A program made the translations under genes and the position numbers. Shown here one piece after another: positions 1-64,000 of a stretch of 64,000 nt of DNA. Numbering within the stretch: the first letter of the stretch is position 1; every line of letters starts with the position of its first letter. Origin of the DNA: Bacteroidales bacterium (GTDB lineage: Bacteria; Bacteroidota; Bacteroidia; Bacteroidales; UBA932). The notes beneath the pieces were generated by a model that searched no databases, was not told the origin of the DNA, and saw nothing but the letters and a program-made list of their open reading frames with translations. The stretch covers positions 1-64,000 of the forward strand of contig JAFZXU010000061.1 of the NCBI GenBank assembly GCA_017616655.1, written 5' to 3'.

Positions 1-170
1 GGCTTGTCGAGGCCGAAATAGTAGAGGAAGGTGCTGTCCTGGCGGAATGGATAGGTATTGTCGGTGTAGTTGAAGCCCGCCTCGCTGTTGCCCAGCATCA
101 GCACCACACCCGAAGAAATCTTGGAAGCAAGGACCTTGCGCCTTGCGATATAGACCGATTTGTCGAACAT
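1..170 (-). CDS. Xaa-Pro aminopeptidase (aminopeptidase P family), N-terminal fragment
   Basis: Only the first 56 codons are inside the window; the gene runs off the left edge. The reverse-strand reading begins MFDKSVYIARRKVL and continues with GNSEAGFNYTDNTYPFRQDS and a tyrosine/phenylalanine-rich stretch ending FGLDKP. That pattern is the creatinase-like N-terminal domain of aminopeptidase P, a metal-dependent enzyme that removes an N-terminal residue preceding proline. The metal-binding catalytic domain is not visible, so activity cannot be judged. The start is the ATG at 168-170. Confidence 0.8.
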   Translation of the reverse strand, partial: MFDKSVYIARRKVLASKISSGVVLMLGNSEAGFNYTDNTYPFRQDSTFLYYFGLDK

Positions 171-396
171 ATTGCGTTGTAGTTTGATTATTGCACTTTT
201 TTGGATTTTACAAATATAGTGAATCTTTCCGGTTTAATCTAGCGGCGAACTCCGATTTCGATGCTTGTAACGTCCCATTTTTTGGACCGGTACAAGCAAA
301 AAAGGGCTAAAACGCTCGTATCGTCCCCATCCTTGGGACGGTGCGCACATTCACGCGGAGGCGGGCATTCCGAGGGCCCGACGCCGGGGCGGAGAG

Positions 397-514
397 GATG
401 TTTCACTTCAAACCTGTGGCCGCCCTCGGCCGCATGAGAGGGAGGGGCCCGCGACCGGCGTCAGACGGTCGTGGGAGGGATGGAGCGAAGCGGAAGGTTT
501 GAAGTGAAAGCATC
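397..514. repeat. Palindromic intergenic element, copy 1
   Basis: The arms GATGTTTCACTTCAAACC (397-414) and GGTTTGAAGTGAAAGCATC (496-514) pair over 18 positions with one bulged base. The core between them contains CCCTCGGC, GAGAGGGAGGGGCCC and GGAGCGAAGCGG, and is related to the cores of the elements at 3172-3255 and 39783-39882. The tail CCCGGAGCCCCAAGGAGG follows directly. A lone right-arm-like stretch at 533-552 resembles the right arm of the element at 42804-42893. Confidence 0.75.
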
Positions 515-553
515 CCGGAGCCCCAAGGAGGACCTTTTCCGATGGAGTATCGC

Positions 554-714
554 AAAACACCTGCCGGAGCCTGTTTTTGTAAAACACTGATTATTAACCA
601 GTTCCTGAACTAGCTCCCGGCAGGTCGAAGAAAAAATCGTTAACCCGCCGGGCAATAATTAACTAAATCACTGATACTGAGTGGTTTCCATTTTTATCGT
701 CCGGCAGGTGTTTT
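554..714. repeat. Inverted-repeat-bounded element, MITE-like
   Basis: A perfect 14-base inverted repeat, AAAACACCTGCCGG (554-567) and CCGGCAGGTGTTTT (701-714), bounds about 160 bases of A+T-richer DNA with no gene. Further CCCGGCAGG and CCCGCCGGG words lie inside, so more than one fold is possible. It may be a small non-autonomous element or a large hairpin; no target-site duplication is obvious. Confidence 0.5.
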
Positions 715-742
715 CATCACAGGCCCGACTTAAGGCCTCAAT

Positions 743-905
743 CACTCACCGATGACCCCAAAAGTCGATTGCCGTGAGCGAATGACTTCGTCTCACTCAC
801 CGAAGCAATCAAAAATGGGGTGTGGTGAGTGCAGGGCCCTTAAACGCTCAACGGGAAGTATCTAAACGCCCTTTGGTAAGTAATTACGGCCCTGCCACTC
901 ACGGC
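743..905. repeat. Nested palindromes built on CACTCACC
   Basis: CACTCACC..ACCCC..GATTGC (743-772) is mirrored by GCAATC..GGGG..GGTGAGTG (805-831). The right arm continues into GCAGGGCCCTTAA, which is mirrored by TTACGGCCCTGCCACTCAC (about 884-902). The words overlap, so two mutually exclusive hairpins can form. Confidence 0.55.
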
Positions 906-1020
906 CCGACGCCGGGGGCGGGATTTGATCCCGAGGAGCGTTTGTTAGCCCGAGGGACCAAACCCGGAGTCCCAAGGAGGGCCGGGGGATACGCTCCGGA
1001 GCCCAAGGAGGGTCGGAAAC

Positions 1021-2985
1021 CTACAGGCCTCGAAGTTTGGGAGGAATATAACCGAGACCGATCTGGCGGAGGCCTTCGGGGGTGATTTCCAGGAGGATGG
1101 ACTCCATCGGGCGGAAGTCCAGGGTGAAGGCGTCGCTGCGGCCGTGATGATTCACTACCACCTCGCGGGTGCTGCCCGTATCGGTGAAGGCATATCCATA
1201 CTCGACAGGATAGGAAACCGTGGCCGAAAGCGGGTTGGCGAAGAAGGCGTAGAGGTTTTCACCGTCGCGGCGGCACCAGAAATCGGGCAGGTCCTCACCC
1301 TCGAAGAGAGGCTTGCCGTTGAAAACAGAAGCGTCGCGGGAAACATTGGGCAGGGCCAGAAGCCTATCTACAAGCGCCTGATAATCAGCGTGTTTATTAA
1401 CTCCCGGCTCCTCCGGCAAGGTAGCCAGGCAGACCAGCAGGCCAGCTTCGGCCAGCCGCAGGATGTCCGCCAGCGACTGGTAGGACATATAATTCACCTC
1501 GCTGTAAAGGGCGCTGAAGACAGCATCTCCGCAGTGGAGTTTGCCGCCGCGGAACTCGGCACCGGAGAGGAAGTGGCCGTTCACCCACATGGGCTGCATC
1601 CCCTTGAGGGCCTCCGGCGTCTCGATGTAGCGCAGCTCGTATTCGCCCTCCGCCCACTTCATCTTGCTGGTGACCTCATCGGGATACTCGCCGCCCATCC
1701 AGGCGTCCTCCAGCGGCATATAGACGGCCAGGTCGGTGTAGTTCGACCCCTTCCGCATAAAGCGCGAAACCTCGGCCATATAGTCATTGAAGGCGGTAAG
1801 GGCATCCCCGGAGAGGTTGTTTTCCTCGTCGGAACTGACCTGGCAGGTGGTGTAGAACCAGTTGTCGCTGCGGCCCACCTTGTTGAAGGGAAATCCGTGC
1901 CAGATAATCTGGTTCGTGCCGTTGGCGAAGAGAGCGTCGCAGACGAGCTTGAGGTCCGCGATCTGCTCCCGGCCCTGGTGGGGACTCTGCCCGCGGCCGT
2001 TCATATAGCTCAGGCCGGTCCAGCCATACATGCAGGTGAAGGTCTCGGAGGTCACCACCGGTTTCGAAGCGAGGGTGGCGGCGGATGCGGCTATCTTGCT
2101 GAAATGCGGCTCATACAGAATCGCCTCTGTTTCAGGCACATCCACAAGGGTAAAGGCGGTCAGCAGGTCGGTCGGGGCGCCGCCGCACTGCGAACGGGAG
2201 AAGGTTCCGGTGCGCCGCGCGTTCTCCGCGAAGGGGCCGTAGAACTCCCGCATCACATACTCCGAAAGGGTGCATCGGTAGTCGTAGCGCACATCCGAGC
2301 AGGAATCCTCCATCAGGGTGCGGCTCTCCATATAGGGTTCGATGGCGTAGCCGTGTTCTTCGTGGAACTTTTCCCCGAACCCGTCGGTCCAGATATACCG
2401 CGTCTCCACCTCCCACGAATCCACGAAGAGACCCGACTTGGAGCCCTTGTAGGCCGGGCCGAGACCCTTGTTCATCCTGTCGGCATAGCGCCAGAAAGCC
2501 TTGCTGTCCAGATGGTTGAGGATCCGCGCGACCTTCGGGTGGTCCCAGGTGCGCTTGCGCGTGGCCACCTTCACCGAGTCGAAATAGGTGCGGGTGCCGT
2601 CGCCCTCGGGCAGGTTGATGTCGCTGAAGGGCCAGAGTGTGCCATAAGTGTAATCGCAGCCCAGGCCGAGGGAATCGGCCACCCTCTTGGCATATGCGAC
2701 CGGCTCAAGCCACTCCTCGGAGAGAAAATCGGGGTGGGCCGTGGTTGAGTCGAGGAACATGGGGTAGATCCAGGCGATTTCCACGCCGCCGAAGCCGTGC
2801 TCCTTCAGCCACACGAGCTGGTCACGGACATCACTCTTATCGACATAGGAGGAGAACCACCACCAGCGGGTGTAGGGTTTGCCGTCTTTGTAGAGATCGG
2901 TATCCTTCCGGCCGCCGCAGGCACCGGCAAGAGCTATGACCGCCACCGCAGCCACGCTCATTATCAACGATTTACAGGATTTCAT
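1021..2985 (-). CDS. GH106-like glycoside hydrolase family lipoprotein
   Basis: The predicted protein has 654 residues from the ATG at 2983-2985; an upstream in-frame ATG would add 14 residues before the signal peptide and is disfavoured. A lipoprotein signal ends in LAGAC (Cys23). The segment KPYTRWWWFSSYVDK followed by DQLVWLKEHGFGGVEI and later LGLGCDYTYGTLWPFSD resembles the start of GH106 alpha-L-rhamnosidases, which have a WWxW-type motif and an LxWMKxxGIGG helix. GH106 enzymes are normally about 1,000 residues, so this is short and lacks the usual C-terminal beta domains. Substrate is therefore unknown. The last residues (about GLGYIPPKLRGL) read into repeat-like DNA, and the natural C-terminus may have been altered there. 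It is likely exported to the periplasm or outer membrane. Confidence 0.6.
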   Translation of the reverse strand: MKSCKSLIMSVAAVAVIALAGACGGRKDTDLYKDGKPYTRWWWFSSYVDKSDVRDQLVWLKEHGFGGVEIAWIYPMFLDSTTAHPDFLSEEWLEPVAYAKRVADSLGLGCDYTYGTLWPFSDINLPEGDGTRTYFDSVKVATRKRTWDHPKVARILNHLDSKAFWRYADRMNKGLGPAYKGSKSGLFVDSWEVETRYIWTDGFGEKFHEEHGYAIEPYMESRTLMEDSCSDVRYDYRCTLSEYVMREFYGPFAENARRTGTFSRSQCGGAPTDLLTAFTLVDVPETEAILYEPHFSKIAASAATLASKPVVTSETFTCMYGWTGLSYMNGRGQSPHQGREQIADLKLVCDALFANGTNQIIWHGFPFNKVGRSDNWFYTTCQVSSDEENNLSGDALTAFNDYMAEVSRFMRKGSNYTDLAVYMPLEDAWMGGEYPDEVTSKMKWAEGEYELRYIETPEALKGMQPMWVNGHFLSGAEFRGGKLHCGDAVFSALYSEVNYMSYQSLADILRLAEAGLLVCLATLPEEPGVNKHADYQALVDRLLALPNVSRDASVFNGKPLFEGEDLPDFWCRRDGENLYAFFANPLSATVSYPVEYGYAFTDTGSTREVVVNHHGRSDAFTLDFRPMESILLEITPEGLRQIGLGYIPPKLRGL

Positions 2986-3028
2986 AGGTTGGTCGAGTTT
3001 GTGGAAACAAATATACGAAAAAAGCATG

Positions 3029-3057
3029 AGAGATGCCCGCCTTCGCGGGCATGACGG
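3029..3057. repeat. REP-like hairpin (AGATGCCCGC..GCGGGCATGACGG)
   Basis: A 29-base imperfect palindrome, GATGCCCGC/GCGGGCAT with a short loop. The same sequence recurs in either orientation at 38895-38924, 39613-39642, 39937-39963 and 42682-42709. Confidence 0.8.
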
Positions 3058-3068
3058 CTTGTCTCGTT

Positions 3069-3127
3069 GGCTCGGGATATACCCCGAGGAGCGGAAAAAC
3101 GCTCCCGGGGCATATCCGGCTCGCCCC
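3069..3127. repeat. Dispersed hairpin with CCCCGGGAGCG arms
   Basis: GGGATATACCCCGAGGAGCG pairs with CGCTCCCGGGGCATATCC around an AAAAA loop. The right half (3102-3127) recurs in reverse orientation at 33255-33280 with two differences in 26 bases. Outer GGCTTGTC/GACAAGCC words (about 3057 and 3131) extend the symmetry. Confidence 0.65.
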
Positions 3128-3171
3128 TACGACAAGCCGTTTGACGCATAGCCCGAATTGGAGGTGGAGTT

Positions 3172-3255
3172 GATGTTCCTCTGAAAACCCGTGCCACCCT
3201 CGGCAACGTAAGAGGGAGGGGTCGAGCGTAGCGAGACGGTTTTCAGAGGAATATC
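3172..3255. repeat. Palindromic intergenic element, copy 2
   Basis: Arms GATGTTCCTCTGAAAACC (3172-3189) and GGTTTTCAGAGGAATATC (3238-3255) pair at 17 of 18 positions. The core CCACCCTCGGCAACGTAAG, GAGGGAGGGG, GAGCGTAGCGAGACGG matches copies 1 and 3, but the arm sequence is different from theirs. The tail ACGGAGCCCCAGGGAGG follows. Confidence 0.75.
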
Positions 3256-3282
3256 ACGGAGCCCCAGGGAGGGCCGGAATAA

Positions 3283-4302
3283 CTAGATATCCAGCAGATA
3301 GCTGTTGAAGCGGGTTTTGTCGTCGTCGGTGAGGAAATCGATCTCGATGGGGAGGTAGAACAGACGCACCTTCAGCGCCTCCGGGATATCGGCGCTGCGG
3401 AGCCGCTGGGCGTCCTTCTCCGTCGTCAGCAGAATCGAAAGCGGATTCTTGTCGGCGTAGGTCTTGATCTTGTGGATATCCGACTTCGTGTACTTGTGGT
3501 GATCCTTGAACTTCTCGTGCGAAATCGTATCGTACTGGCCGCAGAGCCACTCCTCAAGCGGACGCGGATTCGCAACGCCGGTAAACAAATAGACACTCTT
3601 CGAATAGATATACCTCGGGTCTCCCACCTCCTCGAAAATCGGCTTCGGCTGGCAATACTTCACCTTCGAGAAAAAGAGCTCCTGGTCGGGCTTCACGCGA
3701 GTCAGCTTGCGCAACTTCTCGCACTCCCACTCGTCGGTATACTCCGGACACTTCGTGATAACCACCGCACGGGCGCGGCGGATCTGGTCGGGAAGGTCGC
3801 GGAGCCGGCCTATCGGCAGCAGCTCGTCCTTGAAAATCGGACGGTTGTAATCCACCAGGAAAACGGTCTTGCGGGGAAGAATCTCGCGGCGCTGGAAACC
3901 GTCGTCGAGAATGATAACCTCCGGACGGTCGGCAAGGGAGAGCAGATTGTCGATGCCCCGCTTGCGGTTGCGGTCCACAGCCACCGTGATATTCGGAAAC
4001 TTGCGCTTGATCTGCAGCGGCTCGTCTCCCACCTGGTCGGCCGTATCGTCCACTCCGACCACTACGAAACCCTTGCTGCGACGCTTGTAACCCATCGAGA
4101 GCACCGCCACCTTGTACTTCTCCGAATAGACGCGGACCGCATACTCCGTCATCGGCGTCTTTCCGGTGCCTCCGACCGTTACGTTGCCGATGCAGATCAC
4201 GGGCGTATCGAAGGAATAGGTCGCCTTGCGGCCCGAATCGTAAAGCTTGTTCCTGATTTTCAGGGTCAGATAATAGGGAAAGAGCAGAACCTTGCTAATC
4301 AT
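3283..4302 (-). CDS. lpxK: Tetraacyldisaccharide 4'-kinase LpxK
   Basis: LpxK phosphorylates the 4' position of the tetraacyldisaccharide lipid A precursor at the inner membrane, giving lipid IVA. The 339-residue protein has the usual family length. An N-terminal hydrophobic helix (VLLFPYYLTLKI, about residues 5-16) and the modified P-loop TVGGTGKTP (42-50) are typical, as are DDGFQRR and the later KCP segment. It lies four bases downstream of dusB on the same strand, so the two are probably cotranscribed. Its presence implies that the organism makes lipid A, in keeping with lptC further right. Confidence 0.95.
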   Translation of the reverse strand: MISKVLLFPYYLTLKIRNKLYDSGRKATYSFDTPVICIGNVTVGGTGKTPMTEYAVRVYSEKYKVAVLSMGYKRRSKGFVVVGVDDTADQVGDEPLQIKRKFPNITVAVDRNRKRGIDNLLSLADRPEVIILDDGFQRREILPRKTVFLVDYNRPIFKDELLPIGRLRDLPDQIRRARAVVITKCPEYTDEWECEKLRKLTRVKPDQELFFSKVKYCQPKPIFEEVGDPRYIYSKSVYLFTGVANPRPLEEWLCGQYDTISHEKFKDHHKYTKSDIHKIKTYADKNPLSILLTTEKDAQRLRSADIPEALKVRLFYLPIEIDFLTDDDKTRFNSYLLDI

Positions 4303-4306
4303 ATCG

Positions 4307-5281
4307 TTATTGCCAATTTTCTTTAATGTAGTCCAGTGTTGCGAAAAGTTCCTCCGGAGAGGTCAAAGTTACTAATTTCAGCCGGGTTTCCTTAAAATTT
4401 TCCAAACCTTTGAAATAACAGGAGAGATGACGGCGCATCTCCAGGATGCCCACCTTCTCCCCCTTCACCTCGAGCGACTTGGCCAGATGGCGCTTCGCCA
4501 GATCGACGCGGTCCGCCACCGACATCGGCGGCAGAAGCTCTCCCGTGGCCAGATAATGCTTCACCTCCCGGAAAATCCAGGGATGGCCGAAACTCGCGCG
4601 GCCTATCATTATGCCGTCCACGCCGTAGCGTTCGAAACACTCCGCGGCCCGCTGCGGGGTGGTGATGTCGCCGTTTCCGATGATGGGGATATGCATGCGC
4701 GGATTGCGCTTCACCTCGCCTATCAGGGTCCAGTCCGCCTCGCCTTTGTAGAGCTGGCTGCGGGTGCGGCCGTGGATGGTCAGGGCGGCGATTCCCACAT
4801 CCTGAAGACGCTCCGCAAGCTCCACGATTATCTTGCTCTCTTCATCCCATCCGAGGCGGGTCTTCACCGTAACGGGAAGTTTCACGGCCTCCACCACGCG
4901 GCGGGTGATCTCCACCATCTTTTCGGGCTCGCGCATCATGCCGCTGCCGGCGCCGCGGCGGGCGATCTTGTTCACCGGGCAGCCGAAATTGATATCCAGG
5001 AGGTCCGGTCCGGCGGCCTCGGCCCTCACCGCGGCATCCACGATCGCGTCGGGAATATGGCCGTAGAGCTGGATTCCGATAGGGCGCTCATAATCATAGA
5101 CCTGCATCTTGGCGATGGTCTTCGCCGCGTCACGGATAAGGCCGTCGGAAGAGATGAACTCGGTGTACATCATATCGGCGCCGAACCCCTTGCAGATATA
5201 TCTGAACGAGGGATCGGTCACATCCTCCATCGGCGCCAGGAACACCGGCTTCTCTCCCAAATCTATGGAACCTATCTTCAT
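4307..5281 (-). CDS. dusB: tRNA-dihydrouridine synthase, DusB/NifR3 family
   Basis: This flavoenzyme reduces uridine to dihydrouridine in the D-loop of tRNAs. The sequence has the FMN-barrel start FLAPMEDVTDPSFR, the motif DINFGCPVNK with the catalytic cysteine (Cys101 from the chosen start), and IPIIGNGDI plus GVDGIMIGRA near the C-terminal part of the barrel. A GTG start at 5294-5296 is possible and adds MDWKN. I prefer the ATG at 5279-5281 because family members begin MKIGxIDL and because a promoter-like box, TATTTTTG on this strand (5296-5303), overlaps the GTG. Length is then 324 residues, normal for the family. Confidence 0.93.
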   Translation of the reverse strand: MKIGSIDLGEKPVFLAPMEDVTDPSFRYICKGFGADMMYTEFISSDGLIRDAAKTIAKMQVYDYERPIGIQLYGHIPDAIVDAAVRAEAAGPDLLDINFGCPVNKIARRGAGSGMMREPEKMVEITRRVVEAVKLPVTVKTRLGWDEESKIIVELAERLQDVGIAALTIHGRTRSQLYKGEADWTLIGEVKRNPRMHIPIIGNGDITTPQRAAECFERYGVDGIMIGRASFGHPWIFREVKHYLATGELLPPMSVADRVDLAKRHLAKSLEVKGEKVGILEMRRHLSCYFKGLENFKETRLKLVTLTSPEELFATLDYIKENWQ

Positions 5282-5295
5282 ATTCTTCCAATCCA

Positions 5296-5324
5296 CAAAA
5301 ATAAGATAAAATGTGCTACCTTTG
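5296..5324. promoter_or_regulatory. Divergent -7 boxes for dusB and the MMPL operon
   Basis: On the minus strand TATTTTTG (plus-strand 5296-5303) fits the Bacteroidota -7 consensus TAnnTTTG and would start transcription a few bases before the dusB ATG. On the plus strand TACCTTTG (5317-5324) fits the same consensus and lies 20 bases before the MMPL ATG. No clear -33 TTTG was found for either. Confidence 0.5.
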
Positions 5325-5344
5325 CGGCTTGTATTATATTAGTT

Positions 5345-7825
5345 ATGCACAGATTATTCCTGCCCCTTTACAGGTTTCTCAAAGACCGCAAGTGGCTGTT
5401 ATATACAATTTTAGTCCTTACCACGGCGATATTCGCCTGGTTCGGGACGCACCTCCGGCTCGAGGAAGACATATCCAAACTCCTGCCCCGCAGCAGCACC
5501 GAAAGCGAACTGGCTTTCAGCGACATAGCCCTCAAGGACAAGGTAATACTGCAGATTACCGCGGCCGAAGGGCTTGAGACGCTCGACGTGCAGACCCTAG
5601 GCGCCTATATGGATGAATTCTCCGAGGCGCTGCTGGACCGCGACCCCGACGGCAAATACATCAAGGGTATCCTGAGCATGCTCGACCCCTATGTCGCCCT
5701 CGGCGCGATGGACTACGGCCTGAGCCACTTCCCCTCCTTCATCGACTCCTCATTCTATGCGGATTTCGAGGCCCTGAACACCCCGGAAGCCATTTCGAAG
5801 CAGATGAAGGAGAACTATGAGATGCTCCGCGACGACATCACCGGCGACGCCATCAAGGTGGTAAGCATCGACCCGCTCAACTACCGCAGCGCCCTGCTCG
5901 CCCGTCTGATGCCGGAAGAGGAGGCCTCCGAAGGGGGATATACAATCGAGGAGGGGCACTTCTTCTGCCCCGACAGGAGCGTGGCGATGGCTTTCGTGAC
6001 CCCCGGATTCACCGAAATGGAGTCCGGCAAGGCGACTAAATTCTACCGGATGCTTGAAAAGACCAGGGCGGAATTCGAGCAGGAACACCCAGATGCGCAG
6101 GTTCTGGCGCACGGCAACCCGCTCGGCAGCGTGGCAAATGCAGGCACCATCAAGCGCGATATGCTGCTGACGGTGGGCATCTCAATGATTCTGATTATCA
6201 TCATCATGCTGCTCTGCTTCCGCGACTGGAAATTCATATTGAAGATGATTGCCCCGGTGGCCTACGGCGCCCTCTTCGCCCTCGCCTGCATGTACTGGCT
6301 GAAGGGTTTCATGTCGCTTATGTCGCTGGGTATCAGCTCGATAATCCTTGGCGTAGCCATCAGTTACTGCCTCCACGCCCTGATACACCACCACTTTGCG
6401 GGAGATGTCGAAAGGGTTCTGAAGGAGGAGAGCACGCCCATCGTACTGGGCTGCGTCACTACGGTCGGAGCCTTCCTGGCGCTGCTTTTCACCGAGAGCG
6501 ACCTGCTCCGCGACTTCGGACTCTTCTCGGCATTCGCGCTGGTGGGCAGCACCCTCGCAACCCTCGTATTCCTGCCCCACTTCCTCAGGGACGGCGACGG
6601 CAAAGTGAAGGAATTCAAGCTGATAGACCGCATCAACAACTTCCCCTGGGACAGGAACAAGTGGATTATCGGAGCCATGGCGCTGATCCTCGTGGCAGGC
6701 GTCGCGATGAGTCACAGGGTCAAGTTCGACAGCGACCTTCGCAACCTCGACTTCGACGAGGCGTTCATCGCAAACAGCCAGAAACTCTACGAGGAGAAGA
6801 ACCGCCAGGGTTTCACCAGCTACTATTTCGCCGCATACGACAACGACCTCGATAAGGCGCTGGAATACAACGACAAACTCTTTGTCCGTCTCGATTCCCT
6901 TAAGCGGGAAGGGCTGGTCAAGGGTTACTCCAACCTGGCTTCCCTTCTTTTCCAGCCGGAAGAGGGCCAGATGGAGAGGATCCGGCTGTGGAAGGAGTTC
7001 TGGAACCCGCAGAGGGTGGCCGAACTCAAGGCGAACCTCTATTCAGCAGGACGCAGGAACAATATCGCTCCCGCCACCTTCGAGCCCTTCATAGCCCTTA
7101 TAGAGGGCGATTACAAGCCGGGCAACCTCTTCGAGGCGGATGTCCTGCCGGAGGAACTTCTCTCCAACTTCATCGAGCATGAGAGCAGCGGCAGGTATAT
7201 GGTCTTCACCGACGTCTCCTTCGACCCGGAGGATACCGACAAGGTGACAGACGCGCTTGTAAGCGGGGAGCAGACCATAATCCTGGAGCCCTTCTACTAC
7301 TGCCGCGACATGGTGGAAATCGTCCACGACGACTTCAACACCACGCTGCTGATCTCCTCAATTTTCGTCCTGCTGGTACTCTTGCTGGCCTTCAGGCGCT
7401 TCCCGGTGGCCCTTACCGCCTTCCTGCCGATGTTCCTCAGCTGGTACGTGATGCAGGGACTGATGGCCCTCTTCGGACTTGAATTCAACCTTATAAACAT
7501 AGTCATTTCGACCTTCGTCTTCGGTATCGGGGTGGATTACAGCATCTTCGTGATGCAGGGACTCCTGCAGGAGGCGCGAACCGGCGAAAGGGAGATGCTC
7601 TCCTGGCACAAGACCGCCATTTTCTTCTCCGCACTGGTGCTTATCATAGTGGTGGCTTCGCTGGCCTTCGCCCGCCATCCCGCAATCCGCTCGATAGGCA
7701 TCATATCGGTCATCGGAATGACCTCGACAATTCTTCTTACTTACTGTCTCGAACCGCTGGTATTCAGGCTTCTGATGAAGATTCCCTCCTTTGCGGAAAA
7801 GACACGGAGAAATTGTGCTGAATAA
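5345..7825 (+). CDS. MMPL/RND-superfamily membrane exporter
   Basis: The 826-residue protein has the RND-superfamily plan: one N-terminal membrane helix (about 17-33), a large periplasmic domain, a block of membrane helices near 270-420 (LTVGISMILIIIIMLLCF and following), a second periplasmic domain, and a final block of helices near 660-810 with FVFGIGVDYSIFVMQG, the usual polar signature in the fourth helix of the repeat. Relatives move lipids or hopanoids. The reading frame is open far upstream, but the ATG at 5345 is chosen because it starts a normal membrane protein and follows a -7 box; the upstream part is antisense to dusB. It overlaps fakA by one base (TAATG). I infer a role in moving fatty acids or lipids, from context only. 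Confidence 0.85.
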   Translation: MHRLFLPLYRFLKDRKWLLYTILVLTTAIFAWFGTHLRLEEDISKLLPRSSTESELAFSDIALKDKVILQITAAEGLETLDVQTLGAYMDEFSEALLDRDPDGKYIKGILSMLDPYVALGAMDYGLSHFPSFIDSSFYADFEALNTPEAISKQMKENYEMLRDDITGDAIKVVSIDPLNYRSALLARLMPEEEASEGGYTIEEGHFFCPDRSVAMAFVTPGFTEMESGKATKFYRMLEKTRAEFEQEHPDAQVLAHGNPLGSVANAGTIKRDMLLTVGISMILIIIIMLLCFRDWKFILKMIAPVAYGALFALACMYWLKGFMSLMSLGISSIILGVAISYCLHALIHHHFAGDVERVLKEESTPIVLGCVTTVGAFLALLFTESDLLRDFGLFSAFALVGSTLATLVFLPHFLRDGDGKVKEFKLIDRINNFPWDRNKWIIGAMALILVAGVAMSHRVKFDSDLRNLDFDEAFIANSQKLYEEKNRQGFTSYYFAAYDNDLDKALEYNDKLFVRLDSLKREGLVKGYSNLASLLFQPEEGQMERIRLWKEFWNPQRVAELKANLYSAGRRNNIAPATFEPFIALIEGDYKPGNLFEADVLPEELLSNFIEHESSGRYMVFTDVSFDPEDTDKVTDALVSGEQTIILEPFYYCRDMVEIVHDDFNTTLLISSIFVLLVLLLAFRRFPVALTAFLPMFLSWYVMQGLMALFGLEFNLINIVISTFVFGIGVDYSIFVMQGLLQEARTGEREMLSWHKTAIFFSALVLIIVVASLAFARHPAIRSIGIISVIGMTSTILLTYCLEPLVFRLLMKIPSFAEKTRRNCAE

Positions 7826-9432
7826 TGGAAAAGATAGGAGCAACCCAATATCTTGAACTAGTACGCAGCGGCGCGGCCCGCCTGGCCCTCAACCGCAAGA
7901 GCGTCAACGACCTGAACGTCTTTCCGATTCCCGACGGAGACACGGGAGACAATATGTATATGACCATGGAGGCCGGCTGCGACGCATCCGGAAAGACCAT
8001 CGCCGAGATGGCGGAATCGGTCTCCAGGAAGATGCTGATGGGGGCACGCGGCAACTCCGGCGTGATTCTCTCCCGCATCTTCGCAGGGATCGCCAAGGGG
8101 CTCGAAGGGGCCGAGAACGCAGGCATAGGGGAGATTGAAAAGGCGATGCAAAGTGCTGTCAAAGAGGCCTACGGAGCCGTTTCCAACCCCGTGGAGGGAA
8201 CAATCCTGACGGTGCTGCGCGAAGGCGCCGAGGCCGCAAGCGGAAGCCGTGACGCGGAAGAGTATTCCGACCGCATCGCGGAGGCGATGGCCGTTTCGCT
8301 GGAACACACCCCGGAAAAGCTGGATGTGCTGATGAAGGCAGGCGTGGTGGACAGCGGCGGCGCGGGACTCCTCTATATATTCGAGGGAATGCGCGACGCC
8401 CTCCACGGAAATCCCGCAGGAGAGGCGCTTCTCTCCGCTCAGGAAGGGCCCAGGGCCGCACAGGTGGACCTCGACGCCTTCACGGAGAACAGCGAGCTGG
8501 AGTTCGGCTACTGCACCGAGTTCCTGCTGCGCCTCCAGCGGAGCAAGGTAGACCTCGACAGCTTCGACGAGACCGTGATCCGCGACTGGCTGCAGGCCAA
8601 CGGGGAGTCGCTGGTCTTCTTCCGCGACGGCAGCATCGTCAAAGTACATGTCCATACCCGCACCCCGGGCGACATCCTCAACCACTGCCAGCAGTACGGT
8701 GAGTATCTCACCATCAAGATCGAGAATATGACGCTGCAGCACCATGAAAACGGCATGGACGAGCGTTTCAAGCCGAAGAACAAGCCCTACGGCGTGGTGG
8801 CGGTGGCCTCCGGCGAGGGACTCGTCTCCACATTCCGCGAGATGGGGGCAGATGTGGTGATAGAGGGAGGACAGACCATGAACCCGCCGGTGCAGCGCTT
8901 CATCGAGGCCTTCGAAAGCATCAGCGCGCAGACCATCTTCGTCCTTCCGGACAACTCCAACATAATGCTCACCGCACAGCAGGCGGCAGAGATATACAAG
9001 GCTGCGGAAATCAGGGTAATCCCCTGCAAGACCCTCGGAGAGGGCTATTTCGCACTGGCGAACCTCGACCTTTCGGCGGAGAGCGCCGACGAGATAGAGG
9101 TTGCGCTGGGAGAGGCGATCGAGGGTGTGACCACCGGAATGGTCTCACGCGCCATCCGCACCACCGACCAGGTGAAGGAGGGCGACTATGCCGGCTTCAC
9201 AAAAAAGGATATACTTGCAAACGGAAAAACCGCCGAAGAGGCCGTTTCCGCACTTTGCGAGGCCCTCGATGCAGGCTCCTGCGACATAATCCTGCTCTTT
9301 GCCGGAGCGGATGCAGACCCTGCTGCGGCAGAAGCCCTTCAGACGGAACTCCAGGCCCGTTACCGCCGCAGCGAAGTGATCCTGCAGCAGGGAGGACAGC
9401 CCATTTACGACTATGTGATAATATTAAGTTAA
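7825..9432 (+). CDS. fakA: Fatty acid kinase ATP-binding subunit FakA (DAK2/DegV-associated, YloV family)
   Basis: FakA transfers phosphate from ATP to a fatty acid held by FakB, making acyl-phosphate. The 535-residue length and domain order match the family: an N-terminal DhaL-like kinase domain with the metal/nucleotide motif PIPDGDTGDN (about 35-43) and the GARGNSGVI and GVVDSGGAGL loops, then a middle domain and a DegV-like C-terminal domain with FVLPDNSNI. It overlaps the exporter stop by one base and is followed six bases later by fakB, which supports the assignment over a dihydroxyacetone kinase. Confidence 0.9.
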   Translation: MEKIGATQYLELVRSGAARLALNRKSVNDLNVFPIPDGDTGDNMYMTMEAGCDASGKTIAEMAESVSRKMLMGARGNSGVILSRIFAGIAKGLEGAENAGIGEIEKAMQSAVKEAYGAVSNPVEGTILTVLREGAEAASGSRDAEEYSDRIAEAMAVSLEHTPEKLDVLMKAGVVDSGGAGLLYIFEGMRDALHGNPAGEALLSAQEGPRAAQVDLDAFTENSELEFGYCTEFLLRLQRSKVDLDSFDETVIRDWLQANGESLVFFRDGSIVKVHVHTRTPGDILNHCQQYGEYLTIKIENMTLQHHENGMDERFKPKNKPYGVVAVASGEGLVSTFREMGADVVIEGGQTMNPPVQRFIEAFESISAQTIFVLPDNSNIMLTAQQAAEIYKAAEIRVIPCKTLGEGYFALANLDLSAESADEIEVALGEAIEGVTTGMVSRAIRTTDQVKEGDYAGFTKKDILANGKTAEEAVSALCEALDAGSCDIILLFAGADADPAAAEALQTELQARYRRSEVILQQGGQPIYDYVIILS

Positions 9433-9438
9433 AGAGAT

Positions 9439-10308
9439 ATGTTGACACTATTTACTGACACTGACACCGACATCACTCCCGTCGAAGCCGCAGAATACGG
9501 CTACAAACTCATAAGCATGCCTTACAGCATCGACGCGGAGACGATCCATCCTTACGAAGATTTCGAGAAATTCGACTCGAGGGCATTCTATGACAAGCTC
9601 CGCAGCGGAGTCCTGCCCACCACCAGCGCTATCTCCAAGGAGCGCTACATCGAGTACTTCGAGCCTGACTTCAAGGCCGGCAACGACATCCTCTATGTCC
9701 ACTTCTCCCGCGCGATGACCAACACCTTCGACGTTATGGACCAGGCAATTGCTGAGCTCAAGGCGAAGTATCCCGGAGTCCGTTTCGAGGAGATCGACAC
9801 CAAGGGCATCACCACCATCAGCTATACCATCACCCGCGAGGTGGGCGACCGCATCAAGGAGGGAATGAACCTCGACGAGGTGCTCGCCTGGGCTTCGAAG
9901 GAGGTCGACCGCTTCGCGATGTATTTCTTCGCCGATGACCTGAAGTTCTTCCGCCGCAGCGGTCGCGTCAGCGGCCTGGCCGCAACGATGGGCACCCTCA
10001 TCGGCATCCGCCCCATCATCTATATGTCCCCAGAGGGCAAGATGGTCTCCTGCGGCAAGGAAAAGGGCCGCGTGAAGGCGATGGAGCACCTTGTAGGCAA
10101 GGTTGAGGAGCTGGGCGACGACATCAAGGCGCACCGCTTCGTGGTTGGCCACACCGACGCTCCGGAGATCGCGCAGGAGGTTGCAGATATGATTCACGAG
10201 AGGTTCGGAAACGACCTGAAGATCGAAATACAGGTGGTCAATCCCACGGCAGGAAGCCACTCCGGCCCCAACGGAGTAGGCGTCTGCTTCCACGCAAAAC
10301 ACAGGTAA
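9439..10308 (+). CDS. fakB: Fatty-acid-binding protein FakB (DegV family)
   Basis: DegV/FakB proteins bind a single fatty acid and present its carboxyl group to FakA. The 289-residue protein shows the family hallmarks: TDTDTDI at the start, LPTTSAIS, the HFSRAMTNTF loop in place of the more common LSSGLSGTY, and FRRSGRVSG followed by IRPIIY. The altered fatty-acid loop (MTN instead of SGT) may reflect chain specificity. Placement directly after fakA and one base before the next gene makes a FakAB pair very likely. Confidence 0.9.
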   Translation: MLTLFTDTDTDITPVEAAEYGYKLISMPYSIDAETIHPYEDFEKFDSRAFYDKLRSGVLPTTSAISKERYIEYFEPDFKAGNDILYVHFSRAMTNTFDVMDQAIAELKAKYPGVRFEEIDTKGITTISYTITREVGDRIKEGMNLDEVLAWASKEVDRFAMYFFADDLKFFRRSGRVSGLAATMGTLIGIRPIIYMSPEGKMVSCGKEKGRVKAMEHLVGKVEELGDDIKAHRFVVGHTDAPEIAQEVADMIHERFGNDLKIEIQVVNPTAGSHSGPNGVGVCFHAKHR

Positions 10309-10309
10309 T

Positions 10310-11437
10310 ATGATAACCGTACAAGAGGTCCTCAACCGCAGGCAGCAGAGGGAGTTCCTCAACTTCCCGATCGACCTGTACAAAGGCAACCCCAACTTTG
10401 TCCCGCCCCTCTGGGCCGACGAGATGAAGATGTTCAAGCCCGGATACGTCTACAGCGACTGCTGCGACAGCGTCTTCTACAATGCCTATGACGACGGGAA
10501 GATGGTCGGACGCATCCAGGGCATCATCCAGCGGGCTGCCAACGAGAAGAACAACGAGAAGCGCGTCCGCTTCACCCGTTTCGATGCCATAGACGACCTG
10601 GAGGTCTCCCGTGCCCTCTTCGGAGCTGTGGAAAAGTGGGCCGTCGAACGCGGCATGGATACCGCCTGCGGCCCCCTGGGCTACTCCGACCTGGAACGCG
10701 AAGGGCTTCTGATAGAGGGATTCGACCAGCTCTCGACCTTCGAGGAGCAGTACAACGCCCCTTATTACCAGAAGCACATAGAGGCTCTCGGATATGCCAA
10801 GGAGGTGGACTGGCTGGAGTTCCAGCTCTACGGTCCGGAGAGCGAGGAGACGCTGAAGGAGCAGGAGCAGCTGGCAGACTTCATAATGAAGCGCTACAAG
10901 CTGCACTTCGGCCCCGCACGCAACGGCAAGGACTTCCTCAGGCGCTATGCCGACGGAGTCTTCAAGCTCATCGACGACTCCTACGACAAGCTCTACGGCA
11001 CCGTTCCCTTCACCGACGGGATGAAGAAGCTGATGATGGACAACTTCAGCATGGTCATCAGCACCAGGAACATAGCCGTAATCCTCGACGAGAACGACAG
11101 GGTGGTCTGCTTCGGAATGACCATCCCCGCACTGGCCAAGGCCCTTGTCGGCACCCGCGGCAAATATACTCCTAGGGTGCTATTCAGGCTCCTGAAGGCC
11201 ATCAAGCGCCCCACCGCGATAGATCTCTGCCTCATCGGAGTCGATCCCGAATACCTCAACCGCGGCATCTCTACTGTGTTCTCCGTGGAACTGATGCATA
11301 TGCTGAAGGCGCCCCGGATCACCCACGCCGAGACAAACCTCAACCTGGAGGACAACTGGGCAATCCTCAACCAGTGGAAGCGGTTCGAGCACAAGAACCA
11401 CAAGCGGCGCCGCTCCTACGTAAAGAAACTGGCATGA
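10310..11437 (+). CDS. GNAT-fold acyltransferase-like protein in the fatty-acid operon
   Basis: The 375-residue protein is related to a family of large N-acetyltransferase-like proteins: VPPLWADEMKMF at the start, a DGKMVGRIQGI strand in the first half, GPLGYSDLEREGLLIEGF in the middle, and a C-terminal half containing CLIGVDPEYLNRGIS, which resembles the acyl-CoA-binding loop of GNAT enzymes. The acceptor is unknown. It sits between fakB and plsX, overlapping plsX by four bases, so I infer an acyl- or acetyl-transfer step linked to fatty-acid use. An alternative is a regulatory protein that shares the fold. Confidence 0.6.
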   Translation: MITVQEVLNRRQQREFLNFPIDLYKGNPNFVPPLWADEMKMFKPGYVYSDCCDSVFYNAYDDGKMVGRIQGIIQRAANEKNNEKRVRFTRFDAIDDLEVSRALFGAVEKWAVERGMDTACGPLGYSDLEREGLLIEGFDQLSTFEEQYNAPYYQKHIEALGYAKEVDWLEFQLYGPESEETLKEQEQLADFIMKRYKLHFGPARNGKDFLRRYADGVFKLIDDSYDKLYGTVPFTDGMKKLMMDNFSMVISTRNIAVILDENDRVVCFGMTIPALAKALVGTRGKYTPRVLFRLLKAIKRPTAIDLCLIGVDPEYLNRGISTVFSVELMHMLKAPRITHAETNLNLEDNWAILNQWKRFEHKNHKRRRSYVKKLA

Positions 11438-12453
11438 TCAAGATAATCGTAGATTGTTTCGGAGGCGACCGCAGCCCCCGCGCGCAGGTGGAGGGAGCCC
11501 TCTCCTCACTTGCCGGCAACCCCGACCTCCATCTGCTTCTGACGGGCGACGAGGCCCTGCTCAAAAAGGAACTGGAGGGACGCGCTTACGATGCCTCCAG
11601 GCTTGAAATCGTCCACGCCCCGGAGGTGATCGGGTGCGACGAGAAGCCCACCGACGCCATCCGTCTGAAGCGCAACTCCTCGATGATGAAGGCCATGATA
11701 ATGCTGCGCGACGAGGAGGAAATCGACGGAATGGTCTCCTGCGGCTCCACCGGAGCGCTCGTGACCGGCGCCCTGGTGCGTCTTGGACGCATTCCCGGCG
11801 TCATCCGTCCCGCATTCTGCCCGATTCTCCCCACCATGGCGGGAGGAATCGTGGGCATCTGCGACAGCGGCGCCAACGTCACGGTGACCGCAGCGCACCT
11901 GAGGCAGTTCGCCATCATGGCAAGCCTCTATATGGAGAACGTATATGGCGTCAAGGCGCCCCGCACCGCGCTTCTCAACGTGGGCAAGGAGGCCGAGAAG
12001 GGCGACGACATCCGCCAGGAGGCCTACAGACTCCTGCAGGAGACGGAGTGCGTCAACTTCGTGGGCAACATGGAGAGCCGCGACCTGCTTTCAGGCTCCT
12101 ACGACGTGGTGGTGGCCGACGGCTTCTCCGGCAACGTGCTGGTGAAGACCACCGAAGGCACTGCGCTCGAGCTGCTCAAGAAACTCAAGAAGGATATCTA
12201 CTCACGCTGGCTCTATAAGCTGGGCGCCCTGCTGATGAAGCGTATGTTCATGGAGGAGAAGGAATTCATGAACTACCAGAACTACGGCGGCAGCGTACTT
12301 CTCGGACTCGAGAAGGTGGTGGTCAAGGGGCACGGAAGCAGTAACGCCAAGGCTGTGGAGAAGTGCATCGAACAGGCGTGCAGGATGTGCTCAAGCCGCC
12401 TCTCCGACAAAATCGAAGCAGAAATTTCGAAATACGAACACTACGAAGAGTGA
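11434..12453 (+). CDS. plsX: Phosphate acyltransferase PlsX
   Basis: PlsX interconverts acyl-ACP and acyl-phosphate at the membrane. The 339-residue protein begins MIKIIVDCFGGDRSP, a variant of the common DAMGGDxAP start, and keeps VSCGSTGALVTGAL, the RPAFCPILP strand, ALLNVGKEAEKG, and DGFSGNVLVKTTEG. The start is the ATG at 11434, which overlaps the upstream stop as ATGA; an earlier in-frame ATG at 11374 lies inside the previous gene and is rejected. In many bacteria plsX neighbours rpmF and fabH; here it sits with fakAB and an acyl carrier protein, so it may be a dedicated second copy. Confidence 0.9.
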   Translation: MIKIIVDCFGGDRSPRAQVEGALSSLAGNPDLHLLLTGDEALLKKELEGRAYDASRLEIVHAPEVIGCDEKPTDAIRLKRNSSMMKAMIMLRDEEEIDGMVSCGSTGALVTGALVRLGRIPGVIRPAFCPILPTMAGGIVGICDSGANVTVTAAHLRQFAIMASLYMENVYGVKAPRTALLNVGKEAEKGDDIRQEAYRLLQETECVNFVGNMESRDLLSGSYDVVVADGFSGNVLVKTTEGTALELLKKLKKDIYSRWLYKLGALLMKRMFMEEKEFMNYQNYGGSVLLGLEKVVVKGHGSSNAKAVEKCIEQACRMCSSRLSDKIEAEISKYEHYEE

Positions 12454-12455
12454 AA

Positions 12456-12701
12456 ATGGACAATATGTTTGATAAAGTACAGGCCATCCTGGCCCGCCAG
12501 CTCCGCCTCGACGCGGAGAAGATAACCCCGGAGTCCAACATCAAGCGCGACCTGGGCGCCGACTCCGTTGACATCCTGCAGCTCCTTATGAAGGTAGAGG
12601 ACATGTACGGCATCGTCATCCCCGACGAGGCCCTCGCAAACTTCGAGACCGTCCAGGACGTCGTCTCCTACCTGGAGAAGCAGGAGGGAAGTATCAACTG
12701 A
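12456..12701 (+). CDS. Acyl carrier protein
   Basis: This 81-residue acidic protein has the phosphopantetheine attachment motif GADSVDILQ with Ser37, preceded by a short helix and followed by the recognition helix region EDMYGIVIPDEA. It begins two bases after the plsX stop; MDNMFDK or the internal MFDK could be the start. The position at the end of the FakAB-PlsX operon suggests that it accepts acyl groups from PlsX. It may be the housekeeping ACP or a dedicated one; no fab genes are in the window. Its last eight bases overlap the convergent AbiEii gene. Confidence 0.92.
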   Translation: MDNMFDKVQAILARQLRLDAEKITPESNIKRDLGADSVDILQLLMKVEDMYGIVIPDEALANFETVQDVVSYLEKQEGSIN

Positions 12702-13488
12702 TGTGGCAACAGGAACAGAATTGGGTTTTGAACTGGAGGATCCTGTCCGCGTTGGATTCGTTGAAAAGCAGATGTGAAAAGTCGCGCTTCTTTTGGTTAA
12801 GGTCAATCTTCTCGAGAAGCGCAAAGAATGCTGTTTTCAGTTCTTCCAAAGAAGAAATGCCAGTCCTTGCACGAAGGAAATCCATATTCGGCCCTGTCTT
12901 CGAAAGCAAGAAAACAATATCGTAGAAATCACGTCCCTTCTGTCTTGAAAGGACGGCGGCAAACTTCATTGCGCACAGGACATCGAGCGGTGGAACCCGA
13001 AGATCGAAGAAGAATCCCATCCTGTTGACCGTCGCAACGGCAGGAGCATAATCTACGCACTGATCCTGCGCCTCTATCTTCAGCAGAAGACGCTGCTCCC
13101 GATGACCCGTCAACCCAAGGCTGAAAAGCATCTCGGGAAAGAGCAGATTGCGCCGGAATGCGGTCAAATGCGGATTGGGGCTGTCTCGAGTGACAACATC
13201 GATATTATTCTTCTTTAAATATGCCACAACACCGTCGGTCATCTCCATAAACTCTTCTTCACTCATTCCTTTGCAGTCGAAGTCGAGGTCTTCGGAGAAT
13301 CGGTCGATGCCCTGAATAAGCCGCAAATTGGTGCCGCCTATAAACGCCAGTTTGCCTATTTGGGGCGTAGTGGTAAGATAGTCGAGTATCAGCAGCTGAA
13401 GATACTCTTTAAGCATATAACGGTGATACCGGCTCTCCCCGGCCATCTCCGGAGGAAAGAAACTCCGTATGAACTGAAGGTCAATCAT
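12694..13488 (-). CDS. AbiEii-family nucleotidyltransferase toxin
   Basis: AbiEii toxins are nucleotidyltransferases that arrest growth when released from the AbiEi antitoxin; the pair is a type IV toxin-antitoxin system that can abort phage infection. The 264-residue protein has FIGGTNLRL (49-56) and the catalytic motif RFSEDLDFD (63-71), then a conserved KIEAQ and a PPLDVLCAMKFAAVLSRQKGRDFYDI segment typical of this branch. It overlaps the upstream abiEi by four bases. Base composition looks lower in G+C than the neighbouring operon, which fits transfer. Confidence 0.9.
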   Translation of the reverse strand: MIDLQFIRSFFPPEMAGESRYHRYMLKEYLQLLILDYLTTTPQIGKLAFIGGTNLRLIQGIDRFSEDLDFDCKGMSEEEFMEMTDGVVAYLKKNNIDVVTRDSPNPHLTAFRRNLLFPEMLFSLGLTGHREQRLLLKIEAQDQCVDYAPAVATVNRMGFFFDLRVPPLDVLCAMKFAAVLSRQKGRDFYDIVFLLSKTGPNMDFLRARTGISSLEELKTAFFALLEKIDLNQKKRDFSHLLFNESNADRILQFKTQFCSCCHIS

Positions 13489-14102
13489 AACTCATATACT
13501 TTTAACAAGCGGCCGATGCGGCGGTCCAGCGCCTTGCTGCCGAACCTTTCAAGGTAGCCGGCCAAGCGCTGCATATTCAAATCATTCTGCATATAATCTT
13601 CGTCAAGGCGCAGATCTTCCATATCCTGCTCCGTATTGTAAAAAGGATTAAGATAAAGAAGATCCAGCAGTGCCTTTTCCGGCGTCGCAATAAGGACTCC
13701 GCGCCCGTCCTTCGCCATCTTCGGCTCGTAGCCGAAAAAGAGCGGAATCTTGACATTCTGATAATCAAATGTACCAAAGGAGTTTTTGAAAGTCGCAGTC
13801 TTGAGTGTGGTAACGCTTGTCTGCTGAACCACTTCCTCCGGAATCATACCATAAAACGACAGGGCGCTGTGCAGACTTATGTACGACGGAGCATAGATGC
13901 GATTTGCCACATAACGGGCAAAATCGGGGGCACGCCTATACTCCGGAAACGCGTAGTACTGATTCCTCAACTTTTCCAGAAGGCCTCTCCTGCACCAGCG
14001 AGTGAGGTTATTGCGGTCGAAATCCTCTTCCCACAATAACACCTGACGGACGTGGAAACACCCTAACGGAAACATCCGTTCCTTGAACGTCAAATAGTCC
14101 AT
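13485..14102 (-). CDS. AbiEi-family antitoxin/transcriptional regulator
   Basis: The 205-residue protein carries the AbiEi pattern: an N-terminal helical DNA-binding region (FHVRQVLLWEEDFDRNNLTRWCRRGLL, given here as residues about 16-42), YAFPEYRRAPDF, and YIAPSYISLHS-like IYAPSYISLHSALSFYG. Later comes ATPEKALLDLLYLNP, characteristic of the family's C-terminal domain. AbiEi proteins neutralise AbiEii and repress their own promoter. A 14-base inverted repeat flanking the likely promoter just upstream (14109-14154) is a good candidate operator. The two genes overlap by four bases, giving translational coupling. Confidence 0.88.
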   Translation of the reverse strand: MDYLTFKERMFPLGCFHVRQVLLWEEDFDRNNLTRWCRRGLLEKLRNQYYAFPEYRRAPDFARYVANRIYAPSYISLHSALSFYGMIPEEVVQQTSVTTLKTATFKNSFGTFDYQNVKIPLFFGYEPKMAKDGRGVLIATPEKALLDLLYLNPFYNTEQDMEDLRLDEDYMQNDLNMQRLAGYLERFGSKALDRRIGRLLKVYEL

Positions 14103-14108
14103 TATTCG

Positions 14109-14154
14109 TTTTGTTTCTAAAACTCTGCAAATATAGTGATTTTTGGAAACAAAA
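14109..14154 (-). promoter_or_regulatory. AbiE promoter with inverted-repeat operator
   Basis: TTTTGTTTCTAAAA (14109-14122) and TTTTGGAAACAAAA (14141-14154) form a 14-base inverted repeat with one mismatch. Between them, on the minus strand, lies TATATTTG (plus 14128-14135), a consensus -7 box for the AbiE genes that start at 14102. The arrangement would let a bound dimer block the promoter. Confidence 0.65.
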
Positions 14155-14264
14155 TATTCTTTTCTTCATAAAACATCATGGCGAAATGGCATTAGGTTCC
14201 GAAACAACCGATAATATTTCGGCTAAGAGTGGGTTCGACGCCGGGATCAAGCGCCGCCTTGCCG

Positions 14265-16106
14265 CTACAGTTTCCTTTCGCAGCGGTAGACGTCGTCCCG
14301 CGTCAGGAGTCTGGCCTGGACCAGCGAGATGGGGAACGAGTCGGTCATGACGAAATCGGGCTCCATCAGCATTCCGAGGATGATGCCGGATTCCTGTCCC
14401 ATAGGGAAGAGATAGGCTCCCTCCGGGAAGGTGTACTCCTGCTCGTCGCAAAGCACGTCCAGCCTGGGTTTAGCCTGTTCGTCGCCGGCGGCATATTTGC
14501 GCAGGGTCATCTTCTCGCCCTTCGGCAGTTCGGTCCAGGTGATGTCATTGTAGCGCATCACCTCCAGGATCCGCTCTGCATTGCGGACATTCTTCGGAAT
14601 CACGTAGGCCGTGGGGCGCTCGCGCTCGATTTCCCGCACCTCATAATACCTGACGGCGAAGGTCGAGTCGGTCAGGACCTCTCCCTTCCTGAAATCGAAG
14701 AATTTGCGAGTGTACTTGTATGCCTCCTCGTTCTGGCCGTGCTTGAGTACCAGCGGGTCGCTGCCGGCAAGGCCCTTAGCCACCGTAGCCACGCGGTCGG
14801 CACGCACCGCACCCTGGATTTTCGCCCTGTGCTCTATAGTGTAGTCTATCAGCGCCTTGGCGGCGAAGAACTGCGTCATCACGCGGCGGGCATGGGTCTG
14901 ACCCTTGTCGAGTGTGGCGTTGGGGGTCTCCACGAGGAAGTTGGTGCTGCCGCGCAACGCATAATAGTGCGAAGCGTGGAGCGGTGCCTGGTCGGAATAT
15001 CCGCCCTGCGTGTACTCCCAGTAGCGCAGCCCCACCTTCGCGCCTTCCGCCTCCACATAGCGCATCATCTCCTTCATCAGGTCGTTGAGTTCCGCGATGT
15101 TGTTCTGGTTGCCCGAAACCGTGATGCCGGCGTCGTCGAGGAAGCCGCGGGTACGCATCACATTGCGCCATGCGCCGTATTCGTGCATATCCATCACCAC
15201 TTCGGGGAGGAACAGATTATATATACGGTGCGCCGCCTTGATCTCCGGATTGTCTATGAGCAGGTTGTCGCGGTTCATGTCGGGGAACCTGCTGGTGCCG
15301 CGGGTCCATGCCTTGGCACCGTCGCCGTTCACGCGCGGCAGGATGATCACATTCACGTAGCGAAGCACCTCTTTGCCGTATTTTCCGTCCAGCTCAGCCA
15401 CCATCGCCAGGGCTCCGTCACCGGCCGACGGCTCGTTTCCGTGGATATGGGCGTGCAGATAAACGGTCGGTTTCTCATTCCCGCGCACCGCGGCTGCCGC
15501 CTCTTCGAGGGTCATCCCGTTGAGGTTCGTGGTGGTGAAGACAGCAAGCGGCATCACCAGTCCGCGGGTGGTGTGGCCCACGTTGAAGAAGACATACATA
15601 TTATCCCACTTGTCATCGCGCAGCACCAGGAAGGATTCCAGTTCCTCCTGAGTGGTGTACTCCTGCGCCGCCTTGCCCTTCTTCAAGCTTGGAACGGCGA
15701 GGACGCCGGGGTATTTCTTTGTCAATTCCGTGATATCGAGCGCATTGGCCGCGGTCTCGTCGGTGTGCGCATATATCCTTGACGGTTCATATCCCTTTCC
15801 GCCCTTCAGGCCGGGGTCGGCGTCTATCACCTTGCCCTCTTCGGCCAGGAAATTCTTCTGGAGCCAGTAGCGCCCCTCTCCGGAGGCGATGAAATGGTGC
15901 CTTCCGGGCTTGAGTTCGTACACATAGTCCACATTCGACCCGTGTGCGGTCGAGGAGATAGGCTCCCCTACGAAGAGGGAGTCTCCGAAGCCCTGGTAAA
16001 CCCTTACGGACACCCCTTCGGGCGCTGTGAGGGTCACTTTGCAAGTCTGGGAATAGGCGCTGCAGCAGATCAGCAGCACGGCGGAAAAGAGAAGAAAGCG
16101 TTTCAT
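14265..16106 (-). CDS. Secreted M14-family zinc carboxypeptidase
   Basis: The 613-residue protein has a cleavable signal peptide (MKRFLLFSAVLLICCSAYSQ) and an M14 catalytic domain. Zinc ligands are visible as HIHGNEPS (His222 and Glu225) and MDMHEY (His308); NVIILPRVNGDGA and PDMNRDN supply the usual substrate-carboxylate pocket residues. An N-terminal domain of about 110 residues precedes the enzyme. M14 enzymes trim C-terminal residues from peptides or act on peptidoglycan peptides. It stands alone on the minus strand and is probably periplasmic or outer-membrane associated. Confidence 0.85.
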   Translation of the reverse strand: MKRFLLFSAVLLICCSAYSQTCKVTLTAPEGVSVRVYQGFGDSLFVGEPISSTAHGSNVDYVYELKPGRHHFIASGEGRYWLQKNFLAEEGKVIDADPGLKGGKGYEPSRIYAHTDETAANALDITELTKKYPGVLAVPSLKKGKAAQEYTTQEELESFLVLRDDKWDNMYVFFNVGHTTRGLVMPLAVFTTTNLNGMTLEEAAAAVRGNEKPTVYLHAHIHGNEPSAGDGALAMVAELDGKYGKEVLRYVNVIILPRVNGDGAKAWTRGTSRFPDMNRDNLLIDNPEIKAAHRIYNLFLPEVVMDMHEYGAWRNVMRTRGFLDDAGITVSGNQNNIAELNDLMKEMMRYVEAEGAKVGLRYWEYTQGGYSDQAPLHASHYYALRGSTNFLVETPNATLDKGQTHARRVMTQFFAAKALIDYTIEHRAKIQGAVRADRVATVAKGLAGSDPLVLKHGQNEEAYKYTRKFFDFRKGEVLTDSTFAVRYYEVREIERERPTAYVIPKNVRNAERILEVMRYNDITWTELPKGEKMTLRKYAAGDEQAKPRLDVLCDEQEYTFPEGAYLFPMGQESGIILGMLMEPDFVMTDSFPISLVQARLLTRDDVYRCERKL

Positions 16107-16179
16107 ATACGGTATTGGTTAAGTGCAGGTTTCAAAGATACGCAAAAAATGCCGACAATCAGCGGCACTTTTTTTGTTA

Positions 16180-16187
16180 CCTTTGCA
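16180..16187 (+). promoter_or_regulatory. -7 box of the LolA-like gene
   Basis: TACCTTTG fits TAnnTTTG and lies about 30 bases before the ATG at 16216. A run of T followed by G is just in front of it, but no -33 TTTG at 19-20 bases was found. The position is approximate to one or two bases. Confidence 0.45.
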
Positions 16188-16215
16188 CCCCGGAAAACGA
16201 AAACGACAGATAGAA

Positions 16216-16737
16216 ATGAAAAGAATCCTGGTCCTGGCCGCAGCGATAATGCTTTCAACGGCACTTGTGAGCGCCCAGCAGCTCAAAAGCAGTTTCACCA
16301 GAATCATAACCCTCCCCGTAACCCAGAAGGTAATCCATTCCGCCGGCACCGTCTCCTTCACGGCGCCCGACAAACTGGAGATGATATATTCCGAACCCAA
16401 GAACGAGTATCTGATCATCGACGGAACGATGCTCAAGTCCTGCACCACAGGCAAACAGATCAAGGTGGACACCGCCAAGAACGCCATGTTCCGCAAGCTC
16501 CGCAACACGCTGCTGAACTGCATCACAGGCAATTACGAGGCTGCGGCGAAGGACAATAACGCCGATATCAAAGTCTCCCAGGATGGCGCGCTCAAGACGG
16601 TGACCCTCACCGCCCGCAAGGCAGCCGTCTCCGGCTACTCCCAGATAATCCTGGACTACAACAGGAAAAACCTCCCCGAGAGGATGGTCCTCGAGGAGTT
16701 CGGCGGCCTCCTGACCGAGTTCCAGTTCAAATACTAG
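16216..16737 (+). CDS. LolA-like outer-membrane lipoprotein carrier protein
   Basis: The 173-residue protein has a signal peptide (MKRILVLAAAIMLSTALVSAQ), then a LolA-like pattern: QLKSSFTRIITLPVTQK, AGTVSFTAPDKLEMIYSEP, EYLIIDG, and a C-terminal LPERMVLEEFGGLLTEFQF. LolA proteins shuttle lipoproteins across the periplasm to the outer membrane. The upstream in-frame start at 16123 would put 31 polar residues before the signal and is rejected. It is monocistronic, with its own promoter and the rplM promoter just downstream. Confidence 0.75.
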   Translation: MKRILVLAAAIMLSTALVSAQQLKSSFTRIITLPVTQKVIHSAGTVSFTAPDKLEMIYSEPKNEYLIIDGTMLKSCTTGKQIKVDTAKNAMFRKLRNTLLNCITGNYEAAAKDNNADIKVSQDGALKTVTLTARKAAVSGYSQIILDYNRKNLPERMVLEEFGGLLTEFQFKY

Positions 16738-16758
16738 AGCACGGTTCCGGCAAGTTTT

Positions 16759-16808
16759 TTTGCCACTTCGATAAAAATGACTATCTTTGCAGCCCCCAAA
16801 ATAGGGGG
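16759..16808 (+). promoter_or_regulatory. rplM-rpsI promoter and 5' leader hairpin
   Basis: TTTG (16759-16762), 19 bases, then TATCTTTG (16782-16789) matches the Bacteroidota sigma-ABfr promoter very well. Right at the expected transcript start, CCCCC (16793-16797) and GGGGG (16804-16808) form a small hairpin. Confidence 0.8.
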
Positions 16809-16850
16809 AAGACATTTTATTGTTAACGTATTTACCTAAAAATCAACAAA

Positions 16851-17303
16851 GTGGACACATTGAGTTACAAGACCGTATCGGCTAACGCAAAGACCGTCAC
16901 CAAGGAGTGGCTGGTCATCGATGCCACCGATCAGGTCCTTGGACGTCTGGCTTCACGTGTTGCTGTCGTACTTCGCGGCAAGAACAAGCCGAACTTCACT
17001 CCTCACGTTGACTGCGGTGACAATGTCATCATCATCAACGCGGACAAGGTTCGTCTCACCGGCAAAAAGCTTACAGACAGGGTGTATACACGCCACACCG
17101 GTTATCCGGGAGGACAGCGTTTCACCACCCCCAAGGAACTGCTCGCAAACAAGCCTACCGCAGTGGTAGAGCACGCCGTCAGGGGAATGCTCCCCAAGAA
17201 CCGCCTCGGAGATGTCATCTTCGGCAACCTGTATGTCTATGCAGGCAGCGAACATCCCCACGAAGCACAGAAACCCAGAACTATTACGTTAAACGAAATC
17301 TAA
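16851..17303 (+). CDS. rplM: Ribosomal protein L13
   Basis: L13 is an early-assembling protein of the 50S subunit. The 150-residue sequence has WLVIDATDQVLGRLAS, HVDCGDNVIIINADKVRLTGKK, YTRHTGYPGG and HAVRGMLPKNRLGD, all diagnostic. The start is a GTG at 16851; a TTG three codons later is the only nearby alternative. It is the first gene of the usual rplM-rpsI pair, with its own strong promoter. Confidence 0.96.
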   Translation: MDTLSYKTVSANAKTVTKEWLVIDATDQVLGRLASRVAVVLRGKNKPNFTPHVDCGDNVIIINADKVRLTGKKLTDRVYTRHTGYPGGQRFTTPKELLANKPTAVVEHAVRGMLPKNRLGDVIFGNLYVYAGSEHPHEAQKPRTITLNEI

Positions 17304-17310
17304 ACAGAGC

Positions 17311-17700
17311 ATGGAAGTAATCAACGCCCTTGGAAGACGTAAATCAGCTGTTGCTCGCGTTTATTTAAGCACCGGTAAAGGCAACTTTACCATCAATGGC
17401 CGCACCCTCGAGGAGTATTTCAAAGAGGATACTCTCCGTTACATCGCAAAGCAGGCCCTCGAGCTCACCGGAACCACCGCTTCGTTCGACATCAAGGCTA
17501 ACCTTGACGGCGGCGGAATCAAAGGTCAGGCAGAGGCTCTCCGCCTTGCTGTAGCACGCGCCCTTGACAAGGTCGACACAGAGGCTTATCACCCTGTGCT
17601 GAAGTCCAACGGATTCCTTACCCGCGACAGCCGCGAGGTCGAAAGGAAGAAGCCCGGACAGCCTGGTGCACGTAGACGCTTCCAGTTCAGCAAGCGTTAA
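17311..17700 (+). CDS. rpsI: Ribosomal protein S9
   Basis: S9 reaches into the P site of the 30S subunit through its basic C-terminal tail. The 129-residue protein contains ALGRRKSAVARVYL, FTINGRTLEEYF, GGGIKGQAEALRLAVARAL and ends RRRFQFSKR, the conserved tail that contacts tRNA. It follows rplM by seven bases. Confidence 0.97.
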   Translation: MEVINALGRRKSAVARVYLSTGKGNFTINGRTLEEYFKEDTLRYIAKQALELTGTTASFDIKANLDGGGIKGQAEALRLAVARALDKVDTEAYHPVLKSNGFLTRDSREVERKKPGQPGARRRFQFSKR

Positions 17701-17857
17701 TATCGCGCAGATTTACATTTTGCACAGCGCGGGAACAAAACTCCGGGATCCTTCAAGGCTACCTGCTGTTTGCCCCGCTGCGGAAAATCTGGGAGACCGG
17801 CCAGGCCGCTACTCCCGATTGATGAAGAGAATTTAAAAACAAACAAAAAAACAACTT
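17701..17857 (+). promoter_or_regulatory. Structured leader upstream of rpsB
   Basis: The 163-base rpsI-rpsB gap is too conserved-looking in structure to be empty: CGCGC (17704-17708) pairs with GCGCG (17727-17731), and GGGAG (17791-17795) pairs with CTCCC (17812-17816) around an inner GGCC/GGCC helix. It may be an autoregulatory S2 binding site or an intercistronic processing element; no poly-T terminator is present, so read-through from rplM-rpsI is possible. Confidence 0.4.
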
Positions 17858-17863
17858 TTGACT

Positions 17864-18676
17864 ATGTCAAGAACCAATTTCCAAGAATTACTTGATGCAG
17901 GCGTACACTTCGGACACCTGAAGCGCAAGTGGAATCCCAAAATGGCTCCCTATATCTTTATGGAGAAGAACGGCATCCACATCATCGACCTGCACAAGAC
18001 CGTTGTCAAAATAGACGAAGCTGCCGACGTCATGAAGCAGCTGGCACGCTCGGGCCGCAAGGTCCTCTTCGTAGCCACCAAGAAGCAGGCTAAGGAGATC
18101 GTCGCAGAATGCGCACAGAGCGTCAACATGCCGTATGTGACCGAGCGCTGGGCCGGCGGCATGCTCACCAACTTCCCGACCATCCGCAAGGCGGTCAAGA
18201 AGATGAACAACATTGACAAGATGATCAGCGACGGCACTTTCGAGACTCTCGCAAAGCGTGAGCGCCTCCAGGTTACCCGCCAGAGGGCCAAGCTCGAGAA
18301 GAACCTCGGCTCGATCGCAGATCTGAACCGTCTTCCTTCAGCACTCTTCGTGGTGGACGTCCAGAAGGAGATCAACGCAGTCAGGGAGGCCAACCGCCTC
18401 AACATTCCCGTGATCGCTATGGTTGATACCTGCTGCGACCCGACGATGGTCGACTACGTCATCCCCGCCAACGACGACGCCGCAAAGAGCATCTCCCTCA
18501 TCACCGAAACCCTTTGCAAGGCAATTGCAGAAGGTCTCGAGGAGCGCAAGCTCGATAAGGAGAAGGAAGAAGAGGCAGCGCCGAAGGACGAAGCTCCCGC
18601 AAGGAAGACCCGTCCCCGTCGCCGCCGCAGCGAAGAGGCCGCAGAGGCCCCCGCTGAAGAGCCCAAGAACGAATAA
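17864..18676 (+). CDS. rpsB: Ribosomal protein S2
   Basis: S2 completes the 30S subunit and recruits S1. Diagnostic segments are LLDAGVHFGHLKRKWNPKM, GIHIIDLHKT, VLFVATKKQAKEIV, YVTERWAGGMLTNFPTIRKA and VIAMVDTCCDP. The protein is 270 residues from ATG 17864. The last 45 or so residues form a charged, low-complexity tail (KEEEAAPKDEAPARKTRPRRRR and following) that many S2 proteins lack. It is followed by tsf after 24 bases, the standard rpsB-tsf order. Confidence 0.97.
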   Translation: MSRTNFQELLDAGVHFGHLKRKWNPKMAPYIFMEKNGIHIIDLHKTVVKIDEAADVMKQLARSGRKVLFVATKKQAKEIVAECAQSVNMPYVTERWAGGMLTNFPTIRKAVKKMNNIDKMISDGTFETLAKRERLQVTRQRAKLEKNLGSIADLNRLPSALFVVDVQKEINAVREANRLNIPVIAMVDTCCDPTMVDYVIPANDDAAKSISLITETLCKAIAEGLEERKLDKEKEEEAAPKDEAPARKTRPRRRRSEEAAEAPAEEPKNE

Positions 18677-18700
18677 TCAACCCTTTAAAGACATTGCACT

Positions 18701-19696
18701 ATGGAAATCAAGGCAGCAGACGTTGCAAAACTCCGTAAAATGACCGGCGCCGGTATGATGGATTGCAAGAAGGCTCTCGTAGAGGCTGAAGGCGATTTCG
18801 ACCGCGCACAGGAGATTATTCGTGAAAAGGGCAAACTCGTGGCAGCAAAGCGCGCTGACCGCGAGACCTCGGAAGGCGCAGTCCTCTCGAGAATCGAAGG
18901 TAACAAGGCCATCCTCGTAGCCCTCGGCTGCGAGACTGACTTTGTCTCCCAGAACGCTGAGTTCCAGGCACTCGCAAAGGCCATCGCAGACACCGCAATC
19001 AAGTGCTTCCCTGAAAACAAGGAAGCCCTGATGGGCTGCAAGATGGCTGACGGCCAGACCGTGGAAGAGGCGATCTCACAGCAGACCGGCAAGAGCGGCG
19101 AGAAGCACGATCTCGTCTTCTACGCACGCCTCGAAGCTCCGGGCCTGGCAACCTATATCCACACCATCAACGGCAAGCTCGGCGCTATCGTGGCCTTCAA
19201 CAAGGAGGTTCCCGCAGAACTGGGCAAGGGTATCGGTATGCAGATCGTCTCCATGAACCCCGTTTCCGTCTCTCCCGCCGACTGCCCCGCAGAGGTGGTT
19301 GAGAACGAGCGTAAGGTCGCCATCGAGAAGACTAAGGACGAGCAGATCCAGAAGGCTGTCGATGCAGCCCTCAGGAAGGCGGGCATCAACCCCGCTCACT
19401 GCGACAGCGAGGATCACATCGAGTCCAACACTGCAAAGGGTTGGCTCACTCCGGAGCAGGCACAGCAGGCTCGCGAGATCATCAAGACGGTCTCCGCAGA
19501 GAAGGCTGCAAACCTCCCCGAGCAGATGATCCAGAACATCGCCAACGGTCGCGTTGCGAAGTTCTTCAAGGAGAACACCCTCGAAGAGCAGGAGTATCAG
19601 ATGAGCGACGACAAGAAGTCCGTAAAGGACGCCATTGCCGCCGTGGACAAGGAACTCAAGGTTCTCAAGTTCTACCGCTGCTCGCTCGCAGACTAA
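18701..19696 (+). CDS. tsf: Translation elongation factor Ts
   Basis: EF-Ts exchanges GDP for GTP on EF-Tu. The 331-residue protein has the UBA-like N-terminal domain with KLRKMTGAGMMDCKKAL and AKRADRETSEG, and the core motif LGCETDFVSQNAEF that contacts EF-Tu. The long form with two dimer-like subdomains fits Bacteroidota. It ends in a strong terminator. Confidence 0.96.
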   Translation: MEIKAADVAKLRKMTGAGMMDCKKALVEAEGDFDRAQEIIREKGKLVAAKRADRETSEGAVLSRIEGNKAILVALGCETDFVSQNAEFQALAKAIADTAIKCFPENKEALMGCKMADGQTVEEAISQQTGKSGEKHDLVFYARLEAPGLATYIHTINGKLGAIVAFNKEVPAELGKGIGMQIVSMNPVSVSPADCPAEVVENERKVAIEKTKDEQIQKAVDAALRKAGINPAHCDSEDHIESNTAKGWLTPEQAQQAREIIKTVSAEKAANLPEQMIQNIANGRVAKFFKENTLEEQEYQMSDDKKSVKDAIAAVDKELKVLKFYRCSLAD

Positions 19697-19716
19697 TCCT
19701 TTCCGGGTACGAAACC

Positions 19717-19751
19717 GAGAGGTCGGCCATTTTTGGCCGGCCTCTTTTTTT
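19717..19751 (+). terminator. tsf terminator
   Basis: GAGAGGTCGGCC and GGCCGGCCTC form a long G+C-rich hairpin with an ATTTTT loop, followed by a run of seven T. Confidence 0.9.
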
Positions 19752-19761
19752 ATTATATTTG
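19732..19761 (+). promoter_or_regulatory. Promoter of the S9 peptidase gene, embedded in the tsf terminator
   Basis: TATATTTG (19754-19761) is a consensus -7 box 32 bases before the ATG. The best -33 TTTG (19732-19735, 18 bases upstream) lies in the terminator loop, so promoter and terminator overlap. Confidence 0.6.
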
Positions 19762-19793
19762 CAAGGTTACTGCAAAATCAATCATCCAACCAT

Positions 19794-22667
19794 ATGAAAC
19801 GCTTTCTCATTATTGCCGCTGCGGCCCTCGCTTCCATTTCCGCCTGGGCGCAGAAACCGGCTATCGACCACTCCGTCTATGACGGCTGGAAATCAATCGT
19901 AAGGCCCGTGGACCAGATGGACAAGGACTGGGTCATATATGGCATCTCGCCCCAGGAGGGTGACGGAGTCATCAAGTTCTACAATACGCGCACCGGCGTG
20001 GAGTATACCGTGGACCGCGGCGTCACCGGACGCATCTCGGTTGACAGCAAGCGGGCCGTCTTCAAGGTAAATCCCGAATTCCGGCAGACCCGCCAGGCAA
20101 AGATCGACAAGAAGAAGCCCGACCAGATGCCCAAGGACTCCCTGGCCGTCATCGACCTGACCAACGGCAACGTCACCAAGTATCCAAACCTTAAGAGTTT
20201 CAAGGTGGCGGGCGAACTGGTGGACTATGTCGTCTTCACGGAGAATGTGGCAGCGCCCGCTCCTCCCAAACCCGAACCGGGGAAGGAGCCTAAGGGCGAG
20301 AAGGAGAAGCCTGCAAAGCCCGAGAAGAAAGACAACGCACCCGACACTAAGGACAATCTTTATGTCCTCAACATCAAGACTCTGGAGATCGACACCCTCA
20401 AGTGCGTGGAGAACTGTTTCCTCAAGGATGACGGACTCGGAATGGCATACGTCACCAAGCCCTCCAAGAAGGACAGCACCGTGGAGCACGGAATCTTCCT
20501 CTATGATTTCGCCTCCAAGCAGAGCACTCCCGTGCTGACCGGAGACAAGAAAGCGACCTTTGGAAGCGCATATTTCAACGATAAGGGCGACAAGATGGCA
20601 TTCTACGCCAACCTCGACACCGCCAAGGAGGCTTCCAAACTCACCGATATCTGGCTCTATGAGAACGGCAGCGCCCGCAAGTTGGTGAGCCGTGACGGGA
20701 ACGGCCTCCGCAAGGGGTGGAAAATCAGCGACAAACCCGGCATCGGCTTCCACGGAGGCGACAGATACATCACATTCGGCACCTGCCCGATACCGCGCGA
20801 AAAGGACACCACGCTTGTGGAATTCGAGCAGCCCAAGCTCGACATCTGGGTATGGAACGAGGACTATGTACAGACCATCCAGAAGAACAGGGTCAACAGC
20901 ACCAAGGCGCAGACCTTCCTGGCTAAGGCAGACCTGGCAGGCGACGGCACCATAATACAGCTCGCCGACAAGGAGATTCCCAACATAGGCCTGCGTGACC
21001 CCAACTCGCAGGAGAGCATCATCGTCTTCACCGACAAGCCCTACCGGATGGAACAGGTTTGGAGCGACCTGCGCTACTACGATATCTACAAGATATCCCT
21101 GAAGGACGGAAGCCGCACCCTGCTCAAGAAGAATGTCTCTTATACCGCATTGAGCACCTCTCCGGACGGCGCTTATACCGTGTATTATGACAATGCAAAG
21201 CAGAACTGGTATCTTTATACCCTCGCAAGCGGCGAGGAGCGCGACCTTACCGGAGCGCTTGACGTGGTATTCTACGATGTGGAGGACGACCACCCTTCAC
21301 AGAAGCCTATATGCGGCTCCGCAACCTGGTTCGACGATTCGAAGCACTTCCTGCTCAAGGACAAGTACGACCTCTGGCAGTTCGACGCCACCGGCAAGGA
21401 GGCGCCCAGGCGCATCACCGAGGGTCGCGAGAACAAGGTGATCTACAGCCTCTACAACCCCTATTTCACCACCCGCAAGTCAATGGCGAAGGGTACTACG
21501 CTGGAGATGGGAAGGCCCATGTACTTCACCACCTTCAACCGTACCACCAAGGAGAACGGCTATGCGATGCTCGACGTCACGAAGAAGAAGGCCAGGATGC
21601 AGCAGCTGGTGGAGGGGCCCTACGCCTACAGCGCCCTGACCATCAACAACAGCGGCAAGAAACCCATCTATACCTATACCAAGGGCAATTTCGAGACCGG
21701 CAACGACGTCTGGAGCACCACCGACCAGTTCAAGACCGAGAAGCAGCTCTGCGAATCCAATCCCCAGCAGAAGAATTACAACTGGGGTACCGTGGAACTC
21801 GTCAGCTGGACCACGGACGACGGCATCAGGGCCGAAGGCCTCCTCTTCAAGCCGGAGGATTTCAATCCTGCAAAGAAATATCCGGTCATCATCTACTTCT
21901 ACGAGAAGAACTCCGACGGCCTGTACAATGTCCGCACCCCCGCCCCGAGCGCATCCACGGTCAATATTCCCTATTTTGTGAGCAACGGCTACATCTGCTT
22001 TATTCCGGATATCTACTACACCGACGGACATCCCGGCAAGAGCGCCCTCAAGGCTATCCTTCCCGCATGCGATATGCTGTGCGAGAATCCCTGGATCGAC
22101 GGCGACAATATGGCTATCCAGGGCCAGAGCTGGGGCGGATACCAGGTGGCCTATATGATAACCCAGACCAACCGCTTCAAGGCGGCCGGCGCAGGAGCTC
22201 CCGTCTCCAATATGACCAGCGCCTACGGCGGAATCCGCTGGGAGTCGGGAATGCCGCGCACGGGACAGTATGAGCACGGCCAGAGCCGTATCGGCAAGAA
22301 CCTCTGGGACGGTATGGATCTCTACATCGAGAACTCCCCGCTCTTCTTCGTGCCGAACGTCACCACTCCGGTGCTGATCATGCACAACGACGCCGACGGT
22401 GCGGTTCCCTGGTGGCAGGGCATCGAGTTCTTCAACGCCCTCAGGCGCTGCGGCAAGCAGGCCTGGATGCTGCAGTACAACGACGAGGCGCACAACCTCA
22501 AGGAGCGCCGCAACCGCAAGGACCTCAGCATCCGTCTCGCACAGTTCTTCGACCACTTCCTCAAGGGCGCTCCAGCTCCGATCTGGATGACCAAGGGCGT
22601 TCCGGCAGAGCTGAAGGGCATAGAATACGGCTATGGATATGAAGTAAACGATACTGACAATCAATAA
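19794..22667 (+). CDS. Secreted S9-family (prolyl oligopeptidase) serine peptidase
   Basis: The 957-residue protein has a signal peptide (MKRFLIIAAAALASISAWAQ), a long beta-propeller region with a proline/lysine-rich insertion near 150-185, and a C-terminal alpha/beta-hydrolase domain. The catalytic triad is visible: Ser779 in GQSWGGY, Asp868 in NDADGAVP and His900 in DEAHN. S9 enzymes cleave short peptides, often after proline, and in Bacteroidales they act in the periplasm on imported peptides. The next gene, another S9 peptidase, begins two bases after the stop, so the pair is cotranscribed. The exact specificity cannot be read from sequence. Confidence 0.87.
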   Translation: MKRFLIIAAAALASISAWAQKPAIDHSVYDGWKSIVRPVDQMDKDWVIYGISPQEGDGVIKFYNTRTGVEYTVDRGVTGRISVDSKRAVFKVNPEFRQTRQAKIDKKKPDQMPKDSLAVIDLTNGNVTKYPNLKSFKVAGELVDYVVFTENVAAPAPPKPEPGKEPKGEKEKPAKPEKKDNAPDTKDNLYVLNIKTLEIDTLKCVENCFLKDDGLGMAYVTKPSKKDSTVEHGIFLYDFASKQSTPVLTGDKKATFGSAYFNDKGDKMAFYANLDTAKEASKLTDIWLYENGSARKLVSRDGNGLRKGWKISDKPGIGFHGGDRYITFGTCPIPREKDTTLVEFEQPKLDIWVWNEDYVQTIQKNRVNSTKAQTFLAKADLAGDGTIIQLADKEIPNIGLRDPNSQESIIVFTDKPYRMEQVWSDLRYYDIYKISLKDGSRTLLKKNVSYTALSTSPDGAYTVYYDNAKQNWYLYTLASGEERDLTGALDVVFYDVEDDHPSQKPICGSATWFDDSKHFLLKDKYDLWQFDATGKEAPRRITEGRENKVIYSLYNPYFTTRKSMAKGTTLEMGRPMYFTTFNRTTKENGYAMLDVTKKKARMQQLVEGPYAYSALTINNSGKKPIYTYTKGNFETGNDVWSTTDQFKTEKQLCESNPQQKNYNWGTVELVSWTTDDGIRAEGLLFKPEDFNPAKKYPVIIYFYEKNSDGLYNVRTPAPSASTVNIPYFVSNGYICFIPDIYYTDGHPGKSALKAILPACDMLCENPWIDGDNMAIQGQSWGGYQVAYMITQTNRFKAAGAGAPVSNMTSAYGGIRWESGMPRTGQYEHGQSRIGKNLWDGMDLYIENSPLFFVPNVTTPVLIMHNDADGAVPWWQGIEFFNALRRCGKQAWMLQYNDEAHNLKERRNRKDLSIRLAQFFDHFLKGAPAPIWMTKGVPAELKGIEYGYGYEVNDTDNQ

Positions 22668-22668
22668 T

Positions 22669-24756
22669 ATGAAACGCTTTTTAATTATACTTTCGGCTAT
22701 GGCTGTCGTGGCATCCTGCGCTCCCAAGGCGGAGAAGGCGACCGTGATAGAAAAGCACGACATCGCCATCGAGAACGGACATTTCACCCCCGAGGTAATG
22801 CACCAGCTCGGCAAGATCACCGACGTGCAGATTTCCCCCGACGGAACGAAGCTCCTCTACGGAGTGACCTATACCTCCATCGAAGAGAACAGGGGTGTCC
22901 GCAACCTCTTCATAATGAACGTCGACGGCAGCGGCAACCGGCAGCTGACCCATCTGGCCAAGAGCGCGTCGAACGCCCGCTGGCTGGATGACGACACCGT
23001 ACTCTACCTCAACGGCGGACAGCTCTGGAAAATGCCTGCATCAGGCGGCAAAGCAGTGAAAGTCAGCGACATAGAGAGCGGCATCAACGAGTTCGAGCTC
23101 ACTCCAGACGGAAAGGGAATCCTCTATTCCTACGATTTCAAGGTGGCAAAGACCGGCGCCGACATCTATCCCGACGTACCCAAATCTTCCGCCCGCACCA
23201 TCGAGGGAATGATGTACCGCCACTGGGACCACTTCGTGAAGGCCATCCCGCATACCTGCCTGGCCAAATTCGACGGCAAATCTGTGACGGAGCCCGTGGA
23301 CCTTCTGGGAGAGGAGCCCTACGAACTGCCGACAGCTCCTTTCAGCGGCCTGGAGGACCTTTCGGTGAGCCCCGACGGCAAGAGCATAGCATATTCCTGC
23401 CGCAAGAAGGTGGGACGCGACTATGCCTTCTCCACCAATACCGACATCTACCTCTACGATGTGGAATCAGGCAGCGTCGTCAACCTGACCGAGGGCATGA
23501 TGGGTTACGATACCGCTCCCGCATTCTCGCCCGACGGCAAGTATATGGCCTGGTGCAGCATGGAGCGTGACGGCTACGAGGCCGACCGCGTGCGCCTCTT
23601 TGTCCGCGACATGGAGTGCGGCGAGGCTCACGAACTCACCGGCGGATTCATCTACGACGTGAACGGCTTCTCCTGGGGCGACGATTCGAAGACTATCTAT
23701 TTCAATGCGATAGTTGAAGGTGTCGGCGAGATATGGAAGGCCGACCTGAACGGCAACCTGGCGCGCGTCACTCCCCAGCATGAATTTATGGATTTCGGCA
23801 CTCCGAAGCAGGCGGGAGACCGCCTGATCGCCACCAGCACCACGATGCTGCGCCCCGCCGAGATTATGTCCGTCTCGCTTGAGGACGGTTCCTGGCAGCA
23901 GATCAGCCACGAGAACGACGATATCCTCGCGCAGGTGGAAGAGATTAAGATGGCGGAGTTCTGGATTCCCACATCCGACGGCAAGCAGATGCTTACCTGG
24001 GCCCTCTTCCCGCCTCAGTTCGACCCCGATGCCAAATATCCGGCAATCCTCTTCTGCAACGGAGGCCCTCAGAGCTCCTGCAGCCAGAGCTGGTCGACCC
24101 GCTGGAATTTCCGCCTGATGGCTTCGCAGGGCTATGTGGTAATTATTCCCAACCGCCGCGGAAACGTCGGTTTCGGACAGGAGTGGAAGGAGCAGATTTC
24201 GGGTGACTATATCGGCCAGAACATGAAGGATTACCTGGCTGCGGCCGATTACTTCCTCGCAAAGCCCTATGTCGGCAAGATGGGAGCCACCGGTGCAAGC
24301 TACGGCGGATATTCGATCTATTATCTGGCAGGCATCCATCAGAACCGCTTCAGCGCCCTGATCGCACACGCAGGCATCTTCAACCAGGAATCTATGTATA
24401 TGAACACCGAGGAGATGTGGTTCCCCGAGTGGGACAACGGCGGATGCCGCCGCCCCGGCGAATACATGTCAGGCTCGCCCTGGAGTAAGAACCCTGCGGC
24501 CGTGCGCCATTATGCCAACTCGCCCCACAAGCTGGTGGACAAATGGACTGCCCCGATCCTGGTGACACACGGCGAACTCGACTACCGCGTCCCCGTGGAC
24601 CAGGGAATGTCGGCCTTCAACGCCGCCCAGATGTTCGGCGTCCCTTCGAAAATGATCCTCTTCCCGGACGAGAACCACTGGATCCTGAAGCCCCAGAACT
24701 CCGTCCACTGGAACCGCGAATTCTTCGCCTGGTTCGACAAGTATCTGAAAGACTGA
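22669..24756 (+). CDS. S9-family peptidase lipoprotein, DPP5-like
   Basis: The 695-residue length and domain order match dipeptidyl-peptidase 5 of Bacteroidales. The signal sequence ends in a lipobox (VVASC), so it is probably anchored to the periplasmic face of a membrane. A seven-bladed propeller with repeated SPDGK words precedes the hydrolase domain, where Ser544 (GASYGGY), Asp638 (HGELDYRVPVD) and His670 (DENHW) form the triad. DPP5 releases dipeptides from the N-terminus of peptides. It follows the larger S9 peptidase by two bases. Confidence 0.85.
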   Translation: MKRFLIILSAMAVVASCAPKAEKATVIEKHDIAIENGHFTPEVMHQLGKITDVQISPDGTKLLYGVTYTSIEENRGVRNLFIMNVDGSGNRQLTHLAKSASNARWLDDDTVLYLNGGQLWKMPASGGKAVKVSDIESGINEFELTPDGKGILYSYDFKVAKTGADIYPDVPKSSARTIEGMMYRHWDHFVKAIPHTCLAKFDGKSVTEPVDLLGEEPYELPTAPFSGLEDLSVSPDGKSIAYSCRKKVGRDYAFSTNTDIYLYDVESGSVVNLTEGMMGYDTAPAFSPDGKYMAWCSMERDGYEADRVRLFVRDMECGEAHELTGGFIYDVNGFSWGDDSKTIYFNAIVEGVGEIWKADLNGNLARVTPQHEFMDFGTPKQAGDRLIATSTTMLRPAEIMSVSLEDGSWQQISHENDDILAQVEEIKMAEFWIPTSDGKQMLTWALFPPQFDPDAKYPAILFCNGGPQSSCSQSWSTRWNFRLMASQGYVVIIPNRRGNVGFGQEWKEQISGDYIGQNMKDYLAAADYFLAKPYVGKMGATGASYGGYSIYYLAGIHQNRFSALIAHAGIFNQESMYMNTEEMWFPEWDNGGCRRPGEYMSGSPWSKNPAAVRHYANSPHKLVDKWTAPILVTHGELDYRVPVDQGMSAFNAAQMFGVPSKMILFPDENHWILKPQNSVHWNREFFAWFDKYLKD

Positions 24757-24783
24757 CGGGCTTAACCCCGCTGTTTCATCCCA

Positions 24784-25989
24784 ATGCGCCCAATGACAGG
24801 AAAACGAATCCTTGCACTATTCACTGCTTTCGTCCTCTCGTTGGGCGCATTTGCAGAAGAAGGAGATCTCATCCTGGGCGATATGCGGCCCGATGTCTAT
24901 CTTCCTGTTCTCGAGGGGCGGCGGATTGCCCTTCTGAGCAATCAGACCGGATTGGCAGGAACGACTGCAGATGCTCCCCATATACTTGACGTTATGCTGG
25001 AACAAGGTCTTGACGTCAATACGGTTTTCAGTCCGGAGCATGGTTTCCGCGGGACGGCAGATGCCGGGGAAAAAGTAGGCAGCGACGTCGATCCGGAGAC
25101 CGGAGTGGAAATCCTGTCCCTCTATGGAGGCAAGATAGATATCCATTCCCCGGAAGTTCTGGACAGATTCGATGTGCTTGTCGTCGATATCCAGGATGTA
25201 GGACTCAGGTTCTACACGTATTACGTGACTATGTTTAAACTGATGGACGCCTGTGCCGCCGGAGGGAAAAAGGTTGTTGTCTTCGACCGGCCGAACCCGA
25301 ACGGCTCCTATGTAGACGGTCCTGTTCTGGATATGAAATATGCCTCCGGTGTCGGGCGGCTGCCGATAACGGTTGTCCACGGAATGACACTGGGAGAACT
25401 GGCCCGGATGATAATCGGCGAAGGCTGGATGCAAACGAAAGAGATTCCGGAAGACTTCCTGACCGTGATACCATGCCTGAACTATACCCATCAGACCCGC
25501 TATGCGCTGCCTGTCGCCCCGTCTCCGAACCTCAAGGACATGAAAGCAGTCTATCTCTATCCATCCACCTGTTTCTTCGAAGGAACAAAAGTCTCCCTCG
25601 GACGCGGAACGGATTGGCCTTTCGAGATATACGGACATCCGGATATGAAGGGATGCTCATTCACATTCACCCCTGAAAGCGTTCCTGGAGCAAAAAGACC
25701 GCCGCTCCTCGGTCTGCTGTGTCACGGAGTGGACCTCCGGGGTCTGGAAGACGAGGCAGTCATAGCCGGAGGCGTGAACTTCTCTTATGTGATCGATGCC
25801 TACCGGAAACTCGGCTGTCCGGAAGACTTCTTCGGCAGCGGACGCTTCTTTGACCGTCTCGCCGGGAACGGGTGGATCCGCCGGATGATCGTCGACGGGG
25901 CTTCGGCCGAAGACCTCAAGCGGGCCTGGGAGCCGGATGTAAAACAGTTCCTGCAGCAAAGAAGGCCCTATCTTCTTTACGAAGAATAA
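24784..25989 (+). CDS. DUF1343/NamZ-family exo-beta-N-acetylmuramidase
   Basis: NamZ enzymes (GH171) release N-acetylmuramic acid from the non-reducing end of peptidoglycan fragments. The 401-residue protein has a signal peptide and the family core: ALLSNQTGLAG, FSPEHGFRG, SLYGGK, DIQDVGLRFYTYYVTM, VFDRPNPNG and GRGTDWPFEIYGHP. The start may be ATG 24784 or ATG 24793. It lies 27 bases after the DPP5-like gene and could be expressed with it, giving a periplasmic peptide and muropeptide salvage group. Two CCCAATG words overlap the start region. Confidence 0.88.
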   Translation: MRPMTGKRILALFTAFVLSLGAFAEEGDLILGDMRPDVYLPVLEGRRIALLSNQTGLAGTTADAPHILDVMLEQGLDVNTVFSPEHGFRGTADAGEKVGSDVDPETGVEILSLYGGKIDIHSPEVLDRFDVLVVDIQDVGLRFYTYYVTMFKLMDACAAGGKKVVVFDRPNPNGSYVDGPVLDMKYASGVGRLPITVVHGMTLGELARMIIGEGWMQTKEIPEDFLTVIPCLNYTHQTRYALPVAPSPNLKDMKAVYLYPSTCFFEGTKVSLGRGTDWPFEIYGHPDMKGCSFTFTPESVPGAKRPPLLGLLCHGVDLRGLEDEAVIAGGVNFSYVIDAYRKLGCPEDFFGSGRFFDRLAGNGWIRRMIVDGASAEDLKRAWEPDVKQFLQQRRPYLLYEE

Positions 25990-26026
25990 TCTATTACCGG
26001 TTCAGGTTTTTCTCGGCATTTTCCTT

Positions 26027-26053
26027 CCATTGGGAGCACTTTGCGCCCAATGG
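26027..26053. repeat. Facing pair of the TGCnCCCAATGG motif
   Basis: CCATTGGGAGCA and TGCGCCCAATGG face each other across three bases, giving a 27-base near-perfect palindrome 30 bases upstream of the rplC promoter. The same 12-base motif occurs in pairs at 39658-39745 and 42573-42660. Confidence 0.6.
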
Positions 26054-26082
26054 CTGAAAATGTTCGTAAAGTGTTGAAAATA

Positions 26083-26136
26083 TTTGGTTTAGTCGCAAAA
26101 AGTCCGTACATTTGCAGCCCCGCAAAAAATGGCGGG
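26083..26136 (+). promoter_or_regulatory. rplC operon promoter and 5' leader hairpin
   Basis: TTTG (26083-26086), 20 bases, TACATTTG (26107-26114) fits the Bacteroidota promoter. CCCGC (26119-26123) and GCGGG (26132-26136) make a small hairpin at the expected transcript start, as in the rplM leader. Confidence 0.8.
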
Positions 26137-26175
26137 AATAGTTAACTACTTAATATACACCAAATTAACAACCAA

Positions 26176-26799
26176 ATGCCTGGAATAATTGGAAAAAAAA
26201 TCGGAATGACTTCCGTTTTCGATGCCGCTGGCAAAAATATGCCATGCACCGTTATCGAGGCTGGTCCGTGCGTTGTTACGCAAATCCGTACAGTTGAGAA
26301 AGATGGTTATGCCGCTGTACAGCTTGCCTATGACGAAGCAAAAGAAAAGCACACCAGCAAGGCCCTCAAAGGCCATTTTGACAAGGCAGAAACCACGCCG
26401 AAGCGCAAGCTCGTGGAGTTCAAGGACGACTTCCCTCTCGAGCTGCATGTAGGCCAGGTGATCAGACTCTCCGACCTTTCCGACGGAAAGATGTGGGTGG
26501 ATGTCACCGGAATTTCAAAAGGTAAGGGATTCCAGGGCGTTGTGAAACGCCACGGATTCGCAGGCGTAGGCGGACAGACCCACGGTCAGGACGACAGACT
26601 TCGTCACCCCGGTTCAATGGGCGCATCCTCCTGGCCTTCAAGGGTGTTCAAGGGTATGCGTATGGCAGGCCGCATGGGCGGTGACCGCGTAAAGGTCTTC
26701 AACCTGCAGATCATCAAGGTCATCCCTGAGAACAACCTCATCATTGTCAAGGGTTCCGTTCCCGGAGCCAAGGGATCTTATGTAATCTTGGAGGACTAA
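26176..26799 (+). CDS. rplC: Ribosomal protein L3
   Basis: L3 binds near the start of 50S assembly and approaches the peptidyl-transferase centre. The 207-residue protein begins [16 protein letters not shown] and contains [26 protein letters not shown] and [18 protein letters not shown]. It is the first gene of this operon; rpsJ, its normal upstream neighbour, is absent, and a clear promoter sits directly in front. Confidence 0.97.
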
Positions 26800-26802
26800 G
26801 TC

Positions 26803-27429
26803 ATGAAATTGGATGTTTACAAGATTGACGGTTCACTGAGCGGCAAGCAGGCCGAGCTCGACGATGCGATTTTCGCAATTGAACCCAACGACAATGCCAT
26901 CTACCTCGACGTCAAGCAGTATCTTGCCAACCAGCGTCAGGGTACCCACAAGACCAAGGACCGCAGTGAGGTCGCTTTCTCCACCAAGAAGATCGGTCGC
27001 CAGAAAGGCGGAGGAGGAGCACGTCACGGCAGCATCAAGTCCAACATCAACGTCGGCGGCGGTACCGCTCACGGTCCCAGGCCCCGCGACTACTCATTCA
27101 AGCTCAACAAGAAACTGAAGCAGCTTGCACGCTTCTCCGCCCTCACCTACAAGGCAAAGGACGGCGCCATCACCATGGTTGAGCCTTTCACGATGGATGC
27201 ACCCAGGACCAAGGATTTCATCAAGATCCTCGACAACCTGAAGGCGAACGGCCGCAAGACCCTCGTCGTGCTTCCTGAGAATTCCAAGAACATTTACCTG
27301 TCATCTCGCAATCTTCCTGAGGCAAAGGTCATCACCGTAGACGAAATCAACACTTTCGTTCTTCTCCACGCTAATCAGCTCGTGCTGGTGGACGGCGTTC
27401 AGGACATTATCGCGGAAAGACGCAAATAA
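26803..27429 (+). CDS. rplD: Ribosomal protein L4
   Basis: L4 lines the exit tunnel of the 50S subunit. The 208-residue protein has IYLDVKQYLANQRQGTHKTKDRSEV, the G-rich loop KKIGRQKGGGGARHGS and GGTAHGPRPRDYSFKLNKK. It starts three bases after the rplC stop. In some bacteria L4 also represses its own operon; nothing here shows that directly. Confidence 0.97.
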   Translation: MKLDVYKIDGSLSGKQAELDDAIFAIEPNDNAIYLDVKQYLANQRQGTHKTKDRSEVAFSTKKIGRQKGGGGARHGSIKSNINVGGGTAHGPRPRDYSFKLNKKLKQLARFSALTYKAKDGAITMVEPFTMDAPRTKDFIKILDNLKANGRKTLVVLPENSKNIYLSSRNLPEAKVITVDEINTFVLLHANQLVLVDGVQDIIAERRK

Positions 27430-27438
27430 GACACAACG

Positions 27439-27729
27439 ATGGGAATACTTATTAAGCCTATAGTAACTGAAAAAATGACGGTTCAGGGCGATAAACTGAA
27501 TCGTTACGGTTTCATCGTTGAGCGCGATGCCAACAAGGTTGAAATCAAGAATGCCGTCGAGCAGATGTACGGTGTCTCCGTAAAGGATGTCAATACCGTA
27601 AACTATCACGGCAAACGCAAGAGCCGCTACACCAAGGCGGGTATGCTTACAGGCCGCACGAACAACTACAAGAAGGCGTTCGTTACCCTGGCCGGAGATG
27701 ACAAGATTGATTTCTATAGCAACATTTAA
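27439..27729 (+). CDS. rplW: Ribosomal protein L23
   Basis: L23 surrounds the tunnel exit and docks trigger factor and SRP. The 96-residue protein begins [14 protein letters not shown] and contains [23 protein letters not shown] with a basic [10 protein letters not shown] loop. Spacing to rplD and rplB is nine and five bases. Confidence 0.96.
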
Positions 27730-27734
27730 GGACT

Positions 27735-28559
27735 ATGGCAGTACGTAAATTCAAACCGGTGACTCCCGGTACCAGAAATAAGGTGATCAGCACTTTCGAA
27801 GAGATCACCTGCACCACCCCTGAGAAGTCCCTGCTCAAGCCCCTCAGGCGCTCGGGCGGACGCAACAACCAGGGCAAGATGACGATGCGTTACATCGGTG
27901 GCGGTCACAAGAAGATGTACCGCGTGATTGACTTCCTTCGCGAGAAGGACAATTGCAAGGCTACTGTCAAGACCATCGAGTACGACCCCAACCGCAGCGC
28001 ACGCATCGCGCTCGTCTGCTACGAAGATGGTGAGAAGCGTTATATCATAGCCCCCAACGGCATCCAGGTCGGTCAGGTGATCGAATCCGGCGCCGGTGTA
28101 GCTCCCGAAATCGGTAACTCTCTTCCGCTTGCTGAAATTCCGCTCGGTACCCTCGTACACAACATCGAGCTTCGTCCCGGCAACGGTGCCGTCCTGGCAC
28201 GCAGCGCCGGTGCGTATGCACAGCTTACCGCACGCGAAGGCACTCACGCCGTCCTGCGCCTCCCTTCGGGCGAGACCAGAATGGTGCTTGTCTCCTGCCG
28301 CGCAACCGTAGGCATCGTGTCGAATACCGACCACAACCTGGAATCTCACGGAAAAGCTGGTCGCAGAAGGTGGCTCGGCCGCCGTCCCCGCAACCGTGGC
28401 GTTGTCATGAACCCTGTCGATCACCCGATGGGCGGTGGTGAAGGACGCGCTTCCGGTGGACACCCTCGCTCCCGCAAGGGTCTGCCCGCTAAGGGATACA
28501 AGACTCGTAATCCGAAGAAGAATTCCAACAAGTTAATCATCGAAAGAAGACATAAATAA
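27735..28559 (+). CDS. rplB: Ribosomal protein L2
   Basis: L2 is required for subunit association and peptidyl transfer. The 274-residue protein contains [44 protein letters not shown], and the conserved C-terminal [21 protein letters not shown] with the functionally important histidine. Length and order are standard. Confidence 0.97.
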
Positions 28560-28580
28560 CGGAATAAACAGAAGTAGATT

Positions 28581-28847
28581 ATGAGTCGTTCACTTAGAAA
28601 AGGTCCTTACATTCAGGACAGCTTGGAAAAGAGGGTGCTCGCGATGAACGAGGGCACCATGAAGAAAGAGGCCATCAAGACCTGGTCACGTGCCAGCATG
28701 ATCTCCCCGGACTTCGTCGGCCACACTATCGCTGTTCACAATGGCAACAGGTTCATTCCGGTTTATGTGACAGAGAACATGGTAGGCCACAAGCTCGGCG
28801 AATTCGCTCCGACGCGTACCTTCAAGGGCCATTCCGGTAATCGTTAA
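28581..28847 (+). CDS. rpsS: Ribosomal protein S19
   Basis: S19 binds 16S rRNA in the 30S head with S13. The 88-residue protein contains [43 protein letters not shown] and [14 protein letters not shown]. It lies between rplB and rplV as in the normal S10 cluster. Confidence 0.97.
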
Positions 28848-28866
28848 AATATAAGGAGAGATTACT

Positions 28867-29307
28867 ATGGGAAAACGCAAAAGAGAAATGGCCGACAGGC
28901 TTAAGGAAATAAAGAAGCAGACAGCTATCGCAAAGCTGAATGATGTACCCACCTCTCCCCAGAAGATGCGCCTCGTGGCAGACATCATCAGGGGTCAGGA
29001 GGTCAACCACGCTTTGGATATTCTCAAATATTCAAAGAAGGAGGCATCCGTCCGTCTCGAGAAGCTTCTCCGCAGCGCAATCGCCAACTGGGAAGCAAAG
29101 AACGAGGATAACCGCAAAGATCTTGAAAACGGCAAGGTCATCGTCAAGACCATCATGGTTGACGGAGGCCGCACGCTGAAGCGCATCCGTCCGTGCCCCC
29201 AGGGCCGTGCGGGCCGCATCCGCAAGCGCTCCAATCACGTCACCGTGATTCTCGACACCAAGGCCGAGCCGGCAAAGGCAGAAACCAAACCAGTAGAGGA
29301 GGCATAA
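28867..29307 (+). CDS. rplV: Ribosomal protein L22
   Basis: L22 lines the exit tunnel; macrolide resistance maps to its hairpin. The 146-residue protein has [29 protein letters not shown], and the hairpin region [28 protein letters not shown]. It has about 25 extra N-terminal residues and an alanine/glutamate/lysine-rich C-terminal tail compared with the 110-residue enterobacterial protein, which is common in this phylum. Confidence 0.96.
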
Positions 29308-29309
29308 TT

Positions 29310-30080
29310 ATGGGACAGAAAACCAATCCTATCAGCAACCGTCTTGGTATTATCCGTGGTTGGGACTCCAACTGGTACGGTGACTACCCTACCCGCATCC
29401 TTGAGGATTCGAAGATCCGCGAATATCTCGACGCACGTCTCGCGAAGGCTTCGCTTTCGAAGATCGTCATCGAGCGCACTTTGAAGCTCATCACCGTCAC
29501 TATCCACACTGCCCGTCCCGGTGTCATCATCGGCAAGGGCGGCCAGGAGGTCGACAAGCTCAAGGAAGAGCTCAAGAAGATCTGCAACAAGGACGTTCAG
29601 ATCAACATTTTCGAGGTCAAGCGTCCGGAAGTGGATGCGAACATCGTCGCTAACAACATCGCTCGTCAGGTAGAGGGACGCGTCTCCTACCGCAGGGCCA
29701 TCAAGATGGCCGTCGCATCGACGATGCGTATGGGTGCCGAAGGCATCAAGGTCCTGATCAGCGGCCGCGTAGGCGGCGCCGAGATGGCTCGCAGCGAGAT
29801 GTTCAAGGAGGGACGTACCCCTCTGCACACCATCCGTGCCGATATCGACTACGCTCTCGCAGAAGCTCACACCAAGGTGGGCGTTCTCGGAGTGAAGGTA
29901 TGGATCTGCAACGGTGAGGTTTACGGCAAGCGCGATCTCTCCCCTAACGCAGGTACAGCCGCAGGCGTGGCTGCTGCCGGTCAGGGTGAGCGTGGCGAGC
30001 GTCGTCGCGGTGGACGCGGCGGCGAGCGTCGCGGTGGCCGTGGAGGCCGCGGAGGCGACCGTCGCCGTAACGAGGAGTAA
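29310..30080 (+). CDS. rpsC: Ribosomal protein S3 with an arginine/glycine-rich tail
   Basis: S3 helps form the mRNA entry channel. The 256-residue protein starts at ATG 29310, two bases after rplV, with [14 protein letters not shown], the KH-domain motif [14 protein letters not shown], and [24 protein letters not shown]. The last 35 residues are an RGG-type low-complexity tail rich in arginine and glycine ([13 protein letters not shown] and following). It is the last ribosomal gene here; rplP, which normally follows, is absent and a terminator comes next. Confidence 0.96.
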
Positions 30081-30098
30081 TTCCGCATCCTGCTTTTT

Positions 30099-30127
30099 AA
30101 AGGCCAGCCTTCGGGTTGGCCTTTTTT
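30099..30127 (+). terminator. rpsC terminator, overlapping the next promoter
   Basis: AAAGGCCAGCC and GGTTGGCCTTT pair around TTCG, followed by six T. A -7 box for the next gene, TATCTTTG (30130-30137), begins three bases later. Confidence 0.88.
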
Positions 30128-30144
30128 ATTATCTTTGTACTACT

Positions 30145-31353
30145 ATGAAAAGGATTTTTTGCCTTGCTGTTTGCCTCATGATGGCCGTTGCCGTTGAGGC
30201 GAGGGGCTTGAAGAGGGTGTCGCCGGGAGCGGCCGGGATGGACGGCGCGCGGCTGGAGATGGCCGACAGCATAATCTGCGCTTCGATTGCCGACGGAGCG
30301 ATTCCCGGAGCGGTGCTGGCCGTGGTGCGCGGCGACAAGCTTGTCTATCTCAAGGCCTACGGCAACAAGCAGGTGGTGCCCGATACCGTGGCGATGACAA
30401 CCGGAACGGTCTTCGACCTTGCCAGCGTCAGCAAATGCGTGGGAACGACGATGGCCGTGATGCAGCTGGTGGAGCAGGGAAAAATCCGCCTTACGGACCC
30501 TGTAAGCCTCTATATTCCAGGTTTCAAGCCATGGAAGGATGAGGCCACCGGCCGCAAGCGCGAGATCAGGATAGTGGACTTTTTGTCGCACAGTGCGGGC
30601 CTTCCGCCCTCCATCAGCGTCAGCAAATACCTCGCAAAATACGGCCCTGCTTCGCCCGAGGCCCTTATCCGCCACATCGCGGAGGATGAGCCGAGGCGTT
30701 TCGAGCCGACAACCGACTATCTCTACAGCTGCCTGAATTTCATCACCTTGCAGCACGTCGTGGAGAATGTCACAGGGCAGCGGCTCTGCGATTATGTGCA
30801 GGAGAACGTCTTCGACCGGCTCGGATTGGAGCACTCTTGCTACAACCCCAAGGAGCGGCCGGAGATTCTTCCGCTTGTGGCGCCCACGGAGGTCGGTAAG
30901 GACGGTAACGTGCTGCTCGGCGAAGTGCATGACCCGACGGCACGTCTAGTCAATTGCGGTAATTCGGGCAACGCCGGAGTCTTCTCCAATGCGGAGGACC
31001 TGGCGGTTATCGCCGCTGCGCTGATGAACGGCGGCGCCATTGACGGCAAACGGCTCCTTAGCCCGAGAACCGTCGAAACGATGGTTTCGGTGCCGGAAGA
31101 CAATGCGCCCCATATCGGGCGCGCCCTCGGCTGGGACAACTGCAGCAGCAGCGCCACCCTGCGCGGCGATCTCTTCAGCCGCACCCGCACAATCTGCCAT
31201 ACCGGCTACACCGGCACCTCGATGGTCATCGACCTCGACGCCAAATGCGCCGTAATCCTTCTGGCCCACCGCGTCCATCCCGTGGACAAGGGCGGCATCG
31301 CAGCCCTGCGGGCTAAAGTCGCCAACATCGTTGCGGCTTCAATAGAGCGATAG
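30145..31353 (+). CDS. Serine hydrolase of the class C beta-lactamase/penicillin-binding fold
   Basis: The 402-residue protein has a signal peptide and the beta-lactamase fold: the SxxK motif in ASVSKCVG, a second motif YSCLNF in the place of YxN, and HTGYTGTS in the place of KTG. Relatives include esterases, D-aminopeptidases and peptidoglycan-associated enzymes, and most are not antibiotic-degrading. The chosen ATG at 30145 begins MKRIFCLAVCLMMAVAVEA; the upstream open frame is antisense-like and overlaps rpsC. It is transcribed from its own promoter just behind the rpsC terminator. Confidence 0.8.
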   Translation: MKRIFCLAVCLMMAVAVEARGLKRVSPGAAGMDGARLEMADSIICASIADGAIPGAVLAVVRGDKLVYLKAYGNKQVVPDTVAMTTGTVFDLASVSKCVGTTMAVMQLVEQGKIRLTDPVSLYIPGFKPWKDEATGRKREIRIVDFLSHSAGLPPSISVSKYLAKYGPASPEALIRHIAEDEPRRFEPTTDYLYSCLNFITLQHVVENVTGQRLCDYVQENVFDRLGLEHSCYNPKERPEILPLVAPTEVGKDGNVLLGEVHDPTARLVNCGNSGNAGVFSNAEDLAVIAAALMNGGAIDGKRLLSPRTVETMVSVPEDNAPHIGRALGWDNCSSSATLRGDLFSRTRTICHTGYTGTSMVIDLDAKCAVILLAHRVHPVDKGGIAALRAKVANIVAASIER

Positions 31354-31392
31354 AACGGCCCGTTCTAAATCCCAATAATAAGAGTATCTTTG
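31353..31392 (+). promoter_or_regulatory. Promoter region of the Mrp gene with a short palindrome
   Basis: TATCTTTG (31385-31392) is a consensus -7 box 21 bases before the ATG. At about the -33 position lies the perfect palindrome GAACGGCCCGTTC (31353-31365), which overlaps the preceding stop codon and could be a weak terminator stem or an operator. Confidence 0.5.
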
Positions 31393-31412
31393 TATTTCTA
31401 AACGATAGCGAT

Positions 31413-32312
31413 ATGAACGAATTCGACATAAAAGGCCCTTACAACCCCAATCCGCCGAAGCCGAAGCCCAAGGCTCCGGTTCTCGACCTCAACAACGATC
31501 TCATCAAGGATGTAGGCAAGATTGTCTGCATCGCATCCGGCAAGGGCGGTGTGGGTAAATCCACCGTCGCCGTCAACCTGGCCGTGACCCTCGCAAGGCT
31601 CGGATACCGCGTGGGCCTGGCCGATGCCGACGTTTACGGCCCGTCGGTTCCCAAGATGACCGGCACCGAGGGTGTCACCCCCGGCATAGAGGTCTTCAAA
31701 CCCGACGGAACCCTGCTCGGACCCGGCGAGGAGTTCACCAACGACTGCAAGGAAATCTTCCTTCCGGTGGAGAAATTCGGCGTCAAATGGATGTCCATCG
31801 GCTATTTCGCCAAGCCGGAACAGGCGCTTATCTGGCGCGGCCCTATGGCCTGCACCGCCCTCAAGCAAATGATCCTGCAGGTTCGCTGGGGTGAGCTGGA
31901 CGTGCTGCTGATAGACATGCCTCCCGGAACGGGAGACATTCATATCTCGATGGTCAACGACATTCCCCTCGACGGCGCCGTCATAGTCAGCACGCCGCAG
32001 GCGGTGGCGCTGGCCGACGTGGAGAAGGGCATCAACATGTTCCGCAACCCGCAGATCAACAAGAAAGTGCTCGGAATAATCGAGAATATGTCGTGGTTCA
32101 CCCCTGCCGAGTTGCCTGACAACAAGTACTACATCTTCGGAAAGGACGGCTGCAGGGAGATGTGCGAAAAATACGGTGTTCCCCTTCTCGGCCAGATTCC
32201 GCTGGTTCAGAGCGTCCGCGAGGGCGGCGACGACGGGCGACCCGCCGCAATCAACGACGGACCGGTTTACAAGGCGTTGCAGGAGGTAGCATTCGCGATA
32301 GTGGAATCATAG
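31413..32312 (+). CDS. Mrp/ApbC-family P-loop ATPase (iron-sulphur carrier type)
   Basis: The 299-residue protein has the deviant Walker A ASGKGGVGKST (41-51), ADADVYGPSVP, LLIDMPPGTGD and DVEKGINMF, all typical of Mrp/NBP35 ATPases that carry or insert iron-sulphur clusters. Two differences from the best-studied members stand out: the N-terminal DUF59 domain is missing, replaced by a proline/lysine-rich stretch (NPNPPKPKPK), and the C-terminal CxxC that binds the cluster is replaced by MSWFTPAELPDNKYYIFG. I believe related Bacteroidota proteins share that replacement, but cannot verify it here. Confidence 0.85.
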   Translation: MNEFDIKGPYNPNPPKPKPKAPVLDLNNDLIKDVGKIVCIASGKGGVGKSTVAVNLAVTLARLGYRVGLADADVYGPSVPKMTGTEGVTPGIEVFKPDGTLLGPGEEFTNDCKEIFLPVEKFGVKWMSIGYFAKPEQALIWRGPMACTALKQMILQVRWGELDVLLIDMPPGTGDIHISMVNDIPLDGAVIVSTPQAVALADVEKGINMFRNPQINKKVLGIIENMSWFTPAELPDNKYYIFGKDGCREMCEKYGVPLLGQIPLVQSVREGGDDGRPAAINDGPVYKALQEVAFAIVES

Positions 32313-32341
32313 AGCAGAATCATTTTCTTGGAGGGGACGAT

Positions 32342-33244
32342 ATGTGCAGGAGATTATTGATATTGTTGGGGACGGGTATATCCGTCCTCTTCTTTTGGAA
32401 TCTGGAGAACTATTTCGACCCGTTCGACGATCCTGCGACACTCGACGACGAGTTCACCGCGCGAGGTGAGAAACACTGGACCTGGAAACGCTTCGAGCGC
32501 AAGCGCAACGGCATTGCGAAGGTGATTCTGGCTGCCTCTCTGTATGGCGAGCCGCCCGCCCTGTGCGCCTTTGCCGAGGTTGAAAACCGGATGGTCCTGA
32601 AGCAGCTGGTACAGAACACCCCGCTCGAGAAACTGGATTACGGCATAATCCATCGCGACTCCCCGGACGAGCGCGGCATCGATGTGGCACTGCTCTACAG
32701 GAAGAGCCGATTCAAGCCTTTGAAGGTAGAGGCGTTGCGGGTCTCGGAAGAGTTCTCAACACGCGATATTCTATATGTGAAGGGGGTGCTGATGGCTGAT
32801 ACGGTGCATATTCTGGTGAACCACTGGCCATCCAAGCGGGGCGGCGCCGCGGCTTCTGAAACAAGGCGCAGGACGGCGCAGGAGAGGCTTTCGGCACTTT
32901 GCGATTCAATTACGGAGGCGTCACCCGATCAAAGAATCATTGCCCTCGGGGACTTCAACGACACCCCGGAAAACATCCAACTTCCGCTGCATAATCTGGC
33001 AGCGCCGCTGGCCGCCCGGGGCGAAGGCACGCTCAAATACCGCGGCAACTGGGAGATGATAGACCAGTGCTTTGTATCGGATACCACCGGCTGCCGCCTC
33101 TGCATTTTCAAGCCGTCGTTCCTCGTGGAACACGACCGCGACTACACAGGCGACAAACCACGGCGCACCTATATCGGCCCCCGCTACCACTCCGGCCTCA
33201 GCGACCATTTGCCGATAGTACTGACAATTTCATTAGGACCTTAG
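32342..33244 (+). CDS. Endonuclease/exonuclease/phosphatase (EEP) family protein
   Basis: The 300-residue protein starts at ATG 32342 with a hydrophobic N-terminus ([17 protein letters not shown]), so it is probably exported or membrane-anchored. The EEP fold is shown by WNLENYF, the metal-binding Glu in [22 protein letters not shown] and the final SDHLPIV with the catalytic His. EEP enzymes cleave phosphodiesters in nucleic acids, lipids or sugars; the exported form suggests an extracytoplasmic substrate. The open frame upstream overlaps the Mrp gene and is not used. Confidence 0.83.
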
Positions 33245-33254
33245 GCCCGTCAGA

Positions 33255-33280
33255 GGGGCGAGCCGGCTATACCCCGGGAG
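33255..33280. repeat. Dispersed repeat fragment
   Basis: GGGGCGAGCCGG and TACCCCGGGAG within this stretch match the reverse complement of 3102-3127 at 24 of 26 bases. It sits between the EEP gene and the thyA -7 box. Confidence 0.6.
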
Positions 33281-33296
33281 ATTCCTGGTTTTTTCT

Positions 33297-33304
33297 TATA
33301 TTTG
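33297..33304 (+). promoter_or_regulatory. thyA -7 box
   Basis: TATATTTG matches TAnnTTTG 20 bases before the thyA ATG. The T-rich stretch before it contains no exact TTTG at the expected distance. Confidence 0.55.
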
Positions 33305-33324
33305 TATCTTCAACCTCAACCGCT

Positions 33325-34119
33325 ATGAAACAATATCTCGACCTGCTCAGATATATATTGAAGGAGGGGTCCGTCAAGAGCGACCGCACCGGGACCGGCA
33401 CCAAAAGCGTTTTCGGCTACCAGATGAGGTTCAACCTAGAGGAGGGGTTTCCGCTGCTGACAACCAAGAAAGTCCACCTGAAATCCATTATCTACGAACT
33501 TATGTGGTTCATTGCAGGCGACACCAACATCAAATACCTCAACGACCACGGAGTGACGATCTGGGACGAATGGGCCGACAAGGACGGCAACCTCGGGCCT
33601 GTTTACGGCCACCAGTGGCGCTCCTGGCCCGCACCGGACGGAAAGACCATCGACCAGCTCGCCGACGTGGTGGAGCAGATAAAGCGCAATCCAGACAGCC
33701 GCAGGTTAATAGTTTCCGCCTGGAACCCGGCAGAGGTTGACAAGATGGCCCTGCCTCCTTGCCACAGCCTTTTCCAGTTCTACGTCACCGACGGAAAACT
33801 CTCCTGCCAGCTCTACCAGCGCAGCGCCGACGTCTTTCTCGGAGTGCCGTTCAACATAGCCTCCTACGCCCTCCTGACGATGATGGTGGCGCAGGGCTGC
33901 GGCCTCAAACCCGGCGACTTCGTCCATACCCTCGGAGACGCACACATCTACCTCAACCATCTTGAGCAGGTCAACACCCAGCTCTCGAGGGAGCCGAGGA
34001 CACTTCCCACAATGCGCCTCAACCCAGAGAAAAAAGATATCTTCTCCTTCGAATATGAAGACTTCACCCTCGAAGGCTACGACCCCTGGCCGGTGATAAA
34101 AGCCCCGATAGCAGTATGA
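33325..34119 (+). CDS. thyA: Thymidylate synthase
   Basis: ThyA methylates dUMP to dTMP with methylenetetrahydrofolate, producing dihydrofolate. The 264-residue protein has the same length as the E. coli enzyme. It shows [12 protein letters not shown], the catalytic Cys146 in [30 protein letters not shown] and [12 protein letters not shown]. It overlaps folA by four bases, which couples the dihydrofolate producer to its recycling enzyme. Confidence 0.97.
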
Positions 34120-34628
34120 AAACAATAAGCATCATAGCCGCGGCCGCCGAAAACAACGCCATTGGCCGCAGGGGAGAGATTCCCTGGCACATCTCCGAAG
34201 ACTTCAAATACTTCAAACGCGTAACCAGCGGCCATCCCGTCGTGATGGGATATATGACCTGGCTGTCGCTCCCCTTCAAGCCGCTTCCCAAGAGGGAAAA
34301 CATCATTATCAGCATCTTCCCGATGGAGAAACCGCCCTACGACAACGTGCGGGTGGTCTCGTCGCTCGAAGAGGCGCTCGCCGCAGAGACACCTGAAGGA
34401 GCCGACGAGGAGATCTTCGTGATAGGCGGCGGCTACACCTATGCGCAGGCGATGCAGTATGCCGACCGCATCTACCTCACCCGCGTCCATACCGTCATCG
34501 AGGATGCTGATACCTTCTTCCCGGAGATTCCGGAAGAGGAGTGGGAGTGCGTCTCGGCCTCCGAAAGGCTTTATGATGAACAGTCCGACGTAGAATTTGA
34601 ATTCCTGGTATATGAAAGAATCCGATAG
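34116..34628 (+). CDS. folA: Dihydrofolate reductase
   Basis: FolA regenerates tetrahydrofolate with NADPH. The 170-residue protein has [31 protein letters not shown] with the active-site acidic residue in the first third, [15 protein letters not shown] for cofactor binding, and [12 protein letters not shown]. The Trp-Leu-Ser replacement of the common TxxS(I/L) loop is unusual but conservative. It overlaps thyA by four bases and the next gene by 17. Confidence 0.95.
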
Positions 34629-35952
34629 AAGCGGCTTCGGCAGCCGGTTCGGCGCCATCCTTGCCATGGTGGGCTCGGCAGTGGGCCTTGGAAACATCTG
34701 GCGCTTCCCCTATCTGGTAGGTGAAAACGGAGGCGGAGCCTTCATCCTCATCTACATAGTCTTTTCCATCCTCATCAGCCTGCCCGTCTTCTGCGCCGAG
34801 GTCATAATCGGCAGACGGGGACGCGCGAGTGCCGTCGGAGCCTTCCGCAACCTCGCGCCAGGCTCCAAATGGCATCTGGCCGGATACCTGAGCATCCTCG
34901 CCGTATTCCTGATCCTCTCCTTCTACAGCGTCGTGGGCGGATGGAGCATAAAATACCTCGTGGACTCGGCGATGCTCAAATTCTCTGCGGGAGCCGACGC
35001 CGACTTTTCGGAACTCTTTTCCTCCTTCTCAACGGCAACCTGGTCGCCGCTGATCTATATGCTGGTATTCATACTTATCAACTCGGCGGTGGTGATACTG
35101 GGCGTCAAAAACGGAATCGAGCGCTTCTCCAAGTGGATGATGCCTCTGCTTTTCCTGCTGATCCTCATCCTGGTAGTCCGCTCCGCCTGCCTGCCTGGAG
35201 CCGGCGTGGGATACAACTATCTCTTCCATGCGGATTTCACCAAGATAAACTCCGACACCCTTATGGCGGCCCTCGGGCAGTCCTTCTTCTCGATGTCGCT
35301 CGGTATGGGAGCCATGATAATCTACGGCTCCTATGTCAGCAGGAAGGACAGCATCGCCAGTCACGCCGTCGTCACCCTGTCGCTCGACACCCTCTTTGCG
35401 ATCCTGGCGGCCTGCGCCATAATGCCGGCTGTCTTCTCCTTCGGCCTCCAGCCCAACCAGGGCCCCGGACTCGTGTTTGTGACCCTGCCGTATCTCTTCT
35501 CGAATATGCCGCTGGGCACCATCGTAGCCATATTCTTCTTCATTTCGCTGCTTCTTGCGGCCATCTCTTCGGCCATCTCCCTGCTGGAGGTGATGACCAG
35601 TTTCCTTATCGAGGAATTCCACCTCTCAAGGAGGCAGGCCGTTACGATCTGCATCGCAATCCAGGTGGTGTTCGGTACGCTCTGCTCCTTCTCGCTGCAG
35701 GCCGGAAGTCCCCTCAAACTGGCGGGACTCTCGCTGTTCGACCTCTTCGACAAAGTCTCTTCCGATTATGTGATGACCATCGGCGCGCTGCTGACCGTAA
35801 TCTTCGTGGGGTGGAAAATCAAGCGTTCCGATTATCTGGACGAGATGACCAGCGGCGGTGCGGTACACCTTCCCCGCTGGGCTGCGGAGGTCATTTACTG
35901 GCTCATAAAGGTTGTTGCACCACTCGCCATACTGGCGATATTGATTCTTTAA
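34612..35952 (+). CDS. Neurotransmitter:sodium symporter (NSS) family transporter
   Basis: NSS transporters of the LeuT type couple sodium entry to uptake of amino acids or related compounds. The 446-residue protein has the N-terminal signature GFGSRFGAILAMVGSAVGLGNIWRFPYLVGENGGGAF (residues about 7-43), which forms the unwound first helix and sodium sites, and about eleven to twelve membrane segments. The ATG at 34612 lies inside folA; a TTG at 34597 would add five residues. Substrate is unknown. It shares the thyA-folA transcript by position, though the functional link is not obvious. Confidence 0.9.
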   Translation: MKESDRSGFGSRFGAILAMVGSAVGLGNIWRFPYLVGENGGGAFILIYIVFSILISLPVFCAEVIIGRRGRASAVGAFRNLAPGSKWHLAGYLSILAVFLILSFYSVVGGWSIKYLVDSAMLKFSAGADADFSELFSSFSTATWSPLIYMLVFILINSAVVILGVKNGIERFSKWMMPLLFLLILILVVRSACLPGAGVGYNYLFHADFTKINSDTLMAALGQSFFSMSLGMGAMIIYGSYVSRKDSIASHAVVTLSLDTLFAILAACAIMPAVFSFGLQPNQGPGLVFVTLPYLFSNMPLGTIVAIFFFISLLLAAISSAISLLEVMTSFLIEEFHLSRRQAVTICIAIQVVFGTLCSFSLQAGSPLKLAGLSLFDLFDKVSSDYVMTIGALLTVIFVGWKIKRSDYLDEMTSGGAVHLPRWAAEVIYWLIKVVAPLAILAILIL

Positions 35953-35956
35953 AAAG

Positions 35957-38887
35957 ATGAAAAAGTTTATTTTTGCTCTCCTCGCGACCTCCCTTCTGTC
36001 CGGCTGCCGCGAAAAGGTTTCCTGTCTTGACCCGCAGCGATTCGATGCGGAAGTCGACGGAAAGAAAATCGGCCTCTATACGCTCAAGGCTGGAGACGTG
36101 ACCCTGCAGGTCACCAACTTCGGAGGTCGTGTCGCATCTCTCTATACCCCTGACAGAGAAGGCAAAAAGGTCTCTATAGTCGTGGGACGCGACAATATCG
36201 AAAGCTACCTGAATCCGGGCGGAGAACGCTTCCTGGGTGCCTGCGTCGGACCTGTAGCGAACCGCATCGGAAACGCCAGTTTCGAGATCGATGGGGAAAA
36301 GTACAACACTCCGGTGAACGACAACGGCAGAAACACCCTTCACGGGGGATTCATCGGTGTCGACAACCTGATATGGGATGTCGTGGAGGTCACCGACACT
36401 TCGATAGTTCTCCACCTGCTTCATCCCGACGGGCTGGAAGGCTATCCCGGCAACCTCGATATCACGATGACCTATTCCCTCAACAGCGACAACGAGTTCA
36501 AGGTGAGCTATTCGGCATTCACCGACAAGGCCACTCCGGTGAACTTCTCGCACCATCCCTTCTTCTGCCTGCGCGGAGAGGGAAACGGCTCGGTGGAGGA
36601 GTATCAGATGTATATCAAGGCTTCGAACTTCCTTCCCATCGACTCGCAGAGCATCCCTACCGGGGAGATCCGTCCGGTCGAGGGAACCCCCTTCGATTTC
36701 CGCACCCCCCATGCGATCGGGGCGAGGATCGGGGATGATGACGAGCAGCTGAAAAACGGACGCGGATATGACCATAACTGGTGCATCGACAAGGAGAGCG
36801 ACGGCGTGGAGCTGGTATGCCGCGTTTACGACCCGCTTTCCGGACGCTTCGTAGAGGTGCTGTCCGACCAGCCCGGACTCCAGGTCTACAGCGGCAACTT
36901 CTTCGAAGGGACCGAAGCCGGCGCCAACGGCAACATACTGGGATTCAGGAGTTCGCTCGCCCTCGAGGCGCAGAGGTATCCCGATGCGGTCAACCACGAA
37001 AACTTCACTCCGGTTATCCTGAGGCCCGGGGAGACCTATACCCATACCACCGTCTACCGCTTCGGCGTGAAACCCGAGTGGGAGCCCGCAGGGGAGCGTA
37101 TCCGCACCGAGTGGGCGGACGAAGTCTCTCCCGAATCGGCACATCCCGAGTATCCCCGTCCGCAGATGGTGCGCAGGGAGTGGCGGAGCCTCAACGGACT
37201 CTGGGATTACGCTATCGTTCCCGCCGATGCCGCGATGCCTAAATACCGCGACGGAAGCATCCTGGTGCCGTTTGCAATCGAGTCTTCGCTCTCCGGAGCG
37301 GGCATACATCCCGGCGACGATGCGCTCTGGTACAAACGCGAGTTTACCGTTCCCAGGTCGTGGAAGGAGCGCGTCCTGCTCCATTTCGACGCCGTTGACT
37401 GGCGGGCCGACGTATGGCTCAACGACCGTTTCCTGGGAACCCATACCGGCGGTTATACAGCCTTTGGATTCGACATCACCGATGCGCTCCTCGCCGAAGG
37501 ACCACAGACGCTTGTGGTAAAGGTTCTCGACGGCACCGACAACGGCGAGCAGCCCCGGGGCAAACAGGTGACAAATCCCAGGGGAATCTGGTACACGCCA
37601 GTTACGGGAATCTGGCAGAGCGTGTGGCTGGAGCCCGTTTCCGATGCACATATCTGCTCTTATAAGGCGATTCCCGACGTTTCAGGGAAGAGTCTCTCCC
37701 TATCGGCGAAGGCTGAAGGGGAGGCCGATCTGGTGGAATTCCGCCTGCTGAAGGGCGGAGTCGGATATTCCACCGAGGATGGAGCGAAGGGGCGCGTGAT
37801 TGCCTCCTGCGAGGCCGCTCCGGGGGAAACTGTCGCCCTCAAGGTGGAAAAACCCTCGCTCTGGTCACCCGAAGAGCCGTATCTTTACGGACTCGATATT
37901 ATTCTCAAGCGCGGAGGAAAGGTGATTGACAAAGTGCGTGGTTACACCGCCTTCCGCCAGAGCGGCGAGGTGCGCGACAGCAAAGGATACCGTCGCCTCG
38001 GCCTCAACGGGGAGCCATATTTCCAGTTCGGTCCGCTAGATCAGGGGTGGTGGCCCGACGGTCTCTACACCGCACCCACCGACGAAGCGCTCCGTTTCGA
38101 CATCGAGAAGACCCGGGAGTGGGGATTCAATATGATCCGCAAACATATCAAGGTGGAGCCGCCTCGCTGGTATTACCACTGCGACAGGATTGGTATGGCG
38201 GTTTGGCAGGATATGCCCAGCCTTACCGGAAACGCCAAAAAGACGAAAGAAAACCAGGAGTCCCAATGGGGAACACGTGCCTATGATACGGGGTGGGATT
38301 ATCCCCTTTCGGAATCCGCGAAGCAGACTTATTACAAGGAGTGGGGAGAGATTATCGACCAGCACGTCAATTATCCCTGCATACTGGTCTGGGTGCCTTT
38401 CAACGAGGGCTGGAGCCAGTTCGATACCGAAAAGGTGGTGGAATTCACGAGGTCCCGGGACTCTTCGAGGCTGATTAATTCCGCTTCGGGAGGCAACCAC
38501 AGGATGACGGGCGATATCCTCGACAGCCACAATTATCCCAATCCCAAAATGAAACTGCGCAGCAACGGGGAGCAGATTGACGTCCTTGGAGAGTATGGCG
38601 GTATCGGCTGCATCGTGGAGGGCCATCTATGGAACGAGAAGGGGCGCAACTGGGGCTATCAGGGACTTTGCGAGAACGGCGAGGCCGTCCTGGAAAAGTA
38701 CAGCGGGTATGCCGACGAGTTTATTCCTGAGATCGAATCAGGCGTTTCCGCAGGCGTCTATACCCAGACCACCGATGTCGAGGGCGAAGTCAACGGCCTC
38801 ATGACCTACGACCGAAAGGTTGTCAAGATGGACGAGGCCCGTCTCCGCGAGACCAATCTCCGCATACGCGGAGCGATGAAGCGATAG
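35957..38887 (+). CDS. Fusion lipoprotein: aldose 1-epimerase (mutarotase) plus GH2 glycoside hydrolase
   Basis: The 976-residue protein has a lipobox (LLSGC) and two complete enzymes. Residues about 30-375 are a galactose-mutarotase-type domain: ANRIGNASFEIDG, NTLHGGF, NFSHHPFF (His199/200) and LEAQRYPDAVN (catalytic Glu337). After a short linker, residues about 395-976 are a GH2 enzyme with sugar-binding, immunoglobulin-like and barrel domains: ALWYKREFTVP, NPRGIWYTPVTGIWQSVWLE, the acid/base Glu817 in PFNEGW and the likely nucleophile Glu879 in GEYGG. GH2 includes beta-galactosidase, beta-glucuronidase and beta-mannosidase; which applies is not clear. One chain could release a beta-sugar and convert it to the alpha anomer. 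It follows the NSS gene by four bases. No frameshift or stop separates the halves. Confidence 0.87.
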   Translation: MKKFIFALLATSLLSGCREKVSCLDPQRFDAEVDGKKIGLYTLKAGDVTLQVTNFGGRVASLYTPDREGKKVSIVVGRDNIESYLNPGGERFLGACVGPVANRIGNASFEIDGEKYNTPVNDNGRNTLHGGFIGVDNLIWDVVEVTDTSIVLHLLHPDGLEGYPGNLDITMTYSLNSDNEFKVSYSAFTDKATPVNFSHHPFFCLRGEGNGSVEEYQMYIKASNFLPIDSQSIPTGEIRPVEGTPFDFRTPHAIGARIGDDDEQLKNGRGYDHNWCIDKESDGVELVCRVYDPLSGRFVEVLSDQPGLQVYSGNFFEGTEAGANGNILGFRSSLALEAQRYPDAVNHENFTPVILRPGETYTHTTVYRFGVKPEWEPAGERIRTEWADEVSPESAHPEYPRPQMVRREWRSLNGLWDYAIVPADAAMPKYRDGSILVPFAIESSLSGAGIHPGDDALWYKREFTVPRSWKERVLLHFDAVDWRADVWLNDRFLGTHTGGYTAFGFDITDALLAEGPQTLVVKVLDGTDNGEQPRGKQVTNPRGIWYTPVTGIWQSVWLEPVSDAHICSYKAIPDVSGKSLSLSAKAEGEADLVEFRLLKGGVGYSTEDGAKGRVIASCEAAPGETVALKVEKPSLWSPEEPYLYGLDIILKRGGKVIDKVRGYTAFRQSGEVRDSKGYRRLGLNGEPYFQFGPLDQGWWPDGLYTAPTDEALRFDIEKTREWGFNMIRKHIKVEPPRWYYHCDRIGMAVWQDMPSLTGNAKKTKENQESQWGTRAYDTGWDYPLSESAKQTYYKEWGEIIDQHVNYPCILVWVPFNEGWSQFDTEKVVEFTRSRDSSRLINSASGGNHRMTGDILDSHNYPNPKMKLRSNGEQIDVLGEYGGIGCIVEGHLWNEKGRNWGYQGLCENGEAVLEKYSGYADEFIPEIESGVSAGVYTQTTDVEGEVNGLMTYDRKVVKMDEARLRETNLRIRGAMKR

Positions 38888-38894
38888 CTTCCGG

Positions 38895-38924
38895 CCGTCA
38901 TGCCCGCAAAGGCGGGCATCTCTC
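38895..38924. repeat. REP-like hairpin
   Basis: CCGTCATGCCCGC..GCGGGCATCTCT, starting eight bases after the stop of the mutarotase-GH2 gene. It may also end or stabilise that transcript. Confidence 0.8.
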
Positions 38925-38947
38925 GTATCGAAATCGTTACTGAATCT

Positions 38948-38979
38948 TTTGGAAAACAGTAACGTAATCGATACCTTTA
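38948..38979 (+). promoter_or_regulatory. Promoter of the HicB-like membrane protein gene
   Basis: TTTG (38948-38951), 20 bases, TACCTTTA (38972-38979) fits the promoter pattern with one mismatch. The ATG follows only four bases later, so the message would be nearly leaderless. Confidence 0.5.
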
Positions 38980-38983
38980 CCAT

Positions 38984-39454
38984 ATGAAAAAGATTCGGGC
39001 TATTATCGAGAAGGGGAGCGACGGACTGTTTGCCGTCAGGTCCAACAACAAGATCGGCAAGAGCTATCCCGGCGGCTTCGGCGAGTCGGTCGAAGAGGCC
39101 AAGGCAGATTTTCTGGAGAGTCTGGACGAAGCTAAAGCCGAGGCTATAAGGGGCGGTTTCTCGGTTGACGAGCCCTTTGACATCTACTATTCCTTCGAAA
39201 GGCTCTCTTTCTCTGCGAGAAGAATGAAATGGATTATTGCCCTTTCTTTCATTGTGTTTCTGCATTGCCGCATATTGGGCCTGATTCCATTATTGTTGAG
39301 TGTAATAGGATACAGAAACTATAACAGGCTGACAGAAGAGGGAACCCGACGTTCTCAATTATTTATGAAGTGGGCTCTCATTACTCTTATTGTTTCCAGC
39401 GCTATCGTTATCTTTCTGCTTTTATTTATTACTAGCCAATTATTGATTCATTGA
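38984..39454 (+). CDS. HicB-like N-terminal domain fused to a two-helix membrane segment
   Basis: The 156-residue protein begins MKKIRAIIEKGSDGLFAV and continues with GGFGESVEEAKADFLESLDEAKAEA, the pattern of Bacteroidota HicB-type antitoxin domains, whose partially degraded RNase-H-like fold binds the HicA toxin. Instead of the usual C-terminal helix-turn-helix there are two membrane helices (about 83-105 and 128-150) separated by a basic loop (YRNYNRLTEEGTRRSQ), similar in plan to CD225/dispanin proteins. No hicA lies beside it. Function is unknown; a membrane-tethered HicB relic is one reading. A+T content is visibly higher than in the neighbours, and repeats flank it on both sides. Confidence 0.6.
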   Translation: MKKIRAIIEKGSDGLFAVRSNNKIGKSYPGGFGESVEEAKADFLESLDEAKAEAIRGGFSVDEPFDIYYSFERLSFSARRMKWIIALSFIVFLHCRILGLIPLLLSVIGYRNYNRLTEEGTRRSQLFMKWALITLIVSSAIVIFLLLFITSQLLIH

Positions 39455-39478
39455 TTGTTTTCAAGTATTCCTTCACTT

Positions 39479-39505
39479 AATAGCCTGCGATTGCGGGCTA
39501 TTTTC
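39479..39505 (+). terminator. Terminator of the HicB-like gene
   Basis: AATAGCCTGC and GCGGGCTATT pair around a four-base loop and are followed by TTTTC. Confidence 0.75.
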
Positions 39506-39612
39506 ATTTAGGGCAAAAAGACCGTCCGAAAGATTTCAGACACCCTCTGCCGGATAAGCTCCGAGCTCTCCCACAGCAGGATTTGACTACCGTCATGCCC
39601 GCATCGCTCCAA

Positions 39613-39642
39613 CCGTCATGCCCGCGAAGGCGGGCATCTCTC
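39613..39642. repeat. REP-like hairpin with an adjacent half copy
   Basis: CCGTCATGCCCGCGAAGGCGGGCATCTCTC in full. A truncated copy CCGTCATGCCCGC lies at 39590-39602 in the same orientation. Confidence 0.8.
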
Positions 39643-39657
39643 TGTTAAATTGGATAG

Positions 39658-39745
39658 TACTCCCAATGGGTCAGAAAAATGTCTATTGGGCGCATTTTTG
39701 GTCTTTTTTGCGCCTAATAGGTCCATTTTTATCCCATTGGGCGCA
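39658..39745. repeat. Cluster of four TGCnCCCAATGG-type motifs in two pairs
   Basis: TACTCCCAATGG (39658-39669) and CTATTGGGCGCA (39683-39694) form one facing pair; TGCGCCTAATAGG (39709-39721) and CCATTGGGCGCA (39734-39745) form a second. The spacers are 12 to 14 bases and T-rich. The arrangement is the same as at 42573-42660. Confidence 0.65.
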
Positions 39746-39782
39746 ATTAACTATTACACCTGGCTCCTTTCGGCTCCGGGAA

Positions 39783-39882
39783 GATTTCCCTTCAAACCGT
39801 CTCGCTACGCTCGACCCCTCCCACTTCGTGGGCCCCTCCCTCTTATGGTGCCGAGGGTAGCACAGGTTTGAAGTGAAACATC
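39783..39882. repeat. Palindromic intergenic element, copy 3 (reverse orientation)
   Basis: Read on the reverse strand it carries the arm GATGTTTCACTTCAAACC, the core CTACCCTCGGCACCATAAG, GAGGGAGGGGCCCAC and GAGCGTAGCGAGACGG, then the partner arm GGTTTGAAGGGAAATC. The arms pair perfectly next to the core (nine bases) and less well outside it. The core is the closest match to copy 2, while the arm resembles copy 1. Confidence 0.72.
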
Positions 39883-39936
39883 CTCTCCGCCTTCTGCCGG
39901 GCCTCAGGCCTTACCGTCATGCCCGCGTTTCTCTGA

Positions 39937-39963
39937 CCGTCATGCCCGCGAAGGCGGGCATCT
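39937..39963. repeat. REP-like hairpin overlapping a stop codon
   Basis: CCGTCATGCCCGCGAAGGCGGGCATCT. Its end overlaps the stop codon (39962-39964, minus strand) of the DUF262-HNH gene. A truncated copy lies at 39914-39926. Confidence 0.8.
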
Positions 39964-41134
39964 ATTTGTTTCCTTTGGCTCTGTTGTGGGTCTTGCAGAG
40001 CATCTGGCAGTTGGCGATGGTGGTTTCGCCGCCACGGCTCCAGGCGGTGACGTGGTCTGCGTCCATTTCGGCGAACTTCCAGATGCGGGTGTGGTTGGCG
40101 TCGTGGCCGATGGCGCAATAGGGGCAGTTGGAGACGCCCTCGGCTTCGGCCCTTGAAGTCTGGGCGGCATATACTGCCTTCTTGGTCGGCTCATCGAAGA
40201 CCCTGACATTCAGCAGCCTGGGTTCCTGACAGCCGCCGAGGATATATTCGAATATACCCTTCTTCTCCTTGACATAGAAGTTCTCGTAGAGCTCACGGAC
40301 CTTTGCGGCTACGGCAGCCTGATTATATGCATTGTTGTGGTACTTTTCATAGAGTTCACCCCACTTCAGGCCGCACATCTCCTTCTCGGGATTGATATCG
40401 AAAACCGTTGTAATCCAGTCTATTACGGAGGTGAAGTAGGCCTTCATCTCACTTATATCGTCATCATAACGGTGGGCCGCCATATACTCCTCCGCATGGC
40501 CGCGGCTGACCCAGTCGAGGGCCGCAGCCAGAAAGTCCTGACGCTTGGCGGTGCCGCTTATGAAGCAGCTCCACTTGTTGATATTGGTATTGTTGGAGTT
40601 GGAGAACTCCTCCTTGGCCCTGGTGATGAACGGGCCGGAATAGACGGCGTTCAGCGTCTCCTGCGCATTGAGCGGGATACCCACGATATTGATGGTGCGG
40701 AACCAATCCTTGATCTCCTTTTCCGTGCCCTCGCAGACATAGATCAACAGCTTGGTATTCAAGAATTTCTCCTGCTCGTCATGATTCAGGGCGGTAAAAT
40801 ACCAGGGCTTTCCCTCGGAATCGATCCAGGCGAACTTCTCGGTGACGAAACGGCCAAGCGAGGTGATGCGCTGCTGCCCGTCGAGCACCTCGTAGCGGTC
40901 CTCGCCCACCTTGGAGAAATATATGAGCCCCAGCGGATAGCCGTTGCGCACCGACTGGATTACATCTACCTCCTTCTTGCCGCCGTTTTCGGCATAGAGA
41001 TAGTGACGCTGGAACTCCGGCTGGATGGTGAGCCTGCCGGAAAGCCCGTAGAGCCCCTTGCCTTCATATTCGTTATACTGGAATCCCTTGCAGATATCGC
41101 CAATGGTCCAGTCCTGGTAAAGTGTTGCTATCAT
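39962..41134 (-). CDS. DUF262-HNH nuclease-like protein
   Basis: The 390-residue protein joins two parts. Residues about 1-150 are a DUF262 (ParB/sulfiredoxin-like nucleotide-binding) domain with the signature YEVLDGQQRITSL (81-93), as in GmrSD-type modification-dependent restriction enzymes. The middle is helical. Residues about 336-390 are an HNH endonuclease: CPYC (337-340), DADHV with the catalytic Asp-His (360/361), Asn375 and His383 in CKTHN, plus further cysteines at 376 and 380 that may bind zinc. The start overlaps the stop of the methyltransferase gene by four bases (ATGA), so the two are translated together. I infer a restriction or antiphage role; which DNA it cuts and whether methylation protects or marks it is unknown. 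Confidence 0.82.
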   Translation of the reverse strand: MIATLYQDWTIGDICKGFQYNEYEGKGLYGLSGRLTIQPEFQRHYLYAENGGKKEVDVIQSVRNGYPLGLIYFSKVGEDRYEVLDGQQRITSLGRFVTEKFAWIDSEGKPWYFTALNHDEQEKFLNTKLLIYVCEGTEKEIKDWFRTINIVGIPLNAQETLNAVYSGPFITRAKEEFSNSNNTNINKWSCFISGTAKRQDFLAAALDWVSRGHAEEYMAAHRYDDDISEMKAYFTSVIDWITTVFDINPEKEMCGLKWGELYEKYHNNAYNQAAVAAKVRELYENFYVKEKKGIFEYILGGCQEPRLLNVRVFDEPTKKAVYAAQTSRAEAEGVSNCPYCAIGHDANHTRIWKFAEMDADHVTAWSRGGETTIANCQMLCKTHNRAKGNK

Positions 41135-42273
41135 TGTTGTTGCTTTTTGCGGATGAGAATACGTGCGTATGGTTTTTCTGGTTTGCCGTCGAGCATATAA
41201 TACAACTGCCCGTCACGAAGGCTTTTGTTCAGCGCTTTCAGTTCGCGCGGGAAGGGTTTGAGCCCCAGCTCCTTGCCGGAATCGCCTTCCGCGCACCCAA
41301 CAATCTCAAATTGCTCAGGACAATAACTCCCGGGGAATGTTTTAGGAACCCCCATAATCCCGTCATAATCAGAAGGAATGGAATCTATAAAAGGAACATC
41401 AATGGCATCATAATTAGCATATCGAATATACCCCATTTCCCTGATTTCCCTATGTTTGCTAAATCGCAGGTTATCTTTCATTGTCATTAACCTTAGCGGC
41501 TCATGACGCCTACCGTGGTCCAAATTCGTGTACCAGCACACTCCGGGCACTTTGATGTAATTATCGTCAGGATTATATCCTTTTGAGCGGACAAACTTCT
41601 GATTTGCTTCCAAATAATTGGAATAGGCTGCCTTATACACCATGGATAGGTTGAATCCGACACCAGACCAGATTCTGTTTTCCTTTATAAGGGGAAAAAC
41701 CTCTTTGTAGGTGATGGCATTCATGTTCCCGATGATTAGAAAGGCTTTTCCCCCTTCCATTATCCACGCCAGAAACTCCCGGAATAAGCTGAACGGCGGA
41801 TTCGTCACAATGATATCCGATTCATCCCTCAACTTGCAAACCTCCAGGCTGCGGAAATCGCCGTCGCCTTCGAGATAATGCCACTCGAGGTCATCGATGT
41901 CGATGCGGCCGTTCTGGTTGATGTCGCGCGTCAGCTCGAAGATCTTGCCTTTGATGCGGGTCTTGTCGGCATCGAACCACGGGCTTTCCGTCTCAAACAA
42001 TGTCGGCTCGTAATCCTTATACTTCTTGCTTTCGACGGCGTAGGAGGTGCTGATGAGCCGTTTCAGGCCCAACTTTTCGAAATTCTGGGCAAAGAATCTG
42101 GTGAAATTGCTCCACTCTGGATCGTCGCACGGAAGAAGAACCGTCTTGTCACGGAACGTATCGGGGTTGTACTCCAGGTATGCGTTGACCTCCTTCTGGA
42201 TATCGGCATACTGGGTGTAGAACTCGTCATTCTTGGCAGCCTTCGCGGCGCCAAGATTGCTGTTGTTGGCCAT
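41131..42273 (-). CDS. EcoRI-family adenine-specific DNA methyltransferase
   Basis: The 380-residue protein matches the EcoRI methyltransferase family: KNDEFYTQYADIQKEV near the start, VLLPCDDPEWSNF in the cofactor region, and the catalytic NPPFSLFREFL (158-168), which flips out and methylates adenine at N6. A calcium-loop-like stretch, DINQNGRIDIDD (118-129), precedes GDGDFRS, as I recall for other family members. No EcoRI-type endonuclease is next to it; instead the gene is fused by overlap to the DUF262-HNH gene. Base composition is lower in G+C than the flanks. A structured RNA candidate ending in a terminator lies 60 bases upstream on the same strand. Confidence 0.88.
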   Translation of the reverse strand: MANNSNLGAAKAAKNDEFYTQYADIQKEVNAYLEYNPDTFRDKTVLLPCDDPEWSNFTRFFAQNFEKLGLKRLISTSYAVESKKYKDYEPTLFETESPWFDADKTRIKGKIFELTRDINQNGRIDIDDLEWHYLEGDGDFRSLEVCKLRDESDIIVTNPPFSLFREFLAWIMEGGKAFLIIGNMNAITYKEVFPLIKENRIWSGVGFNLSMVYKAAYSNYLEANQKFVRSKGYNPDDNYIKVPGVCWYTNLDHGRRHEPLRLMTMKDNLRFSKHREIREMGYIRYANYDAIDVPFIDSIPSDYDGIMGVPKTFPGSYCPEQFEIVGCAEGDSGKELGLKPFPRELKALNKSLRDGQLYYMLDGKPEKPYARILIRKKQQQ

Positions 42274-42280
42274 AAGCTGC

Positions 42281-42397
42281 GCTTCTCATGGCACTTGCGA
42301 CTTATCCCCGACAGAGGTTAACCAGGGCACATAAAAAAGGCATGGACTTTTCTAATCCATGCCCGCGGCCCTGAGAAGCCTTGTCAACAGATAAGTC
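42281..42397. other. Paired 8-base complementary words around the methyltransferase leader
   Basis: On the plus strand GCTTCTCA (42281-42288) and GACTTATC (42299-42306) are separated by exactly ten bases. Their complements TGAGAAGC (42372-42379) and GATAAGTC (42390-42397) are also separated by ten bases and in the same order. The first set lies just before the methyltransferase ATG; the second set lies in the 3' strand of the structured RNA. Confidence 0.55.
42333..42363 (-). terminator. Intrinsic terminator upstream of the methyltransferase
   Basis: On the minus strand GGCATGGA and TCCATGCC pair around nine bases and are followed by six T. It lies between the structured RNA and the methyltransferase start, so it either ends an independent RNA or attenuates the methyltransferase message. 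Confidence 0.8.
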
Positions 42398-42530
42398 AAG
42401 TCCACGCCAAAGCGCAGACATTCACTGACCTATCCGGGTTGACTATTTGAAATTTCTCAGGTTTCGGGCAACCGGGTAAATAGCAAATGCTAGTTAAATA
42501 TGTCTTGCAATAACAAAATGGCTGTTCTTG
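42333..42530 (-). ncRNA. Structured small RNA or leader RNA, about 195 nt
   Basis: Downstream of a -7 box on the minus strand, the sequence folds into a long irregular rod. GCCCG (42469-42465) pairs with CGGGC (42365-42361); CCTGAGAA (42461-42454) with TTCTCAGG (42377-42370); GTCAAC (42443-42438) with GTTGAC (42388-42383); GATAGGTCA (42434-42426) with TGACTTATC (42398-42390, one G-U pair); and a small apical helix follows. A terminator completes it. Size and rod shape recall 6S RNA, but I cannot confirm that identity. It could instead be a dedicated leader of the methyltransferase gene. No convincing open reading frame lies within it. Confidence 0.55.
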
Positions 42531-42535
42531 CAGTG

Positions 42536-42543
42536 CAAATATA
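42536..42543 (-). promoter_or_regulatory. -7 box for the structured RNA
   Basis: Minus-strand TATATTTG fits TAnnTTTG. No TTTG was found 19-20 bases upstream. Confidence 0.5.
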
Positions 42544-42572
42544 TGAAAAAGATTCTTTGCCTCGGATATCGC

Positions 42573-42660
42573 TGCTCCCAATGGAACAGATTTGAAGCCA
42601 TTAGGCGCAAATAAGGCCATTTTTGCTTCCAATGGACAACATTCTGAGCCATTGGGAGCA
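42573..42660. repeat. Cluster of four TGCnCCCAATGG-type motifs in two pairs
   Basis: TGCTCCCAATGG (42573-42584) faces CCATTAGGCGCA (42598-42609); TGCTTCCAATGG (42624-42635) faces CCATTGGGAGCA (42649-42660). Spacers are 13 bases within each pair and 14 between pairs. Confidence 0.65.
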
Positions 42661-42681
42661 CCTTCCGCCTAGGCCCGGTAG

Positions 42682-42709
42682 GAGATGCCCGCCTCCGCTG
42701 GCATGACGG
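42682..42709. repeat. REP-like hairpin followed by a 21-base tandem repeat
   Basis: GAGATGCCCGCCTCCGCTGGCATGACGG is a diverged REP-like unit. Directly after it GAACAGGCGGGC occurs at 42713 and 42734 and, degenerate, at 42755, a period of 21 bases. Confidence 0.7.
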
Positions 42710-42803
42710 CGTGAACAGGCGGGCTGACAGAGAGAACAGGCGGGCAGACGGAGAGAAAGAGCAGGCATGACGGTGAAGGCGGAGGCGTTTCATAGCGACG
42801 ACG

Positions 42804-42893
42804 GTACTCCGTCCGGAAAAGTGTGCGTCCCCGGCACACGGGGAGGGGCCCACAAGCGCAGCGCAGTGGGAGGGCCTTTTCCGGATGGAGTAC
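42804..42893. repeat. Palindromic intergenic element, copy 4
   Basis: Arms GTACTCCGTCCGGAAAAG (42804-42821) and CTTTTCCGGATGGAGTAC (42876-42893) pair at 17 of 18 positions. The core contains GGGGAGGGGCCCAC and GCGCAGTGGGAGGG. Arm sequence is unrelated to copies 1-3, but a stretch like the right arm also occurs alone at 533-552. Confidence 0.72.
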
Positions 42894-42994
42894 AGCGGAG
42901 CGGAGAAATGCCGGAGCCGTCAAGGCGGGCTGCAAAACATCAATATTGCCGAAATATTATTATTTTTGCAGGATACACGCGCAAAAGTAAAGAT

Positions 42995-44098
42995 ATGTCA
43001 CTCAAATGCGGTATAGTCGGCCTTCCCAACGTGGGTAAATCGACCCTTTTCAACTGTATAAGCTCCTCGAGGGCGCAGGCGGCGAACTTCCCCTTCTGCA
43101 CCATCGAACCCAATATCGGCTCCACAACCGTCCCCGACGAGCGCCTCAACGTGCTCTCGAAGATGTGCAACCCCAAACGCACAATCCCCGCGACCGTCGA
43201 AATAGTCGACATCGCCGGACTGGTCAAGGGCGCCAGCAGGGGCGAAGGCCTCGGCAACCAGTTCCTGGCCAACATACGCGAAACCGACGCCATACTCCAC
43301 GTACTCAGGTGCTTCGACGACGACAACGTTACCCACGTCGACGGCACCGTGGATCCCGTCCGCGACAAGGAGGTAATCGACATGGAGCTCCAGATAAAAG
43401 ACCTCGAAACCGTCACCAACCGCATAACCAAAGTCCAGAAACAGGCCCAGACCGGTGGCGATAAACAGGCTAAAAAGGCCCTGGAGCTGCTTCTGCGCTA
43501 TAAGGAGGTCCTCGAACAGGGCCGCAACGCCCGCGAAGTCAAGGCCGAAAACCCCGACGAAATAAAACTGGCGAAGGAATTCTGCCTCCTCACCAACAAG
43601 CCCGTGCTCTACGTCTGCAACGTCGACGAAGCCTCCGCGAAAAGCGGCAACGCATATGTCAAGAGAGTCCGCGAAGCCATCAAAGGCGAAGACGCCCAGC
43701 TGATGGTAATTGCGGCCAAGATCGAATCCGAAATCGCCGAACTCGAAGACTTCGAGGAGCGCAAGATGTTCCTCGAGGAGATCGGACTCGAAGAATCCGG
43801 CGTCGTGAGGCTCATCAAGGCCGCCTACGCGCTGCTCAACCTCCAGACCTTCTTCACCGCCGGAAGCGACGAATGCCGCGCCTGGACCATCAAGGTCGGC
43901 GACAAGGCGCCCCAGGCTGCCGGAGTCATCCACACCGACTTCGAAAAGGGTTTCATCCGCGCCGAGGTCATCAAATATGAGGACTTCGTCGCCCTCGGAA
44001 GCGAATCCGCCTGCCGCGCCGCAGGAAAACTCGGCAGCGAAGGCAAGGAATATGTGGTGCAGGACGGAGATATCATGCACTTCCTCTTCAACGTATAA
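42995..44098 (+). CDS. ychF: Ribosome-associated GTPase/ATPase YchF (OLA1 family)
   Basis: YchF binds the ribosome and hydrolyses ATP in preference to GTP; it acts in translation and stress responses. The 367-residue protein has GLPNVGKSTLF (P-loop), NFPFCTIEPNIG, VDIAGLVKGASRGEGLGNQFL, and a C-terminal TGS domain ending VVQDGDIMHFLFNV. The ATG at 42995 is used; the frame upstream only reads through repeats. A T-rich -7-like box (TATTTTTG, 42961-42968) precedes it. Confidence 0.96.
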   Translation: MSLKCGIVGLPNVGKSTLFNCISSSRAQAANFPFCTIEPNIGSTTVPDERLNVLSKMCNPKRTIPATVEIVDIAGLVKGASRGEGLGNQFLANIRETDAILHVLRCFDDDNVTHVDGTVDPVRDKEVIDMELQIKDLETVTNRITKVQKQAQTGGDKQAKKALELLLRYKEVLEQGRNAREVKAENPDEIKLAKEFCLLTNKPVLYVCNVDEASAKSGNAYVKRVREAIKGEDAQLMVIAAKIESEIAELEDFEERKMFLEEIGLEESGVVRLIKAAYALLNLQTFFTAGSDECRAWTIKVGDKAPQAAGVIHTDFEKGFIRAEVIKYEDFVALGSESACRAAGKLGSEGKEYVVQDGDIMHFLFNV

Positions 44099-44112
44099 AA
44101 ACAGAAACAGAT

Positions 44113-45507
44113 ATGAAAAAGTATTTCATCATTGCAATGGCTATCATGGCGACCCTCGTCTCCTGTAACGGCGGCGGCAATACCGTCTCCGTTGCCCAAA
44201 CTTATGAAACCGATGCCTACATGAACGGAAGGCTCGATCTGTTCAACCAGTGCCCGATAATACCGGGCGACATCGTTATGCTCGGCGACGACTACTTCGA
44301 CCAGGGCGAATGGCGCGACTTCTATGACAACGCAAAGGTCAGGAACCGCGGAATCCTCCGCGACAAGGCCGCTTTCCTGCCTGCCCGCATCGACAGCGTG
44401 GCATCCAAGAAACCCGCCAAGATCTTCGTCAGCGCCGGATTGAACGATATCCGCGAAGGGGCTTCGGCAAAAGAGACTGCCGACAACCTGATGAAGGTAT
44501 TCGCCAGGATAAAGAGACTTTCTCCCAAGACGGAACGCTACTACGTCAACGCAGTGACCCTTCCCGGTCTCACCGCGGAGCAGAAGGCCGAAGTTGCGGC
44601 CCTCAACGAAACCATGGCTAACGCGGCAGAGAAGAACGGATTCGTCAACATCGACCTCTGCTCGGCACTCTCGCAGGGAATCGCCGACGGCATCTTCAGC
44701 TGGAACGGCGGCAGGTTCCTCAACGGCGCCGGCTTCGAGGCCCTCACACAGACCCTTGCCGGAAGCGTAGGATGTGAAGCTCTCAACCATCCCGTCGACA
44801 AAGAGAACACCGCAGTGGAGAAATATCTCGAGAACTGGTATGGCTGCTGCGACCCCGCAACCTGCTATCCTGCAGAATATTACACCCACAGGGTATCCGT
44901 TTACCGCTCGCTGCCCGTAAGGAGCAACGGCGTGGTGCTGCTCGGCGACAGCCTTACCGACTATGCGGAGTGGAACGACATCTTTCCCGGCTTCACCTTC
45001 CCGATCCTCAACCGCGGAATCGCCGGCGACATGATCGAGGGTATGGAACTGAGGCTCGACGAGGTAGCTGCGCAGCAGCCCAACAAGATCTTCATCCTCG
45101 CAGGATGCAACAACCTCGTCAAGTATCCCGAAGTGGACGAAGCCACCGTACTCCAGAAATATCTGGCATTCGTGAAGAAGGTTCACGAGACGTGCCCCAA
45201 GGCCTCTGTTTACGTGCAGAGCATACTCCCGCTCAACTCGCTTGACCCTGCATTCAAGACGGCAAATCCCGCTGCGGAGAAGATAAACATGGCACTCAAG
45301 GAGGCTGCGAAGATCGGAAATTACATCTTCATCGACATCACCACCCCGCTCAAGGACGATAACGGCGAACTCCGCCTCGAATGCACCACCGACGGCTGCC
45401 ACCTCAACGCCACCGGATACTTCACCTGGGCGACGGAGCTTCTCCAGCTCAGCAGGATACTGGTAATCGGCAACCCCTACGAAGAACTCAAATTTAACGA
45501 GAAATAA
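44113..45507 (+). CDS. Lipoprotein with tandem SGNH/GDSL hydrolase domains
   Basis: The 464-residue protein has a lipobox (LVSC, Cys18) and two SGNH domains. The second (about 270-450) is complete: GDSLTD with nucleophile Ser280, AGCNNL for the oxyanion Asn, and DGCHLN with Asp427 and His430. The first (about 50-235) keeps the fold and GLNDI but has GDD in place of GDS at 58-60 and FLNGAGF where the Asp/His pair should be, so it is probably inactive and may bind ligand. SGNH enzymes remove acyl or acetyl groups from lipids, sugars or peptidoglycan. It lies between ychF and aspS with short gaps. Confidence 0.83.
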
Positions 45508-45508
45508 T

Positions 45509-47278
45509 ATGTACAGGACACATACCTGCGGCGAACTCCGCGCTTCGGATGCCGGCAAGACCGTAACCCTCGCCGGATGGGTGCAGAAGGCACGCAAGAT
45601 GGGCGGAATGGTCTTCATCGACCTGCGCGACCGCTATGGCATCACCCAGCTCAGGGTGGAGGATTCCACCCAGCCCGAACTGGCCGCAACCGCATCGAAA
45701 CTCGGACGCGAATTCGTAATCCAGGCCACCGGAACGGTGGAGGAGCGCCAGAGCAAGAACAGTAAGATACCTACCGGCGACATCGAGGTCAGCCTTACCG
45801 GAATAACCGTTCTCAACGAGGCCCAGACCCCGCCTTTCACCATCGAGGACGAGTCGGACGGAGGCGAGGAGCTGCGCGCGAGATACCGCTATCTCGACCT
45901 GCGCCGCAACCCCCTCAAGAATGCGATGATACTGCGCCACAGGATGGCTCACGAGGTGCGCAACTATCTGGATGACAAGGGATTCCTTGAGATAGAGACC
46001 CCGTTCCTCATCAAGTCCACTCCCGAGGGCGCTCGTGACTTCGTAGTCCCTTCGAGGATGAACCAGGGCCAGTTCTACGCCCTGCCGCAGAGCCCCCAGA
46101 CCTTCAAGCAGCTGCTGATGGTGGCGGGATACGACCGCTACTTCCAGATCGTGCGCTGCTTCCGCGACGAGGACCTGCGCGCCGACCGCCAGCCGGAATT
46201 CACCCAGATCGACTGCGAGATGAGCTTCGTTGAGCAGGAGGATGTGCTCAACCTCTTCGAAGGAATGATGCGCCACCTCTTCAAGGTGGTTCTGAATGTG
46301 GATATTCCAAACCCTATGCCGAGGATGACATGGTACGACGCCATGGACCGTTACGGCAGCGACAAGCCGGATATCCGCTTCGGAATGACCATCAACGACA
46401 TCACCCGCGAGGCCCACGGCCACGATTTCACAGTATTCGACTCCTGCGAATATGTGGGCGCCATCTGCGTTCCCGGTGCTGCGGAATATACCCGCAAGCA
46501 GCTTGACGAACTCACCGAGTGGGTCAAGAGGCCCCAGGTGGGCGCCAAGGGGCTGGTTTACATCAAGTACAACGAGGACGGCACATTCAAATCCTCCGTA
46601 GACAAGTTTTTCTCACAGGAAGATTTGGCCGACATTGCCTGCGTATGCCAGGCCGACCCTGGAGACCTTATACTGGTTCTCTGCGGCCCCAAGCGCAAGG
46701 CACAGACAATGCTGGGCACTCTCCGCATAGAGATGGGCAACCGGCTCGGCCTGCGCGATCCCTTCAACTTCGCACCCCTCTGGGTGGTGGACTTCCCGCT
46801 GCTCGAATGGGACGACGAGACCAGCCGCTTCTACGCGATGCACCACCCATTCACCGCCCCGAAACCGGAGCATATGGAGTGGTTCTACAGCGACAAGAAA
46901 GAGGATCTGGAGCGCGTCTGCGCCAATGCCTACGACTTCGTGCTCAACGGCACCGAGCTCGGCGGCGGCAGCATCCGTATCCACGAGGCAGAGGTCCAGA
47001 AGAGGATGTTCGAGGTGCTTGGCATCTCCAGCGAGGATGCAGAAGTTAAATTCGGCTTCATCATCAACGCCTTCAAGTTCGGCGCACCGCCCCACGGAGG
47101 CCTGGCGTTCGGCTTCGACCGCGTCTGCGCCCTCTTCGGCGGACAGGAGACCATCCGCGACTTCATCGCATTCCCCAAGAACAACATGGGCCGCGATGTG
47201 ATGCTCGACGCTCCGTCGGCGATAGACGACACCCAGATGGAGGAACTCGCCCTCAGGTCAACCGTTCAGAACGGATAG
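45509..47278 (+). CDS. aspS: Aspartyl-tRNA synthetase (bacterial type)
   Basis: AspS charges tRNA-Asp. The 589-residue bacterial-type enzyme has the anticodon-binding OB fold with [20 protein letters not shown], motif 2 in [20 protein letters not shown], the bacterial insertion domain, and motif 3 [16 protein letters not shown] near the end. It begins one base after the SGNH gene and its last 21 bases overlap the convergent rsmA gene. Confidence 0.97.
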
Positions 47279-48019
47279 GGTAAGTTTTACGAAATCTTCG
47301 ACTGAAAGCCGCTCCGGGCGCTCGCTCAGGAGCGGCGTTTCTTTGCACTCGAGCTGTGCGCTGCGCAGGGAGTTGCGTATGGTCTTGCGGCGCTGGTTGA
47401 ATGTCGCCTTCACCACCTTCTTGTAGAGCGCCTCGTCGCACCCGAGGGAGGTGCGGCCGTTGCGGCGCAGGCGGATGACGGCGGAAGTGACCTTCGGCGG
47501 CGGATAAAAGGCCCCCGGAGGCACCGTAAAGAGGTATTCTATATCGTACCAGGCCTGCAGCAGCACCGAGAGGATGCCGTAGGTCTTGCTTCCCGGAGGC
47601 GCCGCGAGCCGCTCCGCCACCTCCTTCTGGATCATGCAGACCACCTCGGGAACGCTATCGCGGTAATCCAGTATCTTGAAGAAAAGCTGCGAGGAGATGT
47701 TGTAGGGGAAGTTGCCGATTACCGAGAAGGGGCCGGGGAATATCTTTTCGAGCTGAAGCTTGAGGAAATCAGCCTCCAGTAAGCCTGGACGCAGGGCGGG
47801 ATAGTGCTCCAGCAGATATTCCACCGATTCGCGGTCGATTTCCACAACCTTCAGGGAGATGTCTTCGCGCTTGAGCAGGAACTGGGTAAGGACGCCGGTT
47901 CCCGGGCCGATTTCGAGCACGTCACCGCCCCCGGAAAGCGCACCGGCTATGGCCTGCGCCGCCCCCAGGTCGGTCAGGAAGTGCTGTCCCAGCGCCTTTT
48001 TCGGTTTAACTCCTGCCAC
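47258..48019 (-). CDS. rsmA: 16S rRNA dimethyladenosine transferase
   Basis: RsmA (KsgA) dimethylates two adjacent adenines near the 3' end of 16S rRNA late in 30S assembly. The 253-residue protein starts [13 protein letters not shown] and has the S-adenosylmethionine motif [12 protein letters not shown] (34-45), EIDRESV, and the catalytic [24 protein letters not shown] in the C-terminal domain is also diagnostic. It follows the degenerate serine hydrolase gene on the same strand with a three-base gap. Confidence 0.96.
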
Positions 48020-48022
48020 GGC

Positions 48023-49051
48023 TCAGTCTATAAGGTGTTTGGCGTACAGCTTGCGCATCTCGCGGTTGAAATGGTTCCCGATGACCCCGTCGCTGTCAGG
48101 CTGGGAGTCGCGCGCGCCGTTGCAGACTGCGATCAGGGCAGTGGCGTCCTCCACATTGAAATAGATGCAGACCGACATTCCGCGGTAGAAGCCGAGGGAG
48201 TTGCCTATCACATAATCCGGAACCGCCGAGGTGTTATACTTGAAGGCAAGGCCCTGGCGCTTGCGGTTGGCCTGCTGGCGGAGCAGTTCCTTTCCGGAGG
48301 CTTCGCTGTAAAGCCGCTCCCCGGAGGGGCAGAGGCCATATTTCATAACGGCCCCGATAAGCACCGAAAGCCCCTTCGCTGAGATTATCAGGCCGTTGTG
48401 CGGATAGATATCAGACTCCATCCAGGCGCGGTCGTTGGGAACATATCCCTTGTTTTCGAGGCTCCAGACATAGCTGTTGGCTATAAGGGTCTCCGGCACT
48501 TCGGAGACTGCATAATATGCCTCGATCCCCAGAGGTTTGAAAATGTGCTCCTTTGCATAGCGGTCGAACCTCTCTCCGGAAACCTTTTCGACAGCCTCGG
48601 CAGCCAGACGATAGGCCTCCGACGGCTCGAAATACTTGGTTTCGGTGAGGAGCATCCGGAGCGTTATCGTCTTCGAGGGACGTTTGGGGCTGCGGAGCCT
48701 GTAGCCGAGATACTCCGAAACGTCGTTATCGAGAGAGACCTTTCCAGCCTCGGCAAGCTGCATTACGGCAATCGAAATTACGGGGCGGGAGGCCTCCCCG
48801 GCCTTGACGAAACTCTCGAGGAGGAAGGGCTGGCGGACGGAAAGGCTTCTGTCGGATTCGCCGAAGGCATATTCGTGGGACTGACCGTCATGCAGGACAA
48901 CCGCTGCGGCGCCGACGGCATCCATTTCAACGAGCAGACCGAGGAAATCCTCCTGGAAGCGCTGTTTGTCGAACCCCCTGCCGGCTGAAGGGGTCGCGGA
49001 AAGCAGCAGGAAGGTCGCAACGGCAAGGAGGGAAACTGTTTTTCTGTACAT
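48023..49051 (-). CDS. Degenerate serine hydrolase of the beta-lactamase fold
   Basis: The 342-residue protein has a signal peptide (cleavage near SAG/RGF). It keeps the fold pattern AVMQLAEAGKVSLDNDVSEYLGY and an SxxK in LLESFVKAG, but the YxN motif is not seen (the region reads EPSEAYRLAAEAVEKVSGE) and the HTG/KTG motif is replaced by NSLGFYRGMSV. It may be a weak or inactive enzyme, or a binding protein. It is transcribed with rsmA. A -7-like TAAATTTG (plus 49071-49078, minus strand) lies upstream. Confidence 0.7.
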   Translation of the reverse strand: MYRKTVSLLAVATFLLLSATPSAGRGFDKQRFQEDFLGLLVEMDAVGAAAVVLHDGQSHEYAFGESDRSLSVRQPFLLESFVKAGEASRPVISIAVMQLAEAGKVSLDNDVSEYLGYRLRSPKRPSKTITLRMLLTETKYFEPSEAYRLAAEAVEKVSGERFDRYAKEHIFKPLGIEAYYAVSEVPETLIANSYVWSLENKGYVPNDRAWMESDIYPHNGLIISAKGLSVLIGAVMKYGLCPSGERLYSEASGKELLRQQANRKRQGLAFKYNTSAVPDYVIGNSLGFYRGMSVCIYFNVEDATALIAVCNGARDSQPDSDGVIGNHFNREMRKLYAKHLID

Positions 49052-49200
49052 TCCTTTACGGTATTTTTGACAAATTTATGAAAAAACGGCAAAAGAGACC
49101 CAAAGCCGGCTTTTTATGCATGCCGGTGCGCTGCCGGGAGAGCAAAAATTGACGCCGTTTGCAGCGCCTTGATAAATTATTTGGTAATTTTGCCTTCTGT

Positions 49201-51834
49201 ATGAGCGAAAATATACAGTGCGAATCCCCGATGCTGAAGCAGTTCTTCCAGGTAAAGGCGCAATACCCGGATGCGATGCTGCTTTACCGCGTAGGCGACT
49301 TCTATGAGACCTACGGGGAGGATGCCATAGCCTCCAGCAAGGTGCTGGGCATCGTGCTGACCAAGAGGACCGCCGGCAACGGCAACTACATCCCGATGGC
49401 CGGAGTGCCCCATCACGCCCTGGAGTCCTATCTTCCCAAGCTCGTACAAGCCGGCTACAAGGTGGCGGTATGCGACCAGCTCGAAGATCCGAAGACCACC
49501 AAGAAGCTGGTAAAGCGCGGAGTCACCGAACTGGTAACGCCGGGAGTGGCCTATAACGAGACCCTTCTCAACGGCAAGGAGAACAACTTCCTTGCTGCGG
49601 TGGCCTTCGAGAGCAACTGCCGGGACGGCGCGGCAAGCGCCGGAATCGCCTTCCTGGACATCTCTACCGGCACTTTCCGTATTGCCGAGGGGTCGATGGA
49701 TTATATCGACATCCTGCTCTCCGACATGGCGCCGAAAGAGTTCCTCGTGGAACGCAGCTATGTGGAGGGGTTCCGCAAGCGCTTCGGCCAGAGGTGCTAT
49801 GTCACCCCGATGGACGAGTGGGCCTTCGTACATGAATCCTGCTACCGTAAGCTCTCCGAACAGCTGGGTACCGGCTCCCTCAAGGGATTCGGCATCGAAG
49901 GAATGAATATGGGAATAACGGCCGCGGGTGCCATACTTTTCTATCTGGAGATGACCTGCCACACGGGACTCGGGCACATCCGTTCAATCTCCCGTATCGA
50001 CGAAGGGGATTTCGTATGGATGGACCGCTTCACCGTGCGCAACCTCGAGATTTTCAATTCGCTGGCGGGTTCGGAAGGGGTTTCGCTTCTGCAGGTGGTG
50101 GACAAATGCTGCTCCCCGATGGGCTCCCGCAAGCTCCGTGGCTGGCTTGCGATGCCGCTCAAGAAGGCACCTGCCATCAAGGCGCGCCAGGAGGTGGTTT
50201 CGGCATTTTTCGAAGATGAAACTTTGCAGTCTGCAACCCGAGATGCCATTGCCGATACCGGCGATATGGAGCGAATTATCTCTAGAGCGGCGGCAGGAAG
50301 GCTCTCTCCCCGCGAGGCGCTGCAGCTGGCAAGGGCCCTGGACGGCGTTTCACGCATAAAGAATCTGCTTTCAGGCACCTCTCTGAAGGGTTTTGCGGCA
50401 AGGCTCGACGAGTGCAGTGAACTGCGTTCTTCGATTCTCTCCACCCTCCTTCCGGATGCCGCGGCGCAGATCGGAAAGGGCGATGTCATCGCCACCGGAG
50501 TCTCGGAAGAGCTCGATTCCATAAGGGACGTCCTGCACAACGGCAAGGAGATCCTGCTGCAGATTCAGCAGCGGGAGAAGGACGCGACCGCCATCCCTTC
50601 GCTGAAGATAGGCTACAACAACGTTTTCGGATACTATTTCGAGGTGCGCAACCTCTACAGCGACAAGGTTCCCGCCGACTGGATCCGCAAGCAGACCTTG
50701 GTCAACGCGGAGCGCTATATCACACAGGAGCTCAAGGAGTACGAGGAGAAGATCCTCGGTGCGGAGGAGCGCATACTGCAGCTTGAGGCGAAGTTATATG
50801 CCGACCTCGTAGGGGCCATCCAAAAGGAGATTCCCGCGCTGCAGGGCGACGCGGAGGCGGTGGCGGAACTCGACTGCCTGGCTTCGTTCGCCTTCCTGGC
50901 GCGCGAAAACAACTATTGCCGACCCGAAATCAATGATTCCCTCCGAATAGAGATAACCCAGGGACGCCATCCGGTCATCGAGACGATGATGGCTCCTGGC
51001 GATGAGTTCGTGGCCAACGACCTGCTGCTCGACAACGCCGACCAGCAGATCATAATTCTCACCGGTCCCAATATGGCCGGAAAATCGGCCTTTTTACGGC
51101 AGACCGCGCTGATTGTATTGCTGGCCCAGACAGGAAGCTTCGTGCCCGCAAAAGCCGCGAAAATAGGCATTGTGGACAAAATCTTTACCAGGGTCGGAGC
51201 CTCCGACAACATTTCACGCGGAGAATCGACATTTATGGTGGAAATGCTCGAGACGGCGACCATCATGAACAATCTTTCGGAGCGTTCGCTGGTGCTGCTC
51301 GACGAGATCGGACGCGGCACCTCGACCTTCGACGGAATGTCGATTGCCTGGTCGCTGGTGGAGTATCTGCACGGCACCCACGCGAAGGCTTCGGAGAACG
51401 AACCGCACCCAAAAACCCTTTTCGCCACCCACTATCACGAGCTTAACGAGCTCGAGGAGCTCTGCAAGCGGGTACGCAATTACCATATCTCCGTCAAAGA
51501 GGTGGACGGAAAGGTCATCTTCCTGCGCAAACTCTGTAAGGGAGGAGTGGCGCACAGCTTCGGAATCCACGTCGCAAGGCTGGCAGGAATGCCCTCCAAC
51601 GTCATCGTGGGGGCGGAAAGGAAGCTGCGCGAACTGGAATCGGCCAGGGATTCGGCACAGGGCGGAGAGGCGCCCGCAAAGAGGCAGCAGCCGGTGCAGC
51701 TGTCGTTGTACCAGCTCGACGACCCGCTGCTGCTCGATATCAGGAACCAACTCAGGAATGCGGACATCAACAGGATGTCGCCGCTGGACGCATTCGATCT
51801 TATCAGGGAACTCAAGAAAAAGGCAGGACTGTAG
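49201..51834 (+). CDS. mutS: DNA mismatch repair protein MutS
   Basis: MutS recognises mismatches and recruits MutL. From ATG 49201 it has 877 residues: the mismatch-contact motif GDFYETYGEDA with the conserved Phe/Glu, connector and clamp domains, and an ATPase domain with GPNMAGKSAFLRQ (Walker A, about 622-632), LLDEIGRGTSTFDGMSIAW and FATHYHEL. An in-frame ATG at 49159 would add 14 residues, but a -7 box (TAATTTTG, 49185-49192) lies inside that extension, so the later start is used and the message is almost leaderless. Confidence 0.95.
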   Translation: MSENIQCESPMLKQFFQVKAQYPDAMLLYRVGDFYETYGEDAIASSKVLGIVLTKRTAGNGNYIPMAGVPHHALESYLPKLVQAGYKVAVCDQLEDPKTTKKLVKRGVTELVTPGVAYNETLLNGKENNFLAAVAFESNCRDGAASAGIAFLDISTGTFRIAEGSMDYIDILLSDMAPKEFLVERSYVEGFRKRFGQRCYVTPMDEWAFVHESCYRKLSEQLGTGSLKGFGIEGMNMGITAAGAILFYLEMTCHTGLGHIRSISRIDEGDFVWMDRFTVRNLEIFNSLAGSEGVSLLQVVDKCCSPMGSRKLRGWLAMPLKKAPAIKARQEVVSAFFEDETLQSATRDAIADTGDMERIISRAAAGRLSPREALQLARALDGVSRIKNLLSGTSLKGFAARLDECSELRSSILSTLLPDAAAQIGKGDVIATGVSEELDSIRDVLHNGKEILLQIQQREKDATAIPSLKIGYNNVFGYYFEVRNLYSDKVPADWIRKQTLVNAERYITQELKEYEEKILGAEERILQLEAKLYADLVGAIQKEIPALQGDAEAVAELDCLASFAFLARENNYCRPEINDSLRIEITQGRHPVIETMMAPGDEFVANDLLLDNADQQIIILTGPNMAGKSAFLRQTALIVLLAQTGSFVPAKAAKIGIVDKIFTRVGASDNISRGESTFMVEMLETATIMNNLSERSLVLLDEIGRGTSTFDGMSIAWSLVEYLHGTHAKASENEPHPKTLFATHYHELNELEELCKRVRNYHISVKEVDGKVIFLRKLCKGGVAHSFGIHVARLAGMPSNVIVGAERKLRELESARDSAQGGEAPAKRQQPVQLSLYQLDDPLLLDIRNQLRNADINRMSPLDAFDLIRELKKKAGL

Positions 51835-51846
51835 AAGGGAAGGATT

Positions 51847-53034
51847 ATGAAGGGATTGGAAAGCGTCGCGATGGCGGCGCGGAACCTGGGCCGTGAGCGC
51901 TTCAGGGCCGTTTTGTCGCTGGCAGGAGTCAGCGTCGGGATATTCTGCATAGTGGCGTCGATGACGCTGTTCGAATCGCTCCACCGGAGCCTCCGCGAAG
52001 GGATGGAGGCATTCGGAGCGGAAGCCGTTTTCATAGAAAAGGTGCCCCTGGAGCCCGATCTGGACGAGAGCGGCACCTTCCGGTGGTGGAAGTATCTGGA
52101 GCGGCAGGAACCCTCATACAGGGAGTTCCTTTTCCTGCGGGAGAGGGCCTCCCTTGCCGGGGAGATGACCTTCTCGGCCTGTTATAACGATGGAAAGGTT
52201 ATCGCCGTGACGGAAGGGTGGCGGAGCGTCGTGCCCAACCAGCTGGCTTCGGGAAGGGGGTTTTCGAGGCGGGAACTGAGCGGAGGTGCGGCGGTGGCGA
52301 TAGCCGGAGCCTCAGTCGACCTCGGGCGGGACAAGGGCTACATAGAGGTCGGCGGGGTCAGAATCCCGGTTATAGGCACACTGAAGGCAGGTGGCGTCAA
52401 CGCCGTCGGGTTGGTCGGGGATATCGACAATGCGGTTTTGGTGCCATTTATGTGGGCTGTCAATGCCCAAAATCTGACTCCCGGAAAGAGGACCATAACC
52501 GCATTCCCTTCCCCAGGGGTCTCTGAATCGGCCCTTAAAGAAGAACTCTCAAGGCTGCTCAGGGGATTCCACAGGACTCTCCCGGGCGGAGATGACGGCT
52601 TTGCCATAAACAGTATGTCGTTCATCGCCTCGGAAGTCGGCTCACTCTTCTCCACAATAGGCTATGTAGGGTGGATCATAGGCCTCTTTTCGCTACTGAT
52701 CGGAGGTTTCGGAATCGCCAACATAATGTTTGTAGGCGTTGCCGAAAGAACCCGTGAAATAGGGCTCCAGAAGGCGCTGGGAGCGGCACGGAGGGCCATT
52801 CTGACGCAGTATCTGGCAGAAGCATCGCTTCTTTCCGCCGCCGGAGCCTTCTCCGGAATACTTCTGGTGATGCTTATCTGCAAACTGGTTCCCTCTTCTG
52901 TAGTCGAGCTTTCCGTTTCGGCAGCTACAGCCGCTGCAGCCATTGCCGCCGCCCTGGCGCTGGGAATTGCTTCAGGGCTCGCCCCGGCGATAAGAGCGGC
53001 GTCCCTTCCTCCGGCAGAAGCCCTCTCCAAATAA
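51847..53034 (+). CDS. ABC transporter permease, MacB/FtsX type
   Basis: The 395-residue protein has the MacB plan: one N-terminal helix (RAVLSLAGVSVGIFCIVASMT), a periplasmic MacB-core domain of about 200 residues, and a C-terminal FtsX domain with three helices and the motif FGIANIMFVGVAERTREIGLQKALGA. Such permeases pair with an ATPase to export peptides, drugs or lipoproteins. No ATPase gene is adjacent; it follows mutS by 12 bases, so its partner must be elsewhere. Confidence 0.87.
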   Translation: MKGLESVAMAARNLGRERFRAVLSLAGVSVGIFCIVASMTLFESLHRSLREGMEAFGAEAVFIEKVPLEPDLDESGTFRWWKYLERQEPSYREFLFLRERASLAGEMTFSACYNDGKVIAVTEGWRSVVPNQLASGRGFSRRELSGGAAVAIAGASVDLGRDKGYIEVGGVRIPVIGTLKAGGVNAVGLVGDIDNAVLVPFMWAVNAQNLTPGKRTITAFPSPGVSESALKEELSRLLRGFHRTLPGGDDGFAINSMSFIASEVGSLFSTIGYVGWIIGLFSLLIGGFGIANIMFVGVAERTREIGLQKALGAARRAILTQYLAEASLLSAAGAFSGILLVMLICKLVPSSVVELSVSAATAAAAIAAALALGIASGLAPAIRAASLPPAEALSK

Positions 53035-53038
53035 AAAA

Positions 53039-53066
53039 AGAAGGGCAATCTTTCGACTGCCCTTCT
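53039..53066 (-). terminator. Terminator of the beta-barrel gene
   Basis: AGAAGGGCA and TGCCCTTCT pair around a ten-base loop. On the minus strand seven T follow, so it mainly ends transcripts from the 53088-57492 operon; it may also end the permease transcript less efficiently. Confidence 0.8.
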
Positions 53067-53087
53067 GATTATCGCTCGCTTTCGCGT

Positions 53088-54059
53088 TTAGAACCTTATA
53101 CCGAATTTGAGCTGCGGGAAGGTGAAAGCACGGATATTGTGGTTGCTTGCATAGTAGTCATCCTGACCCTGAGCCATGAGATGCATCAGAGTGTACTGAT
53201 AAGCTACGGGAGCAACCTCAATGCCGAGGATAAGACCCTCGGATATCGAGTACTCTACACCTGCCAGGAGGCCGCCACCGAATCCGAGAAGCTGACCGGC
53301 ACGGTTGTTAGGACGGTATACGAGTGACTCTTCGTTGAGGAGAGGGTTCTCGTCGTCCGTAACATCGTATACGGTAGTCTGTCCCGTATAAGGATAGTAG
53401 GCCTGCACCCTTGCCATCTTGAACTGTCCGAACAGACCGAGGTACGGATGAACGCGAGGGTTCTTCACGTCGAAATAGTAGTCTGCTCCGAGCTGGGTGA
53501 AGAGACTGTGGGTCACTGCACCGAGGATGGCCTTGGATGCGTATGTGTCTCCCATTCCTACAATATTGGCAACATCGGTGGGATCATATCCGTTGAGCAT
53601 TTCCCTAAGGTCGCCCAGACCGAGATATTCGCCCTCGATATAGTCCTTGTGAGGCTGAAGATTTACATTGTAAGCGGCGGAGAGGTTGATGTCGATGTGA
53701 TTCGTCAGGAAGTACTTCGCCTGAACGCCTGCAATGTTGGTCAAATCGTTCAGATTCAAGGAGCCGATATTGATGGCATAAGTCGAAAGGTCGGCGGAAA
53801 TGTAGTTGTTTCCGAGGCCGGCAAGCTCCTTGTAGTTGGCGGGAAGGAATCCCAGACCGAGGGAGGTGCCGTCAGCGTTGGGGAGAAGATAGTACAGACC
53901 GTTGAAGTCGTTGAAGAACTGACCCTGGCCCATGCTGAGGTTCACCTGGAACTGACCCTTCTTGGGAGCATACATACACTCGCAACTCTCCTTAGGTTGT
54001 GCCACTGCGGGCACAACCATCAGGATAGTTATTAGTAATATGCTTAATCTTTTCAACAT
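53088..54059 (-). CDS. Outer-membrane beta-barrel protein
   Basis: The 323-residue protein has a signal peptide (MLKRLSILLITILMVVPAVAQ), alternating hydrophobic/polar strands such as IDINLSAAYNVNL, FTQLGADYYFDV and LLAGVEYSISEGLILGIEV, and a C-terminal strand ending LKFGIRF, the usual outer-membrane insertion signal. Several YxxxGQ and acidic loops are long. It lies 37 bases downstream of the giant coiled-coil lipoprotein gene and has no promoter of its own that I can see, so the two form an operon. Function unknown; an adhesin or tether partner is possible. Confidence 0.78.
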   Translation of the reverse strand: MLKRLSILLITILMVVPAVAQPKESCECMYAPKKGQFQVNLSMGQGQFFNDFNGLYYLLPNADGTSLGLGFLPANYKELAGLGNNYISADLSTYAINIGSLNLNDLTNIAGVQAKYFLTNHIDINLSAAYNVNLQPHKDYIEGEYLGLGDLREMLNGYDPTDVANIVGMGDTYASKAILGAVTHSLFTQLGADYYFDVKNPRVHPYLGLFGQFKMARVQAYYPYTGQTTVYDVTDDENPLLNEESLVYRPNNRAGQLLGFGGGLLAGVEYSISEGLILGIEVAPVAYQYTLMHLMAQGQDDYYASNHNIRAFTFPQLKFGIRF

Positions 54060-54096
54060 TTTGTAGTTGTCTTAGATTAATTACCCCTATTAACAA

Positions 54097-57000
54097 TTAT
54101 TTCGTAAGGTACTTTGCAATAACTTCGTCGTAGGTAGCCTTAGCTGCGTCGAGGTTGGTCTTGGCAACATCAAGCTTGTCCTTTGCGAGCTGGAGCTTCT
54201 GCTCAGCGAGTTCTTTAGCAACAGAGATGTAGTCTGCGCCTGCCTCCATGGTGTCGACGAGCTTCTGGAGTTCGTAGATCTCCCACTCGAGGTCTTCGAT
54301 CTCATCGTCGAGATACTCAACGAGACCGTCATAGAGCTCCTTGTAGTTAGCTGCTGCAACAGTTGCAGTCTCTTCGGGAGCCTCGAGCTTGAGAGCCGCG
54401 CTGTAGATCCTGTCGAGTTTGCCGATCAGGGTGTTGAGGTCGTTGATCTCGCCCTGGATGTCGCGCTCAGCCTTCTGCCAGAATGCATACTTGGTAGCGA
54501 AGTCGCCGAAGGTCTCTTCGTTCATGCACTCCTTCATCACGTCGAGGATCTTGCCTGCTACGGGATAAGGCTCGCCCCAGATGTTGGCCCTGCTGGTGAT
54601 GTTGTTGTAAACATAGGTACCGTTCACGGGATCTACGAAGTCATCGATGAAGTCATCGAACATGTAGCCGGGAGTACCGACGTTGTATGCAGCGAAGATC
54701 ATCTCCATAGCGACGGTCGGGTCTTCCTCGATCTCCTCTACGGTAAGGCCGGTGAGCTCAGCCATGTCTGCCAAAGCAGCTGCCATGGTTGCCTCGATCT
54801 CTGCCTTCTTAGCGAGGTAAGCCTGCTCGAGTTCGTTCACTGCAGCCTCGAGAGCGTCGAGGGTAGCGAGGTTGGTCTCGTACTGGGAGAGGAATTCAAG
54901 CCATGCGCCTGTGAGGAAACGATCGAAGAACTCATTGTACTCGTCGTTGTGGAAGATATAAGAGAGATCAGGATTATTGAAGAAGTCGGTCATCGTGTAC
55001 GCGGAACCTTCACGATCGAGGTTGTAGAGAACGATAGCGAGCTCTTCATTGTTGGCCATCAGGGTCTCGGTGAAGATGTTGACCCTAACGATGTTGTCGG
55101 GATCAACGAAGGTCTTCTCGGTGTAGACGACGGTAAGGGAGTCGGCGGGATCTGCGAATGCGGTGCCTGCATCGTAGCTAGCTACGGTGTGGGTGCCTGC
55201 GGTGTAGCCCCAGAAGCTGTCATAGATTGCGTAGAACTCATCCTTTGCATCCTTCAGGGCTGCCTGAGCTGCTGCGAGGGCGGTGTTCTTAGCCTCCTTG
55301 GCTGCAAGAGCTGCCTCGACCTTATCATGCTCAGATGCGAGAACTGCGTCGTAAGCGTTCTGAGCTGCGGTCATTGCGTCGTTGTAAGCGGTAAGGGCGT
55401 CTGCCTTAGCCTGATCCCTTACTGCTGCTGCTTCTGCGACTGCTGCGGTGTAATCAGGGTTCGAAGGATCGGTCTCTGCTGCTGCAAGATCGGTCAGGAG
55501 AACGAGCGAACCATCCTTGTAAACCTTCAGGTTAGTCGGGGTGACGTCGGTCTTGTTGTTGAAGCTGTTGTCATAGACAAGGATGCGGACCACGTGAGCG
55601 AAAATCTGATCTACGGGAACACCGACGGTGCCGGTCTTACCGAAGTTGTCGCAGTATGCGTACTTGCCGAGGAGACCGGTAGCGGTCAAATCGTCAAGAG
55701 TGAGATCCTGAATAGCCTTCTCACCTACGATGGGGTTGTTGTCAGCATCGAGACCGTTGTAGTAGAATACGGTATCCTGAGGAGTGTTGTACTGGGAGAT
55801 GAAGGTAGCATATTCCTTGATAGCTGCGAAGACCTTTGCGGTATCCATGTCGCCGCCACCGATGGTGCCGAAGAAGTAGTTGATGTCATAAGCGAAAGCT
55901 GCTGCTGCATCTGCGATAGCGGTGCTGTCTGCCTTCTCCTTTGCCTTAGCTGCTGCTACGGCTGCGGTGTAAGCGTCGTCAGCTGCCTTGATAGCTGCCC
56001 TGTAATCCTTACCTGCCTGAGCGGTATCCTTCTTATACTGGGTCTTTGCGTTACCCTGAGCAGTAGCGGAATCGGCAAGGGCCTTAGTGTAAGCTGCTGC
56101 TGCTGCGTCGTACTCGTCCTCGGCGGTCTTGAGAGCTGCGGTTTCGTCTGCAACGTAAGCTGCGAGACCTGCCTCAAGGATAGCCTTGTGTGCGAAGTAG
56201 ATGGAATCAGCGTCCTTCTTAGCCTGCTGTGCGTCTGCAAGAGCCTTTGCCATGCCTTCGTTGTCAACGATGACCTTCTCACGACGGAAGGTTTCGATGA
56301 TTTCCTTAAGGCCGACGGGCTCGATCTCGCTGTAGATGACACCCTCTACGTCCTCGTAGTCTGCGTCAACGGTCAGATAGAGCTTGTTGGTCTCAGGATC
56401 ATACTCGAAGTCGAGGATACCTGCTGCGGTGAACGGAGTGATGTAGTCAGCGAACTGGTCGAGGATGAAGAAGTTGTGGTTAGGGAGTTCAACCTCTGCC
56501 TCGAGTTCGACGGTAACGTCCATGTATTTCTCGACGATCTCCTTGGTGATTTCCTGAACCTTCTCGCGGAATGCCTCGAAGCACATGCGATACCTTGCCT
56601 CTGCGTATGCCTGCTCTGCAGCGACGTCGGTCTTAGCCTTTTCGAGGTTCAGGACCTGCTCCTCGAGATCTTCGATCTCTGCTTTCCAGGTCTCTGCCTT
56701 TCCGTCAACTGCGAGATACTTCTCCTTAGCTGCCTTGGCCTTCTCGAGGTCAGCCTTAGCCTCTTCGAGTTCGTTGTAGAGGTAGTCCTTGCTGAGGTGC
56801 TCTGCATCGTAGGTGTCGATGTAGGTCTGGGCAACCTGCTCGGTGTAGTCAGCGAGAGCTGTGTTGTAAGCGTCGAGTGCTGCCAGATAGACGTTGGTAG
56901 CGATGATTACGACGGTACCCTCATCCTCGGAGAGAAGCATTGCGTAAGCTGCGATGCTGTCGAGGGTGTTCTGAAGGTCTGCGTTTGCGATTGCAAGAGC

Positions 57001-57492
57001 CTGCTGTGCCTTGACGGACTGAATTTCGCGCATTTCCTGGATTGCAGCGATCTTTGCGTTGTTCTTAGCAATCTCAGCTTCTACCTCGGAAGCCAGTTTC
57101 TGGTTATCGAGCTGAAGTTTCTTGATTTCTTCTGCGTTCTTGCCTTCTGCAAGTGCGCGCTCGAGAGCTGCCTTGAGGCTGTCAGCCTCATTCTTGAGCC
57201 TCAGGGCCTCGTTTTCGAGAGCCTTGCCTGCTGCTTCAGCCTCGGTGAGCTGAATCTGAGCGCTGATATAGGCTGCGTTAGCCCTCTCAACCTCTGCCTG
57301 GGCCTTCTTCCAGTCAGCCTCTGCGGCAGCAACTGCCTCATTAGCCTTTGCAAGGTCCTTCAGTGCGAGGATATACTCAGCCTTAGCGTGCCTGAGTTCC
57401 TTGACACCGGCGGGCTCCTCGTTGTCAATACAAGAAGTGAAGAGGCTGCCGACAGCAACCAGCATCACCAGTGAATAAATAATCTTTTTCAT
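54097..57492 (-). CDS. Giant alanine-rich coiled-coil lipoprotein
   Basis: The 1131-residue protein has a lipobox (FTSC, Cys21) and a very alanine-, glutamate-, lysine- and aspartate-rich body. Long helical coiled-coil stretches are evident at about 30-190, 230-310, 415-560, 700-800, 915-960 and 1045-1131, separated by non-coiled, aromatic-containing segments (for example NHNFFILDQFADYITPF, DINYFFGTIGGGD, and AYNVGTPGYMFDDFIDDF). I do not recognise a family. The form suggests an elongated protein anchored by lipid to the outer membrane, either as a periplasmic spacer to the cell wall or as a surface stalk. It heads an operon with a beta-barrel protein and has the best promoter on this strand, so it may be abundant. 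Confidence 0.8.
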   Translation of the reverse strand: MKKIIYSLVMLVAVGSLFTSCIDNEEPAGVKELRHAKAEYILALKDLAKANEAVAAAEADWKKAQAEVERANAAYISAQIQLTEAEAAGKALENEALRLKNEADSLKAALERALAEGKNAEEIKKLQLDNQKLASEVEAEIAKNNAKIAAIQEMREIQSVKAQQALAIANADLQNTLDSIAAYAMLLSEDEGTVVIIATNVYLAALDAYNTALADYTEQVAQTYIDTYDAEHLSKDYLYNELEEAKADLEKAKAAKEKYLAVDGKAETWKAEIEDLEEQVLNLEKAKTDVAAEQAYAEARYRMCFEAFREKVQEITKEIVEKYMDVTVELEAEVELPNHNFFILDQFADYITPFTAAGILDFEYDPETNKLYLTVDADYEDVEGVIYSEIEPVGLKEIIETFRREKVIVDNEGMAKALADAQQAKKDADSIYFAHKAILEAGLAAYVADETAALKTAEDEYDAAAAAYTKALADSATAQGNAKTQYKKDTAQAGKDYRAAIKAADDAYTAAVAAAKAKEKADSTAIADAAAAFAYDINYFFGTIGGGDMDTAKVFAAIKEYATFISQYNTPQDTVFYYNGLDADNNPIVGEKAIQDLTLDDLTATGLLGKYAYCDNFGKTGTVGVPVDQIFAHVVRILVYDNSFNNKTDVTPTNLKVYKDGSLVLLTDLAAAETDPSNPDYTAAVAEAAAVRDQAKADALTAYNDAMTAAQNAYDAVLASEHDKVEAALAAKEAKNTALAAAQAALKDAKDEFYAIYDSFWGYTAGTHTVASYDAGTAFADPADSLTVVYTEKTFVDPDNIVRVNIFTETLMANNEELAIVLYNLDREGSAYTMTDFFNNPDLSYIFHNDEYNEFFDRFLTGAWLEFLSQYETNLATLDALEAAVNELEQAYLAKKAEIEATMAAALADMAELTGLTVEEIEEDPTVAMEMIFAAYNVGTPGYMFDDFIDDFVDPVNGTYVYNNITSRANIWGEPYPVAGKILDVMKECMNEETFGDFATKYAFWQKAERDIQGEINDLNTLIGKLDRIYSAALKLEAPEETATVAAANYKELYDGLVEYLDDEIEDLEWEIYELQKLVDTMEAGADYISVAKELAEQKLQLAKDKLDVAKTNLDAAKATYDEVIAKYLTK

Positions 57493-57614
57493 AAAAAAAT
57501 TGTTAAGTGTTTTGTATTTTGGTTAAACATTAAAAATTAAATATCCATGTTAAACGCACACAGAAGCGCATTTTCTTCCGAAAAACACGCTTGGGTGCAC
57601 TCTAAACCTAGCGC

Positions 57615-57645
57615 CAAATATAGGGATTTTTTCTGTTCCGTCAAA
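57615..57645 (-). promoter_or_regulatory. Promoter of the coiled-coil lipoprotein operon
   Basis: On the minus strand TTTG (plus 57642-57645), 19 bases, TATATTTG (plus 57615-57622), an exact consensus match. It predicts a 5' leader of about 115 bases that is A+T-rich and without an obvious hairpin. Confidence 0.8.
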
Positions 57646-57685
57646 ATTTTGGGTCTATATTTTTTAAAAAATTGTTGATAACTTG

Positions 57686-59737
57686 TTAAAAAAATCTAGC
57701 TCTATAGTCCTTCACATCGGCTGCGTCGATGAGCGCGGACTGCAGCACGTTAGAAGAGTAAACACCCTTCTGGGCTGCCGCCGACGCGGCATCCGCCTCG
57801 GTGAAGAAGGAACCTTCATCCCTCTTGGTTACCATAAACACATATACTCCGACATCTCCGGCTACCGGTCCGCAGATATTGCCCTCCTCGGCGGAAGCGA
57901 TTGCTCCCACAAACTTGGGATCGAGCTGCTGGAACTGTGAACCGAAAGAGACTCCGTCGTTGTGGCTTACCGTAGTTCCGAGAGCCTCGGCAACCTCTTC
58001 GAGGGTAGTGCATCCCTGGATTTTGGCAGCGGCGTCAGCCTTCATCATCTCGAGCTTCTTCTCGGACGAGAGAATGCCGCGGATATCCTGGGCGATGTCG
58101 CGGATGTCCATCTTGCCCTCCTTGCGGATACGGTCCACTGCCGCAACGAAATAGTACTTATTGTCAACGATGATGACATCGGAGACGCTTCCGCGCCTGG
58201 TCTTCTTGTCGAAAACCCAGCGGATAAGTTCGCGTGCGTTCTCGCATGCACCGACCCTGCGGGTCTCCTCGGTAAGGTGGGTGACGGGAACGACGGTAAG
58301 TTTTTCCTCAGCAGCCACGTCAGCGAACTTGCGGGCATCACCTCCGGTCTTGTCGGAGATCTCGGTTGCGCGCATCAAGTAGTCGCGGTAGGTGTTCTCG
58401 GAAGGAAGCACGTTCTTGACCAGGGTAGCGAACTGGACCTTGGTCGAAGGACGGGTGCGCTCGGTAGCATACAGGACGAACCATGCCTGTGCCGAGGTCA
58501 TCTTGACCTTGACGGCCTTGTCGGCCGAATAGAGCACGGGAACGAAATCGCCGAGTCCGCTGGCTGCGGCCGCCTCCTGGGTGAGCCAGCCGAGTTCCGT
58601 CATCTCCTTGGTGAGGCCTCCGCGGCGGAGAACGTTGACCAGGGAGTCGGCCGAAGTCTCCCTGTCGAGAGGGAACATCGCATAATAGACGTGTGCGGAG
58701 TCGGCCATCTGGCGACGGTCGAGTACGCGAGCGGCCTGGAAGGAGTTCTCCTCCTCGTGGGTCGCGCTGGTCTCGGTGCTGGAGTTGAAGATTGCCTTGA
58801 ACTCGGGATTGTTGTTGAGCTGCGACTCTTTATAATAATAGGTGTCGAGCTTGGTGTCGGAATTGAGGGCCACGAAGTTCTTGAGATTCTCCGCTGTGCG
58901 GAACTCTTCGAGAAGCTCCTCAAACTTTGCCCTGGTCTCGTCGATATCCTCCTGTGAAGGCTCGACCTCGAGCATCACATAGCGGATGTCGCGGTTCGCG
59001 GGCTGGGTCATCAGGCCCTTGCGCGCGTTGAAATAGGCCTTGATTTCCTCCCTTGAGACGGAGATGGTGGTATCCTGCTCGAAGCCGACGGGCAGCATCA
59101 CGAAATCGACGTCTGCGGTGAGGTTGTTCTCTTTCATTGTGAGCTCTTTCTCGGCGTTTGTCTGGAGAGACGATGCCTCGAGGAGGGAGAGATACTTGCT
59201 GTAAACCTGGGATTTATAGACCTGGGACTCCAGGAAATCCCAATATGCGCCGGTGTTGCCGGTCTCGTCCGCGTCGATCGACTGGACGAACTGGGCGAGG
59301 GCGGCGCGGTTGAAATTACCGTTGCCGTCAGCGAACATTCCCTGCTGGGAGAGGACGGGAGAGATTGAAGAACCCTGGGTGAGGTCGTACATCTCTGCGT
59401 TGGAGACCGCCAGACCTGCCTTCGCAGCCCTGGGAAGGAATACGTTGTCATCGAAAATCTCCTGCCATGCAGCGTCGCGGAGACCCTTCTGGGCCTCTTC
59501 GTCGTTCACCTTCTGGCCGGTCATCTCGGCAAGCTTGCTGAAACGGTCGTATTTTTCGTAAAACTCTTTATATGTGACTGATTTGCCGTCCATCTCGCCG
59601 ACCTTGTTGTCACGGGAAGCCATCTGCATGAAGTTCCTCAGCGTGGATGGATCAAGTATGAAGGACAACAATGCGAGAGCGACGAGGATTGTAATCAAAA
59701 CCCCGAATTTTACACGGATTTTCTCTAATACCGCCAT
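57686..59737 (-). CDS. PpiD-type periplasmic folding chaperone/peptidyl-prolyl isomerase
   Basis: PpiD proteins are anchored in the inner membrane and help outer-membrane and periplasmic proteins fold as they leave SecYEG. The 683-residue protein has one N-terminal membrane helix (about 12-28, LITILVALALLSFIL), a SurA-N-like helical region with GEMDGKSVTYKEFYEKY, and parvulin-related segments in the second half. The usual catalytic parvulin residues are not clear, so chaperone rather than isomerase activity is likely. A -7 box on this strand (TACTTTTG, plus 59770-59777) precedes it. Confidence 0.85.
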   Translation of the reverse strand: MAVLEKIRVKFGVLITILVALALLSFILDPSTLRNFMQMASRDNKVGEMDGKSVTYKEFYEKYDRFSKLAEMTGQKVNDEEAQKGLRDAAWQEIFDDNVFLPRAAKAGLAVSNAEMYDLTQGSSISPVLSQQGMFADGNGNFNRAALAQFVQSIDADETGNTGAYWDFLESQVYKSQVYSKYLSLLEASSLQTNAEKELTMKENNLTADVDFVMLPVGFEQDTTISVSREEIKAYFNARKGLMTQPANRDIRYVMLEVEPSQEDIDETRAKFEELLEEFRTAENLKNFVALNSDTKLDTYYYKESQLNNNPEFKAIFNSSTETSATHEEENSFQAARVLDRRQMADSAHVYYAMFPLDRETSADSLVNVLRRGGLTKEMTELGWLTQEAAAASGLGDFVPVLYSADKAVKVKMTSAQAWFVLYATERTRPSTKVQFATLVKNVLPSENTYRDYLMRATEISDKTGGDARKFADVAAEEKLTVVPVTHLTEETRRVGACENARELIRWVFDKKTRRGSVSDVIIVDNKYYFVAAVDRIRKEGKMDIRDIAQDIRGILSSEKKLEMMKADAAAKIQGCTTLEEVAEALGTTVSHNDGVSFGSQFQQLDPKFVGAIASAEEGNICGPVAGDVGVYVFMVTKRDEGSFFTEADAASAAAQKGVYSSNVLQSALIDAADVKDYRARFF

Positions 59738-59799
59738 ATAGTTTAGTTTTTAGTGATTTTTTCGAACTGCAAAAGTAATCAAAAATCTATAAGTAGATG

Positions 59800-60450
59800 C
59801 TATTTCTGGGCAAAACGTTGCACGGGTGGACCGACAAAATTCAACGAATCTATTATCTCGATTCTGTGGGTCGAATCCTGCATCACGGAGTATGAGTCGA
59901 AGGGTTTCAGAATCACCGCGTGGCTCGCCCTTTCGTCTGACTCCATCCCGTAGCCCTGCATCACTCCCTGGGGAGAGGTTATCTTTACGTAGCAGTCGGT
60001 GTGGATTTTCTGGTGGGCCCGGTCCCAGTAGATGGTGTCGGACTCCACGTATTCCTGTTTTATGTGATTGATTATCACCACGTCGCCGAAGGCGCTCCAG
60101 GACTCTTTGCCCGACGTGGTCTCGTGTTTTGCCTGTTTGGAATTGACCTCGGTCTCAAGCGCTCCGTCGGGGGTGTAGAGATCCACGTGGAAGCCCTCCG
60201 AATAGAGGTCGTACGAGACCTCCTCCTGCTCCTTCGCATATTGGAAATGCTCCATCTTCGGCGCCGTCATCCTCATCTGGATGAACCCCTTGTCGGATTG
60301 GACGAATGCCATGTCGCGGACAACCTGGATGGGAATCACGCTGGTATCGAGGGTGTCGTCCGCGACCTCCTCCTTGCAGGAGGATAATAGCATTATAGCC
60401 GCGCTGACGGCGGCTATAATGCTGAATATATGTAGTTTGTCTGCCGACAC
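59800..60450 (-). CDS. lptC: LPS export protein LptC
   Basis: LptC passes lipopolysaccharide from the LptBFG transporter to the periplasmic LptA bridge. The 216-residue protein has an N-terminal lipobox-like LLSSC, an unusual lipid anchor compared with the membrane helix of the enterobacterial protein but normal in this phylum. The beta-jellyroll is suggested by repeated strands such as VQSDKGFIQMRMTAPKMEHF, VNSKQAKHETTSGKE and GDVVIINHIKQEYVESDTIYWD. It starts two bases after the TPR gene, so they are cotranscribed. Confidence 0.85.
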   Translation of the reverse strand: MSADKLHIFSIIAAVSAAIMLLSSCKEEVADDTLDTSVIPIQVVRDMAFVQSDKGFIQMRMTAPKMEHFQYAKEQEEVSYDLYSEGFHVDLYTPDGALETEVNSKQAKHETTSGKESWSAFGDVVIINHIKQEYVESDTIYWDRAHQKIHTDCYVKITSPQGVMQGYGMESDERASHAVILKPFDSYSVMQDSTHRIEIIDSLNFVGPPVQRFAQK

Positions 60451-60452
60451 TT

Positions 60453-61763
60453 CTACTTGTTGGTGCGTACGGTGGTAAGCTCGGAAAGGCCGCCGCAGTT
60501 GACGCGGTAGGAGGAGCCGTCCGTTACGTCATACATGAATGCCTCCGCCTGCTGGGGGAAGTACCTGCGGTACTGCGCTGCAAGGCCGTCCGCCTCGGAT
60601 GCGAGGGAAGGATCGGCATTCTTAGCCTTGATCATGTAATCAACTGCCACCCAGAACGGTGCGCGGGACTCGACCTCGTTGCCGTAGCACTTCTGCGATC
60701 CCCAGATGGTTCCGATAAGGAGGTATGCCTTTCCGGTGAGGGAAGGGTTGATCTCGGGGATGGTCTTGGCCACGTTGACAGCCGCCGCGTTCTTGCCGCA
60801 CTTCTTGAAGTAGAAGGTAGCGAGCTCGAGGGTGTAGTCGCCGAGGACCTTGTTGTTGGCGGGATCGCTGGTGTCGATCATTCCGATAGCCTTCGAAAGG
60901 GCGTCGGCAGCCTCGTTGTTCATATCCTTTGCAGAGTAGAGCTTGTAGAGGTAGTATGCGGATTCCTTGCTGGGATCTACGGCGTTGAGGGATTCGACTG
61001 CCTTCAGGAAGAGGTCTGCGTCCATGCACTCCGACTTGGCGAGCATCTTCACCATTCCGGAGAGAAGGGCCTTGTCGGTGGGGTTGGCCTCATACCTCGG
61101 AGTATAGAGTTCGATGAGGTTTTCGCAGGATGCGACTCCGCTGTCGATGAGAATCTGCTCGACGCTGGCACGTGCGGAAGCTATGTCCGGATTGTTGTTG
61201 GCATCCATGTAATCTGCGATGTTTGTATAGGCGTTCATCACCTCGTCAGGGCCGATAGTGCCCTCTTTGTAGAGGTCGGACGCTATCTGCAGATAGTTGA
61301 CATAGACCACGGGGGAGCAGGACTCCTTGATATCGTTTACGATGGCGGTAAGCTTCTCATAGCTTCCCTTCTTGTCGAACTTGCAGAAGTTGATGACATC
61401 GATCGCCTTGTTGTTGAGGGTCGAGTTGTAGTACTTGGGGTAGTACTCTGCACGCACGTCGTGCAGCATCAGCAGCGAATCCACAAGCTCCTTGTAGCGG
61501 GCGGGATCCCTGCGGTTCTGGTTGATCTCGTTGCGAAGGATCTTGGTTCCGTTGATAAGCAGGTTCTGGTTGGCCGTAGGAGGGCAAAGCTGTATTGCCT
61601 GCCTCCAGAACGGGGTGGCTTCCTGGATGTTGTTCTGCTTCATGTACTCGGAATAGTACGAGAGGTACTTGATGCACTCCGCGCTGTCGGCACCGAACTT
61701 GCCCTGTGCGAAAGCCGGGACCGCGAGAATGAACGCCAAAAGGATAACTGCTGCTTTTTTCAT
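60453..61763 (-). CDS. Periplasmic tetratricopeptide-repeat protein
   Basis: The 436-residue protein has a signal peptide (MKKAAVILLAFILAVPAFAQ) and a body of paired helices of TPR type, for example YLSYYSEYMKQNNIQEATPFWRQAIQLCP and later AYYLYKLYSAKDMNNEAADALSKAI. It also has several conserved cysteines. TPR proteins are scaffolds for other proteins. Its position between an outer-membrane protein and LptC suggests a role in envelope assembly. A good Shine-Dalgarno-like AAGGAG is present ten bases before the ATG, and a -7 box (TAACTTTG, plus 61790-61797) lies upstream. Confidence 0.8.
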   Translation of the reverse strand: MKKAAVILLAFILAVPAFAQGKFGADSAECIKYLSYYSEYMKQNNIQEATPFWRQAIQLCPPTANQNLLINGTKILRNEINQNRRDPARYKELVDSLLMLHDVRAEYYPKYYNSTLNNKAIDVINFCKFDKKGSYEKLTAIVNDIKESCSPVVYVNYLQIASDLYKEGTIGPDEVMNAYTNIADYMDANNNPDIASARASVEQILIDSGVASCENLIELYTPRYEANPTDKALLSGMVKMLAKSECMDADLFLKAVESLNAVDPSKESAYYLYKLYSAKDMNNEAADALSKAIGMIDTSDPANNKVLGDYTLELATFYFKKCGKNAAAVNVAKTIPEINPSLTGKAYLLIGTIWGSQKCYGNEVESRAPFWVAVDYMIKAKNADPSLASEADGLAAQYRRYFPQQAEAFMYDVTDGSSYRVNCGGLSELTTVRTNK

Positions 61764-61809
61764 CTTTTTATCTCCTTAAATTTTTCGTCCAAAGTTAACT
61801 ATAATTTTT

Positions 61810-63120
61810 CTATTCGTACATCGGCTTCAGGAACCAGATATCGTGGAGCGCGAACGAAACATTGAACTTGAAGTAGCGTTCGCGAACCGGATTGTTGGGC
61901 AGGGAGCCTCTCTGGCCGATATCTATGCCGAGGTTGACCGAATTGAAATACCGGAATACGGGGAAGGATATTCCGAAGGTCACACCCGTGGCGGCAACCT
62001 TGCTGCCGTTGAACATATAGTATGATTTTTCGTGATATGCCCCGGCGCGGTAGGTGATGTGCTTGTACCAGTAGCGCATGTCGTACCGGTTGGGGGTGAA
62101 CTCGAAACCGCCGCGGAAGGCCTGCATCCTTGAGGCGGTGAAACCCGTGCCGGGAGCTTCGTCGATGACGCCCTTACTCCAGTCCTGGTCGGTGTAGTCG
62201 AAGCCGAAGAGCCAGGATTCGTCCTTTGCCCTGAGGGTGAAGCCGGCTCCGATCTCGGCGGGAATCACATAGCCGTCGATCGGGGTGGTCTTGTTTACGA
62301 TGGTGTCGGTGGAGGCGAGGGTGCCGTAAGCGAAGCGGTTGACTTCGCCGTTCACCTTGCATCCAAGGCTGTAGGTGGCTCCTGCCGTTGCGACTACCTT
62401 GCCGATAGGCTGCTCGTACTGCATTCCGAATTTGGCACCGAGCCCGTGCAGGGAGTAGTTCCAGCCGGAATTGATCGACCTGTACGCCGAGGAGGTGTTG
62501 AAGGAGGCGGCCGTATAGCGGGTTATGTTGCCGAAGAGGTATTCGCCGTCGACTCCGAGGCTCAGCCTCTTGAAGAGGGTGACTCCCGCTCCGACGAAGG
62601 CTTTCGAGACGCCGCCCTGCCCGAGCTGGTAATACTCGATGTCTCCCATCTCGGCGAGTAATTCGTCCCTTGTCTCGTTCGACTTGAAGCGGTATCCGGT
62701 ATTGCTGTAGGGGGTTATTCCGAATTTGAAGGCGGAACTCTTCCACATAGGGAACGAAAGGACGATGTGGTCCATATTGAAGATATTGTTCACCGAGTGG
62801 AGGGTGTTGTCGCTTCCAGCGGGACGTGCGGCATAATAGACATTGTCCTGCCTTACGCCGAAATCCATCATGAAGGACTTCATCTCGCGGGCCGTGACTG
62901 CCGCCGGATTGAGATAGTTTATGTATCTGACATTCCTGTCGCCGATACCTATGCCGCCCATCGAAGCGTTATAGGCCGAACCGCTTTTGGAAAGGTCTCC
63001 CAGGCCGAATATGGAATAAGGGCTGAATCCCGAGTCAGCCCCTGTGCTCTGAGCCTCCGCCCTCGCAAGGGGGAGGAACAACAGAATGATTGCGGCTGCT
63101 ATAGGTCCCAGATGTTTCAT
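61810..63120 (-). CDS. Outer-membrane beta-barrel protein of the LptC locus
   Basis: The 436-residue protein has a signal peptide, an early conserved FSPYSIFGLGD and SMGGIGIGDRN segment as in FadL-like or PorV-like barrels, and many amphipathic strands (for example LSLGVDGEYLF, WLFGFDYTDQDW, RGGFEFTPNRYDMRYWYKH). The start region resembles proteins that sit at the head of OMP-TPR-lptC clusters in Bacteroidota. Substrate is unknown; lipid or hydrophobic-compound transfer is possible. Confidence 0.78.
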   Translation of the reverse strand: MKHLGPIAAAIILLFLPLARAEAQSTGADSGFSPYSIFGLGDLSKSGSAYNASMGGIGIGDRNVRYINYLNPAAVTAREMKSFMMDFGVRQDNVYYAARPAGSDNTLHSVNNIFNMDHIVLSFPMWKSSAFKFGITPYSNTGYRFKSNETRDELLAEMGDIEYYQLGQGGVSKAFVGAGVTLFKRLSLGVDGEYLFGNITRYTAASFNTSSAYRSINSGWNYSLHGLGAKFGMQYEQPIGKVVATAGATYSLGCKVNGEVNRFAYGTLASTDTIVNKTTPIDGYVIPAEIGAGFTLRAKDESWLFGFDYTDQDWSKGVIDEAPGTGFTASRMQAFRGGFEFTPNRYDMRYWYKHITYRAGAYHEKSYYMFNGSKVAATGVTFGISFPVFRYFNSVNLGIDIGQRGSLPNNPVRERYFKFNVSFALHDIWFLKPMYE

Positions 63121-63172
63121 ATCTCTCTTTTTAGGAGTGCAAATATGTGATTTTTAGCGGTTGTTTACAAAT

Positions 63173-64000
63173 TTATTCAAACTTTGTGCCGTTCAATCCC
63201 TCCGTAAGGAGTTTCATAAGTTCCACCGCGCGGCGGACTGTGGTTACGTTTTCGCTCTTGACATAAAGTTTGTCGGGTGACGGTTTGACCGAGAAGCGGC
63301 TGCCGTACTTCTGGATATTCTCGAGAACCTTCCCGAATTCGCGGCTCTTGTAGAAGGGCGACATCCGGTTGGAGACGAAATAGAGCAGCATTATGTTCTG
63401 CTTCAGCACCACTTTCTCGATGCCCGCTCGCTGTGCTTCGCGCCGCAGTCTCACCACATCCATAAGTCCCTCGAGTTCAGGAGGAACTGGGCCGAAACGG
63501 TCTTCCGCTTCGCGGCGGAAACGCTCGAGTTCCGACTCCTGCGTCATGGTATCGAGTTCCTTGTAGAGCCTGATCTTTTCCGTCTGTACGTTCACGTAAG
63601 TATCGGGAATCAGCAGCTCAAGGTCGGTATCCACCGAGGTATCGACCGTGCCGGCATAGCCGCCGGGCAGAACGGGAATCTGTGCCTGCTTCATCTGGTG
63701 GTCGCGGTTGGAGGCCTCCTCCTCGCGGATTTGGAGAGGAAGTTCGGCCATCGCCTCGTTGAGTATGCGCATATAGGTCTCGAAGCCCATCTCGGCTATG
63801 AAGCCGCTCTGTTCCGCCCCTAGAAGGTTTCCTGCGCCGCGGATGTCGAGGTCCTGCATCGCGATATTGAAGCCGCTGCCCAGGTCGGAGAAGGCCTCGA
63901 TAGCCCTGATCCTCCGGCGGGCGTCATCGGTGAGGCTGGCTATGGGCGGCACTATGAGGTAGCAGTAGGCCTTGACGTTGCTGCGTCCGACACGGCCGCG
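63173..64000 (-). CDS. mfd: Transcription-repair coupling factor Mfd, C-terminal part
   Basis: The reading frame is open to the right edge, so this is the last 275 residues of a larger protein. It begins RGRVGRSNVKAYCYLIVPP and continues with RIRAIEAFSDLGSGFNIAMQDLDIRGAGNLLGAEQSGF, the helicase motif VI and RG-loop region of Mfd, then the conserved C-terminal domain with YELLIPDTYV-like LELLIPDTYVN and EAEDRFGPVPPEL. Mfd removes RNA polymerase stalled at lesions and recruits UvrA. RecG shares the helicase part but not the C-terminal domain. Confidence 0.93.
   Translation of the reverse strand, partial: RGRVGRSNVKAYCYLIVPPIASLTDDARRRIRAIEAFSDLGSGFNIAMQDLDIRGAGNLLGAEQSGFIAEMGFETYMRILNEAMAELPLQIREEEASNRDHQMKQAQIPVLPGGYAGTVDTSVDTDLELLIPDTYVNVQTEKIRLYKELDTMTQESELERFRREAEDRFGPVPPELEGLMDVVRLRREAQRAGIEKVVLKQNIMLLYFVSNRMSPFYKSREFGKVLENIQKYGSRFSVKPSPDKLYVKSENVTTVRRAVELMKLLTEGLNGTKFE

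What the first reader, a model, noticed from the sequence alone, without database searches (positions are those of the whole stretch)
39962..42543. Nuclease (DUF262-HNH), EcoRI-type methyltransferase and structured RNA in one locus
A methyltransferase with NPPF overlaps by four bases a DUF262-HNH protein with intact DGQQR and HNH residues, and a long, terminator-ended structured RNA lies directly upstream on the same strand. DUF262 proteins of the GmrSD type are modification-dependent nucleases, so pairing one with a DNA methyltransferase and no classical endonuclease is worth attention: either a restriction-modification system with an unusual nuclease or a system that senses loss of methylation. 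Lower G+C and flanking repeats suggest an accessory module.
Basis: partly seen in the sequence, partly recalled or inferred. Interest (0 to 1): 0.72.

Follow-up and report, generated by a model that had tools for sequence, protein, structure and literature searches.

The report
RNA switch fronting a restriction operon
A DNA-methylase gene and a predicted DNA-cutting gene that travel together are preceded by a conserved folded RNA that matches no family in the Rfam catalogue and is also found in front of many other defence and surface genes across Bacteroidia, where it likely acts as a switch for the genes behind it.

Summary
An EcoRI-family methyltransferase overlaps a DUF262-HNH protein by 4 bases; a structured RNA with a terminator-like end lies 59 nt upstream, same strand. 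The protein pair is not unusual: 79 of 80 methyltransferase loci carry the HNH protein, and PADLOC labels it a type II restriction enzyme. Likeliest: a type II restriction-modification (RM) operon with an HNH nuclease.

The RNA is the new part. The window copy and 20 relatives match no Rfam family. A covariance model finds it in 104 of 393 genomes of the order, up to 7 copies each. The next gene faces the same way in 129 of 132 copies, 90 of those 129 at 30-100 nt. A Bacteroidetes -7 box precedes 90 of 130 (9.6 expected). Genes behind include type I, II, IIG and III methyltransferases, other defence genes and surface proteins.

Segment-swap tests support mutually exclusive helices 1:2, 2:3 and 3:terminator strand, plus 3:4 in RM/defence copies; the same-sense control 1:3 is null. 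The RNA is likely an attenuator-like leader switch. Signal and polarity are unknown; nothing was tested for expression.

The parts
39962..41134 (-). DUF262 (GmrSD_N) + HNH protein, 390 aa, predicted type II restriction endonuclease
   Evidence: PADLOC REase_II PDLC03418 E 6.3e-76, residues 20-390 of 390; DGQQR and DH/CxxH[NC] kept in 77 of 77 relatives
41131..42273 (-). EcoRI-family adenine-specific DNA methyltransferase, 380 aa, NPPF motif; overlaps the nuclease gene by 4 bases
   Evidence: PF13651 E 4.4e-125
42274..42332 (-). segment 4: post-terminator leader reaching the methyltransferase start codon, holds GATAAGTCG, complementary to segment 3
   Evidence: 3:4 pairing supported in RM/defence copies only
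42333..42338 (-). T run of the predicted terminator
42339..42364 (-). predicted terminator stem-loop; its 3' strand can alternatively pair with segment 3
42370..42377 (-). 3' strand of outer helix (TTCTCAGG)
   Evidence: compensatory changes with 42454-42461; swap test
42390..42407 (-). segment 3, 3' strand of central hairpin (GCGTGGACTTGACTTATC)
42412..42438 (-). segment 2, 5' strand of central hairpin
42454..42461 (-). 5' strand of outer helix (CCTGAGAA)
42472..42491 (-). segment 1 (AGCATTTGCTATTTACCCGG), alternative partner of segment 2
   Evidence: swap test: native pairing better than swap mean in 86 of 92
42333..42505 (-). conserved RNA core modelled as R1/R2 (173 nt)
42536..42543 (-). 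Bacteroidetes-type -7 promoter box TATATTTG (predicted)
   Evidence: the box consensus TAnnTTTG is recalled, not from a call

Best explanation
The locus is a methyltransferase-nuclease operon, predicted to be a type II restriction-modification system, whose leader is a conserved structured RNA that likely switches transcription between early termination and read-through. Shown by sequence: the pair and its conservation; a leader with a promoter-like box, a terminator-like stem and helices that covary; and relatives of that leader in front of many other genes. Inferred: transcription starts at the box. As RNA polymerase copies the leader, segment 1 pairs with segment 2, and segment 3 then competes for segment 2. 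When 2:3 and the outer helix form, the local terminator forms and the operon is likely off, giving a short RNA of about 200 nt. When 1:2 persists, segment 3 is freed to capture the terminator's 3' strand and, in read-through mRNA, segment 4 next to the start codon, so the operon would be on. What biases the choice (small molecule, protein, elongation factor) is unknown. A leader peptide is unlikely because start-codon ORFs are depleted. The MTase would then mark host DNA and the HNH nuclease would cut unmarked DNA.
For: Pair: 79 of 80 loci, 71 of 79 within 60 nt; matrix correlation of MTase and HNH identities over 76 pairs r 0.58, p 0.001, not corrected for shared ancestry. RNA real: z -5.2; 14 of 47 pairs with changes on both sides in 7 sequences. 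Widespread: 104 of 393 genomes of the order, 39 of 295 of the class, 19 of 40 of the genus with R2, own genome included each time. Leader: next called gene on the same strand in 129 of 132 copies, 90 of these 129 at 30-100 nt; -7 box within 130 nt upstream in 90 of 130, 9.6 expected from base shuffles. Switch, 92 de-duplicated RNAs, native pairing better than swap mean: 2:3 in 92 (p 8e-17), outer helix 91, 1:2 86 (p 1.7e-15); same-sense control 1:3 40 (p 0.19). Segment 3 with the terminator 3' strand: 37 of 41 (p 3.6e-8) where the local terminator is strong, 24 of 28 (p 1.7e-3) where weak; control segment 2 with that strand 18 of 41 and 11 of 28. 3:4: 27 of 33 RM/defence copies (p 1.8e-5), 28 of 56 others (p 0.55); controls 2:4 and outer-5'-strand:4 null. 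ATG ORFs of 6 or more codons in the leader: 17 of 92 against 60.7 in base shuffles.
Against: No expression, termination or ligand data. The terminator pattern alone is not above chance in the region. Polarity is not settled: the stem of segment 3 with the terminator 3' strand also abuts the T run, so it could itself be a terminator, with 2:3 the antiterminator as in trp. 3:4 pairing ends a few nt before the start codon and could block translation. Further pairings outside my model also score: segment-1 window with the outer 3' strand 73 of 92 (p 5.7e-10; the windows overlap the outer helix's extension), segment 1 with 4 in 52 of 77 (p 2.4e-3), outer 3' strand with 4 in 56 of 77 (p 6e-5) (in RM/defence copies 27 and 26 of 33). 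Segment 2 with the 5' terminator strand, the textbook antiterminator, is null (22 of 41). The 5' half alone is only modestly stable (mean z -1.75; below -1.5 in 52 of 92; window -0.5). In a second leader subtype (19 RNAs) 1:2 was not supported (10 of 19, p 0.54), 3:terminator and outer helix only weakly (14 of 19, p 0.024; 12 of 19, p 0.036). Swap tests do not fully remove shared ancestry. Copies before other genes show no 3:4 signal, so one mechanism for all copies is assumed. The variable hairpin before segment 1 was not modelled. No other-phylum control for the model was run.
Confidence: 0.58

Rival explanations
1. The leader is an orphan riboswitch or protein-binding leader whose sensor is the outer helix with its conserved internal loops; one common signal controls RM, other defence and surface genes.
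For: Strongly conserved unpaired stretches around the outer helix (GAAA, AAATTTC, GGGC); many unrelated genes share one leader.
Against: No ligand-linked pathway is visible in the genes; conserved loops alone do not show binding. It refines the best explanation and does not exclude it.
Confidence: 0.35
2. The RNA is a free-standing small RNA or a mobile DNA element that merely sits upstream of these genes.
For: It has its own promoter-like box and terminator-like end; several copies per genome; some copies near contig ends.
Against: 129 of 132 next genes face the same way at short distance; a randomly inserted element would face both ways. 3:4 pairing past the terminator is kept in RM/defence copies. 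One copy searched against plasmids and one against phages gave no match.
Confidence: 0.15
3. trp-like polarity: 1:2 with 3:terminator strand is the terminated state and 2:3 the antiterminator (on).
For: Segment order with a T run directly after the last strand; in 28 de-duplicated copies with a weak local terminator the stem of segment 3 is the supported partner of the last strand (24 of 28) and the local one is not (15 of 28).
Against: In the window copy the local terminator stem is compatible with 2:3 (core fold -61.0 kcal/mol), so 2:3 would not antiterminate there.
Confidence: 0.3
4. The HNH protein is a modification-dependent (GmrSD-like) nuclease, or the pair senses loss of methylation.
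For: DUF262 domain; DUF262 proteins GmrSD, BrxU and SspE react to modified DNA (passages of PMC10952713).
Against: Constant pairing with one MTase family (79 of 80); match to a type II REase model; the C-terminal domain is PF01844, not the DUF1524 of GmrD.
Confidence: 0.15

Closest known systems
EcoRI-family type II RM systems (M.EcoRI family MTase)
   Same: MTase family PF13651; MTase beside a nuclease gene
   Different: Nuclease is DUF262-HNH, not the EcoRI PD-(D/E)XK enzyme (recalled); structured leader in front
GmrSD / BrxU / SspE (DUF262 with DUF1524)
   Same: DUF262 domain with DGQQR
   Different: C-terminal domain is PF01844 HNH; constant MTase partner; no evidence of modification dependence
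trp-type transcription attenuators and riboswitch expression platforms (recalled)
   Same: Competing segments, promoter-proximal terminator-like stem, mutually exclusive helices
   Different: Leader-peptide start codons depleted; one family in front of very diverse genes; signal unknown; extra outer helix and post-terminator segment
C-protein and antisense-RNA control of RM systems (review PMC3874152, passages seen)
   Same: Controls expression of an RM operon
   Different: Here a leader RNA in cis, shared by type I, II, IIG and III systems; the word riboswitch does not occur in that review and the passages seen name no leader attenuator for RM genes

Membership tests
Type II restriction-modification system | DNA MTase of a known family beside a nuclease gene | tested here: met
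Type II restriction-modification system | Pair conserved together in other genomes | tested here: met
   79 of 80 loci; 71 of 79 within 60 nt; the 7 strong HNH hits in 61 genomes (own included) all lie beside an MTase
Type II restriction-modification system | Nuclease cuts the unmethylated site that the MTase protects | not testable with these tools
   needs biochemistry
GmrSD type IV restriction enzyme | DUF262 with DUF1524 (GmrD) domain | tested here: not met
   PF03235 found, but the C-terminus is PF01844 and no DUF1524 family hit at E 1e-3
GmrSD type IV restriction enzyme | Cuts modified DNA | not testable with these tools
   needs biochemistry
Any Rfam 15 RNA family | Match to a covariance model | tested here: not met
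   no match of the window RNA at gathering or E<=1; none on the RNA of 20 further loci at E<=0.5; 6S RF00013 and Bacteroidales-1 RF01693 not found in the genome, 93% complete
Transcription attenuator | Promoter, leader, intrinsic terminator, then gene on the same strand | tested here: met
   (promoter and terminator are predictions; terminator pattern alone not above chance)
Transcription attenuator | Mutually exclusive helices, each under selection | tested here: met
   1:2 not supported in the second subtype
Transcription attenuator | Regulated read-through | not testable with these tools
   needs RNA-seq and reporters
trp-type leader-peptide attenuator | Translated short ORF over segment 1 | tested here: not met
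   ATG ORFs of 6 or more codons in 17 of 92 leaders against 60.7 in base shuffles

The most novel reading that the evidence does not exclude
A new class of leader RNA switch, spread through Bacteroidia, puts restriction-modification systems of every main type, other phage-defence genes and surface adhesins under one shared RNA-sensed signal: an orphan riboswitch-like regulon at the phage and host interface.
Probability: 0.4. Interest if true: 0.87.

Novelty: new variant of a known kind. Interest (0 to 1): 0.74.

Why it matters
How RM systems are kept in check in Bacteroidota is, as far as I recall, little known beyond promoters and DNA inversion. One RNA family in front of type I, II, IIG and III systems and of surface proteins would be a common control layer. 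It is testable at once: copies sit in many genomes, so existing RNA-seq can be searched and reporters built. It also gives a sequence handle, since genes of unknown function behind this leader become candidates for defence or surface roles.

Tried and rejected
Housekeeping RNA next door: no 6S or Bacteroidales-1 match in the genome, no Rfam match. Mobile DNA element: strand bias speaks against it; one copy searched in plasmids and one in phages, no match; an exact 20-base pattern hit one viral contig, where by eye only a partial copy is seen. Flanking repeats as module borders: dispersed REP-like copies. Solved-structure relatives: none for either protein at E 0.01 by sequence. NCBIfam: no hits. 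No structure prediction was run. Literature: eight full-text searches gave capped listings, in which I saw no paper on such a leader; passages only were read of PMC9723704, PMC7366714, PMC8040213, PMC11109978, PMC4619093, PMC10952713 and PMC3874152. Supplements could not be read, so the 64 structured 5' regions of PMC9723704 and the motif lists of PMC8040213 remain unchecked.

Rows dropped or changed: 133 RNA copies (53, 80); 131 passed a length filter and 92 remained after de-duplication; 23 of 92 fell in neither terminator class. The RM group first used (35 RNAs) held L104, L105 and L134, which scans do not support as RM genes; the test was redone with 33 RM/defence RNAs and gave the same result. 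4 of 80 loci had too little upstream DNA. 30 second-subtype leaders were picked by eye (mostly R2 non-hits, a few weak hits), 6 gave no terminator strand by the rule, and 24 became 19. 3 of 109 order-level copies gave no downstream ORF, and for 2 the nearer HTH-like ORF was used. One of the three opposite-strand cases (L119) is an ORF-picking artefact, since one search finds a same-strand ORF. Model R1 was trained on RM leaders and the order-level copies studied are the better-scoring part of a cut listing, so the RM share is biased upward.
Full report
What is there. The window holds, on the minus strand, an EcoRI-family methyltransferase (41131-42273) and a DUF262-HNH protein (39962-41134) that overlap by four bases. 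Pfam and PADLOC hits cover the proteins: PF13651 at 4.4e-125, GmrSD_N at 1.1e-17 with HNH at 8.1e-8, MTase_II at 3.4e-86 and REase_II at 6.3e-76. Upstream, 42274-42560 folds far better than its shuffles (-100.5 kcal/mol, z -5.2, 0 of 200) and holds a terminator-like stem with a T run at 42333-42364; that pattern by itself is not above chance (2 found in 3 kb, 3.3 expected).

The protein pair. 79 of 80 carry the HNH protein behind it, 71 of the 79 within 60 nt; all 77 full-length HNH proteins keep DGQQR and a DH plus CxxH[NC] pattern, 62 of 77 a stricter CPxC...DH pattern. In 61 genomes (own included) the 7 strong HNH matches all stand beside an MTase. MTase and HNH identities correlate between loci (r 0.58, p 0.001, 76 pairs, ancestry not corrected). 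This is what a type II RM system with an HNH nuclease looks like; nothing seen calls for a methylation-loss sensor. The locus looks accessory: 29 other same-genus loci keep the neighbour ychF, and none shows the MTase in the stretch held upstream of it.

The RNA is shared with other systems. A DNA search in 61 genomes found the RNA in 9: our own, seven others and one with only a 37-base match. In three (L094, L097, L098) it stands before a different gene pair, the first gene of which matches type II methyltransferase profiles (L094). Seven copies gave a covariance model; of 47 predicted pairs 14 show changes on both sides. Rfam has no match for the window copy nor for the RNA in 20 other loci.

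How widespread. R1 finds copies in 104 of 393 genomes of the order, 39 of 295 of the class and 23 of 296 of the phylum sample; the 22 other genomes with a hit in that last search are all of our class, but the listing does not show how many genomes of other classes were examined. R2 finds it in 19 of 40 genomes of the genus, with a second, weaker copy in our own genome at C32:15745-15939 (E 4e-4), before a short ORF and a surface-protein-like ORF. In the EcoRI-type loci, 34 of 76 with enough upstream DNA have an R2 match at E<=0.1 in the leader position. The other 42 are also strongly structured there (mean z -5.0, 36 of 42 below -2; random windows -0.8, 12 of 76), by eye mostly a second leader subtype.

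It is a leader. Of 133 copies, 132 have a called next ORF, and 129 of these lie on the same strand, 90 of the 129 at 30-100 nt; in the 105 same-strand order-level copies the median distance is 65 nt. The -7 box TAnnTTTG (consensus recalled) stands within 130 nt upstream of 90 of 130 copies against 9.6 expected, with a peak at 50-70 nt. Among 106 genes behind order-level copies, profiles of type I, II, IIG and III methyltransferases recur, and also ResIII helicases, secretion-tail, LRR and acyltransferase domains. Single scans add C5 methyltransferase, type IV-like enzymes, Snf2 defence helicases, a DarT domain and a dynamin with only a weak defence match. By motif or profile 29 of 109 are RM or other defence genes (L207's lies 457 nt away). 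Several are small HTH-like proteins; their Pfam matches are mostly below cut-off (L206 passes; L121 none).

It looks like a switch. Because segment 1 resembles segment 3, both can pair with segment 2. Each pairing within an RNA was scored against the same segment with partners from other RNAs. In 92 de-duplicated RNAs 2:3 wins in 92, the outer helix in 91, 1:2 in 86; the same-sense control 1:3 in 40. Segment 3 with the terminator's 3' strand wins in 37 of 41 and 24 of 28; segment 2 with that strand is null. Segment 3 with post-terminator segment 4 wins in 27 of 33 RM/defence copies and 28 of 56 others. Not all extra tests were null: segment 1 with the outer 3' strand (73 of 92), segment 1 with 4 (52 of 77) and the outer 3' strand with 4 (56 of 77) also score; the first overlaps the outer helix's extension, the others extend or compete with 3:4. 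In the window copy the 3' half alone folds into the helix of segment 3 with the terminator strand (-30.1), the whole core into 2:3, outer helix and terminator (-61.0). ATG ORFs are depleted (17 of 92 against 60.7), so a leader peptide is unlikely.

What is not settled. Polarity, signal, and whether the copies before surface genes work the same way. The direct antiterminator (segment 2 with the 5' terminator strand) is null (22 of 41), and in the second subtype only 2:3 is clearly supported. No expression data were available, and supplements of the two most relevant papers could not be read.

Verdict. An ordinary RM pair behind an RNA leader family that matched nothing in Rfam and that I saw in no paper of the listings searched. 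The leader, not the pair, deserves follow-up.

Noticed in passing
window 39615-39639, 39939-39963, 42683-42707: REP-like 25-nt palindromic repeat, 22 places in the genome with up to 2 mismatches; two copies also flank the second RNA copy on contig C32.
   Followed up: partly
L220, L231, L234, L241: In this genus another leader form with a longer central hairpin precedes a short ORF and then a lipoprotein- or fimbrillin-like ORF (by eye).
   Followed up: partly
L109, L110, L119, L121, L187, L192, L206, L239: Small HTH-like proteins with a recurring HIGK/S..I start directly behind leader copies; Pfam support mostly below cut-off.
   Followed up: partly
L105:1437-1472: Rfam DUF805b cis-regulatory RNA match (37.6 bits) directly after a leader copy.
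   Followed up: no
L007, L010, L027, L032, L037: An extra ORF lies between MTase and HNH gene: a second EcoRI-type MTase in L007, DUF1016-like ORFs in L010 and L027 (family name recalled).
   Followed up: partly
window MTase residues about 211-240: Very variable stretch of the MTase (about 15% identity to the window across loci), a candidate for target recognition.
   Followed up: no
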